64,000 nucleotides of DNA from Hyphococcus sp. (GTDB lineage: Bacteria; Pseudomonadota; Alphaproteobacteria; Caulobacterales; Parvularculaceae), in NCBI GenBank assembly GCA_021776335.1, contig JAJFGB010000004.1:186001-250000 (forward strand), given 5' to 3'. The translations under genes and the position numbers were made by a program. Positions 1 through 64,000 of this stretch are shown in pieces; positions within the stretch are counted from its first letter, which is position 1, and each line of letters starts with the position of its first letter. The notes under the pieces were generated by a model. It did no database searches and was not told where the DNA came from. It was given only the letters and a program-made list of their open reading frames with translations.

Positions 1-38
1 AGGAAAACCGCAATCTCGCTGCCGATTATTTTCTTCAT
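1..38 (-). CDS. N-terminal start of a gene downstream of cobT (cut by window edge)
   Basis: An ATG at 38-36 overlaps the TGA of cobT in an ATGA arrangement, and the frame stays open to the left edge. It encodes only about twelve residues (MKKIIGSEIAVF), too few to identify. Overlap with cobT implies translational coupling. A cobalamin gene such as cobS would be expected from operon context, but the visible residues neither prove nor exclude it. Confidence 0.45.
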   Translation of the reverse strand, partial: MKKIIGSEIAVF

Positions 39-1057
39 GCAGGACCGCTGACCTGTGCGTCGTCAAATGTCGCCATATCATTCAACATAGCGGCGGCGGC
101 CTTAACAAGCGGCCAGGCGAGCAGGGCGCCCGTGCCTTCTCCAAGACGCATACCAAGATCAAGCAATGGATCGGCGTCGAGCGCTTTTAATATGAGACCA
201 TGCCCGACCTCTTTTGACCGATGTCCATATACGAGGTTTGCGCTGATTTTTTCGTCGAGCATCTGGGCTGCCAGCGCTGCCGACATTGCAATAAAGCCAT
301 CGACGATAATCAGTTTGCCGGCGGATGCGGCGCCAAGCATCGCGCCTGCCATCATGGTAATTTCAAAGCCGCCATATTCAGCGAGCGCGTCTTCGGCGGG
401 CAATATGTCGGCGGTTCGTTTCGCGGCTTCTTCGAGGAGGGTGTTTTTGCGTGCAAGTGTATCGTCGTCCACGCCGGTGCCGCGCCCGATCAGCGGCGCG
501 AGAGGCAGTCCAAGAATTTTGTGGGCGAGCAGGCTTGCGGAGGATGTGTTGCCGATGCCCATTTCGCCATAACAAACCGCATCAGTTTTTTCACCGGCGC
601 CAATCTCGCGCCCCGCGGCAATCGCCTCATCCCGTTGCGATGCGGTCATTGCCGGTTCGACAATTGCATTTGCCGTGCCGGCGCCGATGCGGCGTGCGAC
701 AAGCGCCTCATTTAATATTGGCGCGCCGGCAACCCCCGCATCGACAACTTGGACGTCGATATCAAGGGTATTTGCAAATATATTGGCGGCGGCGCCGCCT
801 TCCAGAAAATTAAAAACCATCTGGCGCGTTACTTCCTGGGGAAATGCCGATACGCCCGCCGACGCCATGCCGTGATCGCCGGCAAAGATCGTCAGGCGGC
901 AGCTTTTCATTTGCGGCTTTAGCGTTCCTTGCAAAGCGGCGATCTGAAACGCCAGCGTTTCAAGCCTTCCGAGCGACCCGACCGGTTTTGTCTTGGTGTC
1001 GATTGCGCGTCTGATCTCGTCATGGAACGCGCTGGAGGATGATAAATTAGGTGTCAT
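35..1057 (-). CDS. cobT: Nicotinate-nucleotide--dimethylbenzimidazole phosphoribosyltransferase
   Basis: CobT transfers the ribose phosphate of nicotinate mononucleotide to dimethylbenzimidazole, giving alpha-ribazole phosphate for the lower ligand of cobalamin. At 340 residues it has the usual family length. Seen in the sequence: GSLGRLE near the N-terminus, GDHGMASAGVSAFP, the GGAAANIF stretch, GEMGIGNTSSAS, GRGTGVDD, and RLGEGTGA near the C-terminus. Glu307 in the last motif matches the general base of the Salmonella enzyme (family knowledge). The gene is transcribed leftwards and overlaps the start of another gene by ATGA. I looked for a cobalamin riboswitch in the 128-bp gap upstream and saw no B12 box. 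Confidence 0.95.
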   Translation of the reverse strand: MTPNLSSSSAFHDEIRRAIDTKTKPVGSLGRLETLAFQIAALQGTLKPQMKSCRLTIFAGDHGMASAGVSAFPQEVTRQMVFNFLEGGAAANIFANTLDIDVQVVDAGVAGAPILNEALVARRIGAGTANAIVEPAMTASQRDEAIAAGREIGAGEKTDAVCYGEMGIGNTSSASLLAHKILGLPLAPLIGRGTGVDDDTLARKNTLLEEAAKRTADILPAEDALAEYGGFEITMMAGAMLGAASAGKLIIVDGFIAMSAALAAQMLDEKISANLVYGHRSKEVGHGLILKALDADPLLDLGMRLGEGTGALLAWPLVKAAAAMLNDMATFDDAQVSGPA

Positions 1058-1184
1058 CCTCTTTTGGTATTTGGTTCTGAGGCAGACCGCAAAGGAAAAG
1101 CGCCGTCCATCAGGTTTAATCGCGGGGTTGGGCGTCAGAGCGCCCCTAAGCGTGGATTATGGTTTTCGACATTATGAACCAGCT

Positions 1185-2117
1185 TCAAAAAACCGGTGCG
1201 GTAAATTCATCAAACGCCGTCCAGTATTGATCGCGTATCTCGTCGCGCTCCATCAGAATTTCATGTAGCGCGCCTTTAACGGTGACGCAGTCAATGGCGC
1301 TGCTCGCAGCGGCAAGCTCGCCGTGATCTTTGGAATCAATGAGAGAATCGTTTTCCGCTGAAATGATCAATACCGGCGTTTTGATGTTGGCGAGGCGTTC
1401 CGGATTATGAATATCGTCAACGGCTTTGATGGCGGCGTTGAGCCAGCCATAAGTCGGCGCCAGGATACAGGCATTGGGGGCCGCGGCCTGGAGTTCCCGA
1501 AACCGCTCGTGGCGCTGGGGATCTGATGTCAGGATATTGCCTTCAAATTTCAGGGAATGTTCTTTGACGCCGGCAATCGATTGACGCGATGCGCCAAGAT
1601 TGCACAGGGCGCCCGCCATGGTGCGCGTATAGATGCGCATCGGCGCGCTTGCGAAAAACCGCGTCATTGGTGCGCATAATACGGCGCGTGAAAATTTGTC
1701 ATAGCTGTCTGCGAGCAGCGACAGCGCCGGCATGCCGCCCATGGAATGGGTCATCAAAATATGCGGACCGTGAAAACGCGGTTGCACATGATCTTCAAAG
1801 AAAATCCGCAAGTCTGATTTGAATGTGTTGAAATCGTTGATGTGGCCTTTTTCCGACACCGGCAACAGGCGAGAGGAAAGCCCCTGGCCGCGCCAGTCCA
1901 TGGTCGCAACCGAAAAACCACGTTTGCGCAAATCTTCGATCACTTCAAAATATTTCTCGATAAACTCGCACCGGCCGTTCAACAACGTGACGCAGCCGCG
2001 CGCGTTTTCCACCGGAAATAAGGCGGCGCGTATTTTGGCGCCGTCAGCGGTGTCGATATCGAAAACTTCTGCGCCTTCTGGTACGGGATTTGATGGGATA
2101 CGAATGAAGTCGGTCAT
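1185..2117 (-). CDS. Alpha/beta hydrolase, lysophospholipase (PldB/S33) type
   Basis: A 310-residue serine hydrolase of the hydrolase_4/monoglyceride lipase group, probably cytoplasmic since there is no signal peptide. The strand-turn motif MDWRGQGLSSR, the nucleophile elbow THSMGG with Ser125, a late Asp in ENDSLIDS, and a His in GALHEI form a plausible triad. The first elbow residue is Thr rather than the more common Gly. The start overlaps the stop of the upstream SCP2-like gene by ATGA, so the two are probably co-translated. The substrate is likely an acylglycerol or lysophospholipid, but nothing in the sequence fixes it. Confidence 0.85.
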   Translation of the reverse strand: MTDFIRIPSNPVPEGAEVFDIDTADGAKIRAALFPVENARGCVTLLNGRCEFIEKYFEVIEDLRKRGFSVATMDWRGQGLSSRLLPVSEKGHINDFNTFKSDLRIFFEDHVQPRFHGPHILMTHSMGGMPALSLLADSYDKFSRAVLCAPMTRFFASAPMRIYTRTMAGALCNLGASRQSIAGVKEHSLKFEGNILTSDPQRHERFRELQAAAPNACILAPTYGWLNAAIKAVDDIHNPERLANIKTPVLIISAENDSLIDSKDHGELAAASSAIDCVTVKGALHEILMERDEIRDQYWTAFDEFTAPVF

Positions 2118-2431
2118 CGCGCGCCTTCCATTTGTAAGCGCGCCATCACGCTCATATCGCCGGAAATAGTGATGCGCCCAGAAACGAAAGCACTTCCGAA
2201 CGCCCGTTCGTTTTCAAGGGCGCGCAAAAGCGATTCGCGGGCGCCGCGCCAGGTGCAATCTGCGGAAGCATTCTTCGGCGCATTCGTCGATATCGTTGGC
2301 GGGTTTGACCGACCATCAACCCAGATCATGTGGCCACCATCCGGCGCCAGCTGAAGAATTGCGCCAAAGGGCATAGCAAATGTTTTTGCCGCCAGTGCTT
2401 TCATTTCTTCGTCGCCGTTTTTGTCGGGCAT
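2114..2431 (-). CDS. SCP2 sterol-binding-domain-like small protein
   Basis: A 105-residue protein. Its C-terminal half (WRGARESLLRAL, then GSAFVSGRITISGDMS) resembles the SCP2 lipid-binding fold, in which a small amphipathic domain carries a fatty acyl or sterol-like ligand. No signal peptide is visible. It sits between the secreted methyltransferase-like gene (6 bp upstream) and the alpha/beta hydrolase (4-bp overlap), suggesting a three-gene lipid-related unit. SCP2 domains are divergent, so the family call rests on the pattern and could be wrong. Confidence 0.6.
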   Translation of the reverse strand: MPDKNGDEEMKALAAKTFAMPFGAILQLAPDGGHMIWVDGRSNPPTISTNAPKNASADCTWRGARESLLRALENERAFGSAFVSGRITISGDMSVMARLQMEGAR

Positions 2432-2437
2432 AGTTTC

Positions 2438-3337
2438 CTATTCCAAAAGTGCGCCGTCGGCAGCGACAGGTTTGCGAAACTTCAGCGTCATCCGGTCACT
2501 TTCACCGATGGCGTCGTAGGTTGAATGATCGAAATCTGGGTCTTCTGCGCCGCGTATTTCCGACTCGCGACGAACCGGCGGCAATGTCCAGACACCAAAC
2601 GGATGGTCCTTAGTGTCAGCCGCATTGGCGTTAATCTCTGATGACGCCTCAAAATCAAAGCCGGCCCCGTTCGCCAGTGCAATGACATCGGCTTCGTAGA
2701 GATAGCCTGATGACCCATTATCCGGCAGCTCGGCGCCATCGCCGCGATGGTCCACGACACCCAGTATGCCGCCGGGTTTGAGTGCACGGTAGAATTTCGC
2801 GAAATTTCCTTCAGCCCGGTCATGGGTTGTCCAGTTGTGGACATTGCGAAAAGTCAAAACTGCATCGGCCGATCCGGCGGGCGCGATGTCTTGTCCATCG
2901 CCGAGAACGGTCATTTCAACGTCGCCATAAAGCGCGGGCTTGCCCATATAGGTTTCCTCAAATCTTGCGATTGATCGAAGGGTGCGCTCGCTGGCGCCCT
3001 CGCGTGAAAACCCCGCTGCGTAATATTTGCCGTCGCCTGTTTTCAAATAGGGTGCAATCACTTGCGTATACCAGCCACCGCCCGGCCAGATTTCAACAAC
3101 GCTCATGCCAGGTTCGATATCAAAGAACAAAAGGGTTTCGCGTGGGCGGCGATATTGGTCCCGGGCGCGCTCTTCTTGCGTCCGGTGGGCGCCAGCGAGC
3201 GCGGCTGCCAACAGCGCACTGTTATTCGGCGTCGCGGCCTCGTCTGCGGCGGCCGGTCTGTCTGAAGCGGTGTCCCCTCCGCAAGACGACAGGGCTGTTG
3301 CGCCAATTAACGCCAATATTGCGAATCTGATTTTCAT
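2438..3337 (-). CDS. Secreted lipoprotein with class I SAM methyltransferase-like fold (copy A)
   Basis: I chose the start at 3337 because GGGAGCGAC lies just upstream and the product then begins with a lipoprotein signal (MKIRFAILALIGATALSSCGG); the longer frame would bury it. The mature 280 or so residues carry VVEIWPGGGWYT, corresponding to motif I of Rossmann methyltransferases, and ALKPGGILGVVDH, matching the post-motif region. It is paralogous to the pair at 59506-61105: all share EPGM/APGM, the aromatic-rich GGG loop, LKPGG and a C-terminal FRKP-like tail. An exported SAM enzyme is unexpected because SAM is cytoplasmic, so the fold may have another role. It is the first gene of the operon with the SCP2-like protein and hydrolase. 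Confidence 0.75.
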   Translation of the reverse strand: MKIRFAILALIGATALSSCGGDTASDRPAAADEAATPNNSALLAAALAGAHRTQEERARDQYRRPRETLLFFDIEPGMSVVEIWPGGGWYTQVIAPYLKTGDGKYYAAGFSREGASERTLRSIARFEETYMGKPALYGDVEMTVLGDGQDIAPAGSADAVLTFRNVHNWTTHDRAEGNFAKFYRALKPGGILGVVDHRGDGAELPDNGSSGYLYEADVIALANGAGFDFEASSEINANAADTKDHPFGVWTLPPVRRESEIRGAEDPDFDHSTYDAIGESDRMTLKFRKPVAADGALLE

Positions 3338-3490
3338 TATGTCGCTCCCGTCCGGTATCCCATCACTAGTGGGCGGCTTTGTATCACGCTTCTTCGCGCG
3401 GTCCATCGGCGGGTTTTTCACGATCCGCTTATGATTCTGGGTCTTGAAACCGAAAAATCCACGCCTAACTGAATGGGCGACGGAGGCCAT

Positions 3491-3570
3491 ACGGCTCCGT
3501 TCGCGCCTTTCCGGCCAAAGTGGCGGAGCCGGGCGTGATGTTAACCTCGCTTAATGAAGGAGGACTTCAA
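3491..3570 (+). promoter_or_regulatory. ROSE-like RNA thermometer in the hsp20 leader
   Basis: The leader can form two hairpins. The first pairs GGCTCCG (3493-3499) with CGGAGCC (3524-3530) around an internal helix. The second pairs CCTCGCTT (3545-3552) with the Shine-Dalgarno AAGGAGG (3557-3563) across an AATG loop, leaving G3549 bulged. A U(U/C)GCU strand with an unpaired G facing the SD is the hallmark of ROSE thermometers, which repress small heat-shock genes at low temperature in alphaproteobacteria and melt on heating. No probing data exist here; the call rests on pairing, motif and gene context. Confidence 0.7.
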
Positions 3571-4032
3571 ATGCGCACATTCGACTTAACTCCCCTATAT
3601 CGTTCGACGGTTGGATTTGACCGCGTTTTCGATCTGCTCGACACTGCGGGCAAGGCGGAAACCGGTGGTTATCCCCCCTATAATATTGAGCGTCTTGACG
3701 ATGATGATTACCGCATCACGCTGGCGGTTGCAGGTTTCAGCGACGCTGATATCGACGTCGAGATTCATGAAAATACGCTGACGATCACCGGATCGCGCCA
3801 GGACGCCGATGAGGGTCGTCAATTTCTACATCAAGGTATTGCGGGCCGCTCCTTTGAGCGCCGGTTCCAGCTTGCTGAACATGTGAAGGTCGCCGGCGCC
3901 TCGCTGGTCAATGGATTGCTCGATGTTGAGCTGAAACGTGAAATCCCTGAGGCTAAAAAGCCGCGCAAGATAGCCATAAATGGCGGCGATGCGACGAATA
4001 TCAAAGTGCTGAAAGGCGCTGACGCCGCATAA
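3571..4032 (+). CDS. Small heat-shock protein, Hsp20/IbpA class
   Basis: A 153-residue alpha-crystallin-type chaperone that binds unfolding proteins in the cytoplasm. The start at 3571 follows AAGGAGG by seven bases; the upstream in-frame codons are the regulatory leader. The crystallin domain runs from about residue 35 to 130: YNIERLDDDDYRITLAVAGF, ENTLTITG, and GLLDVELKREIPE, which contains the conserved G-x-L turn. Order and length match class A sHsps of rhizobia and relatives. A strong terminator follows, so it is probably monocistronic. Expression is predicted to be translationally temperature-controlled by the hairpin covering its ribosome binding site. Confidence 0.93.
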   Translation: MRTFDLTPLYRSTVGFDRVFDLLDTAGKAETGGYPPYNIERLDDDDYRITLAVAGFSDADIDVEIHENTLTITGSRQDADEGRQFLHQGIAGRSFERRFQLAEHVKVAGASLVNGLLDVELKREIPEAKKPRKIAINGGDATNIKVLKGADAA

Positions 4033-4075
4033 ACAGGCGAAAATACCCGAGAAAATTCCCTCCAGACTTGTATCT

Positions 4076-4105
4076 GGGCGCGACTTTGGTCGCGCCCTTT
4101 TTTAT
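4076..4105 (+). terminator. Rho-independent terminator after hsp20
   Basis: A perfect 9-bp stem, GGGCGCGAC/GTCGCGCCC with a TTTG loop (4076-4097), is followed directly by TTTTTTATT. It lies 44 bp after the hsp20 stop and ends that single-gene transcript. Confidence 0.93.
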
Positions 4106-4180
4106 TGGCGGCGGGCTTGCTACGATTGGGTCGGCGTCGGCTATCGTTGTTGAGTGGACGCGCAGCCGGGATTTGGGGTT

Positions 4181-4438
4181 ATGCAGGGTTCAGTGAAGTT
4201 TGTTATCGCTATAGTGTTTGCGTCAGCACTGATCGCGTGCGCCAGCGATGATGGTTATCGCACTGGCGGGGACCGGTCGATATCAATTCCCTATGATCCA
4301 TATGATTTTGATCCTGATGACCTTCTCGCCGAAGCGCAGGCCCATTGTGGCGCTTACGGATTAAGGGCGCGCTCTGACGGCGAAACAGTTGATCAGCAAT
4401 CAGTGCGCTGGCGCTATCGTCACTATCAGTGTGTGTAA
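4181..4438 (+). CDS. Small hypothetical lipoprotein
   Basis: An approximately 85-residue protein with a lipoprotein-type signal ending in ALIAC, then an acidic, Asp/Tyr-rich segment (YDPYDFDPDD) and the C-terminal WRYRHYQCV. Two further Cys residues in the mature part could form a disulfide. GTG starts at 4154 or 4193 are also possible; none has a strong ribosome site. No family was recognised. It stands alone between the hsp20 terminator and the convergent inositol phosphatase gene. Confidence 0.6.
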   Translation: MQGSVKFVIAIVFASALIACASDDGYRTGGDRSISIPYDPYDFDPDDLLAEAQAHCGAYGLRARSDGETVDQQSVRWRYRHYQCV

Positions 4439-4472
4439 CGTCAGTTTTTGATCAGGGTCGTTTTAAGTCAGC

Positions 4473-5261
4473 TCAACCAGCGATCAGGGCTTTTGCCTTG
4501 TCGTAGATTTCTGTGTTTGCAGCGAGGATCGATCCCTCGGCCAAAAATCTGTTACCGCCGTCAACTTCGCTGACCATGGCGCCGGCCTCGCGCGCGATCA
4601 CCGCGCCAGCCGCAATATCCCAGATTTGAAGATCGCGTTCCCAATAGGCGTCATACCGGCCGGCGGCGACGAAGGCGAGATCGAGGGCTGCTGATCCGAA
4701 CCGGCGAACGCCTGCGGTTTCTTCCAATACACGATTGGTTTCCTCAAGCGCTTGCGCCCGCCCGGGTCGGCCTGCAAAGGGCAGCCCGCAGGCAAAAAGA
4801 CATTCACTGAGATCCTGACGGCCGGAAACGCGAATGCGCCGGTCATTCAAATAGGCGCCTTCGCCTTTTTCCGCCCAGAACATTTCATCCGTCAACGGGT
4901 TATAGACAACGCCAGCATAAGGTTGACGGTCTCGTTCAAGAGCGATTGAAATAGCAAAATGCGCAAGGCCGTGAAGGAAGTTTGTGGTGCCGTCGAGCGG
5001 ATCGACAATCCAGCGATTGGAATTGTCAGAACCTTCGATTTCGCCACGCTCCTCCATGACGAAACCGTATTTCGGTCGGACCGCTGAAAGCTCCTCGAAA
5101 ATGGTTTGCTCGGCTTTCAGATCCGCCTGGCTGACGAAATCCGCCGCGCCTTTTCTGGTGACCTGCAGCGCCTGAACCTCGCCAAAGTCGCGCGTTAACC
5201 CGCGCGCTGTCTTGCGGGCGATATTCATCATCACGTTCATGAGCGCTGAGGCGTGGGCCAT
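4473..5261 (-). CDS. suhB: Inositol-1-monophosphatase (SuhB family)
   Basis: A 262-residue Mg-dependent phosphatase of the inositol monophosphatase superfamily. The metal-binding motif WIVDPLDGTTNF lies at about 84-95, preceded by the Glu pair MEERGE, and the second motif WDIAAGAVIAREAG is near residue 210. Bacterial members hydrolyse myo-inositol phosphate, and in enterobacteria SuhB also acts in rRNA transcription complexes; which role applies here cannot be seen. It ends 34 bp from the convergent small lipoprotein gene and is divergent from the flippase gene across a 130-bp region. Confidence 0.9.
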   Translation of the reverse strand: MAHASALMNVMMNIARKTARGLTRDFGEVQALQVTRKGAADFVSQADLKAEQTIFEELSAVRPKYGFVMEERGEIEGSDNSNRWIVDPLDGTTNFLHGLAHFAISIALERDRQPYAGVVYNPLTDEMFWAEKGEGAYLNDRRIRVSGRQDLSECLFACGLPFAGRPGRAQALEETNRVLEETAGVRRFGSAALDLAFVAAGRYDAYWERDLQIWDIAAGAVIAREAGAMVSEVDGGNRFLAEGSILAANTEIYDKAKALIAG

Positions 5262-5391
5262 AGTGACTATTTTCTCTTGGATGGGCGGCGCACCATACGC
5301 ACGGGCTGCCGATGCGCAAGAGCGCCAGTGGCGAAATATCGCTTCGCCGGGTGAACTGGGTTAAGGCGGGTTGCCGTAAATTGTTTGGTCC

Positions 5392-6924
5392 ATGCCTGAA
5401 ACGCCACCGCCACCAATGCCAAAGCCATCGACAAATGGGCAAGGCGAGACCCTGACCGGCCGCGTTGCGCGCGGCGCCGCCTGGATATTGGGCGCTGGGC
5501 TTTCCGCCAGGCTGCTTGGCGCCGTCAACACAATCATTGTGGCGAGGCTTCTGGCGCCGGGCGATATCGGGCTTGTCGCTGTTGCAACCATCGCCATGCA
5601 GTTGCTGCAGGGTTTTTCCGATATTGGCGTTTCCCAGGCGGTGGTGAAGTTCCGCGACGCCGATCGCGATGATCTCGATACGCTGTTTACGCTGGCCGTC
5701 ATACGGGGGTTGCTGATTGGGCTCCTGTTGGCGGGTGCGGCGCCGATAGCTGCGGCATTTTATGGAGACCCGCGTATGTTGCCGGCGTTTCTTGGGGTTG
5801 CAGCCTTCCCGTTGATCATGGGTTTCATCAATCCGCGCTTTTTTGAATTCGAACGCGATCTTCAATTTTCCCGCGAGTTTGTAGCAACGATTTTGAACAG
5901 ACTGGCGGGCGTTGCAGTATCGATCACCATTGCCGTTATTTTTCGCACTTATTGGGCGATCATATTGGGTATGCTCACGGGCGGTGTTGTTCAGCTTGCC
6001 CTTTCTTACATGCTGCGCCCGTTTGCGCCGCGGCTGTCTTTTCGTTCTTTCAAGAAAGTGTTTGGCTTTTCGAGCTGGCTGGCTGGCGTCAGTTTCATGG
6101 CAGCGCTTAATAATAAGCTCGATGTACCGATCCTAGCGCGAATCGCCGGCGGTGGCGGCGCAGGCGTTTATTTCATGGGATTTCAATTATCGGAAATGAT
6201 TACCGGGCAATTTGCGGCGCCGCTCACCCGTGCGCTCTATCCCGGCCTTTCCGAATTGCAAGGCGATATCGAACGAATGCGTCAGGCGTTCCTGCAGGGT
6301 GTCGCGGCGCTCGGGGCGTTTGCAATGCCGGTTGCGTTTGGGTTTGCGTTTGTTGCGCAGGATTTAACAAATTTATTGCTTGGCGCCAAATGGGCTGATG
6401 TTGCGCCAGTCATACAAGTTCTGGCGCCGGTTGTCGGCCTGCAATCGCTTTTCTTTGCAACGCAGTCATATGCTGTTGCACTTGGTATGACGCGGTTGGT
6501 TTTTTTCAGGGAGCTTATCTTTTTTCTCGTTCGGTTCCCAATATTCGTGTGGGCTGCCATCACACACGGCCTTCGGGGGGCAGTGCTGGCCGCCGCCGTA
6601 CTTGGCCTGTTTCATGTCATTCTTAATCTCGCCCTTTATGCCCGGGCGAGCGGCCGCCCTTTTTGGGAGCCGTTGGTAAGCGCGCGGCGCTCCTTTGCGG
6701 CCGTCGCCTGCATGTCGATCTATTTCCTCGTTCTTCGACCTGTTTTTCCGATGGTGTCGGAAGCGTCGCTGATTTTGCGGCTATTTGCCGACATTTTGAT
6801 CGGTGGCGGCATCTATCTAATCGCCCATGGCGGTTTGTGGGTGTTGGAGGGGCGGCCTAACAGCATCGAAAGAAACATACTGAATGTGATTGTCGCGCTC
6901 ACGGGACGCCCCTCCAGAAACTGA
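5392..6924 (+). CDS. Polysaccharide flippase-like membrane protein (Wzx/MOP superfamily)
   Basis: A 510-residue protein made largely of hydrophobic segments, consistent with about 12-14 membrane helices. The N-terminal GRVARGAAWILGAGLSARLLGAV and the following RLLAPGDIGLVAV are typical of the O-antigen/teichoic-acid flippase branch of the MOP exporter superfamily, which moves lipid-linked sugars across the inner membrane. No glycosyltransferase or polymerase gene is adjacent, so this is an orphan transporter here and its substrate is unknown. The start lacks a clear Shine-Dalgarno; the ATG at 5392 is the first in frame after the divergent promoter gap. Confidence 0.82.
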   Translation: MPETPPPPMPKPSTNGQGETLTGRVARGAAWILGAGLSARLLGAVNTIIVARLLAPGDIGLVAVATIAMQLLQGFSDIGVSQAVVKFRDADRDDLDTLFTLAVIRGLLIGLLLAGAAPIAAAFYGDPRMLPAFLGVAAFPLIMGFINPRFFEFERDLQFSREFVATILNRLAGVAVSITIAVIFRTYWAIILGMLTGGVVQLALSYMLRPFAPRLSFRSFKKVFGFSSWLAGVSFMAALNNKLDVPILARIAGGGGAGVYFMGFQLSEMITGQFAAPLTRALYPGLSELQGDIERMRQAFLQGVAALGAFAMPVAFGFAFVAQDLTNLLLGAKWADVAPVIQVLAPVVGLQSLFFATQSYAVALGMTRLVFFRELIFFLVRFPIFVWAAITHGLRGAVLAAAVLGLFHVILNLALYARASGRPFWEPLVSARRSFAAVACMSIYFLVLRPVFPMVSEASLILRLFADILIGGGIYLIAHGGLWVLEGRPNSIERNILNVIVALTGRPSRN

Positions 6925-7014
6925 TCGCCGCGACTGCATCTCGTTGTTTCTCAGCCCGTCCCGCTCCGCTATGAATGCGGCAAAACACAACACCTACAGG
7001 GATGAGACAATCAT

Positions 7015-8721
7015 ATGGGAGAACCTGCGCCGCTAGAGCCGAACCAGCTCGCTGCCGCCGCCATGAAATTGCTGATCGAGGATCCGCTCTTCAAAGTGGG
7101 AGAAGCGGAAATCCGCGGCAATACCTACCGTGTCTTCGAAAATGCGCCGGAAAATTTAAGAGCGTTCTTTGCCTATGGCGCACGCCATGGCGAGAAAGAA
7201 TTCCTCCACTATGAAGGCGAACGGCTGACTTTCGCGGAAACCTGGCGGCGCGCCTGCCGCCTGGCGAATGCGCTCCAAAGTGAGGTCGGCGTAAAGCAGG
7301 GCGATTATGTCGCGATCGCCATGCGCAATTTCCCTGAATGGTGCATCGCTTATATGGCGATTATTTCACTGGGGGCCGTGGTTGTGCCGCTCAACGCTTG
7401 GTGGAAGACCGATGAGTTAAAATACGCACTTCAGGACAGCGGCGCGAAAACCGTTGTCGTTGATCGTCGGCGGCTTGATTATCTTCGTCCTTTAAAGAGC
7501 GAACTTGGACTGACCCTCATTCTGGCGCGAGAAGAAGGTGAGGGCGCGGACTATCATTATAAAGACCTACTCGCCGGATCTGAGAACGATACGCCGCCCG
7601 ATGTAGATATTCATCCCGAGGATGACTTTTGTATTGTTTATACATCAGGATCGACCGGAAGCCCGAAAGGCGTTGTTCTTACTCATCGCAGCTGTATATC
7701 GACGATTTGCTCCTGGGGGTTTATAGCAACGGTATTAAAAGAAGCGCGCGGCGGCGTCAGCTTGTTTGGTGACGATCCGGGCATATTGTTGGCGGTGCCA
7801 TTGTTTCATGTCACCGGCTCCCATTCTATTTTCATGCTCTCCTATCTGGTTGGGCGCCGGGTCTCAATTATCTATCGCTGGGACCCGAAGGAAGCGGTCA
7901 AAATCATCAATCAGGAGAAGCTGACAAATTTTGTCGGCGTGCCCAGCCAGTCTTTTGAGTTGATTGAGGCAGCCGGTGAAGATGGCATGCCGTCGCTCAT
8001 TGATATCGGGGCTGGCGGCGCAAAACGACCTGCCGATCATGTCAAAAAACTTGCCTCAGCCTTTAAAAAAGCCAGCCCGTCATCCGGTTACGGATTGTCT
8101 GAGACAAACGCTTTGGGTTGTGTGATTTCGCTCCATGATTACCAAAAACGCCCTGATTCAACCGGAAGACCGGTGCCGCCGCTCACAGATTTCAAGGTTG
8201 TTGTGGATGGCAAAGAGGTTCCACGCGGCGATGTCGGTGAAATCTGGATCAAGAGCCCGGCCAACTTCAGAGGTTATCATAACCGACCGGAGGAAACAGC
8301 AAAGGCGCTAACGTCGGATGGCTGGTTTCAAACCGGCGATCTCGGCAAAATGGACGAGGAAGATTACATTTATATCGTTGATCGCATTAAAGAGCTGATC
8401 ATCAGAGGCGGCGAGAATATTTCCTGCCTCGAAGTTGAAAACCATGTTTACGAACATGACGCGGTCGCGGAAGCGTCAGTTTTTTCGGTACCGGACGAAA
8501 TATTGGGCGAGCGCGTCGGTCTTGTTGTCTTTCCAAAAGAAGGCGCTGAGATTGACGCGGGTGAACTGCGCGAATTCATTGCAAAAGATCTGGCAGCGTT
8601 CAAGGTGCCCGAGCGAATTTGGATTTCACCTGTACCATTGCCGCGTCTCGGTACAGCGAAATTCGACAAGATTATGATTAAGAAAGTTGCACTCGGACAA
8701 CCGCCTGCATTGTCTGTCTAA
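7015..8721 (+). CDS. AMP-forming acyl-CoA synthetase
   Basis: A 568-residue ANL-superfamily ligase that would adenylate a carboxylic acid and transfer it to CoA. Seen: the P-loop YTSGSTGSPKGVVLTH at about 208-223, SGYGLSETNA, the hinge GWFQTGDLGKMDEEDYIYIVDRIKE (in part), GGENIS, and the catalytic Lys in GTAKFDK near the C-terminus. It opens a close-packed run of beta-oxidation genes, so it most likely activates the substrate of that pathway. Its sequence does not identify the acid; steroid-side-chain, terpenoid or branched fatty acids are all possible. The next gene begins 15 bp after its stop behind AAGGAG. Confidence 0.92.
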   Translation: MGEPAPLEPNQLAAAAMKLLIEDPLFKVGEAEIRGNTYRVFENAPENLRAFFAYGARHGEKEFLHYEGERLTFAETWRRACRLANALQSEVGVKQGDYVAIAMRNFPEWCIAYMAIISLGAVVVPLNAWWKTDELKYALQDSGAKTVVVDRRRLDYLRPLKSELGLTLILAREEGEGADYHYKDLLAGSENDTPPDVDIHPEDDFCIVYTSGSTGSPKGVVLTHRSCISTICSWGFIATVLKEARGGVSLFGDDPGILLAVPLFHVTGSHSIFMLSYLVGRRVSIIYRWDPKEAVKIINQEKLTNFVGVPSQSFELIEAAGEDGMPSLIDIGAGGAKRPADHVKKLASAFKKASPSSGYGLSETNALGCVISLHDYQKRPDSTGRPVPPLTDFKVVVDGKEVPRGDVGEIWIKSPANFRGYHNRPEETAKALTSDGWFQTGDLGKMDEEDYIYIVDRIKELIIRGGENISCLEVENHVYEHDAVAEASVFSVPDEILGERVGLVVFPKEGAEIDAGELREFIAKDLAAFKVPERIWISPVPLPRLGTAKFDKIMIKKVALGQPPALSV

Positions 8722-8736
8722 GTTAAGGAGCGAGCC

Positions 8737-9939
8737 ATGAGCGATTTGGAAGTTTTCCGCGAGGAAACGAAGGCCTGGCTGGAAGAAAACTGCCCAAAGG
8801 AAATGCGTGACGGCGCCGGCGGCGAGGAAAATATCTGCTGGGGCGGGATCAATTGGACGTTTCAATCAGAGGCGCAAAAGATTTGGCTGGAGCGCATGGC
8901 GGCGAAGGGTTGGTCAGTGCCCGCATGGCCGAAGGAATATGGCGGCGGCGGTCTTTCGAAGGAAGAAGTGAAGATATTAAAGGCGGAAATGCGCGCCATA
9001 GGCGCCCGCTCGCCGCTGGAAAGCTTCGGCATATGGATGCTTGGTCCGGCGCTTTTGAAATATGGGACCCATGAGCAAAAACTGCACTTCCTGCCGCCAA
9101 TCACACGCGGTGAAATTCGTTGGTGTCAGGGTTATTCTGAACCCAATGCCGGCTCTGATCTCGCATCGCTGCAATGTAAATGCGAGGATACCGGAGATCA
9201 TTGGCTGCTGAACGGGCAGAAAATTTGGACTTCCTATGCGGACGAGTCTGACTGGATCTTTGTTCTGGTGCGCACTGATCAAACGGCGACCAAGCATAAC
9301 GGCATCAGCTTTATTCTTGTGGATATGGCGGCGGAAGGCGTTTCAACCAAGCCGATCAAACTGATCTCCGGCAAATCGCCATTCTGTGAGACCTTCTTTG
9401 ATGATGTGAAGGTTTCCAAAGAGCACGGGCCTGGCGTCAACGCGGTGGTTGGCGATCTCAATCGCGGCTGGGATGTGGCGAAATATCTGTTGACCCATGA
9501 GCGTGAGATGATTTCAGCGGGCGGCGGCGGTCTTTTGGGTGGTCGCGGGCTTGGCGAGGTTGCGGCAGCTGAGATTGGCCTTGAAAACGGCAAGCTTGCC
9601 GATCCGATGCTGCGGGCGAAAATTGCACAGGCTGAAATTGACGGCTGGGCTTTTTTATTGACCCTCGAGCGGATGAAAGATGAAGCAAAAGCCGGACAGG
9701 GCGTTGGCGCCAATTCCTCCATGCTGAAATATTACGGTACGGAATTTAACAAACGCCGGTTTGAATTGATGATGGATACGGGCGGTTCCGACGAGCTCGA
9801 GTGGGAAGGTGAGCGCACCAAAGACGGCAAGCTTGCTAAGAATTGGCTCAGAACCAAAGCCAACTCCATCGAAGGCGGCACGTCGGAAGTGCAGCTTAAT
9901 ATCATTGCAAAACGCATTCTCGCATTGCCTGGCGCGTAA
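8737..9939 (+). CDS. Acyl-CoA dehydrogenase, catalytic-type subunit
   Basis: A 400-residue flavoprotein of the acyl-CoA dehydrogenase family that introduces the alpha,beta double bond. It carries CQGYSEPNAGSDLASL from about residue 130 (flavin/substrate region), NGQKIWTSYA, and a C-terminal SIEGGTSEVQLN, whose Glu379 is the candidate catalytic base. This FadE layout resembles subunits from mycobacterial and proteobacterial steroid-side-chain pathways, where two unlike dehydrogenases form an alpha2beta2 enzyme (family knowledge). The following gene, 10 bp on, encodes the second, divergent dehydrogenase, which supports such pairing. AAGGAGCGAGCC precedes the ATG. Confidence 0.9.
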   Translation: MSDLEVFREETKAWLEENCPKEMRDGAGGEENICWGGINWTFQSEAQKIWLERMAAKGWSVPAWPKEYGGGGLSKEEVKILKAEMRAIGARSPLESFGIWMLGPALLKYGTHEQKLHFLPPITRGEIRWCQGYSEPNAGSDLASLQCKCEDTGDHWLLNGQKIWTSYADESDWIFVLVRTDQTATKHNGISFILVDMAAEGVSTKPIKLISGKSPFCETFFDDVKVSKEHGPGVNAVVGDLNRGWDVAKYLLTHEREMISAGGGGLLGGRGLGEVAAAEIGLENGKLADPMLRAKIAQAEIDGWAFLLTLERMKDEAKAGQGVGANSSMLKYYGTEFNKRRFELMMDTGGSDELEWEGERTKDGKLAKNWLRTKANSIEGGTSEVQLNIIAKRILALPGA

Positions 9940-9949
9940 GGAGTAATCT

Positions 9950-11089
9950 ATGCCTCTCGTCTTGACCGAAGAACAGGAAATGCTGCGCGATTCCGCGCGT
10001 GGGTTTCTCGATGAAAAAGCGCCCGTCAGCGCACTCAGGAAATTGCGCGATAATAATGACGACACCGGTTTTTCGCGAGATCTCTGGAAGGAGATGGCGG
10101 AGATGGGCTGGGCCGGCATTCTGGTTGAAGAAGAGTTCGGCGGTGCTGATTTCGGCTTTGTCGGCGCAGGCGTCATCGCCGAAGAGATGGGCCGCAGCCT
10201 TACGGCATCGCCCTTTCTTTCAACCTCGGTGCTTGCGGCGACGGCGCTTAGAAAAATTGCCAGTGACGCCCATAAGCAGGAATATCTGCCAAAGATTGCC
10301 GGCGGTGAGATGATTTTTGCACTGGCGGTTGATGAAACCCGCAAACACGGACCAGCAAAAACTGCCATGAAAGCGGAAAAATCCGGCAATGGATTTAAAC
10401 TTTCAGGCGACAAGACCTTTGTCGCCGACGGTCATGTCGCGGATAAAATTATCGTCGCGGCACGTTCCGCAGGCGCGCCGGGCGAGCAGGACGGGCTGAC
10501 GCTTTTTCTGGTGGATGCGCAGGCCAAGGGCATAGCGCGAGAGCGCACGCAAATGGTCGATAGCCGGAATGCAGCGCGGTTTAATTTCAATGGCGTGGAA
10601 GCTACCGGTGATGATGTTATCGGCGAGGTTGACGGCGGCTATATGGCGCTTGAGGGCGTTTTGAACGCCGGCCGCGCCGGGCTTGCCGCAGAGATGTCCG
10701 GCTCCGCACAACAGGCGTTTAAAATTACTGCCGATTACCTTAAAGAGCGCAAGCAGTTTGGCGCCGAGATCGGGTCCTTCCAGGCGTTGCAGCACCGCGC
10801 CGCCCATCTATATTCTGAAATTGAACTTGCAAAATCAGCCGTTTTGAAGGCGCTGCAAGATCTCGATGCTTTTTATGGTATGGCGGGGCCAATCTGCTCC
10901 CTTGCCAAGGCCAAAGCCGGCGAGGTCGCCAAACTTGCCAGTCAGGAGGCCGTGCAAATGCATGGCGGTATCGGCATGACTGATGAGTATGATATTGGTT
11001 TTTATATGAAGCGCATTCGTGTCGCGCAGGAAATGTTTGGCGATCCGGCCTTCCATGCAGATCGCCTCGCGCAGATGCGCGGCTATTAA
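9950..11089 (+). CDS. Acyl-CoA dehydrogenase family, probable non-catalytic partner subunit
   Basis: A 379-residue protein with the family's overall plan: MGWAGILVEEEFGG, ERKQFGAEIGSFQALQHR and QMHGGIGMTDEYDIG. It lacks two expected features. The usual TEPxAGSD-type flavin loop is replaced by LAVDETRKHGP, and it ends in GDPAFHADRLAQMRGY without the Glu-containing EGG/EGT motif that the neighbouring subunit has. In heterotetrameric dehydrogenases one subunit often lacks these residues, so I read this as the structural partner of the preceding gene. An independent role cannot be excluded. TAAGGAGTAATCT precedes the start. Confidence 0.85.
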   Translation: MPLVLTEEQEMLRDSARGFLDEKAPVSALRKLRDNNDDTGFSRDLWKEMAEMGWAGILVEEEFGGADFGFVGAGVIAEEMGRSLTASPFLSTSVLAATALRKIASDAHKQEYLPKIAGGEMIFALAVDETRKHGPAKTAMKAEKSGNGFKLSGDKTFVADGHVADKIIVAARSAGAPGEQDGLTLFLVDAQAKGIARERTQMVDSRNAARFNFNGVEATGDDVIGEVDGGYMALEGVLNAGRAGLAAEMSGSAQQAFKITADYLKERKQFGAEIGSFQALQHRAAHLYSEIELAKSAVLKALQDLDAFYGMAGPICSLAKAKAGEVAKLASQEAVQMHGGIGMTDEYDIGFYMKRIRVAQEMFGDPAFHADRLAQMRGY

Positions 11090-11101
11090 GGAGACAACAA
11101 A

Positions 11102-11557
11102 ATGCCTACAGCAACAGCTGACACAATTGCCGATTTTGTCGGCGCCGTCACCGGTGTTTCCGACTGGTCCGTGATCGATCAGGACCGCATCAACAAATTT
11201 GCCGATGTGACCGAAGATCATCAATTTATTCATGTGAATGAGGAAGCCGCGAAGATGACGCCCTTTGGCGGCACAATCGCCCATGGCTTTTTAAGCCTGT
11301 CGATGTTGTCAAAACTGGCGGTCGGCTGTGTCATTGTGATGGACGGCGTCAAAATGGGCGTCAATTACGGCTTTGAAAAGGTTCGGTTCGTTGCGCCCGT
11401 GAAATCCGGGAAGCGTATTCGCGGCCATTTCACACTGATGTCAGCGGATCAAAAAATGCCAGGCCAGTGGACATTTAAATATGGCGTTAAGGTGGAAATT
11501 GAGGGCGAAGAAAAGCCCGCGCTGGTTGCTGAATGGCTGTCCATGCAGTTTGTGTAG
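11102..11557 (+). CDS. MaoC-like enoyl-CoA hydratase (R-specific type)
   Basis: A 151-residue single-hotdog protein. FADVTEDHQFIHVNEEAA places the catalytic pair at Asp39 and His44, followed by GGTIAHGFLSLSML, as in R-specific hydratases and NodN-type MaoC proteins. In the operon it would hydrate the enoyl-CoA made by the paired dehydrogenases. It lies 12 bp after the second dehydrogenase behind AAGGAGACAACAAA. Its R-specificity fits the neighbouring MFE-2-like dehydrogenase, which acts on (R)-3-hydroxyacyl-CoA in related systems. Confidence 0.88.
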   Translation: MPTATADTIADFVGAVTGVSDWSVIDQDRINKFADVTEDHQFIHVNEEAAKMTPFGGTIAHGFLSLSMLSKLAVGCVIVMDGVKMGVNYGFEKVRFVAPVKSGKRIRGHFTLMSADQKMPGQWTFKYGVKVEIEGEEKPALVAEWLSMQFV

Positions 11558-11570
11558 GGAATAAAATAGT

Positions 11571-12488
11571 ATGACGATCAATTATGACGGTAAAGTCGCT
11601 ATTGTGACGGGCGCCGGCAACGGTCTTGGGAAATCTCATGCGCTGGCGCTGGCGGCCAGAGGCGCGAAAGTCGTGGTGAATGATCTTGGCGGCGCCCGCG
11701 ACGGCACTGGCGGATCACTTTCGGCGGCTGAGGAGGTCGCTGCGCATATCAATGCGTCGGGCGGTGAAGCAATCGCCAATGGCGCTAATGTCACCAAGGA
11801 CGACGAAGTCGCCGCCATGGTGAAAGCGGCCATGGATCAATGGGGACGCATCGATATTCTCGTGAACAATGCGGGCATATTGCGTGACAAGAGTTTTGCC
11901 AAGATGGAGATGGCGGACTTCCGCTTGGTGATTGATGTTCATCTTGTCGGCACAGCGCTTTGCACCAAAGCGGTATGGGCGATCATGTGCGACCAGCAAT
12001 ATGGGCGCATTATCTGCACCTCAAGCCCATCCGGGCTGCACGGTATTTTTGGGCAGGCCAATTACGGCGCTGCCAAAGCAGGCATGATCGGCTTTATGAA
12101 TGCGCTGCATCTTGAGGGCGCCAAATATAACATCAAAATCAATCTGCTCTCGCCGTCGGCGAGAACCCGCATGACTGAAGATCTCGGCATACCTGAGCCG
12201 ATCCTGGAACAGATGACGCCGGAGGCGATTACCGCCGCCATGTTGTTCCTTGTCAGCGATGAGGCGCCCAGTCGTGCGATTGTGAGTTGCGCCGGGGGCG
12301 GTTACGCCCGAGGTTATGTGGTGGAGACCGATGGCGTTTATCTGCCGCCGGATGAGCAAACGCCGGAAAATATCGCGGCGCATTGGGACCAGATATCATC
12401 CACCGAGAATGTTCATTATTATGACACCAGCGCCGGCCCGAATATGAACTTCGTCGCCAAAGCGGCGGCGTTCGCCGGGGCAAAGTAA
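11571..12488 (+). CDS. SDR dehydrogenase resembling the MFE-2 3-hydroxyacyl-CoA dehydrogenase domain
   Basis: A 305-residue short-chain dehydrogenase. TGAGNGLGKSHALALAARGAKVVVNDLGG from residue 13 (shown only in part by its key glycines: TGAGNGLG) binds the dinucleotide, NNAG follows, and the catalytic set is Ser in CTSSPSG with Tyr and Lys in NYGAAKAG. The HALALAARGAKVVVNDLGG region is typical of the dehydrogenase part of peroxisomal multifunctional enzyme 2, which oxidises (R)-3-hydroxyacyl-CoA. With the preceding hydratase it would complete the oxidation step before thiolysis. The C-terminal about 60 residues after the Rossmann core are long for an SDR, as in that family. Confidence 0.88.
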   Translation: MTINYDGKVAIVTGAGNGLGKSHALALAARGAKVVVNDLGGARDGTGGSLSAAEEVAAHINASGGEAIANGANVTKDDEVAAMVKAAMDQWGRIDILVNNAGILRDKSFAKMEMADFRLVIDVHLVGTALCTKAVWAIMCDQQYGRIICTSSPSGLHGIFGQANYGAAKAGMIGFMNALHLEGAKYNIKINLLSPSARTRMTEDLGIPEPILEQMTPEAITAAMLFLVSDEAPSRAIVSCAGGGYARGYVVETDGVYLPPDEQTPENIAAHWDQISSTENVHYYDTSAGPNMNFVAKAAAFAGAK

Positions 12489-12500
12489 AGGAGGCGCGTC

Positions 12501-13037
12501 ATGCGCACCGTTGCTATCCTAGCGTTGCTTTTTGCCGTCAGTTGCGCACCTGCGGAACACCAAGAGATGGAGATGCCGGCATCGCCCAACAGGGAGGTGT
12601 TGCTTCAGACCATTGACGATTTCTTTATTGCGCTTGGCAGCGGTGATGCCGATGCTTTCGAGGCGTTGCATTCGCCTGGTGCAACCAGTGTCATTGTCGC
12701 ACCGGAAAACGACGAAAAGGTCCGTTACCGCACGATTGCGCAAGCGGTGACTCAAATGCACAGCGCCGATTTTCCGAAAATCCGTGAACGTTACTGGGAC
12801 CCCATTGTCCTGGAACGCAGTGGTCTTGCGCTTGTCTGGACGCCTTATTCAATTGACGTTGATGGCGCCCGCCTTCATTGCGGCGTCGACGTCTTCAGCC
12901 TTTCGAAGCACGATAGCGGCTGGAAAATCGACAGCGTCAGTTACACGATGGAACCAACCGCCTGCAACGAAATCAAGCCGGGCGAGGCGTCACGCGTCCG
13001 TCCTGATTTTAGCGTCCTCGACGCCAAGGAGAACTAA
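12501..13037 (+). CDS. NTF2/SnoaL-like lipoprotein inside the catabolic operon
   Basis: A 178-residue protein with a short lipoprotein signal (LLFAVSC, Cys15) and a mature domain beginning with the helix REVLLQTIDDFFIALGSGD, then FEALHSPGA and a conical beta-sheet pattern like DUF4440/SnoaL proteins of the NTF2 fold. It is firmly in the operon: AAAGGAGGCGCGTC precedes it, and its TAA abuts the thiolase ATG. NTF2 folds include ketosteroid isomerases, but the lipid anchor suggests an envelope location, perhaps substrate capture rather than catalysis. Function is inference. Confidence 0.75.
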   Translation: MRTVAILALLFAVSCAPAEHQEMEMPASPNREVLLQTIDDFFIALGSGDADAFEALHSPGATSVIVAPENDEKVRYRTIAQAVTQMHSADFPKIRERYWDPIVLERSGLALVWTPYSIDVDGARLHCGVDVFSLSKHDSGWKIDSVSYTMEPTACNEIKPGEASRVRPDFSVLDAKEN

Positions 13038-14234
13038 ATGAGAGAAGCTGTCATCGTTTCAACTGCCCGCACGCCGATAGGTAAAGCCTATCGCGGCGCT
13101 TTTAATGCGACGGGCGCACAGGCGCTTGGCGCCCACGCCGTCAAAAACGCTGCGGAGCGCGCGAAAGTCGACTTCGAGGAAATTGAAGATGTTGTTATGG
13201 GCTGCGCTTTGCAGCAGGGCACGGCTTTTCAAAATGTCGCCCGCCAGTCAGCGCTGCGCGCTGGTTTTCCCATTGGCGTATCAGGCATGTCCCTCGACCG
13301 CCAATGTGCAAGCGGTATGATGGCAATCGCCACGGCCGCCAAGCAGGTCATCGTCGACAATATGAATGTCGCGATTGGCGCCGGCGTTGAATCGATTTCA
13401 ACAAACCAGACCAGCGATTTATTTGCGCGACCTGATCCATGGCTGCTTGCCAACAAGCCGGCGGCCTATATGCAGATGATCGAAACCGCAGAGGTTGTCG
13501 CCGATCGCTATAAGATCAGCCGCGAGGCTCAGGATGAATATTCCCTGCAGTCGCAGCAGCGCACCCATGCTGCGCAGCAGGCGGGTAAGTTCGACGATGA
13601 GATCGTCGCGATGCCGTCGGTGATGAAATTCAAGAACAAGGAAACTGGCGACGTCTCCGATGTTGAAACGACGCTGGAAAAAGATGAAGGCAACCGTCCG
13701 GAGACGACTCTCGAAGGGCTGAGCGGATTAAGGTTGGTTTTTCCGAGCGGACTGGTCGTCAAGGAAGGCAAGAACATCACCGCAGGCAATGCCTCGCAAC
13801 TTTCAGACGGTGCCAGTGCCGCCGTATTGATGGAAGCAAAGATCGCTGAAAAACGCGGTCTTTCCCCACTGGGGATATATCGCGGCATGGCGGTCGCGGG
13901 TACCGATCCCGATGAGATGGGCATCGGTCCTGTCTATGCGGTGCCGAAACTTCTCGAAAAAACCGGCCTCAAAATGGATGATATTGGTCTTTGGGAACTG
14001 AATGAGGCGTTCGCGGTGCAGGTAATATACTGCCGCGATAAACTTGGCATTCCCAACGAGAATTTGAACGTCAATGGCGGCGCTATTTCGATTGGCCACC
14101 CCTATGGCATGTCCGGCGCCCGCATGGTCGGGCACGCGCTCATCGAAGGCAAACGCCGCGGCATCAAATATGTTGTCTGCACCATGTGTGTGGGCGGCGG
14201 TATGGGTGCTGCAGGTCTGTTTGAGGTTGCTTAA
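13038..14234 (+). CDS. Thiolase (acetyl-CoA acyltransferase)
   Basis: A 398-residue thiolase of the degradative class. The acylated nucleophile is Cys90 in [26 protein letters not shown] supplies the catalytic His, and [13 protein letters not shown] near the end holds the second active Cys. ELNEAFAVQ is also present. It would cleave the 3-ketoacyl-CoA made by the operon, releasing acetyl-CoA or propionyl-CoA. The gene begins on the base after the stop of the lipoprotein gene and its own TAA shares a base with the next ATG, showing strong translational coupling. Confidence 0.93.
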
Positions 14235-14665
14235 TGTCCGGCGTTTTCGTCAATGCCGTCTATCCGGGCGAAAAACAGATCAAGGAAATGCAAGACGCAG
14301 GTCCTGACGGTCCCATTGTCATGGTCAATCTGTTGAAGTTTCGGGATCGTGCAAAATACAGCGACGGTCGTGAAACTGATCTTTCTGGCCGCGAGGCCTA
14401 CGATCTTTACGCCCGAGATGTGATGAAGCTCGTCGTCGACTATGGCGGCAACGTTATTTTCGCCGGTGATACTACCTTTCTCGCGCTTGGTGAAGCGACG
14501 CCTCTTTGGGATGAAGTTGCGCTGGCGATGTATCCAACGCGCAAGGCGCTGTTTGATATGTCGACGTCGAAAGAATGGATGGCGATCGCGGTTCATCGCG
14601 AAGCGGGTCTTGAAGGCCAGCTCAACATCGAAACAACGCCTAGCTTTTTACCGACATTTGCGTGA
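14234..14665 (+). CDS. DUF1330 family protein
   Basis: A 143-residue cytoplasmic protein of the DUF1330 group, with MVNLLKFRDRAKY, GREAYDLYARD, GGNVIFAGD and YPTRKALFDMSTSKEW, matching the dimeric alpha-beta barrel pattern. Members are small and mostly uncharacterised; the fold binds hydrophobic ligands or acts as a monooxygenase-like scaffold. It overlaps the thiolase stop by one base and the next gene by four, so it belongs to the same transcript. A contribution to the catabolic pathway is inferred only from position. Confidence 0.82.
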   Translation: MSGVFVNAVYPGEKQIKEMQDAGPDGPIVMVNLLKFRDRAKYSDGRETDLSGREAYDLYARDVMKLVVDYGGNVIFAGDTTFLALGEATPLWDEVALAMYPTRKALFDMSTSKEWMAIAVHREAGLEGQLNIETTPSFLPTFA

Positions 14666-15060
14666 CTAAAGGCCAAATGGCGCCGAATTCTTACTTCCCG
14701 CAGGTTTACAAGCTCGCCGACGATGTGCCGAAGGGCTGTGTCGCCAGCTATGGCATGCTCGCGAGCTTGCTGCCGGGTGTGACGGCGCGCATGGTTGGCC
14801 GGGCGCTGGCGCATCTTAAAGACGACGCCAAAACGCCCTGGCACCGGATCGTCAATTCAAGCGGCGCCATTGCACCGCGTCCCGGCGCGGCGGAGCAGCG
14901 CGAACGCCTTAAGGCGGAGGGGATGGCTTTTCGCAAAAATGGCCATGTGGATATGAAGGTCTATGCTTGGTCAGGACCGTCTCAGTGCTGGATAGAAAAA
15001 AGCGGTGTGGACCCGATTGTTGTGATGGAGATAATCTCTGGTTGGCGTCGTCGAGGATAA
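14662..15060 (+). CDS. Alkyltransferase-like (ATL) DNA-repair protein, MGMT fold
   Basis: A 132-residue protein of the O6-alkylguanine-DNA methyltransferase fold. The DNA-binding part VASYGMLASLLPG and ARMVGRALAHL is kept, but the active-site PCHR motif reads PWHR (Trp60-His61), so it cannot accept an alkyl group. That change defines ATL proteins, which bind O6-alkylguanine and hand lesions to nucleotide excision repair (known for E. coli Atl1/eATL and S. pombe Atl1). The GTG start overlaps the DUF1330 stop; an ATG at 14677 is an alternative. Confidence 0.85.
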   Translation: MTKGQMAPNSYFPQVYKLADDVPKGCVASYGMLASLLPGVTARMVGRALAHLKDDAKTPWHRIVNSSGAIAPRPGAAEQRERLKAEGMAFRKNGHVDMKVYAWSGPSQCWIEKSGVDPIVVMEIISGWRRRG

Positions 15061-15063
15061 ATC

Positions 15064-15750
15064 ATGGGTACAGAAAAATTCACAATCGGCTTTGTTCTTT
15101 TTCCAAATGTGACACAGCTCGATTTTACCGGCCCGTTGCAGGTCCTGTCGCGATTACCGGGCGCTGAAATCCATCTTGTTGCGTCGTCGCTGGCGCCGGT
15201 GACAACGGACGCGGTGCTGACGCTTAACCCGACCTGCACTTTTACTGATTGTCCGCCATTGGATCTCATATGCGTTCCCGGCGGTTTTGGCGTAGACGAC
15301 GCGATCAATGATCCTGAGCTCATGGGTTTTATCCGTCGTGAAGGCGCGCGGGCGAAATATGTCACGTCGGTCTGCACCGGCGCCTTTGTGCTGGGCGCGG
15401 CCGGATTGTTGAAAGGAAAACGCGCGACGACCCATTGGGCCTATCATGATGAGCTTGGAAAAACCGGCGCAACTCCCGTGAAAGAACGCGTTGTTCGCGA
15501 CGGCAATGTGTTTACCGGCGGCGGGGTGACGGCCGGGATCGATTTTGCTCTGATATTGGCCGCTGAGATCGCCGGGGGTAACATCGCTCAGGCAATTCAG
15601 CTCAGCCTGGAATATGACCCTGCGGCGCCCTTTGACGCCGGCTCGCCGCAAAGCGCACCGGCCGATATTCACAAGACGGTGAGTGATCGTTATGCGTCAC
15701 GCCTTGAAGCGTTCCGCAGCGCGCTTGCGCGGTCGATGGGCGAACCTTAA
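15064..15750 (+). CDS. DJ-1/PfpI family protein, isonitrile-hydratase-like
   Basis: A 228-residue DJ-1/PfpI-fold protein. The nucleophile elbow SVCTGAFVLGAAGLL places Cys104, with Asp20 in QLDFTGPLQVL and the motif VPGGFG. These resemble the Cys101/Asp17 arrangement reported for Pseudomonas isonitrile hydratase InhA, including the THWAYHDEL and GGGVTAGIDFAL segments, so isonitrile hydration is the best guess; a transcription-factor-type or amidase function of the family remains possible. It starts 3 bp after the ATL stop and probably closes the operon. Confidence 0.82.
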   Translation: MGTEKFTIGFVLFPNVTQLDFTGPLQVLSRLPGAEIHLVASSLAPVTTDAVLTLNPTCTFTDCPPLDLICVPGGFGVDDAINDPELMGFIRREGARAKYVTSVCTGAFVLGAAGLLKGKRATTHWAYHDELGKTGATPVKERVVRDGNVFTGGGVTAGIDFALILAAEIAGGNIAQAIQLSLEYDPAAPFDAGSPQSAPADIHKTVSDRYASRLEAFRSALARSMGEP

Positions 15751-15850
15751 GCTTTGGTTAAACCGGTTTCCGCAGTTTCGACACAATCTGTGTTATGTTA
15801 TGCGCTGGAACATCGGCGCACGCCGCATATCGGAATTAAGGAGAAAGATA

Positions 15851-16405
15851 ATGAAACCTGTTTCTGTCACGCACACGATCCTTATGCTGATCGCGGCAAT
15901 GATGACGTCCATTGGTATTGCAAATGCGGCGTCACAGGAAAAAATAGACCGGCGGACGAATGAAGCGCTGTCGGAATTCAGATCCGAAATCAGCGGCGCC
16001 GATGCGGTATTGTCGAAAGCGGTGGGCGTATTGGTGTTTCCACGGATCACAAAAGGCGGGTTTGGCATCGGCGGTGAATATGGCGAAGGCGCCTTACGCA
16101 TTGGCGGGAAGAGCGTCGCCTACTATTCCAACGCGGCAGCTTCCGCTGGCCTGCAAATCGGTTTGCAACGGCGGCGTCAAATGTTGGTTTTTCTCGACCA
16201 GACGGCGCTTGATAAGTTTCGCGCCAGCGATGGCTGGGAAATTGGCGTTGACGCTTCGGTGACAGTGATCACCGTCGGCGCTGGCGGATCGATAGACACC
16301 AAACAATTGAACCAGCCGATTGTCGCCTTCGTCTTCGACTCCAAAGGTCTAATGTACAATCTTTCCCTTGAGGGCACAAAAATTAGTCGTATTCACGACG
16401 ATTGA
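15851..16405 (+). CDS. SYLF (Ysc84-like) lipid-binding-domain protein, secreted
   Basis: A 184-residue protein. The ATG at 15851 follows AAGGAGAAAGATA and gives an N-terminal signal peptide (VTHTILMLIAAMMTSIGIANA). The mature region ITKGGFGIGGEYGEG, YYSNAAASAGLQ and FLDQTALDKF is the SYLF domain, which binds phosphoinositides in eukaryotes; in bacteria it occurs as an exported protein of unclear role. The gene is set off from the preceding one by 100 bp, so it may have its own promoter. Confidence 0.88.
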   Translation: MKPVSVTHTILMLIAAMMTSIGIANAASQEKIDRRTNEALSEFRSEISGADAVLSKAVGVLVFPRITKGGFGIGGEYGEGALRIGGKSVAYYSNAAASAGLQIGLQRRRQMLVFLDQTALDKFRASDGWEIGVDASVTVITVGAGGSIDTKQLNQPIVAFVFDSKGLMYNLSLEGTKISRIHDD

Positions 16406-16422
16406 GCGCCGAAAGCTGCAGT

Positions 16423-16938
16423 ATGAGACTTTTTCTTGTTTGCTTCGTCGGTCTTGCCGTTTTGGCCTGTTCGCCGCCGTCGCAGTGGCGGCTCTTACTA
16501 AAGCATGATCGTGACGGAAAAGTATTATCTGGCGACGTTGGGGAACTAATATCCGCCGTGAGACAGGGATGCGATCTGCGTGTCGCCTGGGGCGCTCGGC
16601 GCAACGCGGATCCGAGCAGAACAATTGAGCACGTGTCGACGCCAATTTGGGTTGCCGTGAGAGACGGGGCCGTTGTTGAAGTGCAGCTCGACGACTTCGT
16701 GATCAATCTGTCGGTCCTGGGCGAGCCAAACGAGGAACACCCGGCTCGGGAGCGTTTCGGCGGGACTGACAAGGCGGTGATGTGGCGCGCAAACTTTAAG
16801 ACTGACGGGACATTTGATGCTGTCTGGTATGATCCGATCACTGGCGGGCTAATTACACGCGTGCCACAACGCCATGGCGCCAGCTGGTTCGCAGATTGTG
16901 CGCCCGGCGTCACTCAGCCGCTATATCCCGCGCAATAG
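16423..16938 (+). CDS. Hypothetical lipoprotein
   Basis: A 171-residue protein with a lipoprotein signal ending in LAVLAC (Cys16). The mature part has two further Cys residues, at RQGCDL and FADCAP, possibly a disulfide, and a Trp-rich, mainly beta-type pattern. I do not recognise the family. A TTG start at 16402, overlapping the SYLF stop, would lengthen it by seven residues, but the ATG at 16423 gives the cleaner signal. Close spacing suggests cotranscription with the SYLF gene. It faces the adenine deaminase gene tail to tail. Confidence 0.65.
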   Translation: MRLFLVCFVGLAVLACSPPSQWRLLLKHDRDGKVLSGDVGELISAVRQGCDLRVAWGARRNADPSRTIEHVSTPIWVAVRDGAVVEVQLDDFVINLSVLGEPNEEHPARERFGGTDKAVMWRANFKTDGTFDAVWYDPITGGLITRVPQRHGASWFADCAPGVTQPLYPAQ

Positions 16939-16959
16939 TTTTTTTCGACGACTAATCCG

Positions 16960-17964
16960 TCACGCGGCGTCAATCGCCGCCAGATGCGCCGCCTGCTCCA
17001 CTTCACTTAGAAACGAACCGCGAAAGCTGTTTTTTGCCAGCGTGCGGATATCGTCCTTGCTAAGATCAAGCGCCTCGATCACTGCTGTAAAATTATCCAT
17101 CATGTAACCACCGAAATAGGATGGGTCGTCGGAGTTGATGGTCGCACGCAGACCGAGATCGAGCATCTTTTTCAAGGGATGGGCGCGCATGTCATCGACA
17201 ACGCATAGTTTGAGATTGGATAGCGGGCAAACCGTCAGTGTCATTTGCTCTTTGGCAAGGCGTGAGACGAGCACATCATTTTCAAGAGAGCGATTGCCGT
17301 GGTCGAGCCGGTCAACCTTCAAAAGGTCGAGCGCTTCATATACATATTCCGGCGGGCCTTCTTCGCCGGCATGCGCAACGAGCGCGAAGCCCTGCTTGCG
17401 CGCGGCCTTGAATACGTTTTCGAACTTCGACGGCGGATGGCCGACTTCTGATGAGTCGAGCCCGACACCCGCGATTTGATCAAGATGGGGCTCTGCCTGC
17501 TTCAGCGTTTCGAACGCCTCTTCCTCGCTGAGATGGCGTAGAAAACACATTATAAGTTTTGATGTCACACCAAGGCTGTGTTCACCTTCGGCCAGGGCGC
17601 GCGAAATGCCATCAACCGCAACGGAAAACGGCAGGCCGCGTTCTGTATGGCCTTGGGGGTCAAAGAAAACCTCCACATGGCGCACATTATCCGCGCGAGA
17701 CCGCTTCAGATACGCCATGGTCAAATCAAAAAAATCTTCTTCGGTCTGCAGAACACCCATGCCCTGGTAATAAATATCGAGAAAATCCTGCAGATTGGAA
17801 AAATCATAAGCCGCGCGGATTTCTTCGACAGAATTAAACGGAATGTCGATCTTGTTTCGCCGCGCGAATGCAAACATCTGCTCCGGCTCCAGCGAGCCCT
17901 CAAGATGAAGGTGTAATTCAGCCTTTGGCAGCGATGCGGCAAATTCAGTAAGATCAGATGTCAT
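16960..17964 (-). CDS. Adenosine/adenine deaminase family enzyme, adenine-deaminase-like
   Basis: A 334-residue zinc hydrolase. HLHLEGS near the start gives His18 and His20, HAGEEGP carries the next metal ligand and Glu, LDHGNRS a conserved His, and [10 protein letters not shown] the final Asp pair. The last motif matches the Aah1-type adenine deaminases better than true adenosine deaminases, so deamination of adenine to hypoxanthine in purine salvage is favoured. The start at 17964 follows GAGGAAAAACCGC and overlaps the stop of the upstream membrane-protein gene by ATGA. Confidence 0.88.
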
Positions 17965-18524
17965 GCGGTTTTTCCTCGAATGAATTTTATGAGAAACAAT
18001 ATGCCAAGCGCAAGCAGCGACATCAGCGCGAGTATCTGGGAAGGAAAACCGGAAGCCCATTTAAGGCTGGTCATCGCCTGTTGAAGCGAAACGACGCTTC
18101 CGGTCTCGCCGCCGCCACGCACCAGGATTACCAGCAGCGTGTTTTCAATAAATTCTGCGACTAAACTAATACCCGGCAATAAAAGGGCAAACCGCATTGG
18201 CGTTGCGCCGAAGCCAAACCGCTTCAACGCCAGAGCAATGATGGATGTATAGGCGAAAAAGCTGAGTATGGCATAGGGAATGTCGATCGCCTGAAACAGT
18301 ATATAATCGCTCTGCAGGCCGAAGAGCTGCGAAAACGCTTGCGCCGGTTCACCATCCGGAAAGCCAAACATTTCTTCGGGAAGGGTTCCGACGGATTGCT
18401 TTGCTTGTTGATAGCGCCCTGAAGGGCGAAATATCCAGAACGAATAGGCAAGCAATGTGGCAATTGAAATTAGCGAACGCGCCCAGCTCGCGGTCTCAAT
18501 TTTTTTTTCGATCCAGCCCTGCAT
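17961..18524 (-). CDS. Hypothetical four-helix inner-membrane protein
   Basis: A 187-residue protein with hydrophobic segments near residues 15-30, 80-105, 115-140 and 155-180. The C-terminus [11 protein letters not shown] is positively charged, placing it in the cytoplasm. No family motif was recognised. It is translationally coupled to the adenine-deaminase-like gene, whose ATG lies in its stop region, so a role linked to purine uptake is possible but unproven. Confidence 0.7.
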
Positions 18525-18615
18525 GCGCCTGCTCCGCCTTTAAAAGGGCGCGCAGTTTAACTTGAAGTGTTGGCAACGCAACTCATACCTGACAGCGAGA
18601 GGTTGGTTGTGTCGA

Positions 18616-19545
18616 TTACCGTCCGCCCATGAAGAATCGCTTCACAGCGCCCGCCGCTGCGGCAAGGCCAACGAAAATGACAACCATAAATTTTTTGCCG
18701 AAAATCAAAAGTGCTGCAAGCAAGCCTGTTTTCTGTGCGATCGCCGCGCCGCCGACCAGGCCGGCGATGCCATAGGCGGCTTTTTTATCAACCCCGGGTT
18801 GATACTCCGCATAGGTTGATCCTGTGTCGAATTGCGCCATTTGCAACACTGACGGCATCGATTGTCTGATCTGTGATAGCTCATCCATTGTGGCGATGAA
18901 GCCAATCACGAGTGCGCCATTGCGACCGAGAACACGAATGTCATAGTTCAATGTGTTAACGTCCTGCTCGCCGAATTTCATTTCCTTCGCCCAATAGAGC
19001 TTGTGTGTTTCTGGGTTGTATGTCGGCGTTTCAGCCCAGCCGATCATCTCGATCGGATCATATCCGTTTTTGGCGCGCCATTTGTTGTCATCGCTTTGCG
19101 ATTTTTTCAGATCCTGCATCATCTCGGCATAATCGATTTCATTGGCGTCTTCATCGCTGACATAGCCGTCACCGCTGAATTGTACAGTGGCGCCCCATGT
19201 GCTGTAATCGAGCGGTGATGCGCCGGCCGGAAAGATCATGCCCAACACGGTTTCGTCCGGCGGGTTACCCCATGCATCCTCCAGGACAGCACGAGCATCT
19301 TCAGCACCGAGAAAGTAATGTGACGAAGAAATATTCAGCGTTGCTTTTGCTTTTTTTAAATCAACGACGCCTTGCAGGGGCGAGAGTTCGGAAAGAAAAG
19401 CGTCGATATTGGCGCTTTGTTCGGCGTCCAGTTCCTCGCCTTCGGATGGATGGTAAACAAGCGCCGGCGCCGGATTGGACGCCAATGCGATGGAATAACC
19501 CGTTAGCGCCGCGGTAAATGCCGCTGCTTTCAAAATCGATTTCAT
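18616..19545 (-). CDS. DUF2167 family secreted/membrane-anchored protein
   Basis: A 309-residue protein. The start at 19545 gives a signal peptide (KAAAFTAALTGYSIALA). Key stretches are HYFLGAEDARAVLEDAWGNPP, GMIFPAGASP, WAETPTYNPETHKLYWA and IRVLGRNGALVIGF, which are diagnostic of DUF2167. A hydrophobic C-terminal helix (AALLIFGKKFMVVIFVGLAAA) ends in RFFMGGR, so it is exported and held by its C-terminus. No molecular function is established for the family. A roughly 200-bp intergenic stretch precedes it. Confidence 0.88.
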   Translation of the reverse strand: MKSILKAAAFTAALTGYSIALASNPAPALVYHPSEGEELDAEQSANIDAFLSELSPLQGVVDLKKAKATLNISSSHYFLGAEDARAVLEDAWGNPPDETVLGMIFPAGASPLDYSTWGATVQFSGDGYVSDEDANEIDYAEMMQDLKKSQSDDNKWRAKNGYDPIEMIGWAETPTYNPETHKLYWAKEMKFGEQDVNTLNYDIRVLGRNGALVIGFIATMDELSQIRQSMPSVLQMAQFDTGSTYAEYQPGVDKKAAYGIAGLVGGAAIAQKTGLLAALLIFGKKFMVVIFVGLAAAAGAVKRFFMGGR

Positions 19546-19748
19546 GATCGTTGCCCCGCCTGATGCCGCTATGCGGCTAATTATAAGGCCGTGTTGCAAT
19601 GATTTCGCAAAGGCGATTGGTCCAAATTTATTTATCTATTTAAGAATTGTTCAGTGCGCCAGTCGAGGGCGCGTAATGCTCAGTGTCAGTACGACGTTTG
19701 CTGAAACAGGTCTGCGGTTGACCTGCAATTGTCGGCCGGCAGGCCGGG

Positions 19749-21470
19749 CTAAAACAAAACGCCTTCCTTGAAGCCGAGGCCGTCCGTATCGGCGAATTCT
19801 GCGCGCCCGCCTTTCTTTTCGATGTTGAAAGCCGCCTTCGTAAATGCGTTGTAGTTAGGGCTTTTTATATTATCGACGGCGATGAACTCCGCGCGCGCTG
19901 CGTTATGCGTAACCTTGAGGTCGATATAGCCATGATCTTCGCCAGAAATATAACGGACACTCTTATTTTTTTGATTGGTGAGAAGGGCATATTCAGCGCC
20001 CTTGCCGCCTAAAAACTCTTTGCGATAAGGCGAGGGGGACGAAACGGAATGGCTGCCGAGTTCGACGCCCATATGGGTTCCGTCTTTGGCTGTAAGGTCG
20101 TTCGCCCACCAGGTATGGGTGTCGCCGGTGATGGTGATCATGCCGTCATCACCGCTTTCTTTGACCATTTCATAAAATCGCTCACGCGCCGCCGGGTAGC
20201 CATCCCAGGCGTCGAAGTTAGTTGGCAGTCCAAGTGTCGATGATTTAACAAAGGCGCGCGCCTGGTTCCATTGTTGCTCAAGTGCGACGATATCTTCTTC
20301 CGTCACATGAGGCGTCAAATCCGGCGCGATAACTTCCGCCATGATAATCTGATTGGCGAGTAGTCGCCATGGTTGTCCGGCGCCGACGGAAGAGCGAAAG
20401 GTGCGGTCGAGATAATCGATCTGCGCTGCGCCCAGCATTTCGCGTGTTTCATCCCACAGAATTTCGTTCTTAAAGCGTTCGACGTCCTCCAGTGTTCGAA
20501 GGGTGGGAATGACATCGCCATATTCAAATTGTTGCGAGCGCGCCATCAGTCGCGTTTCAACGGCGGCAATGGTTAAAAGGTCACCATAGGCAAAGGATCG
20601 GAAAAAAGCTTCGGGCGTGCGTTCTGGTTCGCGTACCGGCATCCATTCATAATATGCTTGAAGCGCTGCGCGGCGTCGCGCATTCCACTCGCCTTCGGTT
20701 GCCGGTTGATGATTTTCCGCGCCGCCGCTCCAGGAATCGTTGGAGGTTTCATGATCGTCCCAGATTGCAATTATTGGATGGGCGGCATGCATGGCTTGTG
20801 ATGCGGGATCGGCCTTATATTGCGCATGGCGCGTGCGGTAGTCGCCAAGCTTGATGATTTCATGAGCGGGCTGATGATTTCGTCCGAGTGCGGCGCCGGT
20901 TTCGCCGCCATAGCTGTCAGTCGAATATTCGTAAATATAATCGCCAAGATGAATGACGGCGTCAAAATCATCGCGGCGTGCAATCAGGTCGTACACATTG
21001 AAAAATCCGAACGGATAATTCGAACAGGAAACGACTGCAAAGCGGGCGCTGTCAACGGCGCCCGCAGGAAGAGTGCGCGTGCGGCCGACGGGGGAATATG
21101 TATCACCGATACGAAAACGATAATAATAGGTAGCCCCCGCTGCGAGGTCTTTGAGCAAGACTTTTACGGTCCAGTCGACGGACGATGTGGTGATCGCCTC
21201 GCCCTTGCCACGCATATCGGTGAACGCTTCATCTGTAGCAGTTTCCCAGATGACGGTGAGCATGGGCCGAGAGCTGTCTGCGGATATACGCGTCCAGATC
21301 ACAACGCTGTCGGATCCGGGATCGCCGCTGGCGACGCCATGGGCAAATGTGCCGCCAGCGCTTTCACGCACCGCACTATATGGCGTCATCACGGGGGTAG
21401 ACGCACAGGAAGCCGCGCCGACCGCCAGACCGGTCGTCAACGCTGCGCGTCGTGTGAACTTGCTTGTCAT
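19749..21470 (-). CDS. phoD: PhoD-type alkaline phosphatase/phosphodiesterase
   Basis: A 573-residue secreted metallophosphatase. The start at 21470 follows GGGAGCGACATC, and the signal SKFTRRAALTTG carries the twin-arginine motif, as expected because PhoD enzymes are exported folded with Fe/Ca cofactors. The N-terminal domain begins FAHGVASGDPGSDSVVIWTR; the catalytic domain shows SCSNYPFG, HLGDYIYEY, WDDHETSNDSW and ITGDTHTWWANDL. It would release phosphate from phosphomono- or diesters under phosphate limitation. No Pho box was identified in the 125 bp between it and the divergent amidohydrolase. Confidence 0.93.
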   Translation of the reverse strand: MTSKFTRRAALTTGLAVGAASCASTPVMTPYSAVRESAGGTFAHGVASGDPGSDSVVIWTRISADSSRPMLTVIWETATDEAFTDMRGKGEAITTSSVDWTVKVLLKDLAAGATYYYRFRIGDTYSPVGRTRTLPAGAVDSARFAVVSCSNYPFGFFNVYDLIARRDDFDAVIHLGDYIYEYSTDSYGGETGAALGRNHQPAHEIIKLGDYRTRHAQYKADPASQAMHAAHPIIAIWDDHETSNDSWSGGAENHQPATEGEWNARRRAALQAYYEWMPVREPERTPEAFFRSFAYGDLLTIAAVETRLMARSQQFEYGDVIPTLRTLEDVERFKNEILWDETREMLGAAQIDYLDRTFRSSVGAGQPWRLLANQIIMAEVIAPDLTPHVTEEDIVALEQQWNQARAFVKSSTLGLPTNFDAWDGYPAARERFYEMVKESGDDGMITITGDTHTWWANDLTAKDGTHMGVELGSHSVSSPSPYRKEFLGGKGAEYALLTNQKNKSVRYISGEDHGYIDLKVTHNAARAEFIAVDNIKSPNYNAFTKAAFNIEKKGGRAEFADTDGLGFKEGVLF

Positions 21471-21595
21471 GATGTCGCTCCCATTTCCACGGTCATTGTT
21501 GCAGCGCAGGGTGTTCGTCGCCGCATTATTCGCTAATGTTATGCCACATAGATGATCGCGCACCAAAGAAATGCGCAGTAAATGCTGAGGGCAGA

Positions 21596-23101
21596 ATGAA
21601 AAAACTTGGAACGATGGCGCTTGCCGCCCTGATTTTGGGCGCGTGCAGCCAGCAAGGCGGTGATGAGTCAGCCGCAGATGATGCGGCGAGTGCGCCTGCT
21701 GCGGATGCAAAAAGTGCGGATGGCGATGGCGGCGTGGTACAGCCGCCGCTCGACCCTTATCCGTCAACCTATGAGCCTTATGCGGCCGGCGCGGTGTTGA
21801 TTACCGGCGCCACAGTTTTGACTGGAACGGGAGAACGCATCGATGATGGTGCGATCTTATTACAAGACGGCAAGATCGCTGCTGTGGGCGCTGCGGGCGC
21901 GGTGATTGCGCCGGAGGGCATTACGACCATCGATGCGCAAGGCAAATGGGTGACGCCGGGTGTTGTCGATATTCACTCCCATCTGGGCGATTATCCCTCC
22001 CCATCAACGGATTCAACTTCTGACGGTAATGAAGTGACATCGCCTAATACGGCGCATGTCTGGGCCGAACATTCGGTCTGGCCGCAGGATGCGGGCTTTA
22101 CGCGGGCGCTGGCCGCCGGCGTTACCTCGCTGCAGGTTTTGCCCGGCTCCGCTAACCTTTTTGGCGGTCGCTCAGTGATTTTGAAAAATGTCCCGTCGCG
22201 GACGGTGCAGGGCATGAAATTTCCGGACGCTGCTTATGGTCTCAAAATGGCCTGCGGTGAAAACCCCAAGCGGGTATACGGCGACCGTGGCGGCCCAGGC
22301 ACACGCATGGGTAATTTCGCAGGCTATCGCGCGGCCTGGATCGAAGCTGCCGCCTACAGGAAAAAGTGGGACGACTACGCAACAAAATATGAAAAATGGG
22401 CGGCAAGTGACGACGACGAGGAAAAGGAAAAAGACGCGCCGGAAGCGCCGGGACGCGATCTAAAACTTGAAACACTTGCTGGCGCGCTTGCAGGCGATAT
22501 CAAAATCAACATGCATTGTTATCGCGCGGATGAAATGGTTCAGGTGATCGATATGTCGAGGGAGTTCGGCTATAAGGTCTCAACTTTTCATCATGCCATC
22601 GAAGCCTATAAAGTCGCTGACTATTTGGCGGAAAATGGTATTTGCGCAGCGATGTGGGCCGATTGGTGGGGCTTCAAACTTGAGGCCTATGACACCGTGC
22701 GTGAAAACGCAGCTCTGGTTCATGCGCAACCCGACAGCTGCGCGATCATTCACTCTGACAGCGACATCGGTATTCAACGCCTCAATCAGGAGGCCGCGAA
22801 AGCCATGGGTTCAGGTCGGCGTATCGGCATTGATGTGACGCCGAAGGACGCGATTGTCTGGATCACAGCCAACCCGGCAAAAGCGATGGGCATTGATGAT
22901 CAAACCGGCACGCTTGAGAGCGGGAAGATGGCGGATGTAGTGATTTGGAACGGCAATCCATTTTCGGTCTATGCCCGCGCCGAGCAAGTCTTTATCGACG
23001 GCGCCCTGTTATATGATCGGGACGATCCGTCCCGCTCGCCGCGAATGGATTTCGAAATTGGTCAATTGGAAAATGATTACACCGGAGGGGCGGGACAATG
23101 A
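21596..23101 (+). CDS. Secreted amidohydrolase, catalytic-type partner
   Basis: A 501-residue amidohydrolase-superfamily lipoprotein: signal ending in LILGAC, then an acidic Ala/Ser linker of about 30 residues. The barrel starts with ITGATVLTGTG and VDIHSHLGDYP, whose HxH ligates metal; TFHHAIEAYKVADYLAE and IHSDSDIGIQRL supply later candidate ligands, and LESGKMADVVIWNGNPF is the usual C-terminal strand of imidazolonepropionase-like members. The substrate is unknown, possibly a cyclic peptide or amide. Its stop overlaps the start of the second amidohydrolase, so they are coexpressed and probably act together. GAGGGCAGA precedes the start. Confidence 0.85.
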   Translation: MKKLGTMALAALILGACSQQGGDESAADDAASAPAADAKSADGDGGVVQPPLDPYPSTYEPYAAGAVLITGATVLTGTGERIDDGAILLQDGKIAAVGAAGAVIAPEGITTIDAQGKWVTPGVVDIHSHLGDYPSPSTDSTSDGNEVTSPNTAHVWAEHSVWPQDAGFTRALAAGVTSLQVLPGSANLFGGRSVILKNVPSRTVQGMKFPDAAYGLKMACGENPKRVYGDRGGPGTRMGNFAGYRAAWIEAAAYRKKWDDYATKYEKWAASDDDEEKEKDAPEAPGRDLKLETLAGALAGDIKINMHCYRADEMVQVIDMSREFGYKVSTFHHAIEAYKVADYLAENGICAAMWADWWGFKLEAYDTVRENAALVHAQPDSCAIIHSDSDIGIQRLNQEAAKAMGSGRRIGIDVTPKDAIVWITANPAKAMGIDDQTGTLESGKMADVVIWNGNPFSVYARAEQVFIDGALLYDRDDPSRSPRMDFEIGQLENDYTGGAGQ

Positions 23102-24405
23102 GCGCTTCAACAATGAAAAATCTCACTTGCATCGGCATTGCTGGATTAGTGGCGCTGTCAACGGCTGCGGCGCAAACCACAGCGATCATGAACGGCGAAG
23201 TGCATACGATCACCGGCGCCGTCATTGAAAATGGCGACGTCATTATTCGTGACGGACGCATTGCTCAGGTTGGCGCCGATCTTACGGCGCCCGCTGGCGC
23301 GACCGTCATTGATGCTTCCGGCAAGGTGGTGATGCCGGGCATCTTTGCACCGATCTCGACGATTGGGTTGGAAGAAATTGGCTCGGACGCCGAGGCTAAT
23401 GATGCGGGCCCGAAAAGTGGCGAAGGATTTCCTTTAAGCGCGGCGTTAAACGCTGTTGATGCTTATAATCCCTCCTCAGTCTTGATCCCGATCAACCGCG
23501 CCGGCGGTGTAACGCGGGCAGTGTCCGCGCCGGAGGCGGGCGACAAGCTTTTTGCAGGGCGCGCCGCCATTATCGATATGACTGGCGGGGTCAATTCCGT
23601 CATGAAGCCGGACGCCGCGCAGGTTGTAATGATGGGCTATTCAGGCGCTCGTCGCTCAGGCGACACGCGCATGGGGTCATGGGCGACAATACGCGAATAT
23701 CTCGATGAGGCGCGATCCTATGCGGCAAACCCAAACGACTATGTTCGGCGGACCCGCGAAGATCGCTTCGCTCTATCTGATCTGAAAGCGCTTCAGCCTG
23801 TTGTTGATGGGACCCAACCTTTGATGGTCTTCATCAATGACGCCAATGACATTCTGAATCTGATCCGTTTCAAGAATGCCTATCGGCTTCGTGTGATCAT
23901 TGTCGGCGGATCTGAGGCTTGGCGCGTCGGGCCGGAACTTCAGGCGGCGAACATTCCGGTTATCCTTGACCCAATGTTCAATCTGCCGGCGCAGTTCGAA
24001 GATCTCGGCGCCACACTGGAAAATGCAGCAAGGCTGCATGAAGCGGGGGTCAAAATTGCGTTCTATAATCCGCAAGGCTTTGGCGCCTATAATTTGCGAT
24101 TATTGACGCAGCATGCGGGCAATGCGGTTGCTGCTGGACTGCCTTATGAAGCGGCACTGGCGGCGCTCACGATCAATTCAGCAGAAATGTATGACCTGCA
24201 GTCGCAGCTGGGCTCGCTTGAGCCGGGTAAGATCGCTGATGTGGTGATTTGGGATGGCGACCCGCTGGAGCTGACAACGGAGCCGGAAGTCGTGTTTATC
24301 AACGGCGTGCGTCAGGACCTAAATAATCGCCAGGTGATGTTGCGTGAACGTTATCGCGATCTATCACGGGGCGATCTTCCCCATGCATATCGCGGCGGCG
24401 AGTAA
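23098..24405 (+). CDS. Secreted amidohydrolase homologue lacking the HxH metal motif
   Basis: A 435-residue protein with a signal peptide (LTCIGIAGLVALSTAAAQ). It keeps the terminal barrel strands (ENGDVIIRDGRIAQVG and LEPGKIADVVIWDGDPLE), but where the first gene has DIHSH this one reads GIFAPISTIG, so both metal-binding His are missing. It also lacks the FHH and HSDSD motifs of its partner. I infer a non-catalytic or accessory subunit, perhaps a heterodimer partner. The start overlaps the upstream stop (ATGA) behind GGAGGGGCGGG. A 13-bp stem terminator follows. Confidence 0.83.
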   Translation: MSASTMKNLTCIGIAGLVALSTAAAQTTAIMNGEVHTITGAVIENGDVIIRDGRIAQVGADLTAPAGATVIDASGKVVMPGIFAPISTIGLEEIGSDAEANDAGPKSGEGFPLSAALNAVDAYNPSSVLIPINRAGGVTRAVSAPEAGDKLFAGRAAIIDMTGGVNSVMKPDAAQVVMMGYSGARRSGDTRMGSWATIREYLDEARSYAANPNDYVRRTREDRFALSDLKALQPVVDGTQPLMVFINDANDILNLIRFKNAYRLRVIIVGGSEAWRVGPELQAANIPVILDPMFNLPAQFEDLGATLENAARLHEAGVKIAFYNPQGFGAYNLRLLTQHAGNAVAAGLPYEAALAALTINSAEMYDLQSQLGSLEPGKIADVVIWDGDPLELTTEPEVVFINGVRQDLNNRQVMLRERYRDLSRGDLPHAYRGGE

Positions 24406-24411
24406 GACGTT

Positions 24412-26049
24412 TTACGCCTCCCCTACAAAATCGCCCGCAGAAGCAGTGTCGCTTTTGCGGGCGTTCTTATTTGTACCAAACAAGCTGAGAGCGATCGCGG
24501 GGATCAAGCCCAGTGCGATGAGTATGAGCGCTGCCGGCGCTGCATCGGCCAGGCGTTCATCAGAGGCAAGGCGATAAATGCGTGTGCTGAGCGTTTCAAA
24601 ATTGAACGATCGTAATAAAAGGGTTGCTGGCAGTTCCTTGGCGATATCAATGGCGACGATAGCCGCGCCGGCGAGGGCTGCGCCGCGCATTTGCGGCCAG
24701 TGAACATCTTTCAAAATACGCACAGGGTCAGCGCCCAGCGATTGCGCAGCAGCGTCCATTTGCGGGCTGATCTGCTGCAGCCCGCCTGACGTCGCGTTGT
24801 AGCTGGCGGTCAAAAAGCGCGCTACATAGGCGTAAAGCAGCACGCCGATCCCGCCCGCAATGGCAATTCCTGAAAAACGGCCGAGTGTCGCCATCAGCGC
24901 GAGAATACCAATTGCGATAACCGCGCCGGGAATTGCGTAACCCAGTGTGGAGACCCGCAATAGAACTGCACCCAGCTTTGATCGCGTCTTTCGAGCGGCA
25001 TAGGCGAGGAGAACGGCAAGCGCCGTTGCTATCGCAGCGCCGGCGACAGCAAGAAGGGCGGTATTTGAGACAGATTGCATCAGCCCGCGCACCGCACCGA
25101 CAGCAAAATGTGAGTCAAGTTTTGCAACCAATACGCTCGCAGGAATAAGAAAGCCGAAGATGAGCGGGAGACTGCAGGCGAAAATGGCAGCGGATGCATG
25201 TGACCGTGACAGTCGCAGCCGCACCCGCCCGCGATGCGCTTTGACATTATCATCAACTCTACCCCGGCGGCCCGCCTCTTCGATCAGGATCAACAACATT
25301 GCGAGAAGAAAAAGTCCGACTGCAAGCTGTGTTGCGCCGGCAAGATCACCCAGCCCGTACCAGGTTCGAAATATCCCGACACTGAGCGTCGGCACGCCGA
25401 AAAAATCAGCCACGCCGTAATCCGCCGCGGTTTCCATCAGGGCGAGCGCCAGCCCGCCGATAAGGGCTGGTCTTCCGGCGGCCAGCAGCACTCTTGTTGC
25501 GGCGCGTGCGGGGGATGCGCCCAGCATTCGCGCCGCCTCCATAAAGGCAGCAGATCGCGCAGCCAGCGAGGCGCGCATGGCGAGATAGACATAAGGATAC
25601 GTTGTCAGGACAAGAATGAACGCCGCGCCGATGAGTGTGCGAATTTCAGGGGTGGCGTCGGCGCCGAATATGCTTGCAACAAAGCCGAACGGACCGAAAA
25701 AATCCGCATAGGCGTATGCGGCGACATAGGCAGGGATCGCAAATGGAAGAACAAGGGCGATCTCAAAATAACGCCTTCCCGGAAAATCCGTCAACGCGGT
25801 GATCATCGCTGCGCCGCCGCCGAGGATCGCAACGCCAATGCCTACCAGCGCGCATAGTGCAACGGTGGTCGACAAATACCGCGCAGCATTAACGGACCAT
25901 AGATGCCCCTGTGCGCTGTTGCCTGAGGTGGCGCCGACAAAGGTTGCCAGGATCGGCGCCGCTACAAATATCGCGACAGCGGCAATGATGAGCCCGTTGG
26001 TCCATGCGCCGCTGTTTCCATTGTTCCGGTTGTCGATTTTGCCCGCCAT
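24412..26049 (-). CDS. fbpB: Ferric iron ABC transporter, fused permease
   Basis: A roughly 545-residue inner-membrane protein with two permease halves and about 12 membrane helices. The C-terminal half contains the EAA-like loop MDAAAQSLGADPVRILKDVHWP; the N-terminal half contains MEAARMLGASPARAATRVLL, the matching loop to which the ATPase binds. This two-domain layout is that of the FbpB/AfuB/SfuB iron transporter family. It is transcribed away from the ATPase gene across a 95-bp region, and the periplasmic binding protein is encoded on the other side. Two adjacent ATGs exist (26052, 26049). Confidence 0.9.
   Translation of the reverse strand: MAGKIDNRNNGNSGAWTNGLIIAAVAIFVAAPILATFVGATSGNSAQGHLWSVNAARYLSTTVALCALVGIGVAILGGGAAMITALTDFPGRRYFEIALVLPFAIPAYVAAYAYADFFGPFGFVASIFGADATPEIRTLIGAAFILVLTTYPYVYLAMRASLAARSAAFMEAARMLGASPARAATRVLLAAGRPALIGGLALALMETAADYGVADFFGVPTLSVGIFRTWYGLGDLAGATQLAVGLFLLAMLLILIEEAGRRGRVDDNVKAHRGRVRLRLSRSHASAAIFACSLPLIFGFLIPASVLVAKLDSHFAVGAVRGLMQSVSNTALLAVAGAAIATALAVLLAYAARKTRSKLGAVLLRVSTLGYAIPGAVIAIGILALMATLGRFSGIAIAGGIGVLLYAYVARFLTASYNATSGGLQQISPQMDAAAQSLGADPVRILKDVHWPQMRGAALAGAAIVAIDIAKELPATLLLRSFNFETLSTRIYRLASDERLADAAPAALILIALGLIPAIALSLFGTNKNARKSDTASAGDFVGEA
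24432..24472 (+). terminator. Terminator for the amidohydrolase pair, inside the convergent permease gene
   Basis: CGCCCGCAGAAGC (24432-24444) pairs with GCTTTTGCGGGCG (24451-24463) over 13 positions with one G-U, around the loop AGTGTC, and is followed by TTCTTATTTG. It lies within the last codons of the minus-strand permease gene, so it can stop the plus-strand transcript while being translated on the other strand. Confidence 0.72.
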
Positions 26050-26144
26050 CACTCTCGTCCGCCACTATTGGAACGTGACATCTATGCGAAAGTGCGGCAT
26101 TTCCAAAGCCGAATGATGTATCCAGGGATTGACCCAATTCTGCC

Positions 26145-27161
26145 ATGAGCCTTTTTCTTCGTGATATTACGCACAATTATGGAGATGTGACTGCGGTCAG
26201 CGAGGCCAGCCTTAAGGCTGCGCCCGGTGAGATTATTTGCCTTTTTGGTCACTCGGGTTGCGGCAAGACAACACTTTTGCGGCTTGCTGCGGGGCTTGAG
26301 GCGCTTCAATCCGGTGTGATTGAGCTTGATGGTGACGAGATCGCCGCCCCCGGCCGCGAACTGCCGGCGGAGCGCCGGTCGATCGGTATGGTGTTTCAGG
26401 ACTTCGTGCTCTTTCCGCACATGACCGTTGAAAAAAATGTTGCATTTGGGCTTGCGGGCGCCGCCAAAGCAAAAAAGCAGACTGCAGATCAACTGGACGC
26501 ATTGGGGCTTTCAAAATATGCGCAGCGCTACCCCCATGAGCTTTCAGGCGGTCAGCAGCAGCGCGTTGCACTGGCGCGCGCATTGGCGCGCACCCCTCGG
26601 GCGCTTCTTCTTGACGAGCCCTTCGCCAGCATTGATGCGGTTTTGCGTCGGCAACTGCGAGAGAATATGCGGCGTATACTGAAAGAACAAAATGTTGCTG
26701 TCGTTCTTGTCACCCATGATCCCGAAGAAGCACTGGCGCTGGGCGATCGCATCGCCCTGATGCGCGCCGGGCGGATCATAGAAACGGCGACACCCAAAGA
26801 GTTATTTGAAAATCCGCACACGCCGGAGGGCGCTGGCGTCTTTCCTGGCAGCCAGAGATTGACGGGGGTTATTGAACGCGCGCGATTGAAAACGCCTGCA
26901 GGCGAGTTTCCGGCAGATAGTTTGAAAGATGGGCCTGGTATTGCGGTGTTGCGTGACGGGGCATTATCAGCCTTTGCAGACAGTGGCGGCGCATTTGTTG
27001 TCGCGGATGTTCGATTTGCCGGGCCGGGCTGGCTGGTCTGGCTGGAGGGCCGCGCCGATCCTGTCCGTCTTCGCCTTCATATGCCAACGCCGCCGGAACC
27101 CGGGCAGGTCATGACGATTGCCGCGGATCTTTCGATGGTTTTTGTCTTTGAGGATCAATGA
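26145..27161 (+). CDS. fbpC: Ferric iron ABC transporter, ATP-binding subunit
   Basis: A 338-residue ABC ATPase energising the FbpB permease. Walker A is GHSGCGKTT (35-43), the signature LSGGQQQRVALARAL, Walker B LLLDEPFASIDAVL, and the switch His occurs in VTHDPEEALALGD. The C-terminal about 120 residues form a TOBE-like regulatory domain, as in FbpC. It is divergent from the permease gene, and the binding-protein gene begins 67 bp downstream with its own promoter-like sequence. Confidence 0.92.
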   Translation: MSLFLRDITHNYGDVTAVSEASLKAAPGEIICLFGHSGCGKTTLLRLAAGLEALQSGVIELDGDEIAAPGRELPAERRSIGMVFQDFVLFPHMTVEKNVAFGLAGAAKAKKQTADQLDALGLSKYAQRYPHELSGGQQQRVALARALARTPRALLLDEPFASIDAVLRRQLRENMRRILKEQNVAVVLVTHDPEEALALGDRIALMRAGRIIETATPKELFENPHTPEGAGVFPGSQRLTGVIERARLKTPAGEFPADSLKDGPGIAVLRDGALSAFADSGGAFVVADVRFAGPGWLVWLEGRADPVRLRLHMPTPPEPGQVMTIAADLSMVFVFEDQ

Positions 27162-27173
27162 ATTAGGGTCTCA

Positions 27174-27201
27174 TTGACGGGTAGTTCAATTGTGCTATTA
27201 A
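27174..27201 (+). promoter_or_regulatory. Sigma-70-like promoter for fbpA
   Basis: TTGACG (27174-27179) and TATTAA (27196-27201) are separated by 16 bp, placing a start site near 27208. GTGAGGG precedes the ATG at 27229. A separate promoter would let the binding protein be made in excess over the membrane components. Confidence 0.5.
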
Positions 27202-27228
27202 GAATTAATCGCAAAGTGAGGGATTTAT

Positions 27229-28281
27229 ATGCGCTTATCCGTGAAGAGTAGTTTTGGCGTGTTGATTGGCGGCGCAGCGCTGCTGTTGGCGGCCTGCAGC
27301 GAACCCCAGACCTCCGCGCCAGTAGATGCCGGTGAGGTCAATATTTACACCGGTCGGCACTATGATTCCGACCTTGCAATCTATGATGCGTTTACGGAGG
27401 AAACTGGCATACGCGTCAATTTGATTGAGGCGGGCGGCGATGCGCTGATCGAGCGATTGTCACGCGAAGATGAGGCAAGTCCTGCTGATCTGTTTATCAC
27501 TGCTGATGCGGGCATTCTCTGGCGCGCTGAAGAGCGCGACCTCTTTCGTGCAGTCGCCAATGATGTGCTGGAACAACGTGTGCCGGCAGTATTTCGCCAT
27601 CCGGATGGCAAGTGGTTCGGGCTTTCAAAGCGCGCCCGCATAATTATTTACAACAAAGATCAAGGGTTGCCTGAGGGTCTTGCCAGCTATTCGGATTTGG
27701 CGGACCCGGCTTATCGCGGCATGATCTGTGTGCGATCATCGTCAAATATCTACAATCAGTCGCTTCTGGCATCGCGCATTGCCCATGACGGGGCTGTTGC
27801 ATCGGAAGAATGGGCAAGGGGCGTCGTCGCGAATTTCGCGCGCAAACCTCAAGGCAATGATACGTCGCAAATCGAAGCGGTTGCAGCGGGCCTTTGTCGG
27901 CTCGGTATCGTCAACAGTTATTATGTAGCGCGGTATGTCGGCGCTAAAAATGAACAACAGGCGCAGATCGGAGAAAAGATCGGCGTTCTCTTTCCAGATC
28001 AAAATGGCAATGGCGCCCATGTGAATATTTCCGGAGCGGGTATTACCGCCTATGCGCCAAATGCCGGGAATGCAGAACGACTGCTCGAATATTTAGTGAG
28101 CGATGAAGCGCAAACTGCTTTTGCGCTGGGCAATAATGAATATCCGGTTGTGGCGACGGTTCGGGCCGCGGGGCCGGTGGCGGCGCTCGGTGAATTCATC
28201 GAAGATGACTTACCTGCGGCCGCTCTTGGTGAAAACCAGACAATGGCGGTTGAAGTCTTCGATCGGGCTGGCTGGCCATAG
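27229..28281 (+). CDS. fbpA: Ferric iron-binding periplasmic lipoprotein
   Basis: A 350-residue substrate-binding protein. The signal ends LLAAC (Cys23), so it is a membrane-anchored form. NIYTGRHYDSDLAIYDAFTEETG opens the mature domain as in FbpA/AfuA/FutA proteins, and the paired tyrosines Tyr231-Tyr232 in VNSYYVARY are the usual ferric ligands; LKEL-like spacing and SGAGITAYAPN complete the fold. It delivers iron to the FbpBC complex. Its gene is separated from fbpC by a promoter-like sequence. Confidence 0.92.
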   Translation: MRLSVKSSFGVLIGGAALLLAACSEPQTSAPVDAGEVNIYTGRHYDSDLAIYDAFTEETGIRVNLIEAGGDALIERLSREDEASPADLFITADAGILWRAEERDLFRAVANDVLEQRVPAVFRHPDGKWFGLSKRARIIIYNKDQGLPEGLASYSDLADPAYRGMICVRSSSNIYNQSLLASRIAHDGAVASEEWARGVVANFARKPQGNDTSQIEAVAAGLCRLGIVNSYYVARYVGAKNEQQAQIGEKIGVLFPDQNGNGAHVNISGAGITAYAPNAGNAERLLEYLVSDEAQTAFALGNNEYPVVATVRAAGPVAALGEFIEDDLPAAALGENQTMAVEVFDRAGWP

Positions 28282-28308
28282 CGCGTAAGGCGGTGCTAGC
28301 GTTCGCTC

Positions 28309-29586
28309 ATGATGCCGCCCAATATCAGTGAACTAAGAAACCGTGCCGAGGCGGGGGAGCCGCGGGCGCAATATCTGCTGGCGGCGGCGCTTGCGTCATC
28401 CGGCGCCCGTGACGAAGCCGATCAATGGCTGCACGCTGCGGCAAAAAACGGTGAAGCCGATGCGAGCTACACATTGGCGACCCGGCAACTTCAGACACAC
28501 AAAGGCGCCGCTTCAGCACACGAATTGCTGAAGGGCGCGGCCCAGCATGGATCGACTGTGGCCAGACGGCTGCTGGCTGTTCTTGTTGCGGAAGGGATAG
28601 GCGCCGAGGCGGATTGGCGGGGCGCTGTGAGCCTCGTTGTCGCTGCGGCGCAGGAAGGCGATGCGTCAGCGCAGCGAGAAATCGCTATGCTACTGCTGTT
28701 AGCGGATGCTGACGACGCAGACGCAGTGCATCTGCTTGATCGCGCTGCCGCGCAGGATGCTGTCGCGGCAGCAGTTTGTGTTCGCCGTTCAATCAGATTG
28801 GGGGCGGCTGACACGCGCATCCGCAGCTTACTCCAAAATCTTGGCGCATTGCGTTACCCGAATGCAGGCTCGCTCACCGCTGCATTAAAGCAGGCCACTC
28901 TATCATCATCCCCACAACAAGTTACGTCCAGCCACGCAGCATTAGATTGGGAGCGCGTTCAGGGAAAACTGGATGGTGACGCGCCGCTGGCGCCCCCGGT
29001 TGTGGAAGAGCTTTGTGCGGCGCCAGACGCAAAAATCATTCGAGGCGCTTTTTCAGCGGAAGCGTGTGAATATGTAATTGCTTGTGCAAGTCGTCATTTG
29101 GCGCCGTCTCACACTGTTGATCCGCGTACCGGGGCTTCACGCCAGGACGCTTATCGAACGTCCCTGACGGCGACGCTGGGGCCCGTTGATCTCGATCTTG
29201 CGCTTGTCGCCGTTAATCGGCGGGTCGCCCATCTTGTCGGCAGCCCTCACGGCAATGGAGAATTCCTCAGTGTGCTGCATTATTCGTCTGGGCAGGAATA
29301 TAAACCCCATTTCGACTGGCTGCCGCCCGGCGATGATTTCGATCGCGGGGGTCAGCGAGTGACAACCGCCCTCATATATTTAAATGACGATTATGAAGGT
29401 GGAGAAACGCATTTTCTGGGCCCTGACATCCAGTTCAAAGGCGCGCCGGGCGACGTTCTCATATTCCAAAATGCGTTGCCTGACGGATTGCCGGACAAGG
29501 GCTCAAGACATGCCAGCCTACCTGTCACACAGGGCGCGAAGTGGCTCGGCTCTAAGTGGTTCCGGGGAAAAAAATACAATTTCTAG
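28309..29586 (+). CDS. Sel1-repeat protein fused to a prolyl 4-hydroxylase-type dioxygenase
   Basis: A 425-residue two-part protein. Residues 1 to about 190 contain degenerate 36-residue Sel1-like helical pairs (AEAGEPRAQYLLAAALA, AAQEGDASAQREIAMLLL). The C-terminal about 200 residues are a 2-oxoglutarate/Fe(II) dioxygenase: His334 and Asp336 in KPHFDWLPPG, distal His401 in SRHASLP, and the co-substrate Lys in GAKWLGSKW. Such enzymes hydroxylate proline residues in proteins; the Sel1 region likely binds the target. It lies between the iron transporter and a metal-sensing repressor, though control by it is only inferred. It starts 27 bp after fbpA. Confidence 0.87.
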   Translation: MMPPNISELRNRAEAGEPRAQYLLAAALASSGARDEADQWLHAAAKNGEADASYTLATRQLQTHKGAASAHELLKGAAQHGSTVARRLLAVLVAEGIGAEADWRGAVSLVVAAAQEGDASAQREIAMLLLLADADDADAVHLLDRAAAQDAVAAAVCVRRSIRLGAADTRIRSLLQNLGALRYPNAGSLTAALKQATLSSSPQQVTSSHAALDWERVQGKLDGDAPLAPPVVEELCAAPDAKIIRGAFSAEACEYVIACASRHLAPSHTVDPRTGASRQDAYRTSLTATLGPVDLDLALVAVNRRVAHLVGSPHGNGEFLSVLHYSSGQEYKPHFDWLPPGDDFDRGGQRVTTALIYLNDDYEGGETHFLGPDIQFKGAPGDVLIFQNALPDGLPDKGSRHASLPVTQGAKWLGSKWFRGKKYNF

Positions 29587-29598
29587 GCTTTTCAACCT

Positions 29599-29619
29599 GA
29601 TATAACATAGATATAACAT
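29599..29619. promoter_or_regulatory. Tandem GATATAACAT repeat, candidate Fur/Zur operator
   Basis: GATATAACAT occurs at 29599-29608 and again at 29610-29619, one base apart, in the 60-bp gap before the Fur-family gene. Alphaproteobacterial Zur sites contain TATAAC-type half-sites, but normally as an inverted rather than direct repeat, so this could be an autoregulatory site of altered geometry. Confidence 0.45.
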
Positions 29620-29646
29620 TTTTATCGGGTTCGAGGAGTGCACAAG

Positions 29647-30084
29647 ATGACGGGTGAGAAAAACGGGGCGACGCCCTGTGATAGCGGTCGGCAACGGCCA
29701 CCAGGATTATCAAAGAATGAGAAGCTGGTCTGGAATGTCCTTTCCACCAGCGCTGATCCGCTGAAGGCGTATGAAATTCTGGATCGGCTGAAGGACAGAG
29801 GCGTCCGCGCGCCAATGACGGTTTATCGCGCCCTCGATGGGCTTGAAGCCAAAGGACATATTCACAAGCTGGACGGGCTCAACGCCTTCGTCCTCTGCAA
29901 TCATGAAGGTCCGCATATGGTGCAGACTTTTCTTGTATGTGAAACATGTTCGACAGTGCGCGAGCTTGAGGTCGTGGCGGTTGAGGCGGACATCGTTCCT
30001 GCGGTGAGGGCCGCGGCATTCGACATGCACACCGCCCGCCTTGAGATCAAAGGCTATTGCACGAATTGCGCTGAGGCGGCCTAG
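29647..30084 (+). CDS. zur: Fur-family zinc-responsive repressor (Zur-like)
   Basis: A 145-residue metalloregulator. The start at 29647 follows GAGGAG by eight bases; the upstream GTG at 29638 lies inside that ribosome site. The N-terminal winged helix includes KAYEILDRLKD and APMTVYRALDGLEAKGHI; the metal domain has CNHEGPH, then CETC and CTNC, the structural zinc cysteines of Fur proteins. The short N-terminal helix and lack of the iron-type HHHDH segment favour Zur over Fur. It would repress zinc-uptake genes when zinc is plentiful. It might also control itself through the repeat upstream. Confidence 0.83.
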   Translation: MTGEKNGATPCDSGRQRPPGLSKNEKLVWNVLSTSADPLKAYEILDRLKDRGVRAPMTVYRALDGLEAKGHIHKLDGLNAFVLCNHEGPHMVQTFLVCETCSTVRELEVVAVEADIVPAVRAAAFDMHTARLEIKGYCTNCAEAA

Positions 30085-30161
30085 TCTACGGTGTAGTCTG
30101 GGCGTCGGCGCTAAATCCTGTGGCGTAGAATCATTGACTCCCTAAAGGTCGGCTTTATTGT

Positions 30162-30190
30162 CCGCACCGCTATCGTGCTTAGCGGTGCGG
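30162..30190. repeat. Perfect 10-bp inverted repeat just upstream of the glycine riboswitch
   Basis: CCGCACCGCT (30162-30171) and AGCGGTGCGG (30181-30190) flank a 9-bp loop. No T tract follows, so it is not a classical terminator of zur. It overlaps the likely 5' end of the gcv transcript. It may be an operator, a processing hairpin or a leader stem that stabilises the riboswitch RNA. Confidence 0.6.
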
Positions 30191-30196
30191 TAGCGC

Positions 30197-30400
30197 AACC
30201 CCATGCGGGAGAGACCTTGCTGACGCCAATGGCGAAGGTGAGGCGCCGAAGGAGCAACCGCCCCGGAAACTCTCAGGCAAAAGGACCGCAAGGGGGCGAG
30301 ACAGGCTGGAAAGCAGGCTGCGCAATCCGCGCCGCCTCACCGAAGGTGTAAGCGCGCATAGATTGCTCGTGAAATCTCTCAGGTTCCATGACAGCCGGGG
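30197..30400 (+). promoter_or_regulatory. Tandem glycine riboswitch
   Basis: Two consecutive glycine aptamers lie in the 355-bp leader of gcvT. The first spans about 30200-30295 with GCGGGAGAGACC, GCCGAAGGAGCAACCGCC and AAACTCTCAGGCAAAAGGACCGC-type core elements; the second spans about 30300-30398 with GGCTGGAAAGC, CACCGAAGGTGTAAGC and AAATCTCTCAGGTTCC. A short hairpin (30403-30417) follows before the start codon and may be part of the expression platform. Glycine binding would turn on the downstream glycine-cleavage operon. Confidence 0.93.
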
Positions 30401-30439
30401 TTGCCGCGATAAGCGGCGCTTTGATCATGGGGCTGATGA

Positions 30440-31573
30440 ATGACACAAGATTTAAAAAAAACGCCGTTAAACGCGCTCCATAAGTCGTTGGGCGGTAAGA
30501 TGGTTGAGTTCGCCGGCTATGAAATGCCGGTGCAATTTCCGCTTGGTGTTATGAAAGAGCATCTTCACACGCGTGAAAAGGCTGGGTTGTTTGACGTTTC
30601 CCATATGGGGCAGGCCGTGATCGTGGGGGCTGATCATGAAACCGCAGCGCGCGCCATTGAAACGCTGGTCCCCGGGGAAATCCAGAAGTTAGGCGTCGGA
30701 CGTCAGCGCCTGACGGTTTTGCTCAACGATGAAGGTGGCATTTTGGACGATTTGATGGTTAGTCGCCCTGCTACGGATGGCCGTCTGAACATTGTCGTAA
30801 ACGGCGCCTGCAAACATGCAGACTATGCGTATCTCGATGCGCGTCTTCCTGAGCACGTTAGGCTGGAGCGGTTCGATAATCGTGGCCTGCTGGCATTGCA
30901 GGGACCAAAAGCGTCAGATGTGCTTGCGAAACATGCGCCAGCCGCCGCCGATCTGAAATTCATGACATTCGCTGAGCTTCAAATTGGCGATATCACGGCT
31001 GTCGTGACGCGCGGTGGTTATACCGGCGAGGACGGCTTCGAGATTTCCACCTGGGATGAAGACACAGAAAAGCTGGCTAAGCTGTTGCTGGATGATCCGG
31101 ATGTCGAACCTATTGGTCTCGGCGCTCGCGATTCGCTCAGGCTCGAGGCCGGCATGTGTCTTTATGGTCACGACCTCAATCCGGCGATCTCACCGGTTGA
31201 AGGCAACATCGCTTTTACGATCGGCAAACGCCGTCGTGAAGAAGGTGGGTTCGTCGGCGCTGAGCGTATCTTGCGCGAATTGGCGGAAGGACCTTCGCGG
31301 TTACGTGTCGGGATTTTACCTGAGGGGCGGGCGCCCGCGCGAGAAGGCGCTGAAATACAATCTACGGATGGAAAAACCATCGGGATTGTTACATCGGGCG
31401 GCTTTGGACCAACTGCCGGAAGACCAGTGGCGATGGGTTATGTAGACACAGACCATGCGCAAACAGGAACGGAAGTACATTTGATTGTCAGGGGCAAGGC
31501 GTTGCCTGCGCAGATCGCAGACATGCCATTCGCACCACATAATTATTATCGAGGACAGGGAGCAGGAAAATGA
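30440..31573 (+). CDS. gcvT: Glycine cleavage system T protein (aminomethyltransferase)
   Basis: A 377-residue tetrahydrofolate-dependent enzyme that takes the aminomethyl group from the H protein lipoyl arm, releasing ammonia and methylene-THF. [19 protein letters not shown] and [10 protein letters not shown] are the family N-terminal motifs; [11 protein letters not shown] and [15 protein letters not shown] follow. It is the first gene of the operon controlled by the glycine riboswitch. Its stop overlaps the gcvH start by ATGA, coupling their translation. Confidence 0.96.
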
Positions 31574-31941
31574 GCGTAAAATATACCAAAGACCATGAAT
31601 GGGCGCGGGAAGATGGCGGGGTCTATGTCGTTGGCATTAGCGCCCACGCTGCCGAGCAGCTTGGCGATGTTGTGTTTGTCGAATTGCCGGAAGTCGGCAA
31701 AACCCTTTCAAAGGGCGACGACATGGCGGTTGTTGAAAGCGTCAAAGCCGCATCCGATGTTTATGCGCCAATTTCCGGTGAAATCGTTGCAGTCAACCAG
31801 GCGATCGCTGATGAGCCGGCCAAGGTCAACGAAGACGCCGCCGGCGCAGCATGGTTTGTAAAAATCAAACCCAGTGACGCGGGCGAACTCGACGCGTTGA
31901 TGGACGAAGCTGCGTATAATGAGTTCGTGGAAAACGAGTAG
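31570..31941 (+). CDS. gcvH: Glycine cleavage system H protein
   Basis: A 123-residue lipoyl carrier shuttling the aminomethyl intermediate between P, T and L proteins. The lipoylated Lys59 lies in [17 protein letters not shown], the standard motif. The N-terminal [10 protein letters not shown] and the glycine-rich turn around [14 protein letters not shown] complete the fold. It overlaps gcvT and is 3 bp from gcvPA. Confidence 0.97.
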
Positions 31942-31944
31942 ATC

Positions 31945-33285
31945 ATGCGATATCTGCCTTTAAATGACGCTGACCGCACGGCCATGCTTGCCGCTATTGG
32001 CGCTGCAAAGATTGACGATCTGTTTGAAGATGTGCCTGCAGACAGTTTGAATGCGACATTCGATTTGCCTGACCATCTCGGCGAAATGGAAGTTGAGCGC
32101 GCCCTTGGCGCCATGGCGGCGAAAAACCGGGCGGCCGGCGAGGGGCCGTTTTTCATCGGCTGCGGCGCCTATGCCCATCATGTCCCGGCGACAGTTGATC
32201 ATATTATTCAACGTTCGGAGTTTTTGACCTCCTACACGCCATACCAACCTGAAATTGCCCAAGGCACGCTGCAATATCTGTTTGAGTTTCAGACGCAAGT
32301 TGCTGCGTTGACCGGCATGGATGTCGCTAACGCCTCCATGTATGACGGTTCAACAGGCTGCGCGGAGGCGGCCCTGATGGCGCGCCGCGTCACCAAGCGG
32401 AAAAAGGTTATTTTGTCGGGCGCACTGCATCCTCAATACGCCGCGGTAACGCGCACCAATTTGGAGTTGCATAATGACAATGTAATTCAGGCGCCCATCA
32501 ATACAGGCGCCGCCGAAGATCTCGCCTCTATGATCGACGATGAAACATCCTGCGTCATCGTGCAAAACCCTGATGTTTTCGGAAATATCCGCGACCTCAC
32601 GCCGATTGCTGAAGCGGCTCATGCAAAAGGCGCGCTTTTAGTTGCGGTCGTGACAGAAACAGTTTCGCTTGGCGCGATAAAAAGCCCCGGCGAAATGGGC
32701 GCAGATATTGTTGTCGGAGAAGGCCAGTCCATTGGCAACGGGCTTAATTATGGCGGGCCTTATGTGGGGCTTTTTGCAACGCGTCAAAAATATATCCGTC
32801 AGATGCCGGGAAGATTGTGCGGCGAAACGACAGACGCGGAAGGCAAGCGCGGCTTTGTGCTGACGCTGTCGACGCGCGAACAACATATTCGCCGGGACAA
32901 GGCGACCTCAAACATCTGCACAAATTCCGGATTATGTACGCTGGCTTTCACCGTTCATATGACGCTGCTTGGTGAAGCTGGCCTCCGACGGCTGGCGATG
33001 CTCAATCACGACATCGCCGGTAAAGCTGCCGATGCGCTTGGCGCCGTCACCGGCGTCGAGATTGTGAACAAGTCCTATTTCAACGAGTTTACGCTGCGAC
33101 TGCCGAAAAATGCGAGTGCAGTAGTTGATACGCTTGCTAAAGAGGGCGTTCTCGCGGGTGTTCCGGGCGGACGGCTCTGGCCTGACGACCCTGCGGCGGA
33201 AAATCTTCTGATTGTCGCGGCGACTGAGCGGGTAACCGAGGGCGACATCGAAACTTTTGCCTTGAAACTAAGAGAGGCGCTGTAA
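31945..33285 (+). CDS. gcvPA: Glycine dehydrogenase (decarboxylating) subunit 1
   Basis: A 446-residue N-terminal half of the P protein, encoded as a separate subunit. [48 protein letters not shown] and [21 protein letters not shown]-like residues ([13 protein letters not shown]) are seen. It forms the decarboxylating enzyme with GcvPB. The split P protein is common in alphaproteobacteria and Gram-positives. It abuts gcvH and gcvPB at 3-bp gaps. Confidence 0.96.
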
Positions 33286-33288
33286 GCC

Positions 33289-34863
33289 ATGAGCATGAAC
33301 ACACAGGGCAGACCGACACGCGCTGACGGCGCTGCGTTGAGCGACACGCCGACTTTTACTGGCAACAAAGCGCTGCAAATCGAAGAAGCGTTGTCATTTG
33401 AAATTGGCGATGTCGCACGGACCGGCGTTGATCTTGCTGAACCGACCGGCGGGGCCCATCGTCTTGGCGGGCTTCATCGCGACAGTGATATTGGTCTTCC
33501 GGGATTGACCGAACCTGAAACCATGCGCCATTTTGTGCGCCTCAGCCAAAAGAACTTCGCCATTGATATGGGGCCCTTTCCACTCGGCTCTTGCACGATG
33601 AAACACAATCCGCGTCTTAACGAAAAAGTGGCGCGGCTTCCCGGCTTTGGCGACCTTCACCCGCTGGCGCCGCAATCAGCGGTGCAAGGCGCACTGGAAC
33701 TGATTGACCGTCTTGCATTTTGGTTGAAAGAGTTGACCGGCATGCCAGCGGTTGCGATGTCGCCGAAAGCCGGCGCTCATGGTGAATTATGCGGCATGAT
33801 GGCGATTAAGTCAGCGCTCGATGCGCGCGGCGAAGGAAGCAAGCGCACACGCGTGCTTGCGCCGGAGTCAGCCCACGGCACGAACCCGGCAACGGCGGTT
33901 CAATGTGGGTTTACAGTGGAACCCATCCCGGCAGACAGCACCGGCCGTGTTGACCTTGGCGCGCTTAAGGAAAAGCTGAGCGATGACATTGCCGGCATCA
34001 TGGTGACAAACCCCAACACCTGTGGGCTTTTTGAACGCGATATTCGCGCTATTGCGGACGCTGTGCATGAGGCGGGTGGTTATTTCTATTGCGACGGCGC
34101 CAATTTCAATGCGATTGCCGGAAAAGTGCGCCCGGGCGATCTTGGTATCGACGCCATGCACATCAACCTGCACAAAACATTTTCAACGCCGCATGGCGGC
34201 GGCGGCCCGGGTTCCGGCCCGACCGTCTTATCCGATGCGCTGGCGCCCTTTGCGCCGGTTCCATATGTGGTTCATGAAAATGGTGTTTTTCACCTTGTTG
34301 AAACGCGGCGCGCAGCGAAAGCGGAAACATCGGGCGCAGACAGCATGGGTCGTCTGACTGCCTTCCACGGACAGATGGGCATGTTTGTACGCGCGCTTGC
34401 TTATATGATGAGCCATGGCGTCGACGGCGTTCGTCAGGCAGCGGAAGATGCGGTCTTGAACGCCAATTATGTTCTTGCGCGCTTGAAAACAGAAATGACG
34501 CCTGCCTTTGATGGTTTTTGCATGCATGAAGCCTTGTTCGATGACCGCTTCCTTGAGGGGACGGGTGTTGAGACAATCGACTTTGCGAAAGCGATGATTG
34601 ATGAGGGCTATCACCCGATGACCATGTATTTTCCCTTGGTGGTCCATGGCGCCATGTTGATAGAGCCGACGGAATCAGAATCGAAGCGTGAGCTTGATCT
34701 TTTTTGCAACGCGCTGTTGTCACTGGCAAAACGCGCCAAGGCGGGCGAAGTCGAGCCATTTAAGGCGGCGCCGATCTACGCCCCGCGGCGTCGGCTCGAT
34801 GAGACTGCAGCGGCAAGAAACCCCGTCTTAAAGTGGCGACCGGAAGCGCAGGCCGCAGAGTAG
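33289..34863 (+). CDS. gcvPB: Glycine dehydrogenase (decarboxylating) subunit 2
   Basis: A 524-residue PLP-containing half of the P protein. The cofactor Lys296 lies in NLHKTFSTPHGGGGPGSGP; GSCTMKHNPRLNEK, APESAHGTNPATA and MVTNPNTCGLFE are also diagnostic. It decarboxylates glycine and passes the remaining unit to GcvH. It is the last gene of the gcv operon; no clear stem-and-T terminator follows in the 76-bp gap. Confidence 0.97.
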   Translation: MSMNTQGRPTRADGAALSDTPTFTGNKALQIEEALSFEIGDVARTGVDLAEPTGGAHRLGGLHRDSDIGLPGLTEPETMRHFVRLSQKNFAIDMGPFPLGSCTMKHNPRLNEKVARLPGFGDLHPLAPQSAVQGALELIDRLAFWLKELTGMPAVAMSPKAGAHGELCGMMAIKSALDARGEGSKRTRVLAPESAHGTNPATAVQCGFTVEPIPADSTGRVDLGALKEKLSDDIAGIMVTNPNTCGLFERDIRAIADAVHEAGGYFYCDGANFNAIAGKVRPGDLGIDAMHINLHKTFSTPHGGGGPGSGPTVLSDALAPFAPVPYVVHENGVFHLVETRRAAKAETSGADSMGRLTAFHGQMGMFVRALAYMMSHGVDGVRQAAEDAVLNANYVLARLKTEMTPAFDGFCMHEALFDDRFLEGTGVETIDFAKAMIDEGYHPMTMYFPLVVHGAMLIEPTESESKRELDLFCNALLSLAKRAKAGEVEPFKAAPIYAPRRRLDETAAARNPVLKWRPEAQAAE

Positions 34864-34939
34864 AGTTTACTGCGGGCTTCACGGACTGAGGAGAACACGC
34901 CTACTATCCCGCCACAAATGTGATCGGGACCGAGCGCTA

Positions 34940-36469
34940 ATGGACTTTCTAAGTCAGATTGTGGGAGGCGTCGTCGATGTTTTGTCGGCGCTATTTGTTT
35001 TCGGCGTCGGCCTGGGCGTCGCGATAACAGTCCTCATGTTTATAGTTGACGCCACCCAGTCAAAAGACGCCATCCGCCATAATTACCCTGTGATCGGGCG
35101 GTTTCGCGATCTCTTCACCCGGCTTGGTGAATTTTTTCGGCAATATTTCTTTGCCCTCGATCGCGAAGAAATGCCATTTAACCGCGCCGAGCGCGACTGG
35201 ATTCATAAATCCGCCGGGGGTGAAGAAAATACGCTGCCATTTGGATCGACGCGCAATCTCAACTTGATTGGAACGCCGATATTCATTAACTGCGCGTTCC
35301 CGCATCTCGATGAAGAATCACGCAATCCGCCGCCCGTCGAATTCGGTCCGTATACGCAAAATCCATATCTTGTATCCTCAATCATCAATGTGTCGGCCAT
35401 GAGTTTTGGCGCGCTATCCAAACCCGCCGTGCAGGCGCTTTCCCATGGCGCCAAACTCGCCGGTTGTTATCTTAATACCGGTGAGGGAGGTTTGGCGCCC
35501 TATCACCTAGAGGGCGATTGCGACGTTGTTTTTCAGATGGGTACTGCGAAATATGGCGTGCGCGACGAAAAGGGCGGGCTCGATGACGATAAGCTGGCGG
35601 CGCTTGCCAGCAATCCTCAAGTCAAGATGATCGAGATCAAGCTTGCCCAGGGCGCCAAGCCCGGCAAAGGCGGTATTTTGCCTGCGGTGAAAGTATCCCG
35701 TGAAATCGCCGATATTCGCGGCATTACCGCGGGCGAAGCGTCAGTCTCACCAAATCGCTATCCCGAAATCAACAATGTCGAGGAGCTGCTTGATTTCATT
35801 AATCATGTGCGCGCTGTTTCAAAGCTTCCGGTTGGCTTTAAAGCCGTACTTGGCGCCTATGGCTGGATCGACGATTTATGCGACGCGATCGAGCGGCGCG
35901 GCGTCGAGGCGGCGCCGGATTTCATCACCCTTGATGGCGGCGATGGGGGGACGGGCGCGGCGCCCATGTCGCTCATGGATAATGTCGGCTTGCCGTTAAA
36001 ACAGTCGCTTCCGATGTTGACCGATATTCTGGAGCGCCGCGGATTGCGCAATCGGATCCGTGTGATCGCCTCAGGTAAACTGGTGACGCCGGCGGATGTT
36101 GCCTGGGCGTATTGCGCCGGCGCTGATGCCGTCAACACAGCGCGCGGGTTCATGTTTTCGATTGGATGTATTCAGGCATTACGGTGCAACACCAATAATT
36201 GTCCCACCGGGATTACGACTCACAGGAAAAGCCTGCAAGCGGGGCTTGATCCGACAGTGAAGTCCCGGCGCACTGCAAATTATGTTGAAAAAATGCGTAA
36301 GGATGTCGCGATGATCGCCCATTCCTGCGGCGCGGAACATGCGCGCGCATTAAAGCGGCATCATGTGCGGATCGTTCAGGAAGACGGCACGTCCATCCCG
36401 CTGGATGAATTATCTTGCCGCTTGCGGCCGTTGGCGCCTCATGAATATGGAAACCCAAAACCGGATTAG
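34940..36469 (+). CDS. FMN-binding glutamate synthase-domain protein
   Basis: A 509-residue protein with an N-terminal membrane helix (SALFVFGVGLGVAITVLMFIV), then a complete glutamate-synthase central domain: MSFGALSKPAVQALSHGA, LDGGDGGTGAAPMS, IASGKLVTPADVAWA, and the Cys-rich RCNTNNCPTGITT, which probably binds an iron-sulfur cluster. It lacks the glutaminase half, so it is not a classical GltB; similar orphan proteins may synthesise glutamate from ammonia or act in other redox chemistry. It follows gcvPB by 76 bp and could receive ammonia from glycine cleavage, but that is inference. Confidence 0.9.
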   Translation: MDFLSQIVGGVVDVLSALFVFGVGLGVAITVLMFIVDATQSKDAIRHNYPVIGRFRDLFTRLGEFFRQYFFALDREEMPFNRAERDWIHKSAGGEENTLPFGSTRNLNLIGTPIFINCAFPHLDEESRNPPPVEFGPYTQNPYLVSSIINVSAMSFGALSKPAVQALSHGAKLAGCYLNTGEGGLAPYHLEGDCDVVFQMGTAKYGVRDEKGGLDDDKLAALASNPQVKMIEIKLAQGAKPGKGGILPAVKVSREIADIRGITAGEASVSPNRYPEINNVEELLDFINHVRAVSKLPVGFKAVLGAYGWIDDLCDAIERRGVEAAPDFITLDGGDGGTGAAPMSLMDNVGLPLKQSLPMLTDILERRGLRNRIRVIASGKLVTPADVAWAYCAGADAVNTARGFMFSIGCIQALRCNTNNCPTGITTHRKSLQAGLDPTVKSRRTANYVEKMRKDVAMIAHSCGAEHARALKRHHVRIVQEDGTSIPLDELSCRLRPLAPHEYGNPKPD

Positions 36470-37032
36470 GGATTAAACCCGCCGGCTTTCAGAAATTCTA
36501 TTTCCTCTGCTGTGGACTGACGCCCGAGCACTTTATTGCGGTGAGGAAAGCGGCCGAATTTCTTGATAATGTCGCGATGTTCTATCGCGTAGGGTTCGTT
36601 CGTGGATCCGGGTAGGTGGTTTTTACACAGCGCAACGGAGCGTTCCTGTGCCGCCAGGTTTTCTGAATGCATGAAAGGCATATAAAAGAAGGCGCGTTCT
36701 TTCGCTTCAAATGACTTGTCGAATTCGCGCGTGATGGCATCAGTTGCGGCGTCGAGAGCGAGGCTGTCCTGGGCAAAGGCGCGAGGGTCATCGCGAAAAA
36801 TATTTCTCGAAAACTGATCGAGCAGAATAATCCGCGCCAAAGCATGACGCGGATTGTCGCCCCATGAGCTTAGTTTTTCATCAACGGCATTTTTGTGGAG
36901 TGCTGTGAACCGGTCGCGAATGGCCGCGTCAAATATCTGGTCACGACGAAACCATTGATAGGGTTTTGTCTCTTCGAACCAGAATCTTAATATGCCTTCA
37001 GCTGTGTCGGCGTTTGGTGGCGTCGCGACCAT
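36466..37032 (-). CDS. DUF924 family protein
   Basis: A 188-residue alpha-helical protein of the DUF924 family: FWFEETKPYQWFRRD, FDAAIRDRFTALH, ILLDQFSRNIFRDDPRAFAQD and FFYMPFMHSENLAAQE are characteristic. The fold resembles tetratricopeptide-like solenoids; function is unknown. Its start shares a base with the atpF stop (TAATG), so it is likely cotranscribed with the F0 operon. It overlaps the convergent glutamate synthase gene by four bases at the stops. Confidence 0.87.
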   Translation of the reverse strand: MVATPPNADTAEGILRFWFEETKPYQWFRRDQIFDAAIRDRFTALHKNAVDEKLSSWGDNPRHALARIILLDQFSRNIFRDDPRAFAQDSLALDAATDAITREFDKSFEAKERAFFYMPFMHSENLAAQERSVALCKNHLPGSTNEPYAIEHRDIIKKFGRFPHRNKVLGRQSTAEEIEFLKAGGFNP

Positions 37033-37589
37033 TAATTCAGCTTGTCGCGCAGACCGGCGATGGCTTTATCGGCAAAGACGGTTTGTGCGCCGCCATCCAT
37101 GCGTTCGCGGATAATATGACGCGCTGCTTCGATAGCGAGATCAGCCGTCTGGCCACGCACTTCTGACAGGGCCTGGGCTTCGGCGCGCGCGATCTTGTCC
37201 TCAGCGGCTTTTGCCCGGCGATCCATCTGCTCGTTTATTTTTTGGCGCGCTTCCGCCGCCATGCGTTTGGCATCATTTTTTGCCTGTTCAATTATTGCGG
37301 CGGCTTCACCCTCTGCTTCGCGTTGACGGCGCTGATATTGTGCGAGCAGTTCCTGCGCTTCTTCGCGCATTTTTCGCGCTTCATTAATTTCATCGGCAAT
37401 TTCGCGGCTGCGTTTGTCGAGGCCGGAGAGGATCATTTTGTGCACGCCCGCCCGCACGAAAATGCCGATGACGATCACGAACGCCACGAGCACCCAAAAT
37501 GACGTGTCCTGCAAGAGGTTGCCGGAATGACCGGCAGCGCCGTGGCTTTCTTCGGCGGCGGCAAGAGCGAGGCTGGCAAATGAGATCAT
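37032..37589 (-). CDS. atpF: ATP synthase F0 subunit b
   Basis: A 185-residue peripheral-stalk subunit with one N-terminal helix (TSFWVLVAFVIVIGIFVRAG) and a long charged coiled coil from about residue 50 onward (MREEAQELLAQYQRRQREAEGEA in part). It connects the a subunit with F1. It is the second of two b-type subunits here, 12 bp after the b' gene and overlapping DUF924. The F1 genes are not in this window, so F0 and F1 are in separate operons, as usual in alphaproteobacteria. Confidence 0.92.
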   Translation of the reverse strand: MISFASLALAAAEESHGAAGHSGNLLQDTSFWVLVAFVIVIGIFVRAGVHKMILSGLDKRSREIADEINEARKMREEAQELLAQYQRRQREAEGEAAAIIEQAKNDAKRMAAEARQKINEQMDRRAKAAEDKIARAEAQALSEVRGQTADLAIEAARHIIRERMDGGAQTVFADKAIAGLRDKLN

Positions 37590-37601
37590 GGATGCTGTTT
37601 C

Positions 37602-38165
37602 CTAAGAAGCGTTCGAAACGTTCGAGACCGCTTTTTCGGCGGCTTCGCTGGTTGGTGCTTCGTCGAGAAGGATTTCGACAACTGCCCGTGCGGTCTCTGC
37701 AGCCGCGTCGTGCACTTTCGCTGCAGCATCCACTTTCATTGCAGTGATGCGGGCTTCAGCGGCGGCGACCTGTTTTTCAAGCGCGGCGTCGGTATCGGCC
37801 TGCATTTCGGCGATGTCCTTGTCTACTTCACCGCGCGTTTCTGCGGCGATCCCCTGGGCCTTCGCCTTCGCATCCGCCAGCGCCTGATTATAGGCGCCTT
37901 CGGCTTCTTCCGCCTGATGCTTGAACTCGCTTGCCTTATCCAAATCATCAGCGATGCGATCTCGGCGTTCCTCGATGGCCCCGCCGATTGCCGGCAGGAA
38001 CCGCGTATGCATCAGTGCGTATAAGCTGCCGAATATGACGGCCAGCCAGAACAGCTGGCTTGGCCACGAGGACGGATCAAGCTGCGGTAAGCCAGCAGAC
38101 GCTGCCTCATCCCCATGAGCGGCAGCGGTTTCAGCAACTGATGTAGCGATAGCGAAGATGGACAA
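37602..38165 (-). CDS. atpG: ATP synthase F0 subunit b'
   Basis: A 187-residue b-type stalk subunit that pairs with b. The helix PSQLFWLAVIFGSLYALMH and the coiled coil GAIEERRDRIADDLDKASEFKHQAEEAE (in part) are seen. The start codon is an uncommon TTG at 38165, supported by an excellent AAGGAGAGGACC just upstream. It precedes b by 12 bp and follows the c subunit gene by 35 bp. Confidence 0.91.
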   Translation of the reverse strand: MSIFAIATSVAETAAAHGDEAASAGLPQLDPSSWPSQLFWLAVIFGSLYALMHTRFLPAIGGAIEERRDRIADDLDKASEFKHQAEEAEGAYNQALADAKAKAQGIAAETRGEVDKDIAEMQADTDAALEKQVAAAEARITAMKVDAAAKVHDAAAETARAVVEILLDEAPTSEAAEKAVSNVSNAS

Positions 38166-38200
38166 AGGTCCTCTCCTTTAAAAAATTCGCGGCGCGCGTC

Positions 38201-38428
38201 CTAGAATGTGTAAAGGATGATCATCGCGATCGCGAAGCCAAGAAGACCGGTGAATTCGGTCAACGCGAAGGCGAGAAGCATGGTTGGTTGATTGGCAGCC
38301 GCAGCTGACGGGTTACGAAACGCACCTGACAGGAAGTTGCCGAAGATGAGGCCGAGACCAACGCCAGCACCCGCGAGCGGGATTGAGGCGAGACCCGCGC
38401 CGATTAGTTTTGCTGCTTCTGCGTCCAT
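38201..38428 (-). CDS. atpE: ATP synthase F0 subunit c
   Basis: A 75-residue proteolipid hairpin that makes the rotor ring. The first helix has the glycine-rich GAGVGLGLIFG, the loop RNP, and the second helix ALTEFTGLLGFAIAM with Glu58, the ion carrier. The position and flanking residues fit a proton-type ring. AGGAG lies about ten bases ahead of the ATG. It is between the a and b' genes. Confidence 0.96.
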   Translation of the reverse strand: MDAEAAKLIGAGLASIPLAGAGVGLGLIFGNFLSGAFRNPSAAAANQPTMLLAFALTEFTGLLGFAIAMIILYTF

Positions 38429-38513
38429 TTTTATGCACTCCTAAAAAGTTGTCGTGAGCCGTTGATCCCGTTATCGCGGCTGGCTCTCAAAAGCCCGCGT
38501 GGGAAATTTGAAC

Positions 38514-39305
38514 TTAGTGATCTGATGCGTGTGCAGCATCGCTGAGATAGATACATGTCAGCACTGCAAAGACATATGCCTGCAATGCGGCAACCAAAAA
38601 CTCGAGCGCCGTGACTGCAATCGCGCCGAGGAATGGCGCAATGCCAAACACCATTACTGCGCCGCCTGCGCTAAGTAGAGATACGACGAAGCCGGCAAAC
38701 AGTTTGAGAATGATATGGCCGGCGAACATGTTTGCGAACAAACGAACGGCGAGACTAATCGGCCGAGAGAGGAACGAAATGATCTCGATCGGTACAATCA
38801 GCACATACATGTAAATTGGCAGGCCGGATGGGGCGAACAGTTTAAAAAACTTCAATCCGTTCTTCCAAAACCCGTAAATGACAACGATGGAAATGGTGAC
38901 CATGGCAAGCGCCAGCGTCACAATGAGATGGCTGGTCGGCGTGAAAGTGTGCATGGCGGCGGGCGTATAGGGCAGAGAAGGAATGAGGCCGAACAAATTC
39001 GCTGCCAGAATAAAGATAAAGAGCGTGAATACATAAGGGAAGAACTTCCGGCCATCCGATCCGATCGTGTCACGCACCAGATCCGATACAAATTCATATA
39101 ATACTTCTACAGCGGACTGAACGCGGCCGGGGATCAGCGCTGCGCGCCGTGTCGCCAGAAAGAAGAAAAGAACGATGGCGCCCGTCGCAATCAGCATCCA
39201 CAGCGATGAATTGGTGAATGAGATATCAATACCGGCGATATCAAGCGGTATGATAGGCAGAATTTCAAACTGCTCCATTGGCCCGGCGGCGCGAATATCA
39301 ATCAT
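38514..39305 (-). CDS. atpB: ATP synthase F0 subunit a
   Basis: A 263-residue membrane subunit forming the proton half-channels. FPYVFTLFIFILAANLFGLIPS and RPISLAVRLFANMFAGH are seen; the Arg in AVRLFANM is the essential residue facing the c ring. Five to six helices are predicted. GAGAGAGACG precedes the ATG. Order I-a-c-b'-b matches the alphaproteobacterial F0 operon. Confidence 0.95.
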   Translation of the reverse strand: MIDIRAAGPMEQFEILPIIPLDIAGIDISFTNSSLWMLIATGAIVLFFFLATRRAALIPGRVQSAVEVLYEFVSDLVRDTIGSDGRKFFPYVFTLFIFILAANLFGLIPSLPYTPAAMHTFTPTSHLIVTLALAMVTISIVVIYGFWKNGLKFFKLFAPSGLPIYMYVLIVPIEIISFLSRPISLAVRLFANMFAGHIILKLFAGFVVSLLSAGGAVMVFGIAPFLGAIAVTALEFLVAALQAYVFAVLTCIYLSDAAHASDH

Positions 39306-39335
39306 CGTCTCTCTCGTTCTCGCCAGGCGTTTGCG

Positions 39336-39647
39336 TCAGATGTCTGACGAAGACCCGCTATCATTATTCATGGAGCGCGCAATATTGCGAAGCCCCGCCG
39401 CAAATCCAAGGCCGATGCCGGCAAGAAGAAACCACGGCGTAGTTTCAAGCCAGCGATCAAGCAAAAATCCAAGCAAGGTGCCAACAAAAATTCCGGCCAG
39501 CAAATCCGAGGAAACCCGCATCGCGCGTCCCCAAGCCGCCCCGCTTGGCTTTGGAGCGTCCGGTTCCGGCTCACCGCGCATCGCGTTAAGCCGCTTCGAA
39601 AACTCGTCCAGCGAGGGCGGATTTTGCTTACCGGCATCTTTTGCCAT
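39336..39647 (-). CDS. atpI: AtpI/AtpZ-like F0 assembly protein
   Basis: A 103-residue protein with a charged N-terminus (LDEFSKRLNAMRGEPEPD) and two helices around SSDLLAGIFVGTLLGFLLD and FLLAGIGLGFAAGLRNI. It is the first gene of the F0 operon, where AtpI helps build the c ring or supplies ions. I chose the ATG at 39647 because the upstream extension is short, basic and unlike the family. Confidence 0.87.
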   Translation of the reverse strand: MAKDAGKQNPPSLDEFSKRLNAMRGEPEPDAPKPSGAAWGRAMRVSSDLLAGIFVGTLLGFLLDRWLETTPWFLLAGIGLGFAAGLRNIARSMNNDSGSSSDI

Positions 39648-39967
39648 GAGCTTGCCCGAAAACAGACGCACACGAGAACCGTGCGCGCCCCTTGAAATCG
39701 CGCGGACCATATAGGCGCCGCAGCGCAGCGTCAAGCAATGGATTTTTGACTTAACACGTTGAAATTAAACCACGAAACCGAGCGCGGCGAGACGACGCGG
39801 CGAGCTCGGGCGTGCGCTGCAAAGGCGATAAGTTTGCGCAAAAAAACAAGGGGATTTTGCCGCTGTTGATCTCGGTCATATGCGGCGAGGCGAGGGCGGA
39901 CGAGCTTGATTTCACCCTCTGGCGGAAAAGCGGGGCGACAACGGTCCCGCGCGAAGGAGAATCATTC
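39648..39967. other. Intergenic stretch between atpI and the DUF2892 gene
   Basis: About 320 bp without a supported gene. It must hold the F0 operon promoter (leftward) and a promoter for the DUF2892 gene (rightward). An open frame extends the rightward gene upstream, but its composition is unlike a protein and AAGGAG marks the real start at 39968. No strong hairpin or repeat was found. Confidence 0.5.
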
Positions 39968-40183
39968 ATGAAAGCAAATATGGGCGCCGCCGATCGCAGG
40001 GTTCGGTTGTTGTTCGCTGTTATCGTTGCGGCGCTTTATTTCACGGGAAGAATCGACGGTCTGGTCGCAGTGGCTCTGGGCGTTCCTGCCGTGATTTTTC
40101 TGGTGACAAGCCTTATCGGCACATGCCCGCTCTATTGGCCGTTCGGCTTTTCAACGCGGCTCGGGAAAACAAAAACGGGATAG
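39968..40183 (+). CDS. DUF2892 (YgaP-like) small membrane protein
   Basis: A 71-residue protein with two hydrophobic segments: LLFAVIVAALYFTG and VAVALGVPAVIFLVTSLIG, followed by TCPLYWPFGFST, a motif found in many DUF2892 proteins. Family members occur alone or with rhodanese domains; function is not established. AAGGAGAATCATTC precedes the ATG. It faces smc tail to tail, 20 bp apart. Confidence 0.85.
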   Translation: MKANMGAADRRVRLLFAVIVAALYFTGRIDGLVAVALGVPAVIFLVTSLIGTCPLYWPFGFSTRLGKTKTG

Positions 40184-40203
40184 ACGGCGGATTACCGGCG
40201 ATC

Positions 40204-43200
40204 TTATTCAGCGGCGGCTAATTGCTCGGCTTTGCTGAGGTCGACAGAGACCAGTTGCGACACGCCGCGTTCGATCATCGTCACACCGAAAAGGCGGTTC
40301 ATCCGCGACATGGTGAGCGCATGGTGCGTGATGATGATAAAGCGTGTTTCGGTTTCCTGCGCCATTTCGTGCAAGAGGCGGCAGAACCGTTCCACATTGG
40401 CGTCATCAAGCGGTGCGTCGACCTCGTCCAGAACACAGACTGGCGCGGGATTCGCCATGAAGACCGCAAATATGAGCGCCGTCGCTGTCAGCGCCTGCTC
40501 GCCGCCCGACATCAGTGACATGGAAGCGAGTTTTTTACCTGGCGGTGAGGCGAAGACCTCAAGGCCTGCATCAAGTGGGTCTTCCGAATCAATGAGGCGC
40601 AATTCCGCCTGGCCGCCATTGAAGAGGCGCTTGAAGAGGCTTGAGAAATTCGTGTTGACAGTCTCAAACGCATCCAGGAGGCGTTGGCGCGCTTCGCGGT
40701 TCAGACCACCTATGGCGGAGCGTAATTTACGGATTGCTGCGTCACAGTCTTCGCGCTCATTGCCGAGTTCGATAAGCCGCTCGCCGACTTCTTTCATCTC
40801 TTCGTCAGCACGCAAATTGACGCCGCCGAGATTTTCACGTTCACGCTTATAGCGTTCCAGCTTGCGCTCAATGTCTTCGCGCGCCGGCAGGTCTTTGTGT
40901 TCTTTGTGCTCGGCAATGGCCAGCAATTCGTCCGGCGTCGCGTCGCATGTTTCATGAGCAAGAGAGGCGGCTTCAGCAACGCGTTCGGCCGCGGCTTCTG
41001 CCTGCGCCTCAAGCCTTGCGCGCGCTTCCCGTGCTTCGGCAGCTTCATGATCGGCGGCTTTTGCCGTTTTATCAGCTTCTTGCGCGATGCGTGTGCCCTC
41101 GGCGAGGGCGTCGGCGTGGTCGTTACGGCGTGTCTCGGCGACTGCGAGCTGATCGAGCAGCGCTTTGCGTTTTTCTTCGATCTGGGCTGGTGCGTCGCTT
41201 GCTGTCTCGTGGGCCGTTTTTGTTTCGTCAAGGCGAGTGTCCAGCTCGCCGATGCGCACCGTCGCCGTTTCGCCGCGTGTCGCCCATACGCCGCGTTCGC
41301 GAGAGAGTTCAGCGAGCCGCTCTGCGCGCATCGTGGCTTCGCGCGCTAAATCATTGTGAGCGGCGCGGGTTTCGCCGGCGCGCGCACGCGCTTTTGAAAC
41401 TTCATCTCTCGCAACGGCAACACCTTCAGAAATAATCGCCGGATCGGGCAGGGCGCTGCGTTCTTCTGTCAGGCTTTCAAAGCTGCGTTTGGTTTCCGTT
41501 TCATCCTCGTCAAGGCGAACAAGGTTTTCATCAATTGACGCAATGCGTGTTGATGCGCGCTCATGCTCACGTTCAAGATCGGAAAGCGCCGAGCGCACAG
41601 AATCAACCGTACGACGCGCTTCGGAGAACAACGCCCGCGCCTCGCGTTCTAAACTTTGCCGATCTTTCAGCGATGTCGTTGCCTCGTTGTGAGCAATCCG
41701 TGCAGAACTTGCGCGCGCCTGCACGGCTTCGAAATCACGTTCCAGAACAAGCAGTCGATTGCGTTGTTCAAGACGAATGGCTGAAGCGGTTTTTGCGTCT
41801 GAATGCGTTGTGAACCCATCCCAGCGCCACAAGTCGCCTTGCTTTGAGACCAGCCTTTGACCGGGCTTCAGCTGCGCGCGCAGGCTGGATACGTCCTCCG
41901 TGGAGACAACACCAATAGCTGACAAACGGCGTGTAAGTTGTGATGGACCCCTGACATACTTGCTCAGCGGTTCCGCGCCGAAAGGCAGATTGTCGCCGGC
42001 AGGCGTCTCGCCAAAACGCGACCAGTGTGCTGGCGCTGCTTCGTCGGTCGCGGCGCCGAGGTCGTCGCCGAGCGCTGCGGCGAGAGCGTTTTCATATCCC
42101 GGGTCAACTTCGATCTGCTCGATCAGCGGCTGCCAGTCCTGCGATTCATTGGCGGCCAATACGCGCCGCAAGGCTTCGCGCTCAGCGTCAATTTCGGTGA
42201 GACTCTGTTCGGCTTTGCGCAATGGTCCACGCAGCGCAGTTTCAGTTTCTTCCGCGCTTGCGCGCTCTTCTTCAGCGCGGTGAAAAGCAGCTTCGGCTGC
42301 ACGCGCGGCCTCCTCAGAGGCGGTGAACTTCGCAGCGATTTCATCCAGCGCCCTGGATTGCTCCGGCGTCGGCTCAATAAAGTCGCGCTCTTCGCGATAG
42401 ACGCGTGTTTGTTCCGCGATTTTTTCCAAACGCCGTTCGGCGCTGGCGATATTGCCGCCGACAGTTTTGCGTTTGGCTTCAATCTCGGCGGCTTCGGCGC
42501 TCTTCTGGTCGAAATCGGCTTCGACGTTGTCAAGCTTTTCAGCGGTTTCAGCCATTGCAGCTGCTGCGCTTTGCAGGCGATCGGCTTCTGAGGCCTCGCG
42601 TGCATTCAGGCCTTCTTCTTCGCGGTTGAGCGCCAACACAGCCTCATCTGCATCAGCAAGGAGGCCTTTTTCCCGGCCAATATCTTCCTTGAGACGCTCA
42701 ATTTCTTCAGCCAAACGAGCAAGCTCGGCCTCGGCGCGTTGGGCTTCGTCATCAAGGCCTTCGCGCGCGACGGTCAGGCGATGGAGCGCAGCCGCCGCTT
42801 CTGCTTCCGCCATACGCAAGGGTTCGAGCGCATCATGGGCTTCGGTTTGAGCCGTTGACGCCGCTGCTGCTGTGCGTGTTGTATCTTCGATCAGCGCTGC
42901 AATTTCGGTAAGGCCCGCAGCGGCTGTTTCTTCAGCCGCAGTTGCATCGCGCCAGCGCAGAAACGCCCCCATCGCTTCGGCGCGCCGGATGTCCCCCGAT
43001 ATGTTCCTATAGCGTGTGGCCTGGCGGGCTTGCCGGCCGAGCGCCGTTTTTTGTGTTTCAAGCTCGCTGATGACATCGTCCAGGCGCTCAAGATTTTGCT
43101 CGGTGGCGCGTAAGCGCAACTCCGCTTCGTGGCGACGGGCGTGAAGGCCGGTGACGCCGGCGGCTTCTTCCAGCAGGCGTCGGCGATTATGCGGTTTGGC

Positions 43201-43671
43201 GTTGATAAGTTCGGAAATCTGTCCCTGTCGCACCAGCGCCGGTGAATTGGCGCCGGTTGCCGCATCGGCGAAGAGCAGCTGGACATCTTTTGCCCGTACT
43301 TCTCGATTGTTAATGCGGTAGATCGACTGGGAGCCTTCGTCCTTGCGCAAGATGCGGCGCGACACTTCAAGCGTTTCCGCTTCGTTATATTCAGCCGGCG
43401 CTGACCGGTCTGCATTATCAAGCGTCAGAATAACTTCGGCCCAATTGCGTGACGGGCGCATTGAAGTGCCTGAGAAGATGACGGCGTCCATGGCGGCGCC
43501 GCGCAGCGCTTTGGCCGATGTCGCGCCCATTACCCAGCGCATCGCTTCCAGGAGATTTGATTTGCCGCATCCATTCGGCCCGACAATACCGGTCAGCCCC
43601 TCACGGATTTCGAAGTCCGTTGGTTCAACAAAGGATTTAAATCCGATCAGTCGGACATTCGTAAATTTCAC
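40204..43671 (-). CDS. smc: Chromosome segregation/condensation protein SMC
   Basis: A 1155-residue condensin ATPase. Walker A GPNGCGKSNLLEAMRWVMG lies near residue 30; two long coiled coils flank a hinge around residues 510-640 (AAALGDDLGAA, GPSQLTRRLSAIGVV); the C-terminal half-site has LMSGGEQALTATALIFA and CVLDEVDAPLDDANV. I favour the GTG at 43671, giving the usual MKFTNVRLIGFKSF start; an in-frame GTG at 43707 would add 12 residues. The preceding gene is the DsbA-like protein in the same direction. Confidence 0.95.
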   Translation of the reverse strand: MKFTNVRLIGFKSFVEPTDFEIREGLTGIVGPNGCGKSNLLEAMRWVMGATSAKALRGAAMDAVIFSGTSMRPSRNWAEVILTLDNADRSAPAEYNEAETLEVSRRILRKDEGSQSIYRINNREVRAKDVQLLFADAATGANSPALVRQGQISELINAKPHNRRRLLEEAAGVTGLHARRHEAELRLRATEQNLERLDDVISELETQKTALGRQARQATRYRNISGDIRRAEAMGAFLRWRDATAAEETAAAGLTEIAALIEDTTRTAAAASTAQTEAHDALEPLRMAEAEAAAALHRLTVAREGLDDEAQRAEAELARLAEEIERLKEDIGREKGLLADADEAVLALNREEEGLNAREASEADRLQSAAAAMAETAEKLDNVEADFDQKSAEAAEIEAKRKTVGGNIASAERRLEKIAEQTRVYREERDFIEPTPEQSRALDEIAAKFTASEEAARAAEAAFHRAEEERASAEETETALRGPLRKAEQSLTEIDAEREALRRVLAANESQDWQPLIEQIEVDPGYENALAAALGDDLGAATDEAAPAHWSRFGETPAGDNLPFGAEPLSKYVRGPSQLTRRLSAIGVVSTEDVSSLRAQLKPGQRLVSKQGDLWRWDGFTTHSDAKTASAIRLEQRNRLLVLERDFEAVQARASSARIAHNEATTSLKDRQSLEREARALFSEARRTVDSVRSALSDLEREHERASTRIASIDENLVRLDEDETETKRSFESLTEERSALPDPAIISEGVAVARDEVSKARARAGETRAAHNDLAREATMRAERLAELSRERGVWATRGETATVRIGELDTRLDETKTAHETASDAPAQIEEKRKALLDQLAVAETRRNDHADALAEGTRIAQEADKTAKAADHEAAEAREARARLEAQAEAAAERVAEAASLAHETCDATPDELLAIAEHKEHKDLPAREDIERKLERYKRERENLGGVNLRADEEMKEVGERLIELGNEREDCDAAIRKLRSAIGGLNREARQRLLDAFETVNTNFSSLFKRLFNGGQAELRLIDSEDPLDAGLEVFASPPGKKLASMSLMSGGEQALTATALIFAVFMANPAPVCVLDEVDAPLDDANVERFCRLLHEMAQETETRFIIITHHALTMSRMNRLFGVTMIERGVSQLVSVDLSKAEQLAAAE

Positions 43672-43776
43672 GCATCTTTTCCCGGCAAATCCGATCTCAG
43701 AGCCCACTTCTCCGAAACCGGGTGTTTAAACGCCAATGATCGCCGATTCTATCGGAAGTCCAAGCGTTGAGACTTG

Positions 43777-44481
43777 TTATTGCGCGGCTTTTTCAAGCGC
43801 TGCATCAAGCGCGTCGGAGAAGTCTTCCGCGTTCGAAAAATGCCTGAGGTCGCCGTTTATGATGAAGCTTGGGGTCGAATTTACATTATACCGGTTGCTA
43901 CCTTCGGTGACGTTTTTATTAATTAAATCAACTAATTCCTCACGTCTTACACAGGCGCCGAAAGCGTCTTCATCCATGCCGGCTTGCGCAGCAACCTTGA
44001 TCAGCTCGGCGCGCGGGCTGTCGCTATATATCCAGCCAGTTCTTGCGCGCGGGTCGCCCTGGGTTTTGAATAAAGAATCGATCACCAGAAAATATGCGTC
44101 ATTACCGCCCTTGTCAGCGGCGCAACGCGCCAACATTGAGCCCGCAACGGAAAGCTCCGCAGGCGCTGTCGGGAACTCGCGGAAAATGAATTGAATTTTT
44201 CCGGTGTCGACGTAGTTTTCCTTGATCGTTGGAAAGATCGTTTCGTGAAAAGTTGCGCAATGAGGGCAGGTGACCGAAGCATATTCGATGACGGTGACCG
44301 TTGCGTTTTCATCGCCGATCGACATGTCAGCAAGTGCGCCGACATTAGTATTTTCCACAGGCGTTCCACCGCCCTCGGCGGGCGTCGGTTCGTCTGACGA
44401 GGCGCCGCTGCATGCCGAGAGGAGAAGCGCCATTGATGTGGCGAAAACGGCTGGGCGATTGAGCAAGTGATACAAAGTCAT
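43777..44481 (-). CDS. DsbA-family thioredoxin-fold lipoprotein
   Basis: A 234-residue exported protein: signal ending LLSAC (Cys24), then a DSBA-like thioredoxin domain with VTCPHCATFHE (Cys72, Cys75), the FIFREFPTAPAELSVAGSML helix and VNSTPSFIINGDL, whose Pro is the cis-proline. It resembles the BdbD/DsbA-like proteins that introduce or reduce disulfides in the periplasm. It lies between DUF721 and smc, an arrangement repeated in many alphaproteobacteria. AAAGG precedes the start. Confidence 0.9.
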   Translation of the reverse strand: MTLYHLLNRPAVFATSMALLLSACSGASSDEPTPAEGGGTPVENTNVGALADMSIGDENATVTVIEYASVTCPHCATFHETIFPTIKENYVDTGKIQFIFREFPTAPAELSVAGSMLARCAADKGGNDAYFLVIDSLFKTQGDPRARTGWIYSDSPRAELIKVAAQAGMDEDAFGACVRREELVDLINKNVTEGSNRYNVNSTPSFIINGDLRHFSNAEDFSDALDAALEKAAQ

Positions 44482-44592
44482 CGATCCTGAACCTTTCATG
44501 CGGAGGAGGCCGGACAATCTAGATGTGCCGGCCTCATAATTCGAACTCAAAATCGCTGATGGGAGGCGTCGACGCAAGCCCTCAAAATAGCG

Positions 44593-45048
44593 TTATTTCC
44601 CGCCATTCTTTCGCTTCACCGCGTCCCGAAAGGAGGAGAGGGCAGCGGAAAGCGGCGTGTTGACCGTCTCTTGCGCCGGGGGAGCAGGCGCTGCCCCGCT
44701 ATTTGCTTGTTTGATGGCGACATGAGTGACCGAATTTGGTCCCAAAAATCGATTAACGCGGGATTTCAGGTCATCAACCAGCATCTGGAGCTGCGTCGCC
44801 GCCGCGCCGTTGGGCGCTATAACCTCCAGCGTCCGCCCTCCCTTGCCCGCGCCGCCTTGGCGTCCAGTGATGCGGCCTGGGCGACAGAGCGCCGCGATAT
44901 CCCGCCCGGCAATGCTTGGCCAGTTGTCGCTGAGCGCCGGGTCGACGAATTTGGTTTTCCTGGCCAGGCCCGCGAGCACCAACGCGCCTGCGCGTGCTAT
45001 TTTTGGCGGTCCGCGGCGAACTGCTTTGGTTTGCGTTGGTTGGTTCAT
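44593..45048 (-). CDS. DUF721 (DciA-like) protein
   Basis: A 151-residue protein with the family core WPSIAGRDIAALCRPGRI, LEVIAPNGAAATQLQMLV and DDLKSRVNRFLGPN. DUF721 includes DciA, the ancestral loader of the replicative helicase DnaB (family knowledge). It is first in the leftward cluster with DsbA and smc, and its start lies only 45 bp from the divergent mutY start. Confidence 0.85.
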   Translation of the reverse strand: MNQPTQTKAVRRGPPKIARAGALVLAGLARKTKFVDPALSDNWPSIAGRDIAALCRPGRITGRQGGAGKGGRTLEVIAPNGAAATQLQMLVDDLKSRVNRFLGPNSVTHVAIKQANSGAAPAPPAQETVNTPLSAALSSFRDAVKRKNGGK

Positions 45049-45093
45049 TCCGGGGCTTTGCTCTTTTGGTAAGCCTGATCATAGTGCGCCTTT

Positions 45094-46203
45094 ATGGCTT
45101 ACGAAACGCGCGAGACGAAAAACATTTCCCCTGTTGCGCCGGATATCGCGCCGGCCTTGCTGCATTGGTATGACAACAACGCCCGTGCTTTGCCCTGGCG
45201 CGTTGGACCCGAATCACAATCCAGGCCCCGTCGCGCCAGCGAACAACCCGATCCTTATCGTGTCTGGCTCTCTGAGATTATGTTGCAACAGACCACTGTA
45301 GCGACGGTAACGCCGCGCTACGCCGAATTCCTTAAGCGTTGGCCGAGTGTGGAGGCGATGGCGTCAGCGCCCGTTGATGACATTCTCGGGCAATGGGCAG
45401 GGCTTGGATATTATGCGCGCGCCCGTAATCTTCATAAATGCGCTGTCGCCATAACGCGCGACTATGGCGGAAATTTTCCGGATACGGAAAAAGAGCTGCG
45501 CAAACTGCCCGGTATCGGCGATTATACCGCAGCGGCAATCGCCGCGATCGCATTTGGTAAGCCCGCAGTGGTTGTTGACGGCAATATCGAACGTGTTGTC
45601 TCTCGGCTGTTTGCTATTGAAACGCCATTGCCGGCTTCAAAAGCTGAAATCAAAATGCGCGCTGGTGACATCTGGCCGCAAAAACGAGGCGGTGATTTTG
45701 CGCAAAGCCTGATGGATTTGGGCGCGAGCGTCTGCAAACCGAGGGCGCCGCTGTGCAATGCCTGCCCGGTTTCTTCGGCCTGTGCGGCCTGTGCGACAGG
45801 CCGCATGGAAAGTTTTCCTAAAAAGGCGCAAAAAAAACCAAGGCCAATGCGCGCCGGCGCTGTCTTTGCGCTGAAGAATCGAAAGGGCGACATGCTGTTC
45901 GAGCGCCGGCCGGATAAAGGTCTTCTTGGGGGTATGCTGGGTTTGCCCGGCGCTCCCTGGGTGGAAAAGCATGATGACAATCCGCTCGCCCACGCGCCGG
46001 TCAGGGCGCGATGGGTGCGTGCAGGCGCTGTCACTCATATTTTTACGCATTTTCACCTGACGCTTGATGTTTATGTGGCGAACGGACCTAAGGGGTTTCG
46101 CCGCGGGGCGGACCAGTTGTGGATCGCCCAGAAAGACGCGCAGCTTCCCACCGTGATGAAAAAAGCGGTAGAACTGGCGTCAAACGATAAAGGGGATGGA
46201 TAA
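45094..46203 (+). CDS. mutY: A/G-specific adenine DNA glycosylase
   Basis: A 369-residue base-excision enzyme that removes adenine opposite 8-oxoguanine. Glu61 in LSEIMLQQT and Asp162 in VVDGNIERV are the catalytic pair; the helix-hairpin-helix is LPGIGDYTAAAIAAI, and C-x6-C-x2-C-x5-C (CKPRAPLCNACPVSSAC) binds the 4Fe-4S cluster. The C-terminal Nudix-like domain begins near residue 235 (GAVFALKNRKGDMLFERRP in part) and reads 8-oxoG. Its stop shares one base with the next start. Confidence 0.95.
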   Translation: MAYETRETKNISPVAPDIAPALLHWYDNNARALPWRVGPESQSRPRRASEQPDPYRVWLSEIMLQQTTVATVTPRYAEFLKRWPSVEAMASAPVDDILGQWAGLGYYARARNLHKCAVAITRDYGGNFPDTEKELRKLPGIGDYTAAAIAAIAFGKPAVVVDGNIERVVSRLFAIETPLPASKAEIKMRAGDIWPQKRGGDFAQSLMDLGASVCKPRAPLCNACPVSSACAACATGRMESFPKKAQKKPRPMRAGAVFALKNRKGDMLFERRPDKGLLGGMLGLPGAPWVEKHDDNPLAHAPVRARWVRAGAVTHIFTHFHLTLDVYVANGPKGFRRGADQLWIAQKDAQLPTVMKKAVELASNDKGDG

Positions 46204-46952
46204 TGTTTTTTCGAATGATTGCGCTTTCTGCGCTGGTTTTCAGTATTGTCGCGCCCGCTGCAGCGCAGGAGCGCGAAGGCGATTATCTGTACAAGGTTTC
46301 GACCGTGCGTGCGGCGGTGGGTGAGTTCGAAAATCTGCTGGACTGGATTGCTGAATTGAAAGCGTCAGAATATTTTGATGACGCCGGTGAAGCGACGCCG
46401 TTTCTTATGCGTCATTCCCAGGGAGATCAGTGGGATTTGATGATCATTACACCCATGGAGAGCTGGGCGACTTATAATTCAAAGTCAGCAATCAGAAAGC
46501 GCGATAAAGCAGCGGAAAAACACGGGAGTCTGCTCGCGCCGGGCGATGCGCTGATAGCTTTCGATGAAGATCATTTTGCACATGGGCCGCCGCTAAGTGA
46601 GCTCGTGCGCGAGTATGCTGAAAACGCATTTTATCATATCGAAATGTTTCATGCGGCGGCGGGCAAAGCGGAAGCGCTGCTCGATCAGCGGCGCATGGAG
46701 AACACTTATCTCGCGGCGACGGGGCAGACGACCAACATGATTTTCCGTCGCGCGGCAGGAAGCGACGTCGATGCTTTTACGGTCGGCTTTCATGAAAATC
46801 TACAGGCGTTCGCGGCGCCGTCAGGCGCCACGCCTGAGGAGGCGGAGGCTGCGGCGAAAGCGGCTGGATTTAGGGATCGCGGGGATATTTCCTTTTACCT
46901 CCGCAGTCTGATTAGCGCTCATCATGATACGCTGGCGGTAAAGGTGGATTAA
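46203..46952 (+). CDS. Hypothetical exported protein with two similar halves
   Basis: A 249-residue protein with a signal peptide (MIALSALVFSIVAPAAA). Two segments, YLYKVSTVRAAVGEFENLL and FYHIEMFHAAAGKAEALLD, look like a duplicated beta-helix start, and DQWDLMIITPMESW with NMIFRRAAGSDVDAF may be the matching strands, as in a duplicated dimeric alpha-beta barrel. This is pattern recognition, not an identified family. It is coupled to mutY by a one-base overlap. Confidence 0.65.
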   Translation: MFFRMIALSALVFSIVAPAAAQEREGDYLYKVSTVRAAVGEFENLLDWIAELKASEYFDDAGEATPFLMRHSQGDQWDLMIITPMESWATYNSKSAIRKRDKAAEKHGSLLAPGDALIAFDEDHFAHGPPLSELVREYAENAFYHIEMFHAAAGKAEALLDQRRMENTYLAATGQTTNMIFRRAAGSDVDAFTVGFHENLQAFAAPSGATPEEAEAAAKAAGFRDRGDISFYLRSLISAHHDTLAVKVD

Positions 46953-47026
46953 GGCGGTCCATCGTGGCCGTTGCGCATAGATACAATTTTATCAATTAAA
47001 ATCATCACTGTACGCATAATCAATTA

Positions 47027-47923
47027 TTGAGCATTATCCAGCACAACTTTGCCGTGATGATTGGCGCTGGTGCAATTCAGGGTTCCGCAGCGCGGACCCA
47101 TTCCATAACGGAACGCATTCTTGCGCGCCGACAGGAACGCTCGGCCAACGAGCCTCCAGCGACGCGCCGTGACGACACAGTCCGGCCTGCTCAACCTCAG
47201 GAAACAGAGCGCTCGAAAGCAGATGCGCGCGCCGTTTCGCTTTCATTTTCTTTGGAGCGCGCGGCGGCAGCGCGGTTCACGGAGCAGTCTCTTAAAGATG
47301 CTGGAATCGTTCAATCGAACCGCGCCAATGAGGAAGGTGCACGGGCGGCACAAGCTGCAGATGAAGCAAAGACTGCTGAAGCAAAGGATGTGGAAACGGC
47401 AAAATCCACCTCTGCTGCGGAGCTTACGGACGAAGAAAAGGCTGTTGTTCAGGAGTTGAAAGCGCGTGATCGCGAAGTCAGAAGCCATGAACGCGCGCAT
47501 AAGGCGGTGGGCGGGCCCCATGCGGGTGCGATCTCATATGTCTTTCAGGCTGGCCCTGATGGGCAGCGATATGCGGTCGGCGGCGAAGTTCCCATAGACG
47601 TGTCGTCTGAAAAGAGCCCCGAAGCGACGATCCAGAAAATGAATACCGTGATCAGCGCCGCATTGGCGCCGGCGGATCCGTCCGGGCAAGACCAGGCGGT
47701 GGCGCGGGCGGCGCAGGCGCAGCGCAATCAGGCAATTGCTGAGTTGCGCGCACAAAAAACTGACGAACGGGAAGCGTTGGCTACGGGCGGTGATGAGGCA
47801 GAGCCAGGGGGCGATGTGGCGCCGAATGCATTAGCAGCGGTGTCCGCGCAAGAAAGTATTTATGATCTGTTGCGCACGCTGGTCGAAGGGGCCGAGGAAA
47901 GTCGCCTGTCTAAGACAGCGTAA
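47027..47923 (+). CDS. SprA-like putative metalloprotease (CJM1_0395 type)
   Basis: A 298-residue protein. The N-terminal half is low-complexity, Ala/Glu/Lys-rich (KTAEAKDVETAKSTSAAEL) and likely coiled. The conserved part has SHERAHKAVGGPHAG, whose HERAH fits the zincin HExxH motif, then SYVFQAGPDGQRYAVGGEVPIDVS in part, and IQKMNTVISAALAPADPSGQDQ. These are the hallmarks of the SprA-related family. No signal peptide is clear. A protease function is a family suggestion only. It begins with TTG-like context at 47027; an ATG at 47057 is an alternative. Confidence 0.8.
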   Translation: MSIIQHNFAVMIGAGAIQGSAARTHSITERILARRQERSANEPPATRRDDTVRPAQPQETERSKADARAVSLSFSLERAAAARFTEQSLKDAGIVQSNRANEEGARAAQAADEAKTAEAKDVETAKSTSAAELTDEEKAVVQELKARDREVRSHERAHKAVGGPHAGAISYVFQAGPDGQRYAVGGEVPIDVSSEKSPEATIQKMNTVISAALAPADPSGQDQAVARAAQAQRNQAIAELRAQKTDEREALATGGDEAEPGGDVAPNALAAVSAQESIYDLLRTLVEGAEESRLSKTA

Positions 47924-47993
47924 ATTCACTGGCGGTTCGCTGGCCATATGGTGATGTGATGTTTTGAGTATTCAGCAGGGATGGGGTTGGTCG

Positions 47994-48437
47994 ATGGCGC
48001 TGAATAACTATGAAGATTTTGAATGGCTGGGCGTTGATTGCGAGGGGCATATCGCCCGGTTCACCAATGCTGGCTCAGGGCCGGTTCCAAATGAAATTAT
48101 GGGAATCGAACAGGTGGTTCGAACGGCGACATCGGCTCTTGGCGGGTTGCCGCAGATTTGCGATGCGGAAATGATGGTTACGCTGCCCAATCCGGCTGAT
48201 TTTACAAAACTGTCGGGTGCGGGTTTTTTCGGCTATGATTGGGATGACCCCTACAGGTCAAAAGCGGAAAACACCGGGCAGTATAGTCTGATCTCCCGGC
48301 CGCTACGCCCACGCGTCATTTCGGAAGTATCAGCAGACATTGAAAAAGCCGTTTTCGTAAAATTTCCGGATCTCAAATTTGGAAGTGAAACATCGATCGA
48401 TGTCGCTTCGATTATGTCATGTATGGCGCCTGGCTGA
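47994..48437 (+). CDS. Hypothetical cytoplasmic protein
   Basis: A 147-residue protein with NYEDFEWLGVDCEGHIARFTNAGSGPVP at its N-terminus (given in part), ELIMG-like GIEQVV and GFFGYDWDDPYRSKAENTGQYSL-type acidic aromatic sections (FFGYDWDDP). The ATG at 47994 follows GGGATGGGG; a TTG at 47964 would add ten residues. The N-terminal pattern recalls small immunity/Smi1-like proteins but no toxin is adjacent, so I give no function. It faces the carboxylase gene tail to tail. Confidence 0.65.
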   Translation: MALNNYEDFEWLGVDCEGHIARFTNAGSGPVPNEIMGIEQVVRTATSALGGLPQICDAEMMVTLPNPADFTKLSGAGFFGYDWDDPYRSKAENTGQYSLISRPLRPRVISEVSADIEKAVFVKFPDLKFGSETSIDVASIMSCMAPG

Positions 48438-48488
48438 GTGGACCCAATTAATCGCGCATCTCACGCTTGAGTGCGGAGGACAGCGTGC

Positions 48489-50012
48489 TCAAAGTCTCCG
48501 CTGCGCCAGCGCTGCAAATTCACATAAAAGCGGTCTTGTTTCGCGCGGATCAATTATGTCCTCGATCAGGAATTGCTCCGCGGTGCGGAAGGGTGATGTG
48601 ACTTTCGACAATCGCGCCTTGATCTCTGCAAGCGCCGCCGCAGGATCATCGGCCTTCTCAAGTTCTGATTTGTAGGCGACTTCAACGCCGCCCTCCATGG
48701 GAAGCGAGCCCCAGTCGCCTGAGGGCCAGGCGAAGCGATATTGAAACCGCGTATGATCAGACATGGCGGCGCCGGCGACACCATAGGCTTTGCGGATGAT
48801 AACGCTCGCCCATGGAACCGATGCTTCATAGACCGCATTCATCGCTTCGACGCCGCGTCTGATTGTGGCGGTTTTTTCCGCTTCCAGTCCAATCATGAAG
48901 CCGGGATTATCAACGAGATGGATTACCGGCAGGCGGAACTGCTCTGCGAGGGAGACAAAACGTTTTGCTTTTTCTGCGGTGTCGGCGGTCCATGATCCAC
49001 CGAGGAACGTCGGGTCCGACGCGAGTACGGCGACCGGCCAGCCGTCGAACCGGGCAAAGGCAGTGATTGCTGCGCGGCCCCAGCGTTTGCCCATTTCAAA
49101 GACCGAGCCCTTGTCGGCAACCATCTCAAGGATGCGGCGCATATTGTAAGCTTCACGTGGGTTTTCCGGCACGGCGGAAAGAAGCTTTTCATCTTTGCGG
49201 CCAGGCTTGTCATGGGGCGCCGTGCGTTCTGCGCGCGCGCCGACATGGCCGGGCAGATACGAGAGAAACGCGTGCGCCATGGCGAAAGCTTCATCTTCGC
49301 TTGCTGCCTCATCATCGATGACCCCATTGCGCGTATGAATATTAACGCCGCCTAATTGTTCTTTGTCCAGCGCTTCACTGCCGGCGCCCATGCCCGCGAC
49401 AACCGCAGGACCTGCCGTGAAGATTTGCGCGACGCCTTTGACCATCACCGAGTAATGACTCGCGACCATGCGCGCGGCGCCGAGCCCTGCCGTGGGGCCG
49501 AGGGCGAGCGCCACCACCGGTACGGTTTTGAGGTTTTCAACCACATGTTCCCAGCCGGGCACAAAGGGCACATAGGTAAAACCCATATCTTCGAGCATTT
49601 TGACCGAGCCGCCGCCGCCGGTGCCGTCGATCATGCGGATTAAAGGCAGGCGTAATTCGTGCGCCATCTGCTCGGCCTGCGAAAATTTGCGATGGATCGC
49701 AGCGTCAGCGGCGCCGCCACGTACAGTGAAATCATCGGCGCTGGCGACTACGGGTTCATCATTGATGCGGCCGCGCCCGAAAATAAAATTCGACGGTGAG
49801 AAATCCGCAAGGTCGCTCGCCTCATCATAGGTTCCACGCCCTGCGATTTTGCCGATTTCGCGAAAGGAGTTTTTATCGAGAAGGCGCTTTATTCGTTCGC
49901 GCGCATCAAGTTTGCCGCGCGCTTGTTGACGGGCGAGCTTTTCCTCGCCGCCCATCTTTTCAGCAAGCTTGGCGCGGCGTTTTAATTCTTCGCGTTCTTT
50001 TTCCCAGGACAT
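48489..50012 (-). CDS. Acyl-CoA carboxylase carboxyltransferase (beta) subunit
   Basis: A 507-residue carboxyltransferase-domain protein of the propionyl/methylcrotonyl-CoA carboxylase type. The N-terminal half has IDGTGGGGSVKMLE, and the C-terminal half has VLASDPTFLGGSWTADTAEKAKRFV-type motifs (SDPTFLGGSW) and VDNPGFMIGLEAE, where the oxyanion holes form. The alpha (biotin) subunit is not nearby. It could feed propionyl-CoA from the catabolic operon into central metabolism, which is inference. The start ATG lacks a strong SD. Confidence 0.9.
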   Translation of the reverse strand: MSWEKEREELKRRAKLAEKMGGEEKLARQQARGKLDARERIKRLLDKNSFREIGKIAGRGTYDEASDLADFSPSNFIFGRGRINDEPVVASADDFTVRGGAADAAIHRKFSQAEQMAHELRLPLIRMIDGTGGGGSVKMLEDMGFTYVPFVPGWEHVVENLKTVPVVALALGPTAGLGAARMVASHYSVMVKGVAQIFTAGPAVVAGMGAGSEALDKEQLGGVNIHTRNGVIDDEAASEDEAFAMAHAFLSYLPGHVGARAERTAPHDKPGRKDEKLLSAVPENPREAYNMRRILEMVADKGSVFEMGKRWGRAAITAFARFDGWPVAVLASDPTFLGGSWTADTAEKAKRFVSLAEQFRLPVIHLVDNPGFMIGLEAEKTATIRRGVEAMNAVYEASVPWASVIIRKAYGVAGAAMSDHTRFQYRFAWPSGDWGSLPMEGGVEVAYKSELEKADDPAAALAEIKARLSKVTSPFRTAEQFLIEDIIDPRETRPLLCEFAALAQRRL

Positions 50013-50100
50013 GGGTGGAGTTTAGGGCTGTTGCCGTCCCCGTAAAGCAGCATCAACACATCGCGTTATGTCGTGTATCGCGTCAGGGGTGCCGGGAAAC

Positions 50101-51311
<1,211 letters not shown>

Positions 51312-51316
51312 AATGT

Positions 51317-51332
51317 GTTAACCGAGGTTAAC
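51317..51332. promoter_or_regulatory. TTAAC palindrome upstream of ccrM, possible CtrA/response-regulator site
   Basis: GTTAACC-GA-GGTTAAC is a near-perfect 16-bp inverted repeat overlapping the rnhB stop and lying about 95 bp before the ccrM start. The half-site TTAACC is the CtrA recognition core, but CtrA normally binds TTAA-N7-TTAAC, and here the spacing is N6, so the regulator is uncertain. Confidence 0.5.
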
Positions 51333-51966
51333 GAAAAGTTTCGATTAGTTCCGGCGAAGAGTCCGCATACAACATATTGTGGATTGGCGCGAAGCTTTTG
51401 CGATGATGTGGTGTGACGCCATGAGCGTCCAATCCTGCGCGATGCGCCGGCGCGCCATAACCTTTATTTTTTTCCCAGGCATAAAAAGGAAATTCCCGTG
51501 CCAATTCGCGCATCATCCGGTCGCGCGTGGTCTTGGCGATGATTGATGCGGCCGCGATGGAAAAAGATTTTGCGTCGCCCTTGATCACCGTATAGGCGGG
51601 CGTGCGCAATTTGGGTTTGATTGTTCCATCAACGATGCAGGCGGTGGGGCGAAGCGGTAAATTTGCCGCTGCGCGCGACATCGCGAGAAGCGTTGCCTGC
51701 AATATGTTGATCTTGTCGATCTCATCGACGCTGGCGACGCCAACACCAATCGATGCGACCTGCCATAAGGCGGCTGCAAGCTCACCACGGCGCTTTTCCG
51801 AGATTTTTTTGGAATCGCGCACGCCCTCCGGCATGGTTTCAGGGTCGAGAATGACAGCGGCGGCGACAACAGGTCCCGCCCAGGGGCCGCGCCCTGCCTC
51901 GTCGATTCCGGCAATGATGCCGGGAATAGAGTCTTCAATTTCAAATGTAGGCGGTGGTGCGGCCAT
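51328..51966 (-). CDS. rnhB: Ribonuclease HII
   Basis: A 212-residue RNase H2 that incises RNA in RNA-DNA hybrids. GIDEAGRGPWAGPVVAAAV contains the first catalytic Asp and Glu; SKKISEKRR and AASIIAKTTRDRMM follow. The adjacent genes are a usual alphaproteobacterial arrangement with ccrM. The intergenic region to ccrM contains the GANTC cluster and palindrome. The upstream 130 bp before the ATG show no clear promoter. Confidence 0.95.
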   Translation of the reverse strand: MAAPPPTFEIEDSIPGIIAGIDEAGRGPWAGPVVAAAVILDPETMPEGVRDSKKISEKRRGELAAALWQVASIGVGVASVDEIDKINILQATLLAMSRAAANLPLRPTACIVDGTIKPKLRTPAYTVIKGDAKSFSIAAASIIAKTTRDRMMRELAREFPFYAWEKNKGYGAPAHRAGLDAHGVTPHHRKSFAPIHNMLYADSSPELIETFR

Positions 51967-52099
51967 GGAGTATTCCGTTTCGACACTGTAACTATCCGCC
52001 GAGTCGTACTGCCGTCAAAAACCAGAAAAACGGCTGGCGCTCAAGATAGAGCCCGCCAATAGAGCGGCGAGCTTTGAGTTCGGATTTTAATTCGCAGAT

Positions 52100-53245
52100 C
52101 TATTCAAACAAGTTCATCTGGCCTGAGATTTCCGACGGTACGCAAAACTGCGAAAGATCAAGGGCGCGCCGCTCCCGGTCAAAACCGAACCGCGCGCGGG
52201 CGGCTCGATTACGCTGCCCAATGAGTTGTGCGTAAGATGATTTGATCTCACCGCCGCGCGACCATTGCGGGTCATAATCCTTACCGCCGTTCATATCGCG
52301 AATATGGCGCATAATACGTTTGGCGCGGGTCGGGGCAAATGCCTCCAGCCATTCCTGAAACAGCGGCGAAACCTCCAGTGGCAGTCGCAATATTGTGTAG
52401 GCGGAAAATGATGCGCCGAGATCAGCGGCCTTTTCCATGATGGCTTCCATCTCGTCGTCATTAAGCCCTGGTATCATCGGCCCGGTCATAACGCCGATGC
52501 TGATGCCGGCGCTGGAAAGTTTTTGAATAAGTTCAAAACGCTTTGGCGGCGAGGAAGCGCGCGGCTCCATGGAGCGGGCGAGCGCTTTGTCTTGAGTGGT
52601 AATGGAAACCATGGCGCGGGTCAGGTTCTTTGCAGCCATGAGCGCCAGAATGTCGATGTCGCGGGTAATAAGGTGTGCTTTAGTGAGTATTGTGACCGGG
52701 TGGTTGAACCGTGAAAAAGTTGAAAGCAGGCCGCGCATGATTTGAAATTTGCGCTCTATCGGTTGGTAGGGGTCAGTATTCGTTCCCATGGCGACCACGC
52801 GGGGCTTGTAGTTTTTATTGGATAGCTCTTTTTCCAGTAGTTTTTGTGCGGAGGGTTTGGCGAACAGTTTGGTTTCAAAATCGAGACCGGCGGAAAGGCC
52901 CATATAGGCGTGGGTCGGCCGGGCGAAACAATAGATGCAACCATGTTCGCAGCCGCGATAGGGATTGATTGAGCGGTCGAAACCCACATAGGGCGAATTA
53001 TTGGCGGTGATAATCTTGCGCGGTTTTTCAATGGTGATCTCGGTGCGCAGGGGCGGCATTTCTTCGCCGTCATTGACCGCGCCGTTCCCAGTCCCATCAC
53101 CCCAACCATCGTCAATGGCTTCGCGTTTTTCGCTTTCATAGCGGCCAGAATGATTGGAGCCCGCGCCGCGTCCTTTCCTGGGGGCAGGCGGTCGGTCCTC
53201 TGAAGGGCGGGGAGGACGGAAGGAAAGGGGCGCGGCGCGGGCCAT
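52100..53245 (-). CDS. Radical SAM protein of the PA0069/Rv2578c type
   Basis: A 381-residue radical SAM enzyme. The cluster motif CEHGCIYC (C-x3-C-x2-C) lies near residue 97, followed by FARPTHAYMGLSAGLDFETK, GTNTDPYQPIERK and TKAHLITRDIDILA. The N-terminal about 75 residues are Pro/Arg/Gly-rich and probably disordered. Proteins of this type are widespread but uncharacterised; similarity to spore photoproduct lyase (SplB) is often noted. It is a single gene on the leftward strand. Confidence 0.88.
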   Translation of the reverse strand: MARAAPLSFRPPRPSEDRPPAPRKGRGAGSNHSGRYESEKREAIDDGWGDGTGNGAVNDGEEMPPLRTEITIEKPRKIITANNSPYVGFDRSINPYRGCEHGCIYCFARPTHAYMGLSAGLDFETKLFAKPSAQKLLEKELSNKNYKPRVVAMGTNTDPYQPIERKFQIMRGLLSTFSRFNHPVTILTKAHLITRDIDILALMAAKNLTRAMVSITTQDKALARSMEPRASSPPKRFELIQKLSSAGISIGVMTGPMIPGLNDDEMEAIMEKAADLGASFSAYTILRLPLEVSPLFQEWLEAFAPTRAKRIMRHIRDMNGGKDYDPQWSRGGEIKSSYAQLIGQRNRAARARFGFDRERRALDLSQFCVPSEISGQMNLFE

Positions 53246-53300
53246 GGCGCTACGCTATCACCGGGGCAGAACAAAGCAAGAACATATTTTCACCATGACA

Positions 53301-53349
53301 AGGGTGCTTGACATGTGTTGGTGATGTTATATGTAAAGGGAGCTTGACA
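53301..53349 (+). repeat. Duplicated AGGG(T/A)GCTTGACA element before the membrane/XRE unit
   Basis: AGGGTGCTTGACA (53301-53313) recurs as AGGGAGCTTGACA (53337-53349), matching at 12 of 13 bases, 36 bp apart. Each contains TTGACA, the sigma-70 -35 consensus. It could be two promoters or a pair of binding sites for the downstream XRE regulator. Confidence 0.55.
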
Positions 53350-53415
53350 GTTTGGGGAGGCTTTTAATTGGCCCCTCGTTATGTGTCAGCATACGGAAGG
53401 CAGCAGGAGAAAATT

Positions 53416-53811
53416 ATGTCGGAGCGGATCAAATCTGCCGGAAGGCGTTACCAAATAGAATTCGGCGCCGCGATGGTGCTCTATACAGTCGTTTTGTTCG
53501 GCGCGTCTTACCTCGCCAGAGACGTCGAGCCTGGGCGGTGGTTGACATCGCTTGCGCTTGCGCCGGTCGTTCCTATTGTTTTCGCCTGTTTTGCATTCCT
53601 TCGTTTTTACGCCAGCGTCGACGAGCGTGAGCGGCGGCTGGCATCGGATGCAGCGGCGCTGAGTTTGTTGATCGGTATTTTTGTGGCCCTTACGCTCGGC
53701 TTTTTGAAATCTTTTGGTGTTTTTTATTTCGACTGGGACATGCTGTGGTTTGGACCATTCCTGATCGGTCTTTGGGGGGCCGTTCGCTACACCTTAACGC
53801 TGAAACGCTGA
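53416..53811 (+). CDS. Hypothetical three- or four-helix membrane protein
   Basis: A 131-residue protein. Hydrophobic helices around residues 15-32 (FGAAMVLYTVVLFGASYLA), 42-60 and 82-103 are separated by a charged loop, ASVDERERRLASDAAALS, and a final FGPFLIGLWGAVRY. GGAGAAAATT precedes the ATG at 53416. It is immediately followed by an XRE regulator gene. Such membrane-protein/regulator pairs occur across proteobacteria, but no function is known. Confidence 0.75.
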   Translation: MSERIKSAGRRYQIEFGAAMVLYTVVLFGASYLARDVEPGRWLTSLALAPVVPIVFACFAFLRFYASVDERERRLASDAAALSLLIGIFVALTLGFLKSFGVFYFDWDMLWFGPFLIGLWGAVRYTLTLKR

Positions 53812-53814
53812 GCT

Positions 53815-54018
53815 TTGGAAAATCATCTCAAAGTTTTGCGGGCAGAAAAGGCATGGTCGCAGTCAGACCTTGCTGAACGGCTTGATGTTTCACGGCAGAC
53901 GGTGAATTCGCTGGAACGCGGTAAGTATGACCCAAGCTTACCATTAGCATTCAAGATCGCACGCGTCTTCGCGCGTCCGATTGAGGAAATATTTATTGCC
54001 GAAGAGGAAAATAAGTGA
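53815..54018 (+). CDS. Small XRE-family DNA-binding regulator
   Basis: A 67-residue helix-turn-helix protein: LRAEKAWSQSDLAERLDVSRQTVNSLERGKYDPSL is the HTH_3 domain (quoted in part: SQSDLAERL and SRQTVNSLERGKYDPSL). It is one of the compact YozG/Cro-like regulators common beside membrane proteins. The start is an uncommon TTG at 53815, four bases after the upstream stop, relying on translational coupling. Its TGA shares a base with the next small ORF. Confidence 0.85.
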   Translation: MENHLKVLRAEKAWSQSDLAERLDVSRQTVNSLERGKYDPSLPLAFKIARVFARPIEEIFIAEEENK

Positions 54019-54170
54019 TGGCAAAACAAACACTGACATTGGGCAGTGCGGCAACGATTGTCGTTGCGCCCGACAATTATGGCGTCGGCATTGGCGTTGG
54101 TGTTGTTGCCGCTATTGGGTTCATGGTCCCGCCAAGAGTAGCTCTCGCAAATGCCAGGGCGTCGCTATAA
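54018..54170 (+). CDS. 50-residue hydrophobic small protein
   Basis: An ATG at 54018 overlapping the regulator stop (TGATG) opens a 50-residue frame ending in TAA at 54170. The central GVGIGVGVVAAIGFMVP is hydrophobic and glycine-rich and could be a single membrane helix; the C-terminus is RVALANARASL. It starts with no SD of its own, as expected for a coupled gene, and ends 9 bp before the next gene. It may be a real microprotein of the XRE unit. Confidence 0.5.
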   Translation: MAKQTLTLGSAATIVVAPDNYGVGIGVGVVAAIGFMVPPRVALANARASL

Positions 54171-54179
54171 GATCAGGCT

Positions 54180-54866
54180 ATGCTCTCTGTTATTATCCCC
54201 ACCCTTAATGCCGAAAGCCGACTGAATGCGTGTCTTGGCGCCATCAAGCAACCCATGGTCGATGGCCTGATAAGAGAAGTAATCATTGTCGATGGCGGGT
54301 CGACGGATGACAGCGTGAAGATTGCCGAAAGTTTTGGCGCCAAGATTCTAACCGCGCCGCCGGGCCGTGGCGGACAAATGAAGGCTGGCGCCGCAGGGGC
54401 GTCGGGTGAGTTTTTCCTGTTTCTCCATGGCGATACCGTTTTGGAGGTGGGCTGGGAGGATGAAGCGCGCATTTTCATCGAGAAAAAATGCTATGACGCT
54501 GCTGTCTTTACGCTCGCTTTTGACGCGAAAGGGATTGCGCCAGGAATAGTGGCCGCAGGCGCAATGTTGCGGACAAGGTTTACAAAAAGTCCGTATGGGG
54601 ATCAGGGACTCTTTATTTCGAAGGCGGTCTATGAAGAAATCGGCGGTTATCGCGATATGTCGCTTTTTGAGGATGTTGAGATCGTGCAACGGCTCATGCG
54701 GCGAAAAGGGTCCCTTGCACTCCATATCTTTTCATCAAACGCGGAGACATCGGCCAGCCGCTATGAAGAAGAAGGCTATTTTCGCAGGGTCTTAAAAAAC
54801 TTTCTTCTGCTCACACGATTTCAATTGGGCGCCTCGCCGGAAAAGCTCAGCGCGGCGTATCGCTGA
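54180..54866 (+). CDS. TIGR04283-type glycosyltransferase (GT2)
   Basis: A 228-residue GT-A glycosyltransferase. It opens SVIIPTLNAESRLNACLGAI, has EVIIVDGGSTDDSVKIA and GRGGQMKAGAAGASGEFFLFLHGDT, whose DxD-like HGDT binds nucleotide-sugar metal, and LFEDVEIVQRLMRRKGS. The TIGR04283 family is linked to arsenosugar biosynthesis elsewhere, but members also occur without it. It overlaps its partner by one base (TGATG). Confidence 0.86.
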   Translation: MLSVIIPTLNAESRLNACLGAIKQPMVDGLIREVIIVDGGSTDDSVKIAESFGAKILTAPPGRGGQMKAGAAGASGEFFLFLHGDTVLEVGWEDEARIFIEKKCYDAAVFTLAFDAKGIAPGIVAAGAMLRTRFTKSPYGDQGLFISKAVYEEIGGYRDMSLFEDVEIVQRLMRRKGSLALHIFSSNAETSASRYEEEGYFRRVLKNFLLLTRFQLGASPEKLSAAYR

Positions 54867-55468
54867 TGCGCGGTACCGTCATCATTTTCGTTAAAGCGCC
54901 GCGTGCGGGAAAGGTGAAAACGCGTCTTGGCGCCGGGATTGGTATGGGCCGTGCCGCTGCGTTGTTTCGCATAATGACGGAACGGACAATCACTGAAGCG
55001 GAAAAGGGCGGATGGCGGGTGATGCTCGCCGTTGATCCGGTTTCGGCGCTGCAGGGTTGGGACACGCTGTGGCCGCCGCATCTCAAGCGCGTGGTGCAGG
55101 GACCGGGTGAGCTTGGCGCTCGCATGAAACGGGTGCTCACGATGGCGCCGTCCGGTCCGGCAGTAATTATCGGCGCCGATGCGCCCGGTTTCCGTGCGCG
55201 ACATCTCCATCAGGCATTCGCTGCGCTCGGGCGTGCTGATGCGGTATTTGGTCCAGCCGCGGATGGCGGTTATTGGCTCATCGGGCTGGCGCGTCGGCAT
55301 GCGGCGCCGGACTTGTTTCGTAATGTGCGATGGTCGACCAAACATGCGTTGAAAGATACGCAAGCGAGCCTTCCCGCCTGTTTTGACACCGCTTTTCTGG
55401 AACAATTGCGCGACATTGATGAGGCGGCGGATCTGCCCGCGTTAGGCTCTTATGCGACTGCGCGTTGA
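54866..55468 (+). CDS. TIGR04282-type (DUF2064) glycosyltransferase
   Basis: A 200-residue nucleotidyl/glycosyltransferase-like protein: VIIFVKAPRAGKVKTRLGAGIG is the N-terminal nucleotide-binding loop, GADAPGFRARHLHQAF and PAADGGYWLIGLA the conserved core. The TIGR04282 protein normally partners TIGR04283, and both are encoded here as an overlapping pair, suggesting one pathway. No arsM or arsenic gene is visible in the window, so the sugar and acceptor are unknown. Confidence 0.84.
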   Translation: MRGTVIIFVKAPRAGKVKTRLGAGIGMGRAAALFRIMTERTITEAEKGGWRVMLAVDPVSALQGWDTLWPPHLKRVVQGPGELGARMKRVLTMAPSGPAVIIGADAPGFRARHLHQAFAALGRADAVFGPAADGGYWLIGLARRHAAPDLFRNVRWSTKHALKDTQASLPACFDTAFLEQLRDIDEAADLPALGSYATAR

Positions 55469-55516
55469 CGCCGTGTCGCCACCGCGTCAATGGTCATAAA
55501 AACCGGGAGAGGGACA

Positions 55517-56668
55517 ATGAAAATACTGGGCGGGATAATCGCTGTTATTCTTTTGATTGGCGGGTTCGTGTTTTTTGTTGTTTTGCCGCCGCGGGTCGAC
55601 GATCAGATGAATGTTGTGATCGATCATGCACCCTATGAAATCAGCGCTGATGCGCGTGCACTGCATGAGACGTTAAGCGTCGCCGATCTTCACGCTGATA
55701 CGCTGTTATGGATGCGCGACCCGTCAAAGCGTCAATCGCGCGGGCAGACTGACTTGCCGCGCTTGCGCGAGGGCGGCGTCAGGTTGCAAGTTTTTACCGC
55801 CGTCACCAAGACGCCGAAAAATCTCAATTATGATGAAAATGATGCGGGATCGGATGACATCACATTGCTTGCGATTGCGCAGCGCTGGCCGGTCCAGACA
55901 TGGGGCAGCATTTTTGAGCGTGCGCTTTATCAGGCGTCACGTCTCGACAGGCTTGAGCGCAGTGCGGGCGATGATTTCATTTTTGTCAAAAGCCAGGCTG
56001 ACTTGCGGCGTGCGCTCGCCGGAGAAGCACTTGCTGGTGTTTATGGAATTGAGGGGGCTCATCCTCTTGAAGGCGATCTCACGAATGTTGACCGGCTTTA
56101 TGACGCAGGCCTCAGAGTGATGGGACTGCAGCATTTTTTTGATAATGAGCTTGGTGGTTCCCTGCATGGAAGAAGCGGCGCCGGATTGACGGAATTTGGC
56201 GAGGCCGCAGTCGATGCGGCAGTTGCCCGCGGCATGATTATCGATGTTGCCCATTCATCGGAACAAGTTGTTCACGATGTTTTGGCGCGCAGCGAAAAGC
56301 CGGTGATCGTTTCCCACACCGGCCTTAAGGGATATTGCAACAGCCCGCGCAATATTTCTGATGCGCTCATGCAGGAGATTGCTGCGCGTGGCGGGTTGAT
56401 TGGCGTTGGTTTTTGGGACGGCGCCATCTGTACGCCGACGCCCGCAGGTATCGCCGGCGCGATCGCCTACGCCGTTGATTTGTTGGGTGCAGACCATGTC
56501 GCGTTGGGTTCTGATTTCGATGGTACGGTAACAACACCGTTCGATGCATCGGAACTTGCCGCGCTGACCCAGGCATTGATGGATGAAGGTCTTGATGACG
56601 CGACTATCCGCGCCGTCATGGGCGGCAATGCAATCAGGTTTTTTCTGGAGAATTTGCCGGCGGAATAA
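55517..56668 (+). CDS. Membrane-anchored renal-type dipeptidase (M19)
   Basis: A 383-residue zinc dipeptidase with an N-terminal hydrophobic anchor (GGIIAVILLIGGFVFFVV). Metal ligands appear in VADLHADTLL (HxD), GIEGAHPLEG (Glu), IDVAHSSEQ and IVSHTGLKGYCNSPRN (His), and ALGSDFDGTV. M19 enzymes cleave dipeptides and D-containing peptides; the anchor places it in the periplasm. GGGAGAGGGACA precedes the ATG at 55517; the GTG-like extension upstream is not needed. Confidence 0.92.
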   Translation: MKILGGIIAVILLIGGFVFFVVLPPRVDDQMNVVIDHAPYEISADARALHETLSVADLHADTLLWMRDPSKRQSRGQTDLPRLREGGVRLQVFTAVTKTPKNLNYDENDAGSDDITLLAIAQRWPVQTWGSIFERALYQASRLDRLERSAGDDFIFVKSQADLRRALAGEALAGVYGIEGAHPLEGDLTNVDRLYDAGLRVMGLQHFFDNELGGSLHGRSGAGLTEFGEAAVDAAVARGMIIDVAHSSEQVVHDVLARSEKPVIVSHTGLKGYCNSPRNISDALMQEIAARGGLIGVGFWDGAICTPTPAGIAGAIAYAVDLLGADHVALGSDFDGTVTTPFDASELAALTQALMDEGLDDATIRAVMGGNAIRFFLENLPAE

Positions 56669-56677
56669 ACTGCGGCG

Positions 56678-56884
56678 TTATTGGGCAGCGCAGATTTCAG
56701 CGGCGGCGAAACATTCTTCAAACATGCTGGCGTCTGCAGTCATGAGCGCTGCCGGAATGGCGATTGCCATCGCGACGACGCCAACCAGAATATAAAACGC
56801 CGCCAAGGCCGTTTTCGGACCGATATTGATATCCGGTGCAAAGTCTCTTGGGCTTGTGATTCCCGGGTTTGTGATAACGGCCAT
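56678..56884 (-). CDS. Small single-helix membrane protein
   Basis: A 68-residue protein with GAGGAGTAGCGTC ahead of its ATG at 56884. It has an N-terminal polar part (NPGITSPRDFAPDIN), one helix (TALAAFYILVGVVAMAIAIPAALM) and a C-terminal Cys-containing tail (MFEECFAAAEICAA). No family was recognised. It is tail to tail with the dipeptidase and upstream of the inverted repeat at 56941. Confidence 0.7.
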   Translation of the reverse strand: MAVITNPGITSPRDFAPDINIGPKTALAAFYILVGVVAMAIAIPAALMTADASMFEECFAAAEICAAQ

Positions 56885-56940
56885 GACGCTACTCCTCAGG
56901 CCCAAAATGGCGGCCTGTCATAAATCTGTCATGTAAATTT

Positions 56941-56985
56941 GCGCAATTTTTGCGCTTTGTCAAGGAAAACACGCAAAAATTGCGC
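56941..56985. repeat. 14-bp perfect inverted repeat with nested palindrome
   Basis: GCGCAATTTTTGCG (56941-56954) and CGCAAAAATTGCGC (56972-56985) flank a 17-bp spacer. The arms are followed by CTTTGTCA and CCTTTGTCAC, so a direct element is also repeated. It lies in a 220-bp gap between a small membrane gene and yaaA and could be a regulatory site or terminator-type hairpin. Confidence 0.65.
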
Positions 56986-57107
56986 CTTTGTCACAAAAAT
57001 GAGATATAAAAAGGCGTTTTCAACGTCTGATTTGGCTGCAGGGCTGCTTTTCAGCAACTTGGCCAAGCTGGCGCCCGCAAGAGCGCAGGGATCGGATTTT
57101 CCGGAAA

Positions 57108-57893
57108 TCAGCCTTTTTTCGGCGGCTGCGGCCGGGTGAAAACCCATTCCTGATCCGAGGACAGTGTCTTTGAAAATTTATATCCGCCGACAGAAAACTT
57201 TTTCATATCGTCGGTGCTGGTAATGCGTTTTTCAATCGCCCAGCGCGCCATCATCCCTCGCGCCTGTTTCACGTAAAGCATCATTGCGCGCGCTTTATCG
57301 TCTTTGATTTCCTTAAAATTGAACATCACGAAGGGCGCCTTCAACGCTTTGCGATCGACTGCCTTGGCGTATTCGTTCGAGGCAAGGCAAGCGATGGTCG
57401 GATCGTCATGAGCCTTGACCGCCTTGTCGAGTTCTTTGGCGATGATCGGCGCCCAATAGCTGTGGAGGTTTGCACCGCGCGGGTTTTTAAGGCGTGAGCC
57501 CATCTCAAGACGATAGGGCTGGATGCCGTCAAGGGGACGCAACAATCCGTAAAGACCGGAGAGAATGCGCAAATGATCTTGCGCAAATTTAAGATCGTCG
57601 GATTTGAGCGAATTGGCGTCGAGGCCTCGGTAGACGTCGCCCGCGAAAGTCAAAGCGGCTTGCTTTGCTCCGGCCGCTTTGCCTGAAACATTCAGCGCTT
57701 GAAATCGCTCGTAATTAAGCTCAACGAGCTTATCCGAAATGCCCATCAGGCGTTTAATGTCTGCACGTTTTAGTTTCTTGGCGACCTCGGTGATTTCGCT
57801 TGCATCTTTTGACAATGCGGGGCGGGTCGCCTTTGGCGCATCGGGAACGGGATCGAAATTGAGATTTTTCGCGGGAGACAGGAGCATCAACAT
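57108..57893 (-). CDS. yaaA: Peroxide stress protein YaaA (DUF328)
   Basis: A 261-residue protein of the YaaA/DUF328 family: LMLLSPAKNLNFDP at the N-terminus, SDKLVELNYERFQAL, LSGLYGLLRPLDGIQPYRLEMG (in part) and ASNEYAKAVDRKALKAP are family landmarks. In E. coli YaaA lowers free iron and DNA damage during peroxide stress. It is at the head of a leftward gene pair with the FAD oxidase upstream. Confidence 0.94.
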   Translation of the reverse strand: MLMLLSPAKNLNFDPVPDAPKATRPALSKDASEITEVAKKLKRADIKRLMGISDKLVELNYERFQALNVSGKAAGAKQAALTFAGDVYRGLDANSLKSDDLKFAQDHLRILSGLYGLLRPLDGIQPYRLEMGSRLKNPRGANLHSYWAPIIAKELDKAVKAHDDPTIACLASNEYAKAVDRKALKAPFVMFNFKEIKDDKARAMMLYVKQARGMMARWAIEKRITSTDDMKKFSVGGYKFSKTLSSDQEWVFTRPQPPKKG

Positions 57894-57909
57894 TAAGGCA
57901 GGTATCCTT

Positions 57910-59331
57910 TTACAGCATTTTACCAGGGTTCATGATGCCCTTGGGGTCAAGGGCATTTTTGATAGCGCGCATCATATCCAGCTCAAGGGCGCCTTTGCGT
58001 TTCGCGAGCGTATCCCGGCGATGGCGCCCGACGCCATGTTCGGCGGAAATTGAACCATCAAATAAATCAATCACGTCATAGACCGCCGCTTCAATTGCCG
58101 GTCGTTTGTCGTCAAGCGCATTGGGCCCGGCGCCTTCTGTCGGAATGACGTCATAATGGATATTGCCGTCGCCGATATGGCCGAACGCGACAATGCGTGC
58201 GCCGGGCGCAAGGCGCTCGACTTCTGTGCCCGCTTTTTCAAGGAATGCGGGAATATCGCTCGTGGCGACAGATACATCGTGACGTGCGCCGAGGCCCTCG
58301 CCATTGATCGCTTCGGATATCGAATGACGGATGCGCCACAACATGGCCGTATGAGCCTTGCTTTCGGCGATTGTTGCGTCTGTGAGCAGGGTTTCTTCAA
58401 GAGCGTCGCCGAGCATCTGTTCAGTCGCGCTGCGCAATCCTGATGCCTGGCCCGATGAAAATTCCATGAGCACATACCAGGGATGCGTTGATTGCAGTGG
58501 GTCGCGCGTTTCCGGGATATGCTTCAGAACAAGGTCGATACAGCGGCGTGACATCAATTCAAAACTTGTCGCCGCGCCGCCGGTTGCGTTCTGCGCATGG
58601 GCAAGGAGAGCGACGGCATCGCCTGCGTTCGCGACGCCAGCACAAACCGTAACAACGTCGGCAGGTTTCGGGAAAAGTTTTAAAACGGCGCCGGTGACAA
58701 TACCCAGCGTGCCTTCGCCGCCAATCATCAATTGTTTTAGATCATAGCCCGTATTGTTCTTGCGCAACCGTTTCAGGCCGTTCCAAATCTCACCATCAGG
58801 CGTTACCGCCTCCAGTCCCAGAACAAGATCGCGGGTATTGCCGTAACGCAATACATTGACGCCGCCGGCATTTGTAGAAATGACGCCGCCAATCTGGCAA
58901 GACCCCTCCGAGCCAATCGATAATGGAAAGAGGCGGTTCGCTGCGTCGGCGGCTTCCTGGGCTTCGGCGAGTGTGAGGCCGGCATCCACTGTCATCGTGT
59001 TATTCAAGGGCGATACATCGCGTATGCGGCGCATGCGTTTTAACGACAGCAAGATTTCGTTTCCGGACGGAATTTGACCGCCTACGAGACCGGTATTGCC
59101 GCCCTGTGGTGTGATGGCGATGTTTGCTCCGGCGCAAATTTTGACAATGGCAGCCACTTCCTCGGTGGATGTGGGCGTAACAATCATCGCAGCTTCACCG
59201 GGCCAGCGGCCGCGCCACTCCGAGAGGAACGGCGCTTGATCATCACCTTCAATGACGCCTTTGTCGCCGACAATTGCGCGGATCGACGCCAAGGCGTCTG
59301 GTGACGGTGCAGCGCGCAAAGATGGGGGCAT
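57910..59331 (-). CDS. FAD-linked 2-hydroxyacid dehydrogenase (D-lactate/glycolate-oxidase GlcD type)
   Basis: A 473-residue flavoprotein. The PCMH-type FAD domain has PQGGNTGLVGGQIPSGN and GSEGSCQIGGVISTNAGG; the C-terminal cap has GHIGDGNIHYDV and AEHGVGRHRRDTL ending NPGKML. It oxidises D-2-hydroxy acids such as D-lactate or D-2-hydroxyglutarate; residues alone do not choose. I take the ATG at 59331; an upstream in-frame start at 59394 adds a 21-residue unlikely extension. It is 16 bp upstream of yaaA. Confidence 0.9.
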   Translation of the reverse strand: MPPSLRAAPSPDALASIRAIVGDKGVIEGDDQAPFLSEWRGRWPGEAAMIVTPTSTEEVAAIVKICAGANIAITPQGGNTGLVGGQIPSGNEILLSLKRMRRIRDVSPLNNTMTVDAGLTLAEAQEAADAANRLFPLSIGSEGSCQIGGVISTNAGGVNVLRYGNTRDLVLGLEAVTPDGEIWNGLKRLRKNNTGYDLKQLMIGGEGTLGIVTGAVLKLFPKPADVVTVCAGVANAGDAVALLAHAQNATGGAATSFELMSRRCIDLVLKHIPETRDPLQSTHPWYVLMEFSSGQASGLRSATEQMLGDALEETLLTDATIAESKAHTAMLWRIRHSISEAINGEGLGARHDVSVATSDIPAFLEKAGTEVERLAPGARIVAFGHIGDGNIHYDVIPTEGAGPNALDDKRPAIEAAVYDVIDLFDGSISAEHGVGRHRRDTLAKRKGALELDMMRAIKNALDPKGIMNPGKML

Positions 59332-59505
59332 CGGGCGGGTAGTCCTCAAAACAAGATATATGCCCTGAATAGGCGGGGGACAGGCCAGGTTCAAGTCGGG
59401 ACGTTATAAAGGGGGGCAAGCCCAGCGGTTTTGCATTCCACAAAAAAGCGGCATATCAATCACCGGTCGGGGCGCAATCACGATTGATCCAATGTGGGTG
59501 GGAAA

Positions 59506-60312
59506 ATGACAAAGTATCAATTCCGATTTTTGCTTGCCATAGCGACTGGATCATTGATGTTCGGATGCGCGCAGGAAGAAAGTGCATCGCTGCAGGGTGA
59601 AGAAACACCCACTGTGATCGATCACACTTTGCGCGCCGAAACAGCTATCGCTAGCCCCTCACGCTTTGCCGAAGACCGTTCAGACGATCACATGCGTCAA
59701 CCCGACAGCGTGTTGGCATTTGTATCTATCGAACCGGGGATGACTGTTTTTGAGATCGAGGCAGGCGGCGGCTATTATACAGAATTGTTTTCTGCACTCG
59801 TGGGGTCTGACGGCGCCGTCATCATGCAGAGCCCCGAAATTTTTGACAGCTTTTTAGCAGATCCAATTGCTGCTCGATTGGCGGCAAATCGCTTGCCTAA
59901 TGTGCGACTGTCGAAAACCAATTTTGACAATCTGGATGCCGCCGATAATTCGGTCGATATTGTCACATGGTTTCTGGGGCCGCACGAACTCTATTTCACG
60001 CCGAATGGCAGCAGCGGTCTTGGCGATGTCGAAACAGCTTATGCGGAGATCATTCGAGTCTTGAAACCAGGCGGCGTTTTTATTGTTCTCGATCACGCCG
60101 CCGCGTCGGGCTCTCCAGAAACAACCGGCGGCGCCCTTCATCGCATTGACCCCGTGATTGTAATGGGCCTGGCGACGAGCGTCGGTTTTGCGTTTGTTGA
60201 AGAAAGCGACGTTCTTCGTAACCCGAATGATCATTATTCCATGAGCGTTTTTGATCCGGTCGTGCGCCGCAAAACAGACCGGTTCCTTTTGAAATACATT
60301 AAACCGGAATAG
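59506..60312 (+). CDS. Secreted methyltransferase-fold lipoprotein (copy B)
   Basis: A 268-residue protein with a lipoprotein signal (LLAIATGSLMFGC). The core shows EPGMTVFEIEAGGGYYTELF (in part EIEAGGGYYTE) and VLKPGGVFIVLDHAAASGSPETTGG. It differs from copy A mainly by shorter loops and ends with KYIKPE. Forty percent or more of positions look shared with copy C just downstream, so the pair arose by tandem duplication. A SAM site outside the inner membrane is unexpected and the reaction is unknown. Confidence 0.78.
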   Translation: MTKYQFRFLLAIATGSLMFGCAQEESASLQGEETPTVIDHTLRAETAIASPSRFAEDRSDDHMRQPDSVLAFVSIEPGMTVFEIEAGGGYYTELFSALVGSDGAVIMQSPEIFDSFLADPIAARLAANRLPNVRLSKTNFDNLDAADNSVDIVTWFLGPHELYFTPNGSSGLGDVETAYAEIIRVLKPGGVFIVLDHAAASGSPETTGGALHRIDPVIVMGLATSVGFAFVEESDVLRNPNDHYSMSVFDPVVRRKTDRFLLKYIKPE

Positions 60313-60322
60313 GACAACCAAT

Positions 60323-61105
60323 ATGCAACGCTCACTGTTGAAACTGTTCGTCGGATCGTCAGCTTTGTTGTTGGCGGCTGCGTGCGACAGCACTGACACC
60401 ACTTCCACGCAAGACTATGACGCCATCGCAACAGCGGCGGTAAACAGCCCTGAACGCCGGGCTGATGACAGCGCCAGAGACGAGGGGCGCAAACCGGTCG
60501 AGACGCTGGCCTTTTTCAAAATTGCACCGGGCATGTCTGTGTTTGAAGTTGAGGCGGGCGGCGGCTACTTTACGGAATTGTATTCGCTTGCCGTTGGACC
60601 GGAAGGTTCGGTCGTGATGCAAAACCCGGAAAGTTTTTTGGGGTATTTCGGCAAGGAACTGACCGCACGGATGGTGGACACCCGTCTCCTCAATGTGCGC
60701 CAGTCGCATTCGTTATTTGACGCTTTTGATGCTGAAGACGGTTCAACTGATCTCGTCACCTGGGTGCAGGGTCCTCACGAGATGTATTTTATTATGGAAG
60801 ATGGAAGCCCGCTTGGGGCGCCTGCGGCGCCTTACGCTGAAACCTTTCGAATCCTGAAGCCTGGCGGTGCGTTTGCGGTTATTGATCATTCAGCGGTTGA
60901 GGGCTCGCCGGAAACAACCGGCGACACGCTTCACAGGATTGATAAAGCCATCGTTATCGGTATGGCGGAAGATGCCGGGTTCGTCCTTGATGGCGAAAGT
61001 GACTTTCTCGCCAAGCCGGAAGACGATCGCACGATGGCGGTGTTCGATCCCGCAATCAGAGGCAATACGGATCAGTTTGCGCTGCGGTTTCGCAAGCCTG
61101 AGTGA
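60323..61105 (+). CDS. Secreted methyltransferase-fold lipoprotein (copy C)
   Basis: A 260-residue paralogue of copy B, 10 bp downstream of it. Its signal ends LLLAAAC; EVEAGGGYFTELYS is the motif-I equivalent, ILKPGGAFAVIDHSAVEGSPETTGD the second motif region, and it ends RFRKPE. The third residue set, DEGRKPVETLAFFKIAPGMS (in part), matches the same position in copies A and B. The three proteins are a coherent family in this genome. Confidence 0.78.
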   Translation: MQRSLLKLFVGSSALLLAAACDSTDTTSTQDYDAIATAAVNSPERRADDSARDEGRKPVETLAFFKIAPGMSVFEVEAGGGYFTELYSLAVGPEGSVVMQNPESFLGYFGKELTARMVDTRLLNVRQSHSLFDAFDAEDGSTDLVTWVQGPHEMYFIMEDGSPLGAPAAPYAETFRILKPGGAFAVIDHSAVEGSPETTGDTLHRIDKAIVIGMAEDAGFVLDGESDFLAKPEDDRTMAVFDPAIRGNTDQFALRFRKPE

Positions 61106-61192
61106 GTCAGCAGCCACTGTAGTTGTTCCGTCGCCGCGGCGAGGTTGTGAAGCCCCGCTGCCGCACAACTTTGCTGGAGTTTTAAGGCCCGG

Positions 61193-63238
61193 TCAGGGCT
61201 GTAAATGTTTTTCGAGAAAATTCTCCACAGCGGTTAGCTGCAGAATATGATTTTCCATAGACCAACCTCTGTGGCCTTCATATTTCACTTCGATATACTC
61301 AACGTCGGCGCCCGCTTGTTTTAGTGCGCGGTTCATTTTTCTTGATTGTTCCACTCGAACGATACCGTCCAGTTCTCCATGGATTAGCAGCACCGGGCTT
61401 GTGATTTTGTCTGCAAAGTTTGCCGGTGATCGGCTCCGCAATTTTTCCTTTTCGGTATTTGGGTTGCCGATGGATTTCACCCAATATTCGTGGAATTCTG
61501 AATCGTGCCCATAATAACGCCGGCTTAATTTCATGGCGAGAACCAGATCGGAAACACCAGCAACGCTAACGACACATTTATAAAGATTGGGCGTGGAGAC
61601 CGCGCCATGGAGGGCGACGTATCCACCATAACTATACCCAACAATGCATGTTTTATCCGGTGTCGCAGAGCCGTTAGCGTGCACATATCGCACTGCATCA
61701 GTCACGTCATTTTGCATAACGCCGCCCCATTCGCCATAACCGGCCTCAGAAAAAGCGCGCCCATAGCCAGACGATCCGCGAAAATTCACTTGCAGTGTTT
61801 GGTATCCGCGCGTTGCAAAAAATTGGACTCGCGGATTGTAACCAAGATAATCTCTGCTTTCAGGGCCGCCATGGGGCATAACGATTAGCGGCGCATCGTG
61901 ATCTTCACCACCGGCGGGATGGGTCAGATAGGCAGTGATCGTTTCTCCGTCGCGGGTAGGGAGTGTTAAAACCTCTCCCTTCCCGAACTTTACCGAGGCC
62001 AACTCAGGGTGTTGTTGTATTACGGGATCGATATTCGAGGTTGTAAAGTCATAAACATAATATTCCCCGGGAATGTCGGGGGCGTTGACATATATAACTG
62101 CCTTAGTGCCGGTCTGAGTAAACCCCAGTAGACTTACATTTGCTTCATCGTCAAAAAAAAGATTTATCGCATCATAATGCGCCTGTGTTTTCTTGTCGGC
62201 AAAATGATATTGTAACCGATCAGCATAGTACCACGCGCCGGTATATTCGCCTGTTGCGATATCTCGTGACACGCCGGCGACATCGTATTTTTCATGTTCG
62301 AATACGGTTTCCACATATTCCTGCTTTTGAAGATCATAAATTTTGATAGAGCGCCGGGCATCATCATCTTCGTCAGAAATTACATATACTTGGTGGGGAT
62401 TGTTCGTTAGCGCAGCAGGGAAGAACTGAAAATCGTCTTCGTCGTCATTTTCTTTTAGCTTGAATGTCTTCACTTTTTCCCAGTTTTGTGATTCATCAGA
62501 CCACGCAAAAACAGATACCTTCGTGCTGTGCAAGTTTGCATCATAACGCAATACGGGTTTTCCATTGTTGTCAGTGTACCAAAAAAAGGTGCCATGATTG
62601 CCTATGGCTATTCGTTCAACGTCGCCCGTACGGATGTTGGCTTTCCATAGATCAAGGTCGCCCTTCTTCACTGCGGAAACAATGACATGATCGGGATCAT
62701 CGCGCAGCATATTGCCAATTTGCGTGATGTTGAGGTTGGATTTTTTAATGCCGAGTGCGTTTTCGAAAAGAGTTATGTATTCGCCTTGCTCGCGCGGAAA
62801 GGACATTATTCTTGTGCCGCCATTGCGCCACCGTGATCGACGAGTATTTATTGTTGCGCGCCTGGATATGCCGGCTAGAAGCCGGTCATCAGTCGCCCAT
62901 TGAAACCACTGAACAAAATAGTCTTCCGGTAGCGGTCTGATGGAAATAGCTGATTTGATTTCGAGATCAAAAATTACAATTTGATATGATGTGCGGTGCC
63001 TGGTTTCGTTTGCAGAGCAACCTTCTGCGCTGATATCCACTGCCCCAGTTGAGTCGATGCAGCGCTTGGCCGTTGTCGCATAGGCGAGCGAAAAATAGCG
63101 CCCGCTTGGCGACAGTGCGAATTGTGAATGTGTTGGCGGCTTGAACAAGTCATATGCCGATGGGGGGGCGTCTTCCGCATATGTGTTGGTAAGCCCCAGC
63201 AAGAAAAGGCTGCAAAGAACAAATATACGATAAAACAT
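61193..63238 (-). CDS. Secreted S9-family prolyl oligopeptidase-like peptidase
   Basis: A 681-residue serine peptidase with a signal peptide (IFVLCSLFLLGLTNTYA), a roughly 400-residue beta-propeller-like domain and a C-terminal alpha/beta-hydrolase. The nucleophile is in GYSYGGYVALHG (about residue 530), the Asp in IHGELDGIVRVEQ, and the His in YEGHRGW. Family members are exopeptidases acting on peptides. It is tandem with a close paralogue 190 bp upstream. Confidence 0.92.
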   Translation of the reverse strand: MFYRIFVLCSLFLLGLTNTYAEDAPPSAYDLFKPPTHSQFALSPSGRYFSLAYATTAKRCIDSTGAVDISAEGCSANETRHRTSYQIVIFDLEIKSAISIRPLPEDYFVQWFQWATDDRLLAGISRRATINTRRSRWRNGGTRIMSFPREQGEYITLFENALGIKKSNLNITQIGNMLRDDPDHVIVSAVKKGDLDLWKANIRTGDVERIAIGNHGTFFWYTDNNGKPVLRYDANLHSTKVSVFAWSDESQNWEKVKTFKLKENDDEDDFQFFPAALTNNPHQVYVISDEDDDARRSIKIYDLQKQEYVETVFEHEKYDVAGVSRDIATGEYTGAWYYADRLQYHFADKKTQAHYDAINLFFDDEANVSLLGFTQTGTKAVIYVNAPDIPGEYYVYDFTTSNIDPVIQQHPELASVKFGKGEVLTLPTRDGETITAYLTHPAGGEDHDAPLIVMPHGGPESRDYLGYNPRVQFFATRGYQTLQVNFRGSSGYGRAFSEAGYGEWGGVMQNDVTDAVRYVHANGSATPDKTCIVGYSYGGYVALHGAVSTPNLYKCVVSVAGVSDLVLAMKLSRRYYGHDSEFHEYWVKSIGNPNTEKEKLRSRSPANFADKITSPVLLIHGELDGIVRVEQSRKMNRALKQAGADVEYIEVKYEGHRGWSMENHILQLTAVENFLEKHLQP

Positions 63239-63426
63239 AACACGATCCCCAAATCGCCAATATGAGCTATGTTTTTAGCATAACTTGCCTTTTATCTAAA
63301 GCAAACTAGACGTTCCGGGATGTGTTCAAGGCTATGATCCATCGGGCGTTGCGGCGTTTAACAGCGCAATCCATATCAGGTGAATGTCCGAAAAAGGACC
63401 CGCAAAACCGGGCAATCGTGAAAGCA

Positions 63427-64000
63427 TCAATCCTGCAAATGCTTTTGGAGAAAACCCTCCAAAAGATTCAAATAGAAAATTTCATTTTCCAGCGACCACC
63501 CTCCGTGCCCCTCATATTTCAGTTCGACATACTCAACGTCGGCGCCTGATTTTTCCAGTGCCCGTTTCATTCTTCTAGATTGTTCAACGCCGACGATGCC
63601 ATCATCTTCGCCATGGACTAACAGCACCGGGCGTTGAAATTGATTGGCCAGATTAACAGGCGAACGACTGGCTAGCTTTTCTCGGTCTGTTTTCGGGTCG
63701 CCAACAGACTTTAGCCAATATTCGTAGGTTTCTGAATCGGCGCCGTAGTCACGCCTGATCGTGCTCAGCTTGCTTACCAGGTCTGAACGGCCGGCCCCGC
63801 TCACAATGCATTTGTACAATTCTGGTGTTGTGGCGCCGCCATATAGGGCCGCGTAGCCGCCATAGCTGTACCCGACGATACAGGTTTGATCCGGTGTCGC
63901 CACATCATTGTCATGGAGGAATCGAACAGCGTCTGTAATGTCATTTTGCATGACGCCGCCCCATTCGCCATACCCCGCCTCAGCAAAGGCGCGCCCATAA
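63427..64000 (-). CDS. S9-family peptidase paralogue, truncated at the window edge
   Basis: Only the C-terminal 190 residues are present; the frame is open at the right edge. GRAFAEAGYGEWGG, GYSYGGYAALYG (nucleophile), VHGEDDGIVGVEQSRRM (Asp) and YEGHGGWSLENE (His) all match the preceding gene, so this is a recent duplicate. The complete N-terminal signal and propeller are outside the window. Confidence 0.88.
   Translation of the reverse strand, partial: YGRAFAEAGYGEWGGVMQNDITDAVRFLHDNDVATPDQTCIVGYSYGGYAALYGGATTPELYKCIVSGAGRSDLVSKLSTIRRDYGADSETYEYWLKSVGDPKTDREKLASRSPVNLANQFQRPVLLVHGEDDGIVGVEQSRRMKRALEKSGADVEYVELKYEGHGGWSLENEIFYLNLLEGFLQKHLQD

Follow-up and report, generated by a model that had tools for sequence, protein, structure and literature searches.

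A probable ROSE-like RNA thermometer in the hsp20 leader of a marine member of the Parvularculaceae

The 5' leader of hsp20, a small heat-shock protein (sHSP) gene in the 64,000-nucleotide stretch of DNA that we analysed (the window), is very probably a three-hairpin ROSE-like RNA thermometer whose Shine-Dalgarno (SD) helix opens at heat shock; we put this reading at roughly 0.92. The structural hallmarks that can be tested on sequence are present, which supports the preliminary description of this leader as a ROSE-like thermometer, and heat sensing itself is expected from the behavior of the family. ROSE is the best known class of RNA thermometer, and this reading would extend it to the Parvularculaceae.

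The hsp20 gene and its leader

The hsp20 product carries an HSP20 domain (PF00011, profile match at E 2.5e-20), and its gene is the sole HSP20 match found in the 4.18-Mb genome to which the window belongs. E. coli IbpA aligned to it along all 137 residues (74/137 identical), and Tyr34 and Arg93 of E. coli IbpA fall at the same positions in the hsp20 protein. Its closest relative in the named collection comes from a Marinicaulis MAG (97% protein identity). Marinicaulis is currently placed in Hyphococcus, family Parvularculaceae (NCBI), and the host is a marine Marinicaulis/Hyphococcus-like bacterium of that family. The gene and the elements of its leader are as follows.

3443..3449, + strand: -35-like box CTTGAAA, part of a putative RpoH-type (heat-shock-sigma) promoter; TTGA(A/C) is conserved in a 39-leader alignment
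3462..3469, + strand: -10-like box CGCCTAAC; many rows, but not every one, have a CCTA-type block 12-13 nt past the -35 box
3479..3501, + strand: hairpin I, GACGGAG-G-CC-AUAC-GG-CUCCGUU, a 7-bp stem with bulged G3486, two closing C-G pairs and an AUAC loop (folding, conservation, covariation)
3509..3528, + strand: hairpin II core, UUCCG-G-CC-AAAGU-GG-CGGAG, which repeats the motif of hairpin I and lies in a longer predicted stem at about 3501-3538 (folding, motif count)
3545..3552, + strand: anti-SD CCUC-G-CUU with bulged G3549, including the ROSE signature UCGCU at 3547-3551 (sequence, conservation, folding)
3557..3563, + strand: Shine-Dalgarno AAGGAGG, paired to the anti-SD (sequence, conservation, folding)
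3571..4032, + strand: hsp20, ibpA-type small heat-shock protein of 153 aa (HSP20 domain, alignment to E. coli IbpA)

The 39 Parvularculaceae leaders of the promoter alignment were grouped by protein similarity, and two of them (L048, L050) are named only as Alphaproteobacteria. We take the TTGA(A/C) and CCTA-type boxes at 3443-3469 to be RpoH-type promoter elements, and transcription of hsp20 would then start at about 3475-3480. The span first proposed for the thermometer, 3491-3570, contains the SD hairpin, but its left edge falls short, since 3491 lies inside the loop of hairpin I; the leader reaches back over hairpins II and I to the promoter. A preceding hairpin had also been claimed and is indeed there, except that two hairpins rather than one lie 5' of the SD hairpin.

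A divergent ORF at 2438-3490 likely starts at about 3336, at a lipoprotein-like MKIRFAILALIG, which makes overlap with the hsp20 leader improbable; its methyltransferase match is slightly under the Pfam cut-off. Elsewhere in the window there is an ordinary glycine riboswitch aptamer (RF00504, 67.9 bits) at 30196-30298, followed, by eye, by another aptamer-like stretch at about 30323-30400. The genes from 30440 onward, 3' of the riboswitch, are presumably gcvT-gcvH-gcvP.

The SD hairpin is built as the preliminary description had it: AAGGAGG can pair with exactly one bulged G, and the U(U/C)GCU signature is present. The seven pairs are C3545-G3563, C3546-G3562, U3547-A3561, C3548-G3560, C3550-G3559, U3551-A3558 and U3552-A3557; they enclose an AAUG loop, G3549 is the single bulge, and the start codon, ATG at 3571, is outside the helix. 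According to the definition that we used (from the available text of PMC3669281 and PMC11182007), a ROSE-like element lies in the 5' untranslated region of an sHSP gene, uses U(U/C)GCU to pair imperfectly with the SD in its 3'-proximal hairpin, carries a bulged G in this motif, comprises two to four hairpins and conceals the SD in the cold while exposing it at heat-shock temperature. The hsp20 leader runs up to the ATG of a gene with an HSP20 domain, pairs its UCGCU with the SD around G3549 and has three predicted hairpins. Covariation supports hairpins I and III; for hairpin II, the evidence is the prediction and the motif count. An sHSP leader is the classical setting for ROSE, although ROSE-like and ROSE-G elements have since been described for ABC transporter genes (PMC11342760 and PMC12857270, available text).

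Conservation, covariation and model searches

We collected 144 loci of relatives, placed the start in 138 and obtained 120 distinct leaders; L138-L141 and L143 gave no match and L142 no start. One leader, L144, was left out because its start is not orthologous, leaving 119. In 118 of these 119 leaders (the exception being L079), U(U/C)GCU lay no more than 48 nt upstream of the start. Local minimum-energy folding gave exactly one bulged G in 105 of the 118 and not in the other 13. A second alphaproteobacterial sample was drawn from 142 genomes, 93 of which had a match at E <= 1e-25; we took one leader from each of the 68 at the top of the list and dropped L192 for its short upstream sequence. 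The resulting 67 leaders, from 65 genera, are largely independent of the first sample (L171 repeats L081). The signature was present in 63 of the 67 and missing from 4, and a single bulge was found in 56 of the 63, with 7 lacking it. We also searched 114 gammaproteobacterial genomes, of which 14 had an sHSP match at E <= 1e-20; U(U/C)GCU was present in 14/14 leaders of this sample, one of which repeats L107.

A strong SD could find a complement by chance, and TYGCT is not a rare word (1320 of 23600 mononucleotide-shuffled 48-mers contain it). However, a U(U/C)GCU hairpin with a single bulged G precedes only 1 of 89 SD-preceded candidate starts in the window, that of hsp20 at 3571, the candidates being ATG or GTG codons that follow an SD-like word in any of the 194 stop-to-stop frames with a minimum length of 100 codons. 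The hairpin is moreover conserved in relatives across two classes, and chance complementarity is thus a very improbable account.

The two arms of the hairpin also change together. We compared 103 distinct hairpins, excluding duplicates and five leaders with a longer distance between motif and start. With their own arms, an average of 6.73 of 8 positions were paired, compared to 6.08 with swapped arms, and none of 500 permutations reached the value for own arms; relatedness was left in this comparison. Control values were 5.00 of 8 with shuffled right arms and 6.25 with the arm slid by +1. Mean hairpin energy was -6.23 kcal/mol with own arms and -4.87 kcal/mol with swapped arms. With the G held unpaired, the pair 3 nt 5' of it was A-U in 45 of the 103 hairpins, C-G in 40, G-C in 10, G-U in 4, U-A in 1 and absent in 3. 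By the terms of the preliminary description, relatives without the bulged G and the covarying stem would have counted against it; these data show no such loss, with the arms covarying in the wide set.

We also built an alignment of 22 leaders (A2) with a two-hairpin structure. In A2, 96.9% of 352 cells were paired, compared to 36 to 59% in slid versions, and the covariation score was 0.246 against a shuffled mean of 0.128 (0/500 as high). Four of the five pairs that changed on both sides are in hairpin I; the covariation in A2 is mainly owed to that hairpin, and we do not cite it for the SD arms. The SD helix is near-invariant among 21 Marinicaulis-like leaders, and its covariation therefore stems from the wider set.

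The pairing would be incidental if this stretch were coding, with hsp20 starting upstream at GTG3520 or ATG3538, and the frame is indeed open from 3520. This is most improbable, as the spacing between U(U/C)GCU and the start codon ranges from 19 to 43 nt in steps that are not threes, the protein start MR(T/S/N)(F/Y)DL is kept in most rows and the hairpin arms covary. In five Pseudovibrio leaders (L066, L078, L080, L100, L108), where U(U/C)GCU is 43 nt 5' of the start, an additional hairpin, about 20 nt long, is seen by eye to separate the motif from the SD, and the ROSE loop would thus seem to form a hairpin of its own.

A scan with the Rfam ROSE models had been proposed as a check, and it did not recover the leader: RF00435 (ROSE) had no match in the window, nor, under stricter Infernal filters, any with E up to 10 in the genome to which the window belongs, and RF01832 (ROSE_2) had none in that genome at E up to 10. 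The leader is below the gathering score of both models (45 bits for RF00435, 65 bits for RF01832), and we therefore file it as ROSE-like by the published definition and not as an RF00435 match. Across 60 genomes of the order, RF00435 gave 13 matches in 8/60 genomes, with 1/60 above the cut-off, and 0/14 control genomes had a match (stricter filters). Five of the 13 were on sHSP leaders: G053:C44:1025 (55.7 bits), G028 (30), G010 (23.7), G006 (18.2) and G043 (16.9). Among the loci of 20 relatives (13 of them Parvularculaceae), the only match at the gathering score was a Methylobacterium leader (L071, 57 bits). Because RF00435 matches just 1 of these 20 loci and exceeds its cut-off in 1 of the 60 genomes, ROSE is probably undercounted in genome annotation. 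RF01832 had no match above the cut-off in the 60 genomes and 33 weak ones, 5 of them on sHSP leaders (G037, G010, G006, G003, G011).

Genome G053 has five RF00435 matches (67.7, 55.7, 30.2, 26.1 and 17.8 bits), one of which adjoins an sHSP match. Two matches in this genome, L154 and L155, have a real motif ahead of starts.

We then searched with R1, a covariance model made from A2 (22 leaders, 16 pairs). In the window's genome, R1 gave one strong match (E 2.8e-16, strong by construction), and the next were at E 3.8 and 9.2. The match at E 3.8 was considered as a second ROSE and rejected; no ORF of more than 30 codons starts inside it or within 150 nt downstream. The 60 genomes, which are the window's genome and 59 relatives and of which 57 have an sHSP match, yielded 29 R1 matches at E <= 7e-4, and 29/29 adjoin an sHSP match. 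Ten of the 29 are outside A2 (G003, G004, G006, G009, G014, G019, G020, G027, G033, G035), of which G006 and G020 are near copies of A2 rows. All 29 are in Parvularculaceae, and the best match in other families (24 genomes of the order) was at 0.004, on the sHSP leader of G037; strong matches being confined to the window's family, R1 is a family-level model. Of 25 weaker R1 matches at E 7e-4 to 1, three are on sHSP leaders (G037:C5, G045:C6, G041:C1). As candidates on non-sHSP genes, we inspected four of the other 22 (L148-L151) and two weak RF01832 matches (L152, L153); these six had by eye no U(U/C)GCU-SD pairing before a start, and we took them as chance.

Proposed mechanism and folding across temperatures

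The following sequence of events is the one that we favor. A heat-shock-type promoter, to judge from its boxes, would make the hsp20 mRNA. At growth temperature, hairpin III would pair the SD with the UCGCU anti-SD, a pairing that conservation and covariation support, and would thereby block the ribosome. The single bulged G would weaken this helix, which by analogy with the family would open at heat-shock temperature and allow translation to start. The two upstream hairpins, I and II, are stable and would probably stay folded on heating; they have a conserved bulged-G motif of their own. In the ibpA leaders of Pseudomonas, melting affects the 3' hairpin but not hairpin I (PMC3669281, available text). 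The same text reports that deleting G39 of P. aeruginosa ibpA, which we take to be the motif G, cuts induction from 6.4-fold to 1.4-fold.

Folding in silico from 20 to 50°C showed no sharp opening of the hsp20 SD, and the result depended on the assumed 5' end. When the leader was folded from 3475 or 3477 to 3582, the SD was mostly paired, with a mean openness of 0.14 to 0.23 from 20 to 50°C. When it was folded from 3479-3481, a competing hairpin brought openness to 0.36 to 0.48 throughout the temperature range.

3555..3569, + strand: competing hairpin UGAAG-GAGGA-CUUCA, which would leave GAGGA in its loop; this exact sequence occurs in 2/120 leaders

Folding 3477-3570 gave an openness that rose from 0.17 to 0.34 on heating. 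With coding sequence included (3477-3600), the ROSE helix was disfavored at 20-30°C and openness fell from 0.54 to 0.27 on heating, which is the wrong direction. Six relatives were folded as well; in five the SD was mostly closed, and in L025 it was open (0.68 at 25°C). The leader of E. coli ibpA, a validated thermometer, had in the same program a mean SD openness of 0.49 at 25°C, 0.36 at 42°C and 0.32 at 50°C. It showed no melting, so folding of this kind cannot tell a thermometer. The comparison at 25 and 42°C that had been proposed as a check thus gave a divided answer: according to the assumed 5' end, both temperatures leave the hsp20 SD mostly paired or both leave it nearly half open, and the same program gives E. 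coli ibpA no switch. An SD left open in the cold had also been named as evidence against the thermometer, and how open it was at low temperature likewise varied with the assumed ends.

These results bear on whether the hairpin merely sets a low basal rate of translation, with no temperature switch. In favor of such a lock, melting in silico is not sharp, and the isolated helix is stable (-8.4 kcal/mol at 25°C, -5.4 at 42°C and -3.9 at 50°C) because it has seven Watson-Crick pairs and no U-G wobble. However, the lack of computed melting is shared by the validated E. coli ibpA thermometer, and the bulged G is kept despite wide sequence change. By computation, removing this G stabilizes the helix by 3.5 to 4.1 kcal/mol, and a mere lock would therefore have no need of the bulge; the effect of the P. 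aeruginosa G39 deletion on induction (PMC3669281, available text) likewise argues for a switch. We therefore regard the basal-rate explanation as unlikely and prefer heat opening of the SD helix.

The 5' hairpin motif and comparison with known ROSE systems

Hairpins I and II share a motif that is distinct from the SD pairing: a bulged G, two C-G pairs and a loop of 4-6 nt, carried by a stem of 6 or more pairs. It was first noticed in Parvularculaceae leaders with loops of 4-5, was widened to 4-6 and was afterwards counted in the second sample. At least one copy upstream of the SD hairpin was found in 34/41 Parvularculaceae leaders (6/2050 shuffles), in 11/25 other leaders of the order (7/1250 shuffles) and in 13/53 remaining leaders of the first sample, a mixed group (23/2650 shuffles). 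Its usual place is hairpin I, and some rows have it in hairpin II. When all 64 combinations of bulge and closing pairs were scored on the 119 leaders, G with CC/GG was best with 58, G with GC/GC second with 26 and the third had 3; we think that the second score comes from the same hairpins in a shifted register, GGCC/GGC.

In the second sample, 40/67 leaders had the motif, compared to 15/3350 dinucleotide shuffles and 4/1380 tiles of the same loci, and the next best of the 64 combinations reached 4/67. The 40 hairpins have 38 different stems. Counting stems of at least 4 pairs, two or more copies are present in 21/41 Parvularculaceae leaders, that of the window included. The motif was less widespread in the gammaproteobacterial sample, where 2/14 leaders had it, and in the mixed group of the first sample. 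A G-CU...AG variant, seen by eye in two gammaproteobacterial leaders (L227, L240) and in L102, was left out of the counts.

What the 5' hairpins of ROSE elements do is described as not fully understood in PMC3669281, whose available text makes no mention of the hairpin I motif. The motif provides a concrete handle on their role. One speculative possibility, which we consider doubtful, is that the motif hairpin is a second, separately conserved ROSE module on a freely varying stem, serving as a specific binding site, most simply for the sHSP, so that melting and feedback repression by IbpA would act on one leader. According to the available text of PMC10474464, E. coli IbpA represses itself through the 5' leader of its own mRNA; the same text describes Tyr34 and Arg93 as well conserved among alphaproteobacteria.

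The class had been introduced as a temperature-sensing leader of rhizobial genes, a scope that is too narrow: ROSE is known in alpha- and gammaproteobacteria, Caulobacter crescentus included (PMC4166951 and PMC3669281, available text). The suggestion that an instance in this lineage may be undescribed fared better. A literature search for ROSE or RNA thermometers in Parvularculaceae or Marinicaulis found none among the matches listed, and the Parvularculaceae instance is therefore likely undescribed, yet expected.

Compared to RF00435, the rhizobial hspA type, the hsp20 leader is alike in its place ahead of an sHSP gene, its U(U/C)GCU facing the SD and its bulged G. The RF00435 consensus line also has the same layout of hairpin I (6 bp, bulged G, CC/GG and a 4-nt loop), so that the shape of the motif is implicit in Rfam. 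The 3' helix of hsp20, however, is short (7 pairs) and ends before the start codon, whereas the RF00435 consensus helix continues past the SD, and hsp20 has C-G rather than U-G at the second motif position. With the short ROSE-like elements of Pseudomonas ibpA (PMC3669281, available text), the leader would share a short thermosensing hairpin and a heat-shock-sigma promoter, and it has like them a start codon outside the helix and a stable GC-rich hairpin I, but those elements have two hairpins and three are predicted here. E. coli ibpA ROSE precedes a gene for a homologous protein and carries the hairpin I motif (AGGACGC-G-CC-TGAT-GG-GTGTTCT), and it differs in the sequence of its motif-SD helix, the SD being AGGAG in E. 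coli. Finally, ROSE-G (PMC12857270, available text) likewise has an anti-SD with a bulged G; unlike hsp20, it has CUGCU and a further bulged G on the facing SD strand, and it was described for ABC transporter genes.
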